Below are positions 1 through 27,147 of a stretch of 27,147 bases of DNA, one piece after another. A program made the position numbers and the translations under genes. The notes under the pieces were generated by a model. That model was not told the DNA's origin and did no database searches. It saw only the letters and a program-made list of their open reading frames with translations. The first letter of the stretch is position 1; each line of letters opens with the position of its first letter. Origin of the DNA: a virus; IMG/VR virus record IMGVR_UViG_3300017769_002310, positions 1-27,147 of that record, one strand, 5' to 3'.

Positions 1-162
1 AGAAATGCGCACACTCTGCGAGTTTGTAATTATATTTATATTTGTTTTATACATTTTGTAGTTTTGTATTTGCATTTTATATATATATAATATCGAGATA
101 TAGTCGTAGTATGTTTGTGTAAACAGAATAAATACTAATATATATTGATAATATAATTGTAA

Positions 163-172
163 TGTGTACACA
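163..172. promoter_or_regulatory. 10-bp perfect palindrome, possible operator
   Basis: TGTGTACACA reads the same on both strands. It lies in the non-coding leader, about 45 bases downstream of a TAnnTTTG-like box (110-117) and just before the G/C-rich island, a reasonable place for a dimeric regulator to bind. No second copy was noticed in the window. Chance occurrence is possible. Confidence 0.25.
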
Positions 173-184
173 ATGAGTGGGCCC

Positions 185-250
185 GGGGTGAAAGTTGGAC
201 TTTCCCATAGTGAGGGGGTATGTGTATATAGGGGGGCAACACTACACCCC
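185..250 (+). ncRNA. Candidate structured RNA or cis-regulatory element in the leader
   Basis: A hairpin with stem GAAAGT/ACTTTC (190-195 with 199-204) and a three-base loop sits just inside a possible long-range pairing of GGGGTG (185-190) with CACCCC (245-250); the two share base 190. An alternative pairs the G run at 233-236 with CCCC at 247-250. The strong local departure from the AT-rich background suggests constraint on structure or on a protein-binding site. I recognise no RNA family, and expression is unknown. Confidence 0.3.
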
Positions 251-271
251 AAAATTTATAATATTTTTTTT

Positions 272-323
272 GTGGACATAAGCCTATTATAGTTATCTAG
301 TAATACCCTATTGTCCACTTTTT
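272..323 (+). terminator. Terminator-like hairpin in the leader
   Basis: A 7-bp perfect stem GTGGACA (272-278) with TGTCCAC (312-318) is followed at once by TTTTT (319-323). The 33-base loop contains a second short stem, TATTA (285-289) with TAATA (301-305). A G/C-containing stem plus T-run is the intrinsic terminator pattern, but the long loop weakens the case. It could end a transcript entering from the left or attenuate transcription into the gene at 382. Confidence 0.4.
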
Positions 324-381
324 AAATTATTGATTTACTATGTAATAATAGTAGATATAAAATAACAAAACAATTACGACT

Positions 382-960
382 ATGCCTGATTTTAAACAAC
401 AAAAAAGAGGTTTCATGATGGAACCTAAAGGAGTGTATAAAAAATACACGTGTAAAAGGGGTATGCCAAAGTATGGATTAGTAGATCCAAACGAGGCGCC
501 TACTATGAAAACAAAGCACCTAGCTGGTACTGAAAGAGAACATGTTCACAACGAAAGACCTTCACACGGTAACACTGAAGAAGCTCACGGGCCAATGCAA
601 GCAGGGCAAACGGCTGCACAAATAGTGAGACGTGAAAGATTAATGACTAAAAAAAGAACTAAAGCTGAAGCTAAAGCCGAAGCTATAGAAGGTGGTTTCC
701 CAGAGGAAAAAGCTAACAAAGTATTTGCGAAGCATAAAAAAGGATTATACAAGCATGGTAAATATGCAATGCGAAAAGATCTACCTACAGCTACAGATAC
801 TGTTAATGCGTATGTACATCATACTTACACTAATCCATACAAGGCGGATAAAGTAGGTGATAAAACATATGACTCTGCTAGAAAACTAAAAGGTTACAAG
901 CCTACAAAAAGTGAGATGGAAAGAAGCTTAAAAAACATGAATAAAAACAAGCCACAATAA
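382..960 (+). CDS. Basic phage protein of unknown function
   Basis: I do not recognise a domain in this 192-residue protein. It is rich in lysine and arginine and has a charged Ala/Lys/Glu helical stretch near residues 88-110 (KAEAKAEAIEGG), with no signal peptide or membrane segment. It is the first gene after the leader, so it probably opens the rightward block. The start is uncertain. The ATG at 382 has no clear leader signal, whereas the in-frame ATGs at 415 and 418 follow AGAGG (406-410), the nearest thing to a Shine-Dalgarno sequence here; these would shorten the protein by 11 or 12 residues. The high positive charge suggests nucleic-acid contact or a minor virion protein, but this is inference only. 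Confidence 0.65.
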   Translation: MPDFKQQKRGFMMEPKGVYKKYTCKRGMPKYGLVDPNEAPTMKTKHLAGTEREHVHNERPSHGNTEEAHGPMQAGQTAAQIVRRERLMTKKRTKAEAKAEAIEGGFPEEKANKVFAKHKKGLYKHGKYAMRKDLPTATDTVNAYVHHTYTNPYKADKVGDKTYDSARKLKGYKPTKSEMERSLKNMNKNKPQ

Positions 961-963
961 AAA

Positions 964-980
964 ATAGGGAAAGACCCTAT
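964..980 (+). other. Small intercistronic hairpin
   Basis: ATAGGG (964-969) and CCCTAT (975-980) form a perfect 6-bp stem with a five-base loop, starting four bases after a stop codon. No T-run follows, so it is more likely an mRNA-stability or weak attenuation structure than an intrinsic terminator. Confidence 0.35.
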
Positions 981-1008
981 ACCTAAGTATTAACCAAAAA
1001 TAAAACCA

Positions 1009-1305
1009 ATGACATACTTATACTACAAGACCAGCACTCATACTGTTGGCAACCAAAAACCGAGTAAAGAAATTATTGAGCAATGGCAACATCTAGCTAC
1101 TAAAAGTAACTGGAGAATAACCCAGCTTCCTAATGGATTTTACCAAACTGAGTGTTTAAGTCTAAACTCTGATAGCGAGTGGCAAGACATGACACGTAGA
1201 GAAACCATAGAAGGTGCTGAAGCAGCAATTGACGGAAGCATCGACCATTTCTCAAAAAAGGTAGAGGCTACAAAAGGGCCGAAAGTCGTAAAAACTTTTA
1301 AATAA
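1009..1305 (+). CDS. Small hypothetical protein
   Basis: A 98-residue soluble protein with no recognised domain, signal peptide or membrane helix. It has aromatic residues near the N-terminus (TYLYYKT), a central tryptophan-containing region (QWQHLA, SNWRIT) and a lysine-rich end. The start is supported by the A-rich leader (AAAAATAAAACC) in front of the ATG, which matches the other starts here. It sits between the first unknown gene and groEL and is likely cotranscribed with both. A small accessory or regulatory role would fit, but nothing in the sequence shows it. Confidence 0.6.
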   Translation: MTYLYYKTSTHTVGNQKPSKEIIEQWQHLATKSNWRITQLPNGFYQTECLSLNSDSEWQDMTRRETIEGAEAAIDGSIDHFSKKVEATKGPKVVKTFK

Positions 1306-1310
1306 ACAAC

Positions 1311-1332
1311 AAATTAAATTAAATTAAATTAA
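1311..1332 (+). repeat. AAATT pentanucleotide tandem repeat forming the groEL leader
   Basis: Four perfect copies of AAATT (1311-1330) run directly into the ATG at 1333. Bacteroidota translation starts favour A/T-rich, unstructured leaders instead of a Shine-Dalgarno sequence, so this may be an initiation enhancer. Slippage in such a repeat could also change its length between isolates. Confidence 0.6.
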
Positions 1333-2898
1333 ATGGAATACAATTTACCTAGCGAGATCGTCAAAGACTTAAACTTTGGCGATCAAGCTAAAACTAGAAT
1401 AATAGCTGGTGTTGATAAGCTAGCTGAAGCAGTAAAATCAACTTTAGGAGCCTCAGGTAAGTGCGTAATATACGAAGACGCAAGAGGTAAACCGGTGATT
1501 ACAAAAGACGGTGTAACCGTTGCGCAAAGCGTAGTCTTATATGACCCGGTTGAAAACATAGGGGCAACATTAATTAAAGAAGCTGCACAAAACACTGTAA
1601 AAGAGGCTGGTGATGGAACTACTACAGCCACTGTTTTAGCTCAGTCTTTGTTAAAACAGGCCACAAAGTCGCAAAAAGACGGTGTTTCTACAAGAGATAT
1701 TAAAAATGGCGTTAATTCTTGCCTTGAAAAAGTTAATAACTACTTAGACACAGTCAAACTAGACGTAAAAAACGACATGTTAAGCAATGTATCTGCAATT
1801 TCTTGTAATAACGACAAGTTTTTAGGCAAAATTATAGCCGAAGCCTACGAAAAGGTTGGAGAAAACGGTGTTGTACTGATGGAAAGCTCTGAAACAGAAG
1901 AAACACACGTTAAAATCGTAGATGGAGTACAATTAAACAATGGTTTAACATCGCCGTATTTCATAACTAACAAGGAAAAGCAAGTTTGTGAGCTAGACAA
2001 TCCACTTGTGCTTATATGCATGTCAGAAATACCTAATGTTAGAAAAATTCAAACACTTTTAGAGTTTGCTATAAAGAAAAACAGACCTATATTAATAGTT
2101 TCTCAGGTATCTCAACAAGTTAGAGCCGCGTTACTGATGAACAAAGCAAAAGGTAATATTAAAATAAACATTATTGACTTACCAGGCTTTGGTCCTACTA
2201 AAAGAGACACTTGTGAAGACTTGGCTATACTAACTGGAGCAACTATTATAGACGAGGTGTTAGGTGATGACTTAGATCTTGTTAACGTTAATTGTTTAGG
2301 TGAAGCTAAATACACTGTAACAGATAACGATACTACTGTTATAACAACTTCAGAAGAAATAGAGCAAAATTTAGAAGAAAGAATAGATCAAGTATCAAAA
2401 CTTTTTTTAAACGAAAAGAACGGTTATATAAAGAAAAGATTAGAGCAAAGATTATCGATGTTATCTGGTAGTGTTGGTATTGTTAAGGTTGGTGCAAACT
2501 CTAAGGTAGAATTAAAAGAAAAGAAAGATAGAGTGGAAGATGCAATATATGCTACTAAAGCAGCACTAAAAGAAGGTATAGTACCTGGCGGTGGAGTTGC
2601 ACTATTAAACGCTTCCCAGAAAATTACAGCTGTAAACAAGGGTGAGCAAATATTATTAGACGCAATAAAATCACCGTACAACACTATACTAGATAATGCT
2701 GGAATAAAAGAAATAATTTCTTTACACGAAGGTAATGGTATTGACGTTGTAACTGGAAAAGAAGTTGATATGATAGACTCTGGTATTATAGATCCAGTAC
2801 TTGTAACAAAGTCAGCACTTAAAAACGCGGTAAGTGTTGTTTCAACAATTATATCTGCTGACTGCGTAATTTCTAATATAAGGGTTGATGAGAAGTAA
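1333..2898 (+). CDS. groEL: GroEL-type group I chaperonin (phage-encoded)
   Basis: ATP-driven folding chamber, 521 residues against about 548 in E. coli GroEL. The ATP site is intact: GDGTTTA at 93-99 (D94 matches E. coli D87), the hydrolysis aspartate D403 in DRVED (E. coli D398), the glycine triplet in VPGGG (419-421), and D487 in IIDP (E. coli D495). The apical region around 220-305 aligns by eye, including PGFG at 284-287 and the following DLAILTG. The C-terminus stops at VDEK and lacks the GGM-repeat tail that lines the bacterial cavity floor. The oxygenase gene starts inside its last codons and a GroES-like gene follows, so the three are probably translated together. Divergence from cellular GroEL plus phage synteny argue for a resident viral gene. 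Likely clients are the capsid or giant tail protein (inference). Confidence 0.95.
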   Translation: MEYNLPSEIVKDLNFGDQAKTRIIAGVDKLAEAVKSTLGASGKCVIYEDARGKPVITKDGVTVAQSVVLYDPVENIGATLIKEAAQNTVKEAGDGTTTATVLAQSLLKQATKSQKDGVSTRDIKNGVNSCLEKVNNYLDTVKLDVKNDMLSNVSAISCNNDKFLGKIIAEAYEKVGENGVVLMESSETEETHVKIVDGVQLNNGLTSPYFITNKEKQVCELDNPLVLICMSEIPNVRKIQTLLEFAIKKNRPILIVSQVSQQVRAALLMNKAKGNIKINIIDLPGFGPTKRDTCEDLAILTGATIIDEVLGDDLDLVNVNCLGEAKYTVTDNDTTVITTSEEIEQNLEERIDQVSKLFLNEKNGYIKKRLEQRLSMLSGSVGIVKVGANSKVELKEKKDRVEDAIYATKAALKEGIVPGGGVALLNASQKITAVNKGEQILLDAIKSPYNTILDNAGIKEIISLHEGNGIDVVTGKEVDMIDSGIIDPVLVTKSALKNAVSVVSTIISADCVISNIRVDEK

Positions 2899-3319
2899 AT
2901 ATCTAAATTTTTTATCTGAACAAGATATATCACATCTTTACGAAACTTTACTTCTAAACGAAAAGTATTACGTGTTAAAAACTAAAAACAAAATAGTTGA
3001 TAAGATTATAAATAAATTAGCTATTGACTTTGATTTTAAAATTAAAGCAGAATCGTATTTTAAAATTGAAAAAACTAGTGGTGAAGGTCACGATTGGCAC
3101 GTAGACACAGGGTCTAGTAATCATATGGCTTGGTGTGAGGTTGGTTGTACAGTATTGTTAAAAGGAGATTACAGTGGTGGTGAAACTTATTACAAAGAAA
3201 AAGACAAGGTTGTAGAGGTTGAAAGATCTATAGGTGATTTATGTGCACACAGCTCTGACGTAGAACACAAAGTAAACCCTACAATCGGCGATAGACAAGT
3301 ATTTTTAATTTTTATTTAA
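2888..3319 (+). CDS. 2-oxoglutarate/Fe(II)-dependent oxygenase
   Basis: A small (about 143 residues) double-stranded beta-helix oxygenase of the prolyl-4-hydroxylase-like type. Counting from the TTG at 2885, the iron ligands are H72 and D74 in DWHVD and H128 in VEHKV. R137, nine residues later in GDRQ, would bind the 2-oxoglutarate carboxylate. This HxD...H...R order and spacing is the family signature. I place the start at ATG 2888 rather than the TTG just before it. The ORF overlaps the groEL end by 11 bases and stops 6 bases before groES, so it is embedded in the chaperonin operon. The substrate could be a protein side chain, a nucleobase or a small molecule; the sequence does not say. Confidence 0.85.
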   Translation: MRSKYLNFLSEQDISHLYETLLLNEKYYVLKTKNKIVDKIINKLAIDFDFKIKAESYFKIEKTSGEGHDWHVDTGSSNHMAWCEVGCTVLLKGDYSGGETYYKEKDKVVEVERSIGDLCAHSSDVEHKVNPTIGDRQVFLIFI

Positions 3320-3325
3320 TTTAAT

Positions 3326-3583
3326 ATGAAAGCATTAAACAGGTTTCTTATAATAGAGAAACACAAGGTAGAACCTAAAAAAGTTGGAGGTCTTATAATG
3401 ACCGAAAAAATAGATGAGGACAATAGGTATATAAAGGGCACGGTAGTGTCTGTTGGTAATTTAGTAGATTATATAAGTGAAAAAGATATAATATACTACG
3501 ATAAGCATGCTGGTCACGGTTTAAGCTTAAATGACACGCTATACCATGTGATTAGAGATATAGACGTTGTTATTGTTGAATGA
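3326..3583 (+). CDS. groES: GroES-like co-chaperonin (Cpn10 fold)
   Basis: An 85-residue protein matching the GroES pattern: an N-terminal strand LNRFLIIEK, then the mobile-loop motif VEPKKVGGLIMTE (15-27), where L23-I24-M25 takes the place of the Ile-Val-Leu tripeptide that docks on GroEL. The strand KGTVVSVGN (37-45) corresponds to RGEVLAVGN in E. coli. It ends in DVVIVE, like the bacterial C-terminus. The segment after GNLVDYI is short, so the roof hairpin seems reduced. It caps the GroEL chamber, presumably the chaperonin encoded two genes upstream. Its stop overlaps the next start (ATGA), indicating translational coupling. Other phages use dedicated co-chaperonins such as T4 gp31; here the partner is encoded as well. 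Confidence 0.85.
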   Translation: MKALNRFLIIEKHKVEPKKVGGLIMTEKIDEDNRYIKGTVVSVGNLVDYISEKDIIYYDKHAGHGLSLNDTLYHVIRDIDVVIVE

Positions 3584-4020
3584 GAATAACAGCGCAAGAT
3601 GTAAGAGAATTAAACTTGTTTAAGTACTATAGGTTAGTAAGAAAATGGGCTTGTAAAACTTATGACATCTTAGATGCAGATTTAGAACTTTTAATTTATT
3701 TAGATTGTAAAGGAAGATTTACACGTAACGATTTTATCAACGGAGTTTATACATACTCGTGGGATAAAAGTAGATGGGAAAGGTTAAAGAGACAAGGTTG
3801 GATAGAAACATGGAGACATAGAAATAGAACTACAATAAAGTACTCTATATTTAAAACTTCTTTTAAATGCTCTCAACTAATCAGTAGAATATACAGAATA
3901 CTTTTAGGCGAAGAAGATTTGCCTACATCAGAAAGAAGTAAATTTTTTAATAACAAATCATATACAGATAAAGTTTATAACAAAGCTATAGATGATATGA
4001 TAAAAGACAAAGACAGATAA
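3580..4020 (+). CDS. Winged-helix-like DNA-binding protein (putative)
   Basis: A 146-residue basic protein. Residues about 33-95 read as a winged helix: helices DADLELLIYLDC and TRNDFINGV, a recognition-helix candidate KSRWERLKRQGW (63-74), then a two-strand wing IETWRHRNRTTIKYSI (75-90). The layout resembles MarR-type or replication-initiator folds, but no family is certain. The C-terminal third is charged and helical. It begins in an ATGA overlap with groES and ends flush against the next ATG at 4021, so it is cotranscribed with the chaperonin genes. It could regulate phage transcription or act in packaging. I have seen similar proteins in marine phage gene sets only as hypotheticals (memory, unverified). 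Confidence 0.6.
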   Translation: MRITAQDVRELNLFKYYRLVRKWACKTYDILDADLELLIYLDCKGRFTRNDFINGVYTYSWDKSRWERLKRQGWIETWRHRNRTTIKYSIFKTSFKCSQLISRIYRILLGEEDLPTSERSKFFNNKSYTDKVYNKAIDDMIKDKDR

Positions 4021-4419
4021 ATGGCACTATTTAAAATGAGAGGTTTTCCAAAATTTGATTTTAAATCAGAAAAACCTGAAAACAAAACAAACTACAATAA
4101 AGCAAGAGATTATAACACGGATAAATATGATCAATCTGCAGGGGAAACAGTAGCTTCTAATAAGTTTAAGTTTACGCAAGAAGAAAGACCTCAACCAACT
4201 TACGAAGGTACAGATGAGTACAGGAGTGAAAAAAACATATCTACAAAAGAGAAATCTAAAAGAGGTGTGTTGCAAAAAGGTTGGCATGGTGCAAAAGGAA
4301 AGCCTAACATTAATCTTATGGCTGGAACTGGGGGAAAAGGAAAGCCTAACATTAATCTTATGGCTGGAACTGGGGAAGTTGATTTAAGAAAAAAATCGGG
4401 TAAAGGCCCAAGAGCGTAG
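4021..4419 (+). CDS. MAxFKM-tagged basic protein with internal tandem repeat
   Basis: A 132-residue, lysine-rich, probably disordered protein of unknown function. It begins MALFKMRGF, nearly the same as the protein at 4786 (MAFKMKGF). Residues 92-105 and 106-119 are two copies of KGKPNINLMAGTG followed by G or E, from a near-perfect 42-base tandem duplication. The C-terminus is KSGKGPRA, and a GPRA element recurs in the protein at 4786. There is no membrane helix or signal peptide. ATG 4021 directly follows the previous stop. The shared N-terminal tag across neighbours suggests a common destination, such as the virion interior or a common partner, but no function is shown. Confidence 0.65.
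   Translation: MALFKMRGFPKFDFKSEKPENKTNYNKARDYNTDKYDQSAGETVASNKFKFTQEERPQPTYEGTDEYRSEKNISTKEKSKRGVLQKGWHGAKGKPNINLMAGTGGKGKPNINLMAGTGEVDLRKKSGKGPRA
4293..4376 (+). repeat. 42-bp tandem direct duplication inside a gene
   Basis: Positions 4293-4334 and 4335-4376 are two copies of a 42-base unit that differ only at the last base (41 of 42 identical). The unit length is a multiple of three, so the reading frame is kept and 14 residues are duplicated. Near-identity including third codon positions implies a recent event; alternatively an assembly artefact must be excluded. Confidence 0.95.
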
Positions 4420-4421
4420 TA

Positions 4422-4796
4422 ATGGCATTTAAACTTGGAACAGGTAGAATTCAACCGGTTGATAATAGAAAAGGCTTTACGCTCAAAAGAGATAAATTGC
4501 CAAAAGGTGTTTTAGGTTTAGCACAAAATAACAACACTATTACTGTTAATGAAAAAATTAAACCAGGCAGTAGTTTAGATAAAGAAATTATAGCGCATGA
4601 GTACGATCATACTAAACGGATGAACAGTGGTGAGTTAGCTTATGGTGATGACTATATAAGACACAAGAACAAAACGTTTCACAGAAAAGCAGGTAAAGTA
4701 AAATATAACGGAAGTTGGGTTGAAGAAGGTAGTAAAAAATTACCTTGGGAAAAGTTAGCATATAAAAACGAAAAAAAAGTACACAATGGCATTTAA
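4422..4796 (+). CDS. Putative HExxH zinc metallopeptidase, MAFK-tagged
   Basis: A 124-residue protein with AHEYDHT at 58-64, an HExxH zincin motif: H59 and H63 would bind zinc and E60 would be the catalytic base. The motif lies in a helix-like context (DKEIIAHEYDHTKRM), as expected; the third ligand may be E71, D76 or D77. It starts MAFKLGTG, sharing the MAFK tag of its neighbours. It has no signal peptide or membrane segment. The gene lies two places before the holin candidate, so a lysis role such as a cell-wall peptidase is possible, as is a virion protease. The small size and lack of any known lysin domain keep this open. Its stop lies inside the start of the following gene. Confidence 0.6.
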   Translation: MAFKLGTGRIQPVDNRKGFTLKRDKLPKGVLGLAQNNNTITVNEKIKPGSSLDKEIIAHEYDHTKRMNSGELAYGDDYIRHKNKTFHRKAGKVKYNGSWVEEGSKKLPWEKLAYKNEKKVHNGI

Positions 4797-5037
4797 AATG
4801 AAAGGATTTTCACGGTATCAAACTGTAGATTTAACTAAAGATAAAACTGGACCTAGAGCTAAAAAAACAAAGGTAAAGGATGATAATGTATATGTCGATG
4901 AAAATAGGGAAATACCTTTAGATCCTGGTTATGAAGATATTGAAAAAATACAAACAGTACAAAGACTTGGATTAACACCTCACTCTCAAAAGTTTGGTAG
5001 AAATGCAAAGGCAAGACAAAATAAAAAAAATAAATAA
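4786..5037 (+). CDS. MAFKMKGF-tagged small basic protein
   Basis: An 83-residue hydrophilic protein of unknown function. The N-terminus MAFKMKGFSRY resembles that of the gene at 4021, and the GPRAKKTK element at about 22-29 recalls the GPRA end of that protein. The centre is acidic (ENREIPLDPGYEDIEK) and the C-terminus strongly basic (NAKARQNKKNK). It is probably largely disordered. The start overlaps the preceding gene by 11 bases and the stop overlaps the holin-like gene by one base (TAATG), so it belongs to the same translation-coupled series. A DNA- or capsid-interior-associated role is conceivable because of the basic tail, but this is inference. Confidence 0.6.
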   Translation: MAFKMKGFSRYQTVDLTKDKTGPRAKKTKVKDDNVYVDENREIPLDPGYEDIEKIQTVQRLGLTPHSQKFGRNAKARQNKKNK

Positions 5038-5423
5038 TGTTAAATAAAATATTTTCTGCAGGAGCAGCTAATCTTGTAAAAAACGTAGGTGGAGTTTTAG
5101 ACAACCTAACTACTACTAAAGAGGAAAAGTTAGCCGCACAAGCAGCTATTAAAGATATGATTATGGGTTACGAGGCAGAAATGCAGAAACAAGTAACAGA
5201 GCGTTGGAAGATGGACATGAACTCTGACTCATGGTTGTCTAAGAATATAAGACCAATAGTTCTTGTATTTTTAGTAATTAGTACTGTACTACTAGTATTT
5301 ATTGATGCTGGTTTTATAAAGTTTACAGTGCAAGATAAATGGACTGATTTGTTACAGTTAGTTCTTATCACAGTTATAGGTGCCTATTTTGGTGGCCGTA
5401 GCTTAGAAAAAGTAAAAAAATAA
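5037..5423 (+). CDS. Holin-like membrane protein
   Basis: A 128-residue protein with a charged amphipathic first half (about 10-62) followed by two hydrophobic segments, about 71-90 (from IRPIVLVF) and 103-119 (from TDLLQLVL), then GGRSLEKVKK. The pattern of a Trp-Leu-x-Lys-Asn-Ile-Arg-Pro entry to the first membrane helix and a Gly-Gly-Arg-Ser-Xaa-Glu-Lys end is typical of the 3TM-type phage holin family, whose N-terminal part is a weakly hydrophobic helix. Holins form the inner-membrane lesion that times lysis. It starts in a TAATG overlap with the gene before it. No recognisable endolysin is next to it; the HExxH protein is the only enzyme-like neighbour. Confidence 0.75.
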   Translation: MLNKIFSAGAANLVKNVGGVLDNLTTTKEEKLAAQAAIKDMIMGYEAEMQKQVTERWKMDMNSDSWLSKNIRPIVLVFLVISTVLLVFIDAGFIKFTVQDKWTDLLQLVLITVIGAYFGGRSLEKVKK

Positions 5424-5441
5424 TAATTAAAATTAAATAAA

Positions 5442-5717
5442 ATGGCAAAAGAAGAAATGGTTAACTTAAAACCAGAAAAAATAAGTGAAGAAAGTTTAAA
5501 AGAAGTGCAAGGTGTAGTTTCTAAAGTAAATGAATTACGTATGGAGCTAGGTAGATTAGCAACAGTAAAGCATGAGCTACTACATACACACGCTGGAATT
5601 CAAGACGAGTTAAAAGTAATTCAAGATAAACTTGAAAAAGAATACGGTACTGTAAACATCAACATCGCTGATGGTACAATAAAATACCCGGAAGATGCAG
5701 ATAATAAGGAAGATTAG
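5442..5717 (+). CDS. Small coiled-coil phage protein
   Basis: A 91-residue acidic protein. Residues about 15-70 form a predicted coiled coil with heptad-like hydrophobics (SLKEVQGVVSKVNELRMEL, then IQDELKVIQDKLEKEYG), followed by a short strand-like VNINIADGTIKY and an acidic tail. It has no membrane helix. The start is backed by an A/T-rich leader (AATTAAAATTAAATAAA). It sits just after the holin and a few genes before terminase. Coiled-coil genes at this position could be spanin-like accessories, chaperones or structural adaptors, but there is no lipobox or membrane anchor here, which argues against a spanin. Function unknown. Confidence 0.65.
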   Translation: MAKEEMVNLKPEKISEESLKEVQGVVSKVNELRMELGRLATVKHELLHTHAGIQDELKVIQDKLEKEYGTVNINIADGTIKYPEDADNKED

Positions 5718-5913
5718 TGTAGGTAAAGATTATAAAACTGATGCCATGCATTATGCTGTTGGTCAAGAAGTTTATGGTGGTCACACTATTTGTGATATAA
5801 TTGAAGAAAAAGATAAATTCTCAATTTATATTAAAAAAAATAGAGCTGTAATACCATGGAAAGACTTTAATAAAAATATGGCAATATCTGTTGAGTATAA
5901 TCTAGAGTATTAA
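5695..5913 (+). CDS. Small conserved-looking hypothetical protein
   Basis: A 72-residue protein of unknown function. It reads as a compact beta-rich domain: IIRKISVG, the segment HYAVGQEVYGGHTICDIIEE (12 onward after a short turn), then SIYIKK and VIPWKDFN. It overlaps the preceding coiled-coil gene by 23 bases and its stop overlaps the next start by one base (TAATG), so it is translated as part of the chain leading to terminase. The fold could be SH3-like, judged only from strand alternation and glycines. The well-ordered composition makes it a real gene despite its size. Confidence 0.65.
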   Translation: MQIIRKISVGKDYKTDAMHYAVGQEVYGGHTICDIIEEKDKFSIYIKKNRAVIPWKDFNKNMAISVEYNLEY

Positions 5914-6503
5914 TGAAAAGTCCTTTTTATTTTATAATAGAACCTAAGGGTGAAAGGTATAATAATGCTAAAAAAGTTGGCGATAAAGAATTAATACTAA
6001 ATACTGAAATATCAAATTACGAGTTTATAAATAGGCAGGGTATAGTTAAGTCTATACCCTTAGCCTATAAAACAGATATACAAGTCGGTGACGAGCTAAT
6101 AGTTAATCACAATGTTTTTCGTAGATGGAATGATGTTAAAGGTAGAGAAAAAAATAGTAGAAGTTTTATAGATGAAAAAACTTATTTAGTACAACCAGAT
6201 CAAGTATACGCATACAAACGCTCTTTAGATTGGAAACCTGTTGAGGGCTTTTGTTTTGTAAAACCTTTAAAAAACGACTGGAAGTATAGCTTAAACCCTG
6301 AAAAACCACTGGCTGGTATGATTAAGTACAGCAGTAATTATCTTAAAGAAGGCGATATAGTAGGCTTTACACCAAATGATGAATATGAGTTTGTCATTAA
6401 TAACGAGAGGTTGTATAGGATAATGAATAAATATATTACAATTAAATATGAACACGAAGGAAACAAAGAAACTTATAATACAAGCTGGGCACAGGGCAGT
6501 TGA
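5913..6503 (+). CDS. Tandem GroES-like (double Cpn10-type) protein
   Basis: A 196-residue protein that seems to hold two GroES-like folds. The first half (4-103) starts with FYFIIEPKG, has a loop and strand like a mobile-loop region (KVGDKELILNTE), then RQGIVKSIPLA, VGDELIVNHN (58-67) and a closing VYAYKR. The second half (107-180) repeats the order: VEGFCFVKP, LAGMIKYSSN, EGDIVGFTP (146-154) and LYRIMNKYITIKYE. The V/E-G-D-x-hydrophobic element of GroES appears in each half. A docking tripeptide is not obvious, so it may bind GroEL differently or only share the fold. It lies two genes before terminase, after a TAATG coupling. The assignment is by eye and needs a profile search. Confidence 0.55.
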   Translation: MKSPFYFIIEPKGERYNNAKKVGDKELILNTEISNYEFINRQGIVKSIPLAYKTDIQVGDELIVNHNVFRRWNDVKGREKNSRSFIDEKTYLVQPDQVYAYKRSLDWKPVEGFCFVKPLKNDWKYSLNPEKPLAGMIKYSSNYLKEGDIVGFTPNDEYEFVINNERLYRIMNKYITIKYEHEGNKETYNTSWAQGS

Positions 6504-6726
6504 AGAGTTAATAAACGTTGCTAAAGAAAAAATTATAACAAACACCGAAGATGATGTATCTGCCGATAGATTAAAAAACGCTGCAGCAACAAAAAAGTTA
6601 GCTATATTTGATGCGTTTGAAATACTTAACAGAATACAAGAAGAGGAGAATTTGATAGAAGGTAAAATTCCACAAGAAAAAAAGCAAAAAGTATTTAAGG
6701 GTTTTGCTGAAGGAAGATCAAAATGA
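6448..6726 (+). CDS. Candidate small terminase subunit (TerS)
   Basis: A 92-residue, helix-rich protein lying immediately before the large terminase gene (4-base ATGA overlap). Helices are likely at 3-30 and about 38-68 (SADRLKNAAATKKLAIFDAF), ending in a basic FKGFAEGRSK. TerS proteins are small, helical, DNA-binding and encoded just upstream of TerL, so position and build fit, but no helix-turn-helix is clear. The start at 6448 lies 56 bases inside the previous gene; no other in-frame ATG would keep the N-terminal helix, so this long overlap seems real. An alternative is a non-TerS assembly factor. Confidence 0.55.
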   Translation: MNTKETKKLIIQAGHRAVEELINVAKEKIITNTEDDVSADRLKNAAATKKLAIFDAFEILNRIQEEENLIEGKIPQEKKQKVFKGFAEGRSK

Positions 6727-8939
6727 AGTACGAGCAATCACTAATTAAAATAATAGAACCTATTAAACGTACGACTATAACTCGTATGAATAAGGGTAAA
6801 AAATGGAAATATGGATACAGTAAAGAACATGATATTATCGTTATATCAAAAAATGGTACAATTGGTGAAATACTTGAAATACAAAATTTGCGAGTTGCGT
6901 TGCCAAAAAAACCGGTGCAACTGCAGTCTAGCAAAGTAAAAAAGTGGGAAAGACTAGATTATCCAAAAGAACTAAGTAGACTTAAAAATATATTTGACTG
7001 GAGGTCACACCCAGAAAACCAAAAAGAACAATGGTTCGACTATATAGACCAAGAGTTTAAAAATAGAGAAGAAGGGTTTTGGTTTGACAATAGCGGTACG
7101 CCAACATACATAACTGGTAGCCACTACATGTACTTACAGTGGAGTAAAATAGATGTAGGTGCACCAGATTTTAGAGAGGCTAATAGAATATTTTTTATAT
7201 TCTGGGAAGCATGTAAAGCAGATAAACGATGTTACGGTATGTGCTATCTTAAAAACAGACGATCTGGTTTTTCTTTTATGTCATCAGCTGAAACAGTTAA
7301 TTTAGCTACAATATCAAGTGATAGTAGATATGGTATATTATCTAAAAGTGGATCAGACGCTAAAAAAATGTTTACTGACAAAGTTGTACCAATATCAGTT
7401 AATTACCCTTTCTTTTTTAAACCGATTCAAGATGGTATGGATCGACCTAAAACAGAATTAGCATATAGAGTTCCAGCTAGCAAGTTTACAAGAAAAAAAA
7501 TAACTGCTAACGAAAAATTAGAGGAGTTAAAAGGCTTAGACACAACTATAGACTGGAAAAACACTGGAGACAATAGTTATGACGGTGAAAAGCTAGCTTT
7601 ACTAGTACACGATGAAAGTGGTAAATGGGAAAGACCTGATAACATATTAAATAACTGGCGAGTAACAAAAACATGTTTAAGGTTAGGTAGTAGAATTATA
7701 GGTAAGTGTATGATGGGGTCAACATCAAACGCGCTAGACAAAGGAGGTAATAACTTTAAAAAACTATACAATGATTCAGACGTTACTCAAAGAAACAGGA
7801 ATGGACAAACAAAGTCTGGCTTGTATTCTCTCTTTATCCCAATGGAATGGAACTACGAAGGATTTATTGATGAATACGGACATCCAGTATTTAATAATCC
7901 AGATAATGATGTATACGGACCAGACGGAGAGTTAATTGATTATGGTATTATTGATCACTGGAACAACGAGGCCGACGGCTTAAAAAATGATCAAGACGCT
8001 TTAAACGAATTTTATAGACAATTTCCAAGAACTACTGAACATGCTTTTAGAGATGAGGCAAAAAACAGTATATTTAATCTAGTAAAAATATACGAGCAAA
8101 TAGATTACAACGAAGAAATGAACAGGTCTATTGGTTATAGTAAGGGAAACTTCCAATGGGTGAATGGTATTAAAGATACTCAAGTAATATTCTATCCAGA
8201 TCCAAAAGGTAGATTTAACGTAACGTGGACACCTGGTGTTGAACTACAAAACAAAGTTTTAGTTAAAAACGGTGTTAGATACCCTGGTAACGAACATATG
8301 GGTGCTTTTGGCTGTGATAGTTATGATATATCAGGAACTGTAGATGGTAAAGGCTCTAAAGGAGCTTTACACGGCTTAACTAAGTTTAGTATGGAAAACG
8401 CACCAGCTAACCAGTTTTTTTTAGAGTATATAGCTAGACCACAAACAGCTGATATATTTTTTGAAGACGTTTTGATGGCTCTAGTGTTTTATGGGATGCC
8501 GTTATTATGTGAAAATAACAAACCACGTTTATTGTATTATTTAAGAAGAAGAGGTTATAGGGGTTACAGTATGAATAGACCAGATAAATCATGGAATAAA
8601 CTTTCTGTAACTGAAAAAGAAATAGGTGGTATACCAAACTCAAGCGAAGATATAAAGCAAGCACACGCTGCTGCAATTGAAATGTATATACAAAGCCATG
8701 TTGGAAAAGTAAACGAAGATACTTATGGTAACATGTATTTCAACAGAACTTTAAACGATTGGAGTGGGTTTGATATAAATAAACGAACAAAATACGATGC
8801 CACTATAAGTAGTGGTTTGGCGGTTATGGCTTGTAACAGACATCTGTACAAACCAAACCCAAATCTTGAAAAACAAAAATTAAACATTAATATATCACGT
8901 TACAGCAATGATGGTTTCGTGTCAAAAATAATAAAATAA
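6723..8939 (+). CDS. terL: Terminase large subunit (packaging ATPase and nuclease)
   Basis: A 738-residue motor that pumps and cuts phage DNA at the portal. In the ATPase, the P-loop position reads NRRSGFS (178-184), a non-canonical Walker A without the usual GKT/S. Walker B is LLVHDES with D297 and catalytic E298. A coupling-type motif lies at GSTSN (332-336), and FPRTTEHAF (434-442) matches the conserved linker before the nuclease. The RNase H-like nuclease has candidate metal ligands D532 and D535 (CDSYD), E597 (LCENN) and D692 (YDATISSG). The protein is somewhat longer than typical TerL because of an N-terminal extension of about 120 residues. The portal gene follows by 6 bases. The Walker A form resembles that of Bacteroidota phage terminases as I remember them. 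Confidence 0.88.
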   Translation: MKYEQSLIKIIEPIKRTTITRMNKGKKWKYGYSKEHDIIVISKNGTIGEILEIQNLRVALPKKPVQLQSSKVKKWERLDYPKELSRLKNIFDWRSHPENQKEQWFDYIDQEFKNREEGFWFDNSGTPTYITGSHYMYLQWSKIDVGAPDFREANRIFFIFWEACKADKRCYGMCYLKNRRSGFSFMSSAETVNLATISSDSRYGILSKSGSDAKKMFTDKVVPISVNYPFFFKPIQDGMDRPKTELAYRVPASKFTRKKITANEKLEELKGLDTTIDWKNTGDNSYDGEKLALLVHDESGKWERPDNILNNWRVTKTCLRLGSRIIGKCMMGSTSNALDKGGNNFKKLYNDSDVTQRNRNGQTKSGLYSLFIPMEWNYEGFIDEYGHPVFNNPDNDVYGPDGELIDYGIIDHWNNEADGLKNDQDALNEFYRQFPRTTEHAFRDEAKNSIFNLVKIYEQIDYNEEMNRSIGYSKGNFQWVNGIKDTQVIFYPDPKGRFNVTWTPGVELQNKVLVKNGVRYPGNEHMGAFGCDSYDISGTVDGKGSKGALHGLTKFSMENAPANQFFLEYIARPQTADIFFEDVLMALVFYGMPLLCENNKPRLLYYLRRRGYRGYSMNRPDKSWNKLSVTEKEIGGIPNSSEDIKQAHAAAIEMYIQSHVGKVNEDTYGNMYFNRTLNDWSGFDINKRTKYDATISSGLAVMACNRHLYKPNPNLEKQKLNINISRYSNDGFVSKIIK

Positions 8940-8945
8940 GAATAT

Positions 8946-11291
8946 ATGGCTGAGTCAGTACATGTTAACTTTCCTTCTCAAGTTGTAAGCGACTTGGAAA
9001 AAATGAGCTATGATTATGGTTTAAAAATAGCTAGGGCTATTGAGCAAGAGTGGTTCAATGGTACACATTCCAATAAATACTATGACGCTCAATCAAAGTT
9101 CCACAAACTAAGACTATATGCACGTGGAGAACAATCAATACAAAAATATAAAGATGAGTTATCTATTAATGGTGATTTGTCTTATCTTAATTTAGACCGG
9201 AAGCCAATACCTATTATACCTAAGTTTGTAGATATAGTTGTTAATGGTATGTCCGAAAGAATGTTTAGCGTAAAGGCTTATTCGCAAGATCAGTATGGTG
9301 TTAGTAAAAGAACTGAGTATATGGAAAAGATGCTTAGAGATATGCAAACTAAAGTTTTTAACGACCAAGCAGCTGCTGGTATGAGTATGAACCTTTATGA
9401 AACAGATCCTGACGTGTTACCAGAAACAGAAGAGGAGTTAGCGTTACACATGCAGTTAACATATAAACAAAATGTAGAAATAGCCGAGGAGCAAGCGATA
9501 AATAGCTTATTAGATGGTAGCAACTACGATTTAACAAGAAGAAGATTATTGTATGACCTAACAGTACTAGGTATTGGTTGTGTAAAAACAAACTTTAATT
9601 TTAGCGAAGGTGTTACTGTTGAGTATGTTGATCCAGCTAACTTAATATACTCATATACTGACTCTCCTTATTTTGAAGATATATATTATGTTGGTGAAGT
9701 TAAAACAATACCAATACCAGAGCTTGTTAGACAGTTTCCTAATCTAACGCAATCTGACTTAGAGGGTATAAACAAAAGCGCTAAAAGACCTAGTGGTAGA
9801 TATACTTTTAGAGAAACTTCTGACAAAAACAAAGTACAAATACTATATTTTAATTACAAAACATATAGTCATGACACTTACAAAGTAAAAGAAACAGGTA
9901 CTGGCGCTGAAAAAGCTATTGAAAAACAAGACACATTTGACCCACCGTCAAACAATGAAGGTAGTTACTATAGATTACAAAGAGCTGTTGAGTGTGTATA
10001 TGAAGGTGCTTTGATATTAGGTACTGACAAGTTATTAGCTTGGAATAAGTGTGAAAACATGATACGTGATAAGAGTGATTTTAACAGAGTTAAAATGAAC
10101 TATAGTATTGTAGCACCAAGAATGTATAACGGTCAAATAGAAAGCACTGTAAGCAGAATTACTGGCTTTGCCGATATGATACAACTAACTCATTTAAAAC
10201 TTCAACAGGTGATGTCTAAAATGGTTCCTGATGGAGTTTACTTAGATGCTGATGGTTTAGCTGAAATAGACTTAGGTAATGGTACAAATTATAATCCACA
10301 AGAAGCTTTAAACATGTTCTTCCAAACAGGTTCTGTTATTGGTAGATCAATGACTTCTGAAGGAGACCCTAACGCTGGTAAAGTTCCAATACAACAAATA
10401 GCAAATGGCTCTAACAATGGTAAGTTACAAAGTTTAATACAAACTTACAACTACTACCTGCAGATGATTAGAGATACAACCGGTCTTAATGAAGCTAGAG
10501 ATGGTAGTGTGCCTGATGCAAGAGCTTTGGTTGGTGTTCAAAAACTAGCTGCAGCCAACTCTAACGTTGCAACAAGACATATATTAGACTCATCGATGTT
10601 TATCACAGCTGAAATAGCAGAAAAGTTATCTTTAAGAATATCTGATATACTAGAATACTCACCAACAAAAGATGCTTTTATACAAGCTGTAGGTGCACAC
10701 AACGTAGCAACATTAAAAGAAATGTCTGAGTTACACTTATATGACTTTGGTATATTCTTAGAATTAGAGCCTGATGAAGAGCAAAAACAATTACTTGAAA
10801 ATAACATACAAACAGCTTTAGCTCAAAAATTAATTGATTTAGATGATGCTATAGACGTTAGAGAGGTCAGAAGTGTTAGATTAGCAAATCAATTGTTAAA
10901 GTTAAAAAGAAAAAAGAAAGCTGAAAAAGATCAGCAAATGCAACAACAAAATATTCAAGCACAAGCAAAGGCTAATGCAGATCAACAACAAGCAGCGGCA
11001 CAAACGGAAATGCAAAAGAACCAAGCAAAAACAGCTTCAGAGATACAGGTAGAAACTGCACAAGCTAAGTTTAAAATGCAGTATTTACAAGAGGAAGTAA
11101 GGTTGAAAAAAGAGTTGATGCAATATGAGTTTGAATTAAACACTCAGTTGAAAGAAAAAGAAAACAAAAGTAAAGAAAATATTGAGACCATGAAACAAAC
11201 TGGTAAAGAGACTAAAAAGTTTGAATCTTCAGGTAATGATATACTAGGGGGTGGACTAGGTCTTGATAAATTTAACCCAAAGATTAATTAA
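8946..11291 (+). CDS. Portal protein
   Basis: A 781-residue protein, the size of podovirus-type (P22/T7-like) portals, lying directly after TerL and before scaffold and capsid. It has a helical N-terminus, a mixed core and a conserved-looking segment TGLNEARDGS with PDARALVG (about 510-530) seen in portals near the tunnel region. After about residue 655 it becomes a long Gln/Lys/Glu-rich helix (QQMQQQNIQAQAKAN, AAQTEMQKNQ), presumably the C-terminal barrel or coiled-coil crown that projects into the capsid. Twelve copies should form the DNA channel, the terminase dock and the base for neck proteins. It ends in a glycine-rich GGGLGLDKFN. Confidence 0.85.
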   Translation: MAESVHVNFPSQVVSDLEKMSYDYGLKIARAIEQEWFNGTHSNKYYDAQSKFHKLRLYARGEQSIQKYKDELSINGDLSYLNLDRKPIPIIPKFVDIVVNGMSERMFSVKAYSQDQYGVSKRTEYMEKMLRDMQTKVFNDQAAAGMSMNLYETDPDVLPETEEELALHMQLTYKQNVEIAEEQAINSLLDGSNYDLTRRRLLYDLTVLGIGCVKTNFNFSEGVTVEYVDPANLIYSYTDSPYFEDIYYVGEVKTIPIPELVRQFPNLTQSDLEGINKSAKRPSGRYTFRETSDKNKVQILYFNYKTYSHDTYKVKETGTGAEKAIEKQDTFDPPSNNEGSYYRLQRAVECVYEGALILGTDKLLAWNKCENMIRDKSDFNRVKMNYSIVAPRMYNGQIESTVSRITGFADMIQLTHLKLQQVMSKMVPDGVYLDADGLAEIDLGNGTNYNPQEALNMFFQTGSVIGRSMTSEGDPNAGKVPIQQIANGSNNGKLQSLIQTYNYYLQMIRDTTGLNEARDGSVPDARALVGVQKLAAANSNVATRHILDSSMFITAEIAEKLSLRISDILEYSPTKDAFIQAVGAHNVATLKEMSELHLYDFGIFLELEPDEEQKQLLENNIQTALAQKLIDLDDAIDVREVRSVRLANQLLKLKRKKKAEKDQQMQQQNIQAQAKANADQQQAAAQTEMQKNQAKTASEIQVETAQAKFKMQYLQEEVRLKKELMQYEFELNTQLKEKENKSKENIETMKQTGKETKKFESSGNDILGGGLGLDKFNPKIN

Positions 11292-11308
11292 TTATATAAT
11301 ATTTTATT

Positions 11309-12508
11309 ATGGAAGAAAACAAAAATGATGCAGTTGCAAAAACTGTAGAACAACCCGTTGTAAATAATGAGGTTGGAAAACAAAAAGTAAAAAAACGTAG
11401 GAAAGTTTTAAAGCAAAACGAACCTGTAACAAAAGTAGATTTAAGTAAAAAACCAGAAACCAAAGAAGATGAAACTAAAAAAGATAACCCTATCGACGAG
11501 GGAGTGGTTAGAGTCGATGAAAATGCCAATGCCACAGAAGAACAAAAAGAAGTACAGCCGGAAACAGAAGCACAAGAAACTCCAGTATTAGAAGAGATTA
11601 TTGAAGAAGAAGTTAAAAAAGAAACAGAAGAATTAACTGAAAAAGTTGAAGAAGCTGTTGCTGAAGCTGAAAAAACTGGAGAACAACTTCCTGAAAACAT
11701 TCAAAAACTTATGAGTTTTATGGAAGACACAGGTGGTGATATAAATGATTATGTAAACCTTAATAAAGATTATTCTGATATGGATAATTTAACTGCTTTA
11801 AAGGAATACTATAAACAGACAAAACCACATTTAACTTCTGAAGAGGTAGACTTTATCATGGAAGATAAATTTTCGTATGACGAAGAACTTGATGAAGAAA
11901 AAGATATTAAAAGAAAAAAATTAGCGCTTAAAGAGCAAGTTGCCGACGCTAAAAACCACCTGGACGGGTTAAAGTCCAAATACTATCAAGAGATCAAGGC
12001 TGGGTCAAAGTTGACCAAGGAACAACAAAAAGCCGTTGATTTTTTTAATAGATATGACAAGGAGTCAAAAGCAAATCAAAAAGTTGCTAAAGAACAAAAA
12101 GATGTATTTTTAAATAAAACTAATAATTTATTTAGTGAAAGCTTTAAAGGCTTTGACTACAGTGTTGGTGATAAAAAATACAGATTTAATGTTAAGAATG
12201 TAAATGAAGTAAAAGAAAGCCAAAGTGATATTAATAATTTTGTCAAAAAGTTTTTGAATAAAAATAATCAAATGTCAGATGCTGCGGGTTATCACAAGTC
12301 TTTGTTTACGGCAATGAATCCTGATGCTGTTGCAAGACACTTTTACGAGCAAGGTAAAGCAGATGCTATAAAAGACAGGGTAGCTAGAGATAAAAACATA
12401 AATGTTAATCCTAGAGGCTCACATGACCAAGCTCAATTAGGAGGTCTTAAATTTAAAGTATTAGGTAATAATGCTAGCGACTTTAAAGTTAAAATACGTA
12501 AAAAATAA
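11309..12508 (+). CDS. Probable capsid scaffolding protein
   Basis: A 399-residue, highly charged protein between portal and major capsid genes, the standard scaffold position. The first 45 residues are basic (KQKVKKRRKVLK), followed by a long acidic and probably disordered stretch (about 50-130, for example EEIIEEEVKKETEE). The middle has coiled-coil helices and the basic C-terminus ends DFKVKIRKK. Scaffolds are typically helical, charged and end in a basic helix that binds capsid protein. There is no protease motif. The ATG at 11309 follows an A/T-rich leader 17 bases after the portal stop. Assigned by position and composition; a head decoration or internal protein is the alternative. Confidence 0.65.
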   Translation: MEENKNDAVAKTVEQPVVNNEVGKQKVKKRRKVLKQNEPVTKVDLSKKPETKEDETKKDNPIDEGVVRVDENANATEEQKEVQPETEAQETPVLEEIIEEEVKKETEELTEKVEEAVAEAEKTGEQLPENIQKLMSFMEDTGGDINDYVNLNKDYSDMDNLTALKEYYKQTKPHLTSEEVDFIMEDKFSYDEELDEEKDIKRKKLALKEQVADAKNHLDGLKSKYYQEIKAGSKLTKEQQKAVDFFNRYDKESKANQKVAKEQKDVFLNKTNNLFSESFKGFDYSVGDKKYRFNVKNVNEVKESQSDINNFVKKFLNKNNQMSDAAGYHKSLFTAMNPDAVARHFYEQGKADAIKDRVARDKNINVNPRGSHDQAQLGGLKFKVLGNNASDFKVKIRKK

Positions 12509-12539
12509 ATAAATAATTAATTTTAAAAATAAATAGAAA

Positions 12540-14060
12540 ATGGCAATTACAATGACACCTGGTGGGTCGTTAAATAGCGTGCCAGCAATGAATCAACAAG
12601 CGTTAACTACTAACTATATTGATTTCACTGCTACTGCAACTGCAGGTTGGGCGCAACAATACTTACCAGATTTAATGGAAGAAGAAGCTGAGGTTTTTGG
12701 AAACAGAACTATCGGTGGATTTTTAGAAATGGTCGGAGCTGAAGAAGCAATGTCCGCTGATCAAGTAGTCTGGTCAGAACAAGGAAGACTACACATATCA
12801 TACCAAGGTAACTTACAAAGATCATCACCTACTGGTACTTTTAACTTTATATTCATCAAAGATATTGACGGAAATTTTGTTAATGGTACTAATGGAGCTG
12901 CTGGTGCTTCTGCCGCTACTGATGTAGCTGTAAGAATTGGTGACTTAGTTATTTTATCTGACGCTGATGCAACTATAAAAGGTTATGTAACAGCTGTTGG
13001 TACTACTAGTATTGGTTCACCTGGGGTGTTACACGCTTCATGTACTGTACAACCTTTAACTGATAATGGTACTGGATTTGCAACTGTTACTGCTGCAAAC
13101 GATAATGTTACTTGTGGATTAATGGTTTATGGTTCTGAGTATGGAAAAGGTACTACTGGTAGAACTACTGCTAACAAGCCACAGTTTAAGTCTTTTACTA
13201 ACAAGCCTGTTATAATCAAAGATATGTATGAGGTTTCAGGATCTGATGCATCTCAAATTGGTTGGGTTGAAGTTACTGGTGAAGATGGGCAAAACGGTTA
13301 CTTATGGTACTTAAAAGCTGCTGGTGATACTAGAGCTCGTTTTACTGATTATTTAGAAATGGTTATGGTAGAGCATGAAAGTGCTACTCAAACTGTAACT
13401 TCTCATCTATCTAACACTTTAACTGGTTCTGAAGGTTTATTTGCTGCTATCAAAAACAGAGGTAATGCTTATGATGGTTTACTTGCAACTGCAACTTCAG
13501 CACAAGCTTTAGGTGACTTTGATGCAATATTAAAAGAGTTTGACAAGCAAGGAGCTATTGAAGAATACATGATATTCGCTGATAGAGATCTTATGTTAAC
13601 TGTTGACGATATGCTTGGTGGATTAAACCCTCACTCAACTGGTGGTTTATCTTTCGGTGTATTTGATAACTCTGAGGATATGGCATTAAATTTAGGTTTC
13701 TCTGGTTTCAGAAGAGGTTCTTATGACTTCTACAAAACTGACTGGAAATACTTAAACGATGTATCTACAAGAGGTGGTATTAAAGATGTTGATAATCACA
13801 TCAGAGGGGTGTTTATTCCTGCTGGTACTACTACTGTGTACGATCAGTCATTAGGTAAAAACCTAAAAAGACCTTTCTTACACGTAAGATACAGAGCTTC
13901 TAATATGGAAGACAGACGTTTCAAAACTTGGACTACTGGTTCAGTTGGAGCTGCTACTTCTGATTTAGATGCGATGGAAATGCATTTCTTATCTGAAAGA
14001 TGTTTAGTTACTCAAGGTGCTAACAACTTTATGCTAATTGAAGCAACAGGTACTTACTAG
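12540..14060 (+). CDS. Major capsid protein
   Basis: A 506-residue protein, probably of the HK97 fold, that builds the icosahedral shell. Supporting evidence is its place after portal and scaffold, its balanced composition with many Gly/Thr/Ala, a start with an optimal A-rich leader (AAATAGAAA), and a strong terminator right after its stop, as expected for the most expressed late gene. The N-terminal region (residues 24-60) includes helix-like WAQQYLPDLMEEEAEVFG, resembling the N-arm of such proteins, and the C-terminal third carries FLHVRYRASNMEDRRFKTW. A Thr/Ala/Gly-rich region around 110-200 could be a surface insertion domain. It is a likely client of the phage chaperonin (inference). Confidence 0.82.
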   Translation: MAITMTPGGSLNSVPAMNQQALTTNYIDFTATATAGWAQQYLPDLMEEEAEVFGNRTIGGFLEMVGAEEAMSADQVVWSEQGRLHISYQGNLQRSSPTGTFNFIFIKDIDGNFVNGTNGAAGASAATDVAVRIGDLVILSDADATIKGYVTAVGTTSIGSPGVLHASCTVQPLTDNGTGFATVTAANDNVTCGLMVYGSEYGKGTTGRTTANKPQFKSFTNKPVIIKDMYEVSGSDASQIGWVEVTGEDGQNGYLWYLKAAGDTRARFTDYLEMVMVEHESATQTVTSHLSNTLTGSEGLFAAIKNRGNAYDGLLATATSAQALGDFDAILKEFDKQGAIEEYMIFADRDLMLTVDDMLGGLNPHSTGGLSFGVFDNSEDMALNLGFSGFRRGSYDFYKTDWKYLNDVSTRGGIKDVDNHIRGVFIPAGTTTVYDQSLGKNLKRPFLHVRYRASNMEDRRFKTWTTGSVGAATSDLDAMEMHFLSERCLVTQGANNFMLIEATGTY

Positions 14061-14072
14061 TACTAATTAATT

Positions 14073-14103
14073 AAAGCCGGGACTTCGGTCTCGGCTTTTA
14101 TTT
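14073..14103 (+). terminator. Strong intrinsic terminator with UUCG tetraloop after the capsid gene
   Basis: AAAGCCGGGAC (14073-14083) pairs with GTCTCGGCTTT (14088-14098) in an 11-bp stem with one G-T wobble, closed by the extra-stable C(TTCG)G loop at 14084-14087 and followed by TTTTATTT (the stem's last three T plus TATTT). It lies 12 bases after the capsid stop and would end or attenuate high-level head-gene transcription and protect its 3' end. Confidence 0.9.
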
Positions 14104-14127
14104 ACTAATCTTATTATATATTATATT

Positions 14128-14886
14128 ATGGAAAAAACAAAAAAAGAAAAACCTCAAGTAAAAAAAGATACTTGGGAAATAAAAAATAGAACTTACGTTC
14201 TAAAAAATATGTCACCTCTTGGTTACCATTTAAGATCTACACAATTGTATTACTTTGATGAAGAGAAGGGTTATGAAAGAGAAATATGTTATTCAAGAAA
14301 TCAAAAAACAGTATTTATTGATGAAATGAAAGGTGATATTAGATATGGTCATGTTTGGTTTAGAGATGGGGCGTTATACGTTCCAAAATCAAACGTAACA
14401 TTACAAAAATTTTTATCACTATATCATCCGCAAAGAAACAAAAAATACTTTGAAGTTGACACTGTAAAAGAAGCTCAAGATCAAGTTGAAGATATAATGC
14501 TAGAAATAGAAGCTTTAAACGTAGCTCAAAACTTAGACGTTGAGCAAATGGAAGCTATTATGCGAGTTGAAAAAGGTTCTGCTGTTAACAAAATGAGTAC
14601 AAAAGAACTTAAAAGAGACTTGTTAATACTTGCAAAAACTAGACCAGAGATGTTTATGGATTTAGCTCAAGATGATAATGTTCAACTTAGAAATGTTGGT
14701 ATTAAAGCTGTTGAAGCTAAAATAATAAACTTATCACAAGATCAACGAACATTTACTTGGGGTTCTAATGATAGAAAACTAATGAACGTACCGTTTGATG
14801 AAAACCCTTACTCAGCTTTAGCCGCTTGGTTTAAAACTGATGAAGGAGTTGAGATTTTTTCTCAAATTGAAAAAAGATTAAAATAA
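14128..14886 (+). CDS. Hypothetical protein between capsid and neck genes
   Basis: A 252-residue soluble protein I cannot assign. Its first half is beta-rich with aromatic residues (YHLRSTQLYYFDEEKGYE, VWFRDGALYVP); from about 108 it becomes helical and acidic, with EAQDQVEDIMLEIEALN and a Lys/Leu-rich stretch KELKRDLLILAKTRPEMF. It lies between the capsid terminator and a second hairpin, so it may be expressed at a level different from the capsid gene. The A/T leader TATATTATATT precedes ATG. Its location suggests a head-completion, decoration or head-tail joining role. Confidence 0.6.
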   Translation: MEKTKKEKPQVKKDTWEIKNRTYVLKNMSPLGYHLRSTQLYYFDEEKGYEREICYSRNQKTVFIDEMKGDIRYGHVWFRDGALYVPKSNVTLQKFLSLYHPQRNKKYFEVDTVKEAQDQVEDIMLEIEALNVAQNLDVEQMEAIMRVEKGSAVNKMSTKELKRDLLILAKTRPEMFMDLAQDDNVQLRNVGIKAVEAKIINLSQDQRTFTWGSNDRKLMNVPFDENPYSALAAWFKTDEGVEIFSQIEKRLK

Positions 14887-14897
14887 TCTAACTGTAG

Positions 14898-14925
14898 TGG
14901 TGATCGCCCTGCGGGGCGATTACTA
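14898..14925 (+). other. Stable G/C hairpin without a T-run
   Basis: ATCGCCC (14903-14909) and GGGCGAT (14914-14920) form a perfect 7-bp stem around TGCG. TGGTG/TACTA extends it to 12 pairs with two wobbles (14898-14925). No T-run follows on either strand, so it is more likely an RNA-processing or stability element, or a factor-dependent terminator, than a standard intrinsic one. Confidence 0.6.
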
Positions 14926-14943
14926 ACTACTAATAAAAAAAAT

Positions 14944-15651
14944 ATGGCAATAAGCGTAGACACTGTGTACCAAAGAGTATTAGCTATGGCTAACAAGGAA
15001 CAAAGAGGTTATATAACACCTCAAGAATTTAATTTATTGGCTAATCAGGCTCAGATAGAAATATTTGAGTCTTATTTTTATGATAAAAATCAAAGAGAAA
15101 GATTAGAGCTAGAAGATACTTATACTGAGGTAAGTATATCTAAATTGCTAGAAAGAAAATTATCACCATTCACAACCATAGGATCTGTTGTAGGTGGTCA
15201 CACATATCCATCGCATTATCAAATAGGTAAAATATTCTTAGATGATTTAGTTTGTGTTAAAATGGATAGAAACGAATTAATGAGATATAAAAAGTCATCA
15301 AGGCATAGCTCAATGAATATAAATAATTTTGATGCTGTATATATCGATACAAGATTAGATGGAAAAGATATTGAAGTTTATAGAATGGATGGTAGTGCTA
15401 CACAAGAAACTGGAGGTGTTAGTTGTGAAGTAATAAATGCACCAGCAACTGTTGAGTGGGCCTATGTAGTTGTAAATGAAAAAGCTTTATACAATGCTAG
15501 TGCTGCGACAAACTTTACGTTACACGCATCTGAAGAAAACACTTTAGTAAACAAAATACTAGAATTAGCTGGTATAGTAATGAACAAACCTGGATTAGTT
15601 GAAATAGCAGCATCTAAAAATGCAGCTGAAACACAAACTCAAAAACAATAA
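14944..15651 (+). CDS. Probable neck / head-tail connector protein
   Basis: A 235-residue protein. The N-terminal helix bundle includes VYQRVLAMANKEQRGYI and TPQEFNLLANQAQIEIFESY, an element I associate with structural neck or tail genes of marine and crAss-like Bacteroidota phages (memory, not verified). The middle is beta-rich with DLVCVKMDRNELMRY and AVYIDTRLDGKDIEVYRMD. The C-terminus is helical and ends in a Gln/Thr-rich tail. It is followed after three bases by a second neck candidate, and both lie directly before the giant nozzle gene, as ring and adaptor proteins do. The start follows AATAAAAAAAAT. Confidence 0.5.
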   Translation: MAISVDTVYQRVLAMANKEQRGYITPQEFNLLANQAQIEIFESYFYDKNQRERLELEDTYTEVSISKLLERKLSPFTTIGSVVGGHTYPSHYQIGKIFLDDLVCVKMDRNELMRYKKSSRHSSMNINNFDAVYIDTRLDGKDIEVYRMDGSATQETGGVSCEVINAPATVEWAYVVVNEKALYNASAATNFTLHASEENTLVNKILELAGIVMNKPGLVEIAASKNAAETQTQKQ

Positions 15652-15654
15652 AAT

Positions 15655-16563
15655 ATGGGATTAAATATAAGTGAAGAACAAGGTTATTACGCGGGGTCTG
15701 GTAATCATGGTAATTATAGGTATTTATCTCTAAAAGATATTGTAAAATCTTTTGTAGCAACATACGTTGGTAAAGGCAAAATATGTGAAAATGTTTACCC
15801 AGGTGATGTTGCGTTTCATGCTAGTAGAGCATTGCAAGAGTTAAGTTACGATACGTTAAAGGTTATTAAAAACTGGGAAGTTGAAATACCAGCTTCGCTA
15901 ATGTTAGTTATGCCAGTTGATTACGTTAACTACTGTAAACTTACATGGGCAGATGAGTCTGGTGTTGAAAGAACAATATATCACACAGATAAAACTTCTA
16001 ATCCTAGAAATATAACAGAAACTGTAAATGCAGATGGTGGGTTTACAATATCTGGTGCTAATGATGATTTAGCTTTTACAGAAGAGTCTGAAACTAGAGA
16101 CTTGTATATGGCTCAACAACAAAGTAATATTGTTTCAAATAGACAGGATCAAGACGCGTACAATTACTTAGAGGGTAGTAGATACGGTATTGAACCTGCT
16201 CACTCTCAAGTTAACGGTAGTTTTTATATTGATCAACAAGCAGGAAAGTTTCATTTTAGCTCTAATATTTCAGGAAAGAATGTAATATTAAAGTATATAA
16301 GCGATGGACTTGTTACGGACAGCGATCACGTTGGTTTAGATTTTGGAGGTACACCAGTACCTAAATTTGCTGAAGAAGCTATGTATAAGCATATGCTTTT
16401 TGGTATTTTGTTATCAAGAAAAGATACACCTGGTGGTTTACTTGCTGAAGTTAAAAAACAAAAATTTGCTGAAACAAGAAAAACTAAATTAAGATTACAA
16501 AACTTTAAACTAGAAGAATATACTAGAATACTAAGAGGAGGTAGTAAAATTATAAAACACTAA
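15655..16563 (+). CDS. Probable head-tail adaptor (tail tubular A-like)
   Basis: A 302-residue protein. DVAFHASRALQELSYDTLK (about 43-61) followed by a strand WEVEIPASLMLVMPVDYVNY recalls the adaptor fold of T7 gp11 / P22 gp4-type connectors, where a helical bundle precedes a beta region containing a Pro-rich loop and D-Y. The C-terminal region has EEAMYKHMLFGILLSRKD and a basic end KLRLQNFKLEEYTRIL. It sits immediately before the nozzle gene, the position of gp11 before gp12 in T7. It would form a ring under the portal. Fold assignment is by eye, without a profile search. Confidence 0.6.
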   Translation: MGLNISEEQGYYAGSGNHGNYRYLSLKDIVKSFVATYVGKGKICENVYPGDVAFHASRALQELSYDTLKVIKNWEVEIPASLMLVMPVDYVNYCKLTWADESGVERTIYHTDKTSNPRNITETVNADGGFTISGANDDLAFTEESETRDLYMAQQQSNIVSNRQDQDAYNYLEGSRYGIEPAHSQVNGSFYIDQQAGKFHFSSNISGKNVILKYISDGLVTDSDHVGLDFGGTPVPKFAEEAMYKHMLFGILLSRKDTPGGLLAEVKKQKFAETRKTKLRLQNFKLEEYTRILRGGSKIIKH

Positions 16564-16566
16564 AAT

Positions 16567-19500
16567 ATGCCGGAGTTAAAACGTAACTTCTCTCAGGCCA
16601 AAATGAATAAAGACCTTGACGAAAGGTTAATTCCAAATGGCCAATATAGAGATGCAACAAATATACAAATATCTACTTCAGACGACTCTAACGTTGGTTC
16701 TGCTCAGACACTACTGGGTAACACTATAAAAAACACTATAGAAAACGGTATATATAGTGTGCCAACAACTTCAACATGCATAGGATCAGTTGGTTTGCCA
16801 GAAACAGATAAAATATATTATATGGTTTCTGCTGGTATTAACACAACTACTGGTGCCACTTTACCAATACAAAGAGATTATATACTAGAATACGATACTT
16901 TAAAAAGAAGTTCTAAGTATGTTTTTGTCGATATATATGGAGTTTCTACAAAAGCGTCTACAACTGTCAGCAATTCGGTAACAATAAAAATACCTGACGG
17001 TGGTAGTTCTACGATAAACAAAACCGGTGTTAGAGCTGGAATGACTTTTACACATTCTAGCGTTAATATAAATGACGAGGTTACTGTTGCTGATATAGCG
17101 TACGATGCAGGTAATAGTCGTTGGACAATAACATTGAGTAGCGCTGTTTCGGTTAGTGGTAACGACGACGTATTTTTTGTAGCACCTAGAATTTTAAACT
17201 TTAACAGAAACTCTATAATAACTGGTATTAACGTTTTAGATGATTTTTTATTTTGGACAGATGGTATTAACGAGCCTAAAAAAATAAACATAAAAAGATC
17301 TATAGCTGGTACTGGTGGTGAGGAATATTTACAAGGTGGTGGTATAGCTGGTTTTAATCCATCACCAACAAACGCTCCTACTACAAATATATTTGAGGGC
17401 GACACACATGACTTTCACACAAGACTAGTTGCTGATAGAGATGGAAACAGTTTTTTAGAAATTGTAACTGATAGAACTGGAAAAAAAGCCGTATACGTAG
17501 AGGAAAAAAATATAACAGTAATTAAAAAATCTCCTACACAGCCATTAACCCTAGAAATGTCTGATCAAAAAGATCCTAGAATAAATAATGCTGGAGATGC
17601 AAACTTAAGGTATACAAGTGCTTCTATTAACTTTACGGATGTTGATGCTGGAGACGAAATATCTCCAGATTTTGATACACCAATAGATTACAGAGTTGGT
17701 GATATTATATTGTTTACAGCTGACACAGCTCTTTCAAATGCTACTTTTGCAGAATCAGAGGCTGTTGTAAGAGGTGTTGTTACAGAGTCTTTAGTTAATA
17801 ACCCAAATAATTTAAACACTGCTGGTTTTACTATTAGAATATTATCTATAGCTGGAGATATAGAAGAGGCTGTTGTTGACTATTACATTAGATTAGTTGA
17901 CAGTGAGCCTCTTTTTGAGTTTAAATTTGTAAGGTTTTCTTACAGATACAAATACCAAGATGGTGAGTATTCTTGTTTTGCACCTTTTTCTGAGATAGCG
18001 TTTATACCTGGTGGTTACGATTATTTACCTAAAAAGGGTTATAACCTTGGTATGAGAAATACCATAAAAAGTTTAAAGTTAAAAAATTACTTTCCAGAAG
18101 AGTTAATATCAAACGACGTTGTTGGTATAGATATACTTTATAAAGAAGACAATAGCCCAGTCGTTTACACTGTTAAATCTTTAACAAGTAAAGATGGACA
18201 TCCTTATTGGACTGATTTTCAAAACAACGCATATGATAGAGGAGAGTACAATGTGACCTCTGATGTTATCCACGCGGTTGTTCCATCTAATCAACTACTA
18301 AGACCTTTTGACAATGTTCCAAGATCTGCTATAGCGCAAGAAATAAGTGCTAATAGAATTATATATGGTAACTACGTACAAAACTATAATGTAGATGATC
18401 CTGAACTGCTCTTAGAGCTCCACTCTCAAGACATAGATAATGTTGGAGTGTTACACGCTGCACCATCAGTTAAAACCATGAGAACGTATCAGGTTGGTGT
18501 AGTATTTAGTGATAAGTATGGAAGAGAAACACCAGTGCTTACATCTAAAAATGCTTCAATTACTGTTAGCAAAAACTTTTCAACAAAAAGAAACAGAATG
18601 TTTACAAGGCTACAGAGTGATCCACCTAGCTGGGCAACGCATTTTTCTTTTTACGTAAAAGAAACGTCATCAGAATATTACAACATGGCAATGGATAGAT
18701 TTTACACTGCTAACGATGGTAACATATGGCTTTCGTTTCCTTCTTCAGAAAGAAACAAGCTTATGGAAGATGATTATCTAATACTAAAAAAGTCTCATAG
18801 AACAAACCAACCTGTTTATGAAAAAGCTAGATATAAAGTATTAGCTATAGAAAACGAAGCTCCTGACTTTATAAAAACAGTTGTAAGTGTTATAGGTGAT
18901 TGTCCAGTGGGAACAAGCCCAAACTTTAATTTTGGTAATGGATCTGGTAGTGGTTACCCTGTAAACGGTGGTACTGAGGTATGGGTTGAGGAAAGTGCGT
19001 TTAATGGTGCGTTTGGTTCTGATTTATTGATAAAGACACCGGATAAAATGTTTATAACTCTTATATCTACAGAAGATTCTTCTAAAGAGTATGGCGTTAT
19101 GAATATAAGAGATGATGGTAGTGGCAAATATATTATTAAGATTAATGGTGCTTTTGGAAATGACATGGACTTTACAGATACAGATCCTACTACTACTGGG
19201 CCACAACCTCCAGCGGGATTAATATTAAGACTTGTAGAGCACAAGGTTGAAAACAAACCTGAATTTGATGGAAGGTTTTTTGTAAAGATACACAGAGATG
19301 AAGGTTTGGCTAAATACGTTTTGTCTGCTGGAGATGGTGAAGATCAAAATTACAAAGTATTAAACTCTTGGTCATTAAGATATTTAAACAACAATGGTTA
19401 CAAAGGTGGTGGTTCATATCCAATAACAACTGATCACTATCAAGCTTTAAAAAGTGAGGGTGGTAGTTTAAGTGGTAAAAGTCACCCAACAGAATATTCA

Positions 19501-22500
19501 CATCATCATACTGGTAGTCCTGCCGCGGCTTACCAATGGGGTGGAACAAATGGCAAGCGTTTTGACATAACTAGTTCAGCAATTCACAACGACCCTGTGC
19601 ACGCCTTGGGTAATGATGCTGTAACTTTTAATGGTATAAACCCAAAAGCTAAAGAGTTTTGGGAGGGTATAAAAGGTTTGAAATCATTTTTTATTGATTG
19701 TGCAACTGCTTATCAATGGAGTGGTCACGAAGATTATATACCTGGAGATAGAGTTAATGGTAACACAAATGATGGTTATGAACTATCACTGTTTATGAGG
19801 CCTGACGCTGAGCAAGTTTGGTATAACAACAATAACAACTTCACTAGTTCTAAAAAATCAAATGGAACTAGCAGAAGTATAAACAACTCTCAGGGTGCTG
19901 CAATATCTAGAGGTATATGGGGTTGGCACACAACACCTACTGGCGACACGCGTTGCTATATGGATATTTCTTGGTCTGGTATGGAAAACAAAAGTACTAG
20001 CCCGTGGAACCCGCCGTACAAGCATAGACTGCAAGAACACAGCACTGGTGTAAGAGCTGCGGCTTGGAAGTTTATGGAAAAACTAGTGCAAAGTGGAACT
20101 AAGTTTAGATTTAGAAATGATCCAGATAAAATTATTTACGAAACATATGATTATGATTACCAAAACACACCACATGGTAAAAGTGAGTACAGAAGTAATG
20201 CCACTAAATTTATAGGCGCTTATGGTATAAGAAATTTTAAAGACGATGGTATAACTGGAAACAAAGCTGCAAAAAAATTATATAGAGACAAATGTGTTCG
20301 ACAAAGATGGACTATAGGTGTTAAGCCTGGTATTGGTAGTGGGCCAAGTGGTTACAATCCTATGACTGGTACAATAAATGGTGCTCCAACACCGGTTAGA
20401 GCATTAAAGCATGATGCTGATGATTTTGATGTTATTGAAATAATAGAACCTTTTATTAGTAACGAAACTAAAGATAACTTTACAGAAAATCCTGCTGTGT
20501 GGGAAGTTGAACCAAGAGAATCTGTTGATTTAGATATATATTACCAAGCTAGTGGTTTGCAACCTATAACTTTAAATCACGAAACAAACGAACAGTATAT
20601 ACCTATAGGCAGTACTTTTGTGACTAAAAATTCTAGCGGTACACCTACAACACATACAGTAAGTTCATGGAGTGGTCAGACGGTAAACTTTACACCAACT
20701 TTACCAGCTAACACCACTATATCCGACATGCAGACTATAACTTTTATAAAAAGAAGAAATTATTGGGTTGGTAGCAAAGTTAATGGTCAAGTTACTAGTG
20801 GTACAGCTATAGTTGTACATGGTGGTCCTACCGCTGTTGGTAGTCAAAGACTATTTAAACAATACCACATGCTAGACTGGGCAAATTGCTTTTCATATGG
20901 TAACGGTGTAGAAACTGACAGAATTAGAGATAGTTTTAACGAGCCTAGATTTGCTAATGGTGTTAAAGCATCTACAGTTTTAGCAGAACCTGTGAGAGAA
21001 GAAAGAAGAAAGCACGGTTTAATATTTTCTGGTATATATAATTCAAACGCTGGTGTTAACAACACTAATCAATTTATAGCTGCGGAAAATATTACAAAAG
21101 ATTTAAATCCTGTATATGGTAGTATACAAAAACTTCACACTAGAAATACAGACTTAATAACTCTTTGTGAAGACAAAGTTTTAAAAGTTTTAACAAAGAA
21201 AGATGCATTATTCAACGCTGATGGAAATGCAAATGTAACGTCAAACAAAATGGTACTAGGCCAAGCAACAGCTTATTCTGGTAATTGGGGTATAGCAACA
21301 AACCCAGAGTCTTTTGTATCAACACCACAACAGTTGTACTTTACAGATATAACAAGAGGTCAAGTATTGGCAATGAGTAGAGAAGGTGTTAGATCAATAT
21401 CTGATTTAGGTATGAAAGATTATTTTACCGACCTATTAAGAGATTATGCTGATATTGCAATTGGTAGTTACGATGCAAAGAAAAAAGAATACAATATAAC
21501 TATAGGTAAAAGATATAACAAAAGACAATTACAACCTGAGTTTACAACTATATCTTATGGTGAAAAAGCTAAGGGTTGGGTAAGTTTCAAATCTTTTAAA
21601 CCAGAACAAGGTTTAAGTTTAAATAATGAGTATTACACTTTTAAAAATGGACAGTTGTATTTACATCACAGTAATGAAACTAGAAATAATTTTTATGGTG
21701 TACACACGGAGTCTGATGTTACAGTTGTGTTTAATGATAAGCCAGAATCAGTAAAAAGCTTTGGCGCGTTAAACTACGAAGGTAGTCAAGCAAGAATAAC
21801 TCAGTTTACAACTTCAAACGCAACTGCATACGACACTGTTGGTGGATCAAGTACTGTTGCTTTTAACGACGGTGAGTATTATAATCTTGATGCAAAAACT
21901 GGTTGGTATGTAGAGTCTATAATTACAAACAAACAAACTGGTAACATAGTAGAGTTTAAAGAAAAAGAGGGAAAATGGTTTGGGTTAATTGCTGGAGATC
22001 AAACAAATCTAGATAATTTAGACGAAACAGAGTTTTCTGTTCAAGGTTTAGGCCAAGCATCTTTTTCACATAGTAATCCCGGTGGTGGTAGTCATCCAAA
22101 TGTTGGACAAGTACCTATTACTTGGGCTGATAACGTTTCTTCAACTTATCAAGGTGATGATGGTAGTGGTGGTGCTTGGGACGGAAGTTTACAAACAGCT
22201 TGGACTTGTACTAGTAAAGCTATTAATTATACTGTTGGCACAACCGTTGCACAGCAAGTTGTTAACTTAACAATATCTAATATTGTAGGAGGTTCTTACA
22301 CTGGATACGATTTAGATGCTCTTGATTTTAAAATTGGCGGAGCAACAGAAACTTCATCTGGAGTGTTTCAGGGTGGTAATGTTGATGCAAATATAACTCA
22401 AGTTGCATTTACAAATAACGGTGTGGCAGGTGATCCGGCAAACACGGTTAACGTCGCTATAACAATGCCATCTTTTACTGTACCTACGGCAGCTGCTATT

Positions 22501-24177
22501 TACTATATAGATATTGACGATGATTTAGGCGCAAAAAGAAATCAAGCTAACAGAAGTCTATGCGCTAGAGTGCATTATCCATTTTTTACTAACCATGTGA
22601 TAACGATAGCAACCATGACACCTCATGCTGCTACGGTAACTAGAACTCAAGAAGATAGTGGTTCTTCATCTGGAACAACTAAACAAAGGTATCAAAGTAG
22701 TGATTTAGTTGATGGAATGATGAGTCAAGTTGTACAATTAACGTTTACAGCAAACAGTGGTTATTATTACGACGGTCTTGCTAGGTCACAGCAAAACGTA
22801 AACCAAACTGGATATGACTATACGCCTTATTACAACTCGTTAGAAGGTAACCATGCTTACGACGCAAATGGTAGACTTACTACTTTTTCTTACATACTTG
22901 AATATACCCCACCTGGTAATGCTCCTTTAAATCCAGATCCTTCTAATTTATGTAGGCTGTTTCATCAGTTTAATATTCATTTTAAACTTGTGCAGGCGCC
23001 TGTAATTCCTAGTAATCAATTAAGTTCAATAAGCTTTTCACCTACAGCACCTACTACCCCAAGCACAATGCCTGTCACGGTATCTGGTACGGTTGGAGCA
23101 CAATACACACTTCAAGTTTCTTTACAACAAGGTTTGAGCAATAATAGTATTGCCACTAGCGATGGTTATTATAATTTTACAAATAATGTTTTTCAAACAA
23201 GTTCTGTAAACTCTGGCACGCAAACTATAACTGCTGAGGGTATGAATAGACACAATATAACAATACCAATAAACAACGGTGCTAAAAGAAGATTTGATAT
23301 AATTGCAGCTGGTGCTGGATCACCAACTACAAGCTTAGCGACTGGAGTGCCTGACGCTCACGGAGAAGCTAGTATAATACAAGAGGGTGTTTCTACATTG
23401 ACTTTTACAACTAAAACTTTCAGTGGTGGGTACACCGGTATGGTAAGCATAGTAGTTACTAGACCAACTGGAGTTACAACAGAGCCAACTACTATAACTA
23501 CTACTGGTGGTACTGCTGGTGCAACTTCTACAGAAATAACACTTGACGAGCAAGTTGACGGTATACAAGCTGGAATGGTTATTACTGGTATTGGCGTGCC
23601 ACATAACACTACTGTATTGGCAATAAAAGATAAAAGATTTGTTACTTCAAGTGGTAGTGTAGCCGTTACAGATGGTAGAACTTTAAACTTTAGCTTAAAT
23701 GATGGTAATATAAAAGCTTTTGAAATAACAGTTACTCCTCAAGGAGATGGTGTTTTAAGTATAGATGGTACTGGTGGTAGTAGACAACCTAACGCTAGTG
23801 ATTTTTCAACAGGTTCAACAGTTAAAATTGACGCTGCTGGAGCAGGTACTAACCTTCCAAACGCTAGCGCTTTAAGAGTAACATCAACCGTTGGTGTAGG
23901 AGTTGGCATGACATTTGTACTTGGATCTACTACACACACTGTTAATAGTATCACAAGCTCAACAGCTTTGGGTATATCACCTAACTTACAAGCTGGTTTA
24001 GCAGCGGGTCTTTCTATAATATTTGAAAAGCCTACAGCGCTAGGTGTTGAGCTTAGACATGTTGAAGCTTACAAGGATCAAACATCTGTTAAAATTAGAG
24101 GGTTGTTTGAAATAACTTCAATACCACAGGACGATACTGTAGAAATTTATTTAGATAACTTTATACATATAGAATAA
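16567..24177 (+). CDS. Giant tail nozzle / muzzle protein, 2536 residues
   Basis: The largest gene, 7.6 kb. The N-terminus ELKRNFSQAKMNKDLDERL then PNGQYRDATNI, and later VLDDFLFWTDGINEPKKINI, NITVIKKSP, VRFSYRYKYQDGEYS and PKKGYNLGM, are elements I associate with the beta-propeller nozzle (tail tubular B) of podoviruses and the muzzle of crAss-like phages. It probably forms the distal tube through which DNA leaves. Core signals recur near 1490-1700 (KLHTRNTDLITLCEDKVLK, YGEKAKGWVSF), with a Gly/Asn/His-rich insertion from about 930 to 1330 and a long beta-rich C-terminal extension after about 1740. These may be receptor-binding parts. A small G-M-T-F module recurs about four times (154-208, 1343-1398, 2309-2376, 2418-2489). 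T7 gp12 is only about 790 residues, so two-thirds here is accretion. Confidence 0.72.
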   Translation: MPELKRNFSQAKMNKDLDERLIPNGQYRDATNIQISTSDDSNVGSAQTLLGNTIKNTIENGIYSVPTTSTCIGSVGLPETDKIYYMVSAGINTTTGATLPIQRDYILEYDTLKRSSKYVFVDIYGVSTKASTTVSNSVTIKIPDGGSSTINKTGVRAGMTFTHSSVNINDEVTVADIAYDAGNSRWTITLSSAVSVSGNDDVFFVAPRILNFNRNSIITGINVLDDFLFWTDGINEPKKINIKRSIAGTGGEEYLQGGGIAGFNPSPTNAPTTNIFEGDTHDFHTRLVADRDGNSFLEIVTDRTGKKAVYVEEKNITVIKKSPTQPLTLEMSDQKDPRINNAGDANLRYTSASINFTDVDAGDEISPDFDTPIDYRVGDIILFTADTALSNATFAESEAVVRGVVTESLVNNPNNLNTAGFTIRILSIAGDIEEAVVDYYIRLVDSEPLFEFKFVRFSYRYKYQDGEYSCFAPFSEIAFIPGGYDYLPKKGYNLGMRNTIKSLKLKNYFPEELISNDVVGIDILYKEDNSPVVYTVKSLTSKDGHPYWTDFQNNAYDRGEYNVTSDVIHAVVPSNQLLRPFDNVPRSAIAQEISANRIIYGNYVQNYNVDDPELLLELHSQDIDNVGVLHAAPSVKTMRTYQVGVVFSDKYGRETPVLTSKNASITVSKNFSTKRNRMFTRLQSDPPSWATHFSFYVKETSSEYYNMAMDRFYTANDGNIWLSFPSSERNKLMEDDYLILKKSHRTNQPVYEKARYKVLAIENEAPDFIKTVVSVIGDCPVGTSPNFNFGNGSGSGYPVNGGTEVWVEESAFNGAFGSDLLIKTPDKMFITLISTEDSSKEYGVMNIRDDGSGKYIIKINGAFGNDMDFTDTDPTTTGPQPPAGLILRLVEHKVENKPEFDGRFFVKIHRDEGLAKYVLSAGDGEDQNYKVLNSWSLRYLNNNGYKGGGSYPITTDHYQALKSEGGSLSGKSHPTEYSHHHTGSPAAAYQWGGTNGKRFDITSSAIHNDPVHALGNDAVTFNGINPKAKEFWEGIKGLKSFFIDCATAYQWSGHEDYIPGDRVNGNTNDGYELSLFMRPDAEQVWYNNNNNFTSSKKSNGTSRSINNSQGAAISRGIWGWHTTPTGDTRCYMDISWSGMENKSTSPWNPPYKHRLQEHSTGVRAAAWKFMEKLVQSGTKFRFRNDPDKIIYETYDYDYQNTPHGKSEYRSNATKFIGAYGIRNFKDDGITGNKAAKKLYRDKCVRQRWTIGVKPGIGSGPSGYNPMTGTINGAPTPVRALKHDADDFDVIEIIEPFISNETKDNFTENPAVWEVEPRESVDLDIYYQASGLQPITLNHETNEQYIPIGSTFVTKNSSGTPTTHTVSSWSGQTVNFTPTLPANTTISDMQTITFIKRRNYWVGSKVNGQVTSGTAIVVHGGPTAVGSQRLFKQYHMLDWANCFSYGNGVETDRIRDSFNEPRFANGVKASTVLAEPVREERRKHGLIFSGIYNSNAGVNNTNQFIAAENITKDLNPVYGSIQKLHTRNTDLITLCEDKVLKVLTKKDALFNADGNANVTSNKMVLGQATAYSGNWGIATNPESFVSTPQQLYFTDITRGQVLAMSREGVRSISDLGMKDYFTDLLRDYADIAIGSYDAKKKEYNITIGKRYNKRQLQPEFTTISYGEKAKGWVSFKSFKPEQGLSLNNEYYTFKNGQLYLHHSNETRNNFYGVHTESDVTVVFNDKPESVKSFGALNYEGSQARITQFTTSNATAYDTVGGSSTVAFNDGEYYNLDAKTGWYVESIITNKQTGNIVEFKEKEGKWFGLIAGDQTNLDNLDETEFSVQGLGQASFSHSNPGGGSHPNVGQVPITWADNVSSTYQGDDGSGGAWDGSLQTAWTCTSKAINYTVGTTVAQQVVNLTISNIVGGSYTGYDLDALDFKIGGATETSSGVFQGGNVDANITQVAFTNNGVAGDPANTVNVAITMPSFTVPTAAAIYYIDIDDDLGAKRNQANRSLCARVHYPFFTNHVITIATMTPHAATVTRTQEDSGSSSGTTKQRYQSSDLVDGMMSQVVQLTFTANSGYYYDGLARSQQNVNQTGYDYTPYYNSLEGNHAYDANGRLTTFSYILEYTPPGNAPLNPDPSNLCRLFHQFNIHFKLVQAPVIPSNQLSSISFSPTAPTTPSTMPVTVSGTVGAQYTLQVSLQQGLSNNSIATSDGYYNFTNNVFQTSSVNSGTQTITAEGMNRHNITIPINNGAKRRFDIIAAGAGSPTTSLATGVPDAHGEASIIQEGVSTLTFTTKTFSGGYTGMVSIVVTRPTGVTTEPTTITTTGGTAGATSTEITLDEQVDGIQAGMVITGIGVPHNTTVLAIKDKRFVTSSGSVAVTDGRTLNFSLNDGNIKAFEITVTPQGDGVLSIDGTGGSRQPNASDFSTGSTVKIDAAGAGTNLPNASALRVTSTVGVGVGMTFVLGSTTHTVNSITSSTALGISPNLQAGLAAGLSIIFEKPTALGVELRHVEAYKDQTSVKIRGLFEITSIPQDDTVEIYLDNFIHIE

Positions 24178-24539
24178 TGCCAACAATAACACTAACATTC
24201 AACAAGCCTTTAAACGTATCCTGCCAAGTTGGCGACACTGCTTACACTGTTCCAACTACAACTACCGCGGGCTTTACAGTAAATAGTTATTCAGTTACTG
24301 AAATAGGTACTATAACAAGAATACAAAACGCAACTTCAAACTCACCTATACTAACTGTTGACACAAGTTTACCTGGAACTTACAACGGTATAACTAATTT
24401 TGTGTTTTTTAGCAAAGATAACAAGGCTAACCTTAGCAGTGTGCTAGGTTATTACGCTGATGTAAAGTTTAAAAATAGCTCAACATCAGAGGCAGAAATA
24501 TTTAGTATTGGTGCTGACGTATTTGAAAGCAGTAAATAA
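24177..24539 (+). CDS. Small beta-rich structural protein
   Basis: A 120-residue Thr/Ser-rich, beta-rich protein whose ATG overlaps the nozzle stop (TAATG), implying coupled translation. TAGFTVNSYSVTEIGTITRI and the closing TNFVFFSKDNKANL resemble the repeated module of the nozzle in length and strand pattern. The C-terminal half (VLGYYADVKFKNSSTSEAE, then IFSIGADVFESSK) looks like a conserved segment of marine phage tail-associated proteins (memory, unverified). It is likely a tail-tip or tail-fibre accessory that binds the nozzle. No enzyme motif, signal peptide or membrane segment is visible. Confidence 0.65.
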   Translation: MPTITLTFNKPLNVSCQVGDTAYTVPTTTTAGFTVNSYSVTEIGTITRIQNATSNSPILTVDTSLPGTYNGITNFVFFSKDNKANLSSVLGYYADVKFKNSSTSEAEIFSIGADVFESSK

Positions 24540-24559
24540 ACGCTAAAAAGTGTAACTAT

Positions 24560-24582
24560 AATATATAATTAAATTATATATT
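24560..24582. promoter_or_regulatory. 23-base perfect palindrome abutting the cupin start codon
   Basis: AATATATAATT (24560-24570) and AATTATATATT (24572-24582) are exact inverted copies around a single A. The element ends on the base before the ATG at 24583. It could be an operator, part of an AT-rich promoter, or an mRNA hairpin that occludes initiation. Low complexity makes chance more likely than for a mixed sequence, but 11 matched pairs is long. Confidence 0.5.
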
Positions 24583-25038
24583 ATGAATAACAAAGTAGTT
24601 TCAAGAAAAAAAATTCTTGAACTTGAAAAATTACTGCTAAATAGCAATGACGAACAGGTTATAGATAATGGTGGGGAAATAATGAACTGCAAAGAGTTTC
24701 CAATAAAACACTCATTTGCTGACGGAATATATGTTAGACAAATGGACATGCAAAAAGATAGTGTAGTTATAGGAGCAATACACAATCACTTACATGTTTG
24801 GTTTTTATTAACAGGAAAACTAACGGTAACTACAGAAACAGAACAACAAGATTATATAGCTCCTTGCTATGTAGTTTCACAGCCGGGCGCTAAAAGACTT
24901 ATATATGCTCATGAAGATAGTATCTTTATAAACATACACAAAAACCCAACAAACACACAAAATATAAACGAATTAGAAAAAGAAATAGTTTCTAAAAATT
25001 ACAAAGAATATGAACAGTATATTAACAAAAATAAATAA
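24583..25038 (+). CDS. Cupin-fold protein
   Basis: A 151-residue protein with a single cupin (RmlC-like jelly roll) domain at about 45-120. Motif 1 is degenerate, with G64, H67, H69 and H71 in GAIHNHLH and G78 in LLTGKLTV; motif 2 is PGAKRLIYAH (101-110) with N117. Several His residues could bind a metal, but the usual motif glutamate is not evident. The last 30 residues are a charged helix (ELEKEIVSKNYKEYEQYI). It lies between tail and internal-virion genes and starts directly after a perfect palindrome, so it may have its own control. Small phage cupins near structural genes may be structural (for example a tail or fibre trimer piece) rather than enzymes; the function is not shown. Confidence 0.72.
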   Translation: MNNKVVSRKKILELEKLLLNSNDEQVIDNGGEIMNCKEFPIKHSFADGIYVRQMDMQKDSVVIGAIHNHLHVWFLLTGKLTVTTETEQQDYIAPCYVVSQPGAKRLIYAHEDSIFINIHKNPTNTQNINELEKEIVSKNYKEYEQYINKNK

Positions 25039-25041
25039 ATT

Positions 25042-25719
25042 ATGGCATTTGCAGTAGTAGGCGCAGTAGCTCTTGGAGCTTTAGCATTAAAAGCTGGTAC
25101 TGGTATTGCCAAAGGTATTACTGGTACTATAAAAGCTAAAAAAGCAGCTCAAGCCCAGAAAAAAGCTCAACAGGAAATGGATAAAAATAAAGCCTTGTAT
25201 GCTAGTTTAGACACTAGCAACCCGTATTTAGATATGGAAAATACAATGGAAGACTTAACTGTAAATCAAGATCAAGCTGAATTTACAAAACAACAACAAG
25301 AACAACAACGTGCTAACATAATGGAGCAGATGAAAGGTGCTGCTGGTAGTTCAGGAATAGCTGCGTTGGCACAATCATTAGCTAATCAGGGTTCTTTAGA
25401 TGCTCAAAAAGCATCTGTATCAATAGGTAAACAAGAGCAAGCAAATCAATTAGCTGAAAGGAAAGAAGCTTCAAGAATACAAGGTCTTGAAAGAGAGGGT
25501 GAGTTAATTAGTAGACAAGCTGAGATGGGGAAAGTTTCTAGTTTGCTGGGCATGTCAGCTGATGAAGTTGCTGCTGCTCGACAAGCAAAAGAAGAAGCTA
25601 TTGGCATGGCTTTTGGTGGCGCTGAAGACGTTGCTGATGCTGGTATGGATTATGCGTCATCTAAATTTAGCATGGAGACCGGTGGAACTGGTAATCTTTA
25701 TGGTGGTGGAGTAGGTTAA
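25042..25719 (+). CDS. Probable internal virion / DNA-ejection protein (gp14-like)
   Basis: A 225-residue protein. The first 30 residues are a hydrophobic Gly/Ala helix (AFAVVGAVALGALALKAGTG) able to enter a membrane, followed by a Lys/Ala/Gln coiled coil (KAKKAAQAQKKAQQEM) and a Gln/Ala-rich region (QQQEQQRANIMEQMKGAAG, SSGIAALAQSLANQGS). The C-terminus is Gly-rich (GGTGNLYGGG). This composition and place after the nozzle match T7 gp14-like ejection proteins, which leave the virion and help form a channel across the envelope. It starts after a TAA with an AAATTATGG context, 3 bases after the cupin stop. Confidence 0.65.
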   Translation: MAFAVVGAVALGALALKAGTGIAKGITGTIKAKKAAQAQKKAQQEMDKNKALYASLDTSNPYLDMENTMEDLTVNQDQAEFTKQQQEQQRANIMEQMKGAAGSSGIAALAQSLANQGSLDAQKASVSIGKQEQANQLAERKEASRIQGLEREGELISRQAEMGKVSSLLGMSADEVAAARQAKEEAIGMAFGGAEDVADAGMDYASSKFSMETGGTGNLYGGGVG

Positions 25720-25734
25720 TAAATAAAAAAAAAT

Positions 25735-26988
25735 ATGGCAACAACAGGAAAAGCGCCTGCTAGCAGGACATTAAATTATAGTTTAACCGGAGATATAATG
25801 AACAGGGTAAAAGGTTCTTTAGATTCCGGTAGCACCATTAAAGCTATTGACGAAGGGCTTAGTGGTGTAACCGATGCTGTTTCAGAAGGTTCTGAAAAGC
25901 TAGTTAACGAGCGTGTTAAGCATGAAAACATGAAAGATTCTGCTGATTTAGTTTTTGAAGCTGGTATGGATCAGTTTGGAACTAGAGCTTCTTGGGCTAC
26001 AGGAACTACCTACGATAAGTTTCTAGAAATTGAAAAGGTACAAAGACAAAAATATAATGACGCTATAGCTAGTGGTGATAAAAATATAGCCAGTAAAATA
26101 CTAAGAGAACAAAAAGATAGAGCGGGGCAGCAACAAACATGGAAAAGTGTTTTTGAAACTTTAAACCCAGAGCATCCAAGTCATGTGCAATTGTTAACTG
26201 ATTTAGATCCAGAAGCAAAATATATAATTGGTAGATTGGCCTCTCAAGAAGGAGAAGATTTTAAGATTGAGTATACAGAGCCTAATAAAAAAACGAAGGA
26301 AAAAGGAGGTGAAATGGTAATGAAGTTTTTAAAACAAAACCCTGATTTTAATCCGAATGAAGATGAAAGTGAAACTAACAGAAGACTGTTACCAGACAAG
26401 CCTGAAAACTATATAACAATGCGTGGGCCAGAGTTAGATAAATTAATAGCTAGAAATAGAGCTCCAAAAGCAGAACAAAAGGCTTTGGCAGAAAGATTAG
26501 GGATATTAGAAGATGAAAAAGAAAAACTAAAGCCTTTTAGCTATGCGGCTAATTTTACTCAAAACAAAAATCTTATTAATAAAGAAAACATCAATTCGAT
26601 GATGAAGGGTGAATTAGGTCTGCATGAGACTGGAAGTTTTCTAAAATCTGCTAATCAACATCCTGATTTTACTAAAGTTAGAGATGCTGGTATGAAATTA
26701 AAAATTGGTAACACAGACATTGCTGCTGATACTAATAATGATGATGTTATCTCTGAGGAAGAGTTTATGAACTTAACAGATAACGACAAGGACGCTGTTA
26801 TGGCTCTTATGCAAAAGCCAGAAAACTTTGAGATAGCACAATATTATTTAGCTGAGTTTATAACTCTTGCTCAAGCAAGGCATCTGAAAGGTCATAACCC
26901 TATAATACCAGGTACTAGTGGAAAAAGATTTAGCGAAGCACTTACCGCAGAAGAACAAGAAACATTTAATAACGTAAGGCCAAATTAA
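25735..26988 (+). CDS. Internal virion protein candidate with an EF-hand loop
   Basis: A 417-residue hydrophilic, helix-rich protein with no clear family. It follows the gp14-like gene and precedes another internal-protein candidate, the position of T7 gp15. Residues 332-344, DTNNDDVISEEEF, form a canonical calcium-binding EF-hand loop: D332, N334, D336, the I339 backbone position and E343, with flanking segments consistent with helices (MNLTDNDKDAVMALMQK after it). Only one clear loop is present. The start is backed by an A-rich leader (AATAAAAAAAAAT). Likely role: ejected or core-stack protein, possibly responding to calcium. No enzymatic motif was recognised. Confidence 0.6.
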   Translation: MATTGKAPASRTLNYSLTGDIMNRVKGSLDSGSTIKAIDEGLSGVTDAVSEGSEKLVNERVKHENMKDSADLVFEAGMDQFGTRASWATGTTYDKFLEIEKVQRQKYNDAIASGDKNIASKILREQKDRAGQQQTWKSVFETLNPEHPSHVQLLTDLDPEAKYIIGRLASQEGEDFKIEYTEPNKKTKEKGGEMVMKFLKQNPDFNPNEDESETNRRLLPDKPENYITMRGPELDKLIARNRAPKAEQKALAERLGILEDEKEKLKPFSYAANFTQNKNLINKENINSMMKGELGLHETGSFLKSANQHPDFTKVRDAGMKLKIGNTDIAADTNNDDVISEEEFMNLTDNDKDAVMALMQKPENFEIAQYYLAEFITLAQARHLKGHNPIIPGTSGKRFSEALTAEEQETFNNVRPN

Positions 26989-27000
26989 AAATAGCAATTA

Positions 27001-27147
27001 ATGAACGAAGAATTAGAAAAGTTTATTATAACTATGATTAAGCAAGGATCTTCTGAAGAGGAGATCAAGCAAATGATTAGTAATTATAAAGAAAAATATC
27101 CTGAGAAAATAGTTGTACAACAACCAGTGCCCGAGTATTCTTCTGAT
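27001..27147 (+). CDS. Partial CDS, 5' end only, running off the window
   Basis: An open frame of 49 codons from ATG 27001 to the window edge, 12 bases after the preceding stop and preceded by an A-rich leader (AAATAGCAATTA). The product begins MNEELEKFIITMIKQG, then a Glu/Lys helix (SSEEEIKQMISNYKEKYP) and a Pro/Val/Gln-rich linker. It continues the internal virion gene series, so it is plausibly the large internal virion protein that often carries a transglycosylase in podoviruses, but nothing in the visible part shows this. Confidence 0.55.
   Translation, partial: MNEELEKFIITMIKQGSSEEEIKQMISNYKEKYPEKIVVQQPVPEYSSD

What the first reader, a model, noticed from the sequence alone, without database searches (positions are those of the whole stretch)
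1333..3583. A phage carries both GroEL and GroES, so the folding machine is self-contained
Most phages with chaperonin genes carry only a co-chaperonin (T4 gp31) or only a GroEL. Here a GroEL with intact ATP-site residues and a GroES with a recognisable mobile loop sit in one operon ahead of the head and tail genes. The lack of the GGM tail and the shortened roof segment suggest an altered chamber.
Basis: partly seen in the sequence, partly recalled or inferred. Interest (0 to 1): 0.7.

Follow-up and report, generated by a model that had tools for sequence, protein, structure and literature searches.

The report
Phage with own GroEL, two co-chaperonins

Summary
GroEL (1333-2898) and GroES (3326-3583) are real, on one strand and under purifying selection. 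Of 53 related viral contigs found through GroEL, 52 carry groES directly behind it (the other is cut off). The tree rejects recent host capture. The claim of rarity does not hold: isolates of four related lineages (Cellulophaga phi38:1/Calle, Flavobacterium elemo, Maribacter Panino, ctfjg026) carry both genes, and the Panino paper says so.

(1) A 196-aa protein beside the terminase (5913-6503) is a tandem double GroES-fold protein. Its best solved match is plastid Cpn20, and it occurs with this GroEL throughout the group. (2) Baltivirus relatives have the tandem protein and a small GroES but no GroEL, so the lids do not strictly need a phage GroEL. (3) GroEL's lid- and substrate-binding groove is changed (Y199L, L234Q, V264M) and the inter-ring loop is shortened.

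Best reading: a phage-dedicated group I chaperonin with its own lids, folding virion proteins late in infection. No function was tested.

The parts
1333..2898 (+). groEL: group I chaperonin, 521 aa; ATP site intact, no GGM tail, inter-ring loop about 6 residues shorter than in cellular GroEL
2885..3319 (+). 2OG-Fe(II)-oxygenase-like ORF (144 aa; ATG at 2888) lying between groEL and groES; H-x-D...H motif visible; in this sub-lineage only (window, L002-L005, L012, L013, L018)
   Evidence: phrog_61 E 9.8e-8; distribution; dN/dS 0.10-0.15
3326..3583 (+). groES: single-domain co-chaperonin (85 aa) with mobile loop GGLIMT (residues 21-26) and shortened roof segment
5913..6503 (+). tandem GroES-fold protein (196 aa), second putative co-chaperonin: N-domain about 1-105 with hydrophobic tripeptide LIL (27-29), C-domain about 106-180 without a clear mobile loop; conserved C-terminal YNxSWA tail
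   Evidence: phrog_13932 'co-chaperonin GroES' E 5.2e-18; model and fold matches to Cpn20/GroES; homologues over the Cpn10 cut-off
6723..8939 (+). terminase large subunit, neighbour and anchor gene for the tandem co-chaperonin
   Evidence: phrog_6681 E 2e-168
8946..11291 (+). portal protein, start of the virion module (candidate clients)
   Evidence: phrog_6547 E 5e-140

Best explanation
The locus encodes a phage-dedicated group I chaperonin system: a GroEL ring, a roofless single-domain GroES lid, and a second co-chaperonin-like protein built of two GroES folds (plastid-Cpn20-like architecture) placed beside the packaging genes. Most likely the phage GroEL binds and hydrolyses ATP, captures phage structural proteins made late in infection on an apical groove that differs from the host's, and closes with the phage's own lid(s); the late region (terminase, portal, capsid, a 2,536-aa structural protein) supplies likely clients. 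Shown by sequence: the three genes, intact ATP site, mobile loops, purifying selection, long viral ancestry, joint conservation. Inferred: that GroEL and the phage lids form a working complex, that the lids prefer phage over host GroEL, and that clients are virion proteins. Open: whether rings are single or double, and what the tandem protein does (lid, mixed-lid subunit or assembly factor).
For: Family assignments over curated cut-offs. ATP site kept in 52 of 52 viral relatives, and more conserved than matched random positions (agreement with cellular consensus 0.88 against 0.58). GroES with mobile loop, modelled as Cpn10. groEL followed by groES in 52 of 53 contigs, the exception being a truncated contig. 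dN/dS 0.02-0.22. GroEL and tandem protein go together: all 24 viral records tested of the terminase-related group have both (the two others tested, immuto and DAC16, are different phages). In the reverse search, seeded only with the tandem protein, 17 of 19 loci with at least 6 kb upstream carry groEL and groES there and one more record has GroEL elsewhere. The tandem model's best match is Cpn20 (Foldseek E 3.6e-5; VIA Z 9.8 over 153 residues) and its C-domain matches GroES at Z 9-10, rmsd about 2. Tandem homologues from phi38:1 and phi18:3 pass the Cpn10 cut-off (28.2 and 32.6 bits against 21.1). Apical substitutions Y199L (47/52), L234Q (52/52) and V264M (52/52), where cellular GroELs keep Y in 79/79, L in 64/79 and V in 72/79, suggest a dedicated partner or client surface.
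Against: No expression, folding or interaction data. The apical and inter-ring differences are only marginally beyond matched random positions (fractions as low 0.058 and 0.065), so retuning and ring-state claims are weak. Baltivirus relatives keep both co-chaperonins without GroEL, so the lids may serve host GroEL. The window's own tandem protein does not itself reach the Cpn10 Pfam model, and profile-profile comparison with the GroES family is weak (probability 30%).
Confidence: 0.6

Rival explanations
1. The co-chaperonins are T4-gp31-like lids for the host's GroEL, and the phage GroEL is an addition working largely by itself (aggregation prevention as in phage EL, without encapsulation).
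For: Baltivirus phi18:3, phi13:2 and phi19:3 carry a small GroES and a tandem GroES but no GroEL. Phage EL chaperonin does not interact with E. coli GroES and prevents aggregation without encapsulation (PMC7185714).
Against: In the window's group groES always follows groEL closely (52 of 53). The GroEL is a clear group I protein with an intact ATP site, about 37% identical to E. coli GroEL, unlike EL with 22%.
Confidence: 0.2
2. The tandem protein at 5913-6503 is not a co-chaperonin but a virion or packaging-assembly factor that happens to use the GroES fold. (This concerns the tandem protein only and can hold alongside the main explanation for GroEL and GroES.)
For: It is always close upstream of the terminase gene; its C-domain lacks a clear mobile loop; GroES-like folds occur elsewhere (alcohol dehydrogenases at Z up to about 6 for the N-domain); it has a conserved C-terminal tail of unknown role.
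Against: Homologues score over the Cpn10 cut-off. The best whole-length match is Cpn20. An N-domain hydrophobic tripeptide at L27-I28-L29 is kept in all relatives. It co-occurs with groEL/groES. In phi18:3 its gene is annotated from similarity only, while the portal is marked as found by virion proteomics.
Confidence: 0.25
3. Recent capture of a host groESL operon, or a misassembled contig.
For: Metagenomic contig; other phages (DAC16, an uncultured 735-kb record, Vibrio Va1) have GroELs nested among cellular ones.
Against: The GroEL sits in a 19-member viral clade outside all cellular sequences. GroES also separates from the cellular rows, weakly (SH-aLRT 77). The same arrangement is in dozens of contigs and several isolates. 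The gene order is groEL then groES, the reverse of the E. coli groES-groEL operon.
Confidence: 0.02
4. A degenerate, non-functional chaperonin kept as a passenger.
For: Universal P33A and altered apical residues.
Against: dN/dS 0.02-0.06 and catalytic residues kept.
Confidence: 0.03

Closest known systems
Cellulophaga phage phi38:1 / Calle_1 (Pervagoviridae) chaperonin genes
   Same: GroEL, a Cpn10 gene two genes away, and a tandem GroES-fold gene directly before the terminase
   Different: groES lies before groEL with a small ORF between; proteins only about 38-39% (GroEL) and 30% (tandem) identical
Flavobacterium elemo phages (Elemovirus)
   Same: GroEL followed directly by GroES, and a tandem 'co-chaperonin GroES' directly before the terminase
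   Different: GroEL 36% identical; the chaperonin pair is on the opposite strand to the structural module; the tandem protein lacks the YNPSWA tail
Maribacter phage Panino (PMC11590407)
   Same: GroEL, a small GroES annotated as hypothetical (CDS0109) and the tandem protein annotated as GroES; the paper reports GroEL and GroES homologues
   Different: GroEL 39% identical, tandem 33%
Marine flavophage 'group 2' genomes of Nishimura et al. 2017 (PMC5332604)
   Same: 36 genomes with GroEL related to the Cellulophaga phage homologues; probably the window's own group
   Different: GroES is not mentioned in that paper's main text (0 occurrences), nor therefore a tandem co-chaperonin
Baltivirus phi18:3, phi13:2, phi19:3 (Cellulophaga phages)
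   Same: Related terminase, a small GroES and a tandem GroES protein before the terminase
   Different: No GroEL; the tandem's C-domain keeps a mobile-loop-like segment (KKPSLIYIPEDNKEK)
Plastid Cpn10/Cpn20 co-chaperonins (PMC4242682, PMC5780408)
   Same: A single-domain co-chaperonin without roof loop plus a head-to-tail double-domain one; there they form mixed lids
   Different: No close sequence kinship shown; the window's C-domain lacks a clear mobile loop; oligomeric state unknown
Phage chaperonins EL and OBP; T4 gp31
   Same: Phage-encoded chaperonin or co-chaperonin; gp31 also matches the GroES model by fold
   Different: EL and OBP are chaperonins described as working without a co-chaperonin (PMC5934643; PMC7185714); gp31 is a lid used with host GroEL

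Membership tests
Group I chaperonin (GroEL/Cpn60) | Full-length Cpn60 homology, closer to group I than group II | tested here: met
   PF00118 198 bits; full-length solved group I chaperonins about 300-392 bits against 99.5 for an ancestral group II chaperonin
Group I chaperonin (GroEL/Cpn60) | ATP-site residues D52, GDGTT (86-90 region), D398, GGG (414-416), D495 | tested here: met
   All present; invariant in 52 viral relatives except G415 (46 G, 6 A)
Group I chaperonin (GroEL/Cpn60) | Works with a separate Cpn10 lid | tested here: inconclusive
   groES encoded just downstream; the interaction cannot be tested here
Group I chaperonin (GroEL/Cpn60) | Staggered double heptameric ring | not testable with these tools
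   Segment 447-480 is 27-31 residues in viral against 32-35 in cellular sequences; A109, R452, E461 not kept, but not beyond matched random positions at 5%
GroES/Cpn10 (ORF 3326-3583) | Cpn10 family score over curated cut-off | tested here: met
   PF00166 31.0 bits, cut-off 21.1
GroES/Cpn10 (ORF 3326-3583) | Mobile loop with hydrophobic tripeptide | tested here: met
   GGLIMT; GGLILT-like in relatives; lower pLDDT in residues 11-30
GroES/Cpn10 (ORF 3326-3583) | Roof hairpin (typical, not defining: plastid Cpn10s also lack it, PMC4242682) | tested here: not met
   11 against 20 residues; paper passage
GroES/Cpn10 (ORF 3326-3583) | Heptameric ring | not testable with these tools
   no structure or assembly data
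Cpn20-type tandem co-chaperonin (ORF 5913-6503) | Two GroES folds head to tail | tested here: met
   Model pLDDT 76; 7ekq_R (Cpn20) Foldseek E 3.6e-5, VIA Z 9.8, 153 residues, rmsd 4.2; C-domain to GroES Z 9-10. The N-domain alone is less certain
Cpn20-type tandem co-chaperonin (ORF 5913-6503) | Cpn10 sequence family score | tested here: inconclusive
   The window protein itself has no PF00166 hit; homologues of phi38:1 (28.2 bits) and phi18:3 (32.6 bits) do, linked to its family profile by E 1.7e-34 and 4.9e-10
Cpn20-type tandem co-chaperonin (ORF 5913-6503) | Mobile loop in both domains | tested here: not met
   LIL tripeptide in the N-domain only; so it is not filed as a Cpn20, only as Cpn20-like in architecture

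The most novel reading that the evidence does not exclude
The roofless single-domain GroES and the tandem protein assemble together into a mixed seven-domain lid (for example three tandem plus one single) on the phage GroEL, a plastid-like Cpn10/Cpn20 arrangement that arose in phages, with the position next to the terminase tying lid production to head assembly.
Probability: 0.15. Interest if true: 0.7.

Novelty: new variant of a known kind. Interest (0 to 1): 0.42.

Why it matters
Phages with GroEL and GroES are known from sequence, but I found no study of how their lids and rings pair. This group offers a natural series: a relative with none of these genes found (Gundel_1), relatives with two co-chaperonins only (Baltivirus), and relatives with GroEL plus two co-chaperonins (elemo, phi38:1, Panino and the window's clade). 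Isolates exist, so one can ask directly why a phage adds its own ring, whether lid and ring co-evolved away from the host's, and whether mixed Cpn10/Cpn20 lids arose outside plastids. It also shows that the 'co-chaperonin GroES' annotations beside these terminases are double-domain proteins.

Tried and rejected
Recent host capture or misassembly: rejected by the tree and by many contigs and isolates. Degenerate gene: rejected by dN/dS. GroES tree: 97 columns, too few to resolve (viral/cellular split SH-aLRT 77). Single-ring prediction from inter-ring residues: loop lengths do not overlap between viral and cellular sequences, but residue loss is not clearly beyond matched positions (0.065), so it is not claimed. 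tblastn of the window GroES against phage records found nothing; profiles did better. A Bacteroidota-type promoter pattern occurs once in the window, no more than chance. No Rfam family in the window. GroEL's own structure was not predicted: the two jobs went to the co-chaperonins. Marine et al. 2017, the main survey of viral chaperonins, is not held in the library, so its statement is taken second-hand from PMC7185714; it may already describe GroES in this group.

Full report
OBSERVATION. The window is a 27,147-base virus record. ORF 1333-2898 (521 aa) is a full-length group I chaperonin: PF00118 E 2.7e-58, phrog_5725 'chaperonin groEL' E 6.9e-134. ORF 3326-3583 (85 aa) is a co-chaperonin: PF00166 E 2.7e-7, phrog_3188 E 5e-12. 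Both are on the + strand, ahead of holin, terminase, portal and virion structural genes.

Against E. coli GroEL (locus L059) and 79 cellular GroELs, the ATP-site residues T30, G32, D52, D87-T91, N153, D398, G414-G416 and D495 are all kept in the window and invariant in 52 viral relatives, except G415 (A in six); P33, which is P in 79 of 79 cellular sequences, is A in all 52. As a set these positions agree with the cellular consensus far more than matched random positions (0.88 against 0.58). The GGM tail is absent (the protein ends SNIRVDEK). The GroES keeps a mobile-loop motif (GGLIMT against GGIVLT) and its roof segment is 11 residues against 20. Its AF2 model (pLDDT 88.8) matches Cpn10 structures and drops in confidence only around the mobile loop.

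IS IT REAL AND OLD? A protein-seeded scan of IMG/VR gave 53 contigs. In 52 of them groES lies behind groEL, usually overlapping its end; the last contig ends inside groEL. The oxygenase separates them only in the window's sub-lineage (window, L002-L005, L012, L013, L018). dN/dS is 0.02-0.06 (groEL), 0.04-0.22 (groES) and 0.10-0.15 (oxygenase). In a 77-row maximum-likelihood tree the window and 18 IMG/VR GroELs form one clade (98/94), outside all cellular sequences including 16 Bacteroidota. Other flavophage GroELs (elemo, phi38:1/Calle, Panino, ctfjg026) also fall outside the cellular sequences but on long branches, so whether all these phages share one origin is not settled. The best cellular matches found are about 41% identical.

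IS IT RARE? No. Bracher et al. 2020 (PMC7185714), citing Marine et al. 2017, write that many phages encode only GroES, some both, and few only a GroEL-like chaperonin. Cellulophaga phi38:1 (gp005 groEL, gp007 Cpn10), Calle_1, Flavobacterium elemoC (gp45 groEL, gp46 groES), ctfjg026, the myophage immuto and Maribacter Panino (stated in PMC11590407) have both. Nishimura et al. 2017 (PMC5332604) reported GroEL in 36 marine flavophage genomes, probably this very group.

ORF 5913-6503 (196 aa), upstream of the terminase, matches phrog_13932 'co-chaperonin GroES' over most of its length (E 5.2e-18). Its model (25-sequence alignment, pLDDT 76) has two beta-rich domains. The best solved match is 7ekq_R, the Cpn20 co-chaperonin subunit (named), over nearly the whole length (Foldseek E 3.6e-5; VIA Z 9.8, 153 residues, rmsd 4.2), and the C-domain matches single GroES chains at Z 9-10, rmsd about 2. 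The N-domain is less certain: on its own it resembles mainly the GroES-like domains of alcohol dehydrogenases and their kin, at Z of about 5-6. The window protein itself does not reach the Cpn10 Pfam model, but its homologues in phi38:1 (28.2 bits) and phi18:3 (32.6 bits) do (cut-off 21.1), and profile matches tie them to the window's family (E 1.7e-34 and 4.9e-10). A hydrophobic tripeptide (L27-I28-L29) sits where the N-domain's mobile loop should be and is kept as L plus two aliphatic residues in all 25 rows; no such segment is evident in the C-domain. I therefore call it a tandem GroES-fold protein with Cpn20-like architecture, not a Cpn20.

CO-OCCURRENCE. Of 26 phage records tested, all with GroEL, the 24 from the terminase-related group also have the tandem protein; immuto and DAC16, different phages, do not. 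That set was chosen largely through GroEL, so I repeated the search seeded only with the tandem protein: of 19 loci with at least 6 kb upstream, 17 have groEL and groES there, and one more record has GroEL elsewhere. Among isolates with a related terminase, Baltivirus phi18:3, phi13:2 and phi19:3 have a small GroES and a tandem protein but no GroEL, and in Tenacibaculum Gundel_1 none of the three was found. So the co-chaperonins are more widespread in this group than the GroEL, which weakens the claim that they exist only for the phage's own ring.

ALTERED CHAMBER. The groove of GroEL that binds substrate and lid (positions known from E. coli mutational work; my knowledge) is changed: Y199 to L in 47 of 52, L234 to Q in 52 of 52, V264 to M in 52 of 52, L259 often to K or R. 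The equatorial segment 447-480, which carries inter-ring contacts (my knowledge), is 27-31 residues in viral against 32-35 in cellular sequences. A control with conservation-matched random positions puts the loss at the apical and inter-ring sets at fractions 0.058 and 0.065, so I treat retuning as plausible and ring state as open.

MECHANISM. Shown: genes, intact catalytic residues, mobile loops, selection, joint inheritance. Inferred: a phage-dedicated folding chamber used during late gene expression for virion proteins, closed by the phage's GroES; the tandem protein may be a second lid, part of a mixed lid, or an assembly factor. In plastids, roofless Cpn10s and double-domain Cpn20 form mixed functional lids, and one Arabidopsis Cpn10 works only with Cpn20 (PMC4242682; PMC5780408). 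The phage set resembles that and makes a direct prediction for native MS. Confidence is 0.6 for the general reading and 0.15 for the mixed lid.

VERDICT. The tandem co-chaperonin beside the terminase, together with the groove changes and the Baltivirus comparison, makes it an uncharacterised variant worth testing.

Noticed in passing
window 2885-3319 (+): A 2OG-Fe(II)-oxygenase-like ORF lies between groEL and groES only in the window's sub-lineage; most relatives have groEL and groES overlapping directly. Its substrate is unknown.
   Followed up: partly
window 5913-6503 (+), C-terminus: The tandem GroES-fold protein ends in a conserved YNPSWA-type tail across the IMG/VR clade (YNTSWA in the window and its closest relatives); elemo and ctfjg026 homologues lack it.
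   Followed up: no
L037 10275-12314: An ORF joins a fibre-like N-terminus with FSGDG motifs to a GroEL from GDGTTTATVLAQ onward, including a PPMM end; probably a chimeric assembly at a shared motif, in a contig that also has the phage GroEL.
   Followed up: partly
window 175-250: A G/C-rich patch (gggcccgggg ... gagggggta ... ggggggcaacactacacccc) in an otherwise AT-rich stretch upstream of the first + strand genes; no Rfam match.
   Followed up: no
L058 8767-9033 (Maribacter phage Panino CDS0109): A small GroES annotated as hypothetical protein just after groEL; the gene annotated as GroES in Panino is the tandem protein.
   Followed up: yes
L062 (Vibrio phage Va1): A GroEL gene sits between the tail sheath and tail tube genes; in the tree it falls among gammaproteobacterial sequences, so of separate origin.
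   Followed up: no
L063 (Acinetobacter phage MD-2021a): A record labelled as phage carries a bacterial groESL operon and neighbouring bacterial housekeeping genes; probably mislabelled bacterial DNA. Salmonella-named records with GroL also appear in the phage collection.
   Followed up: no
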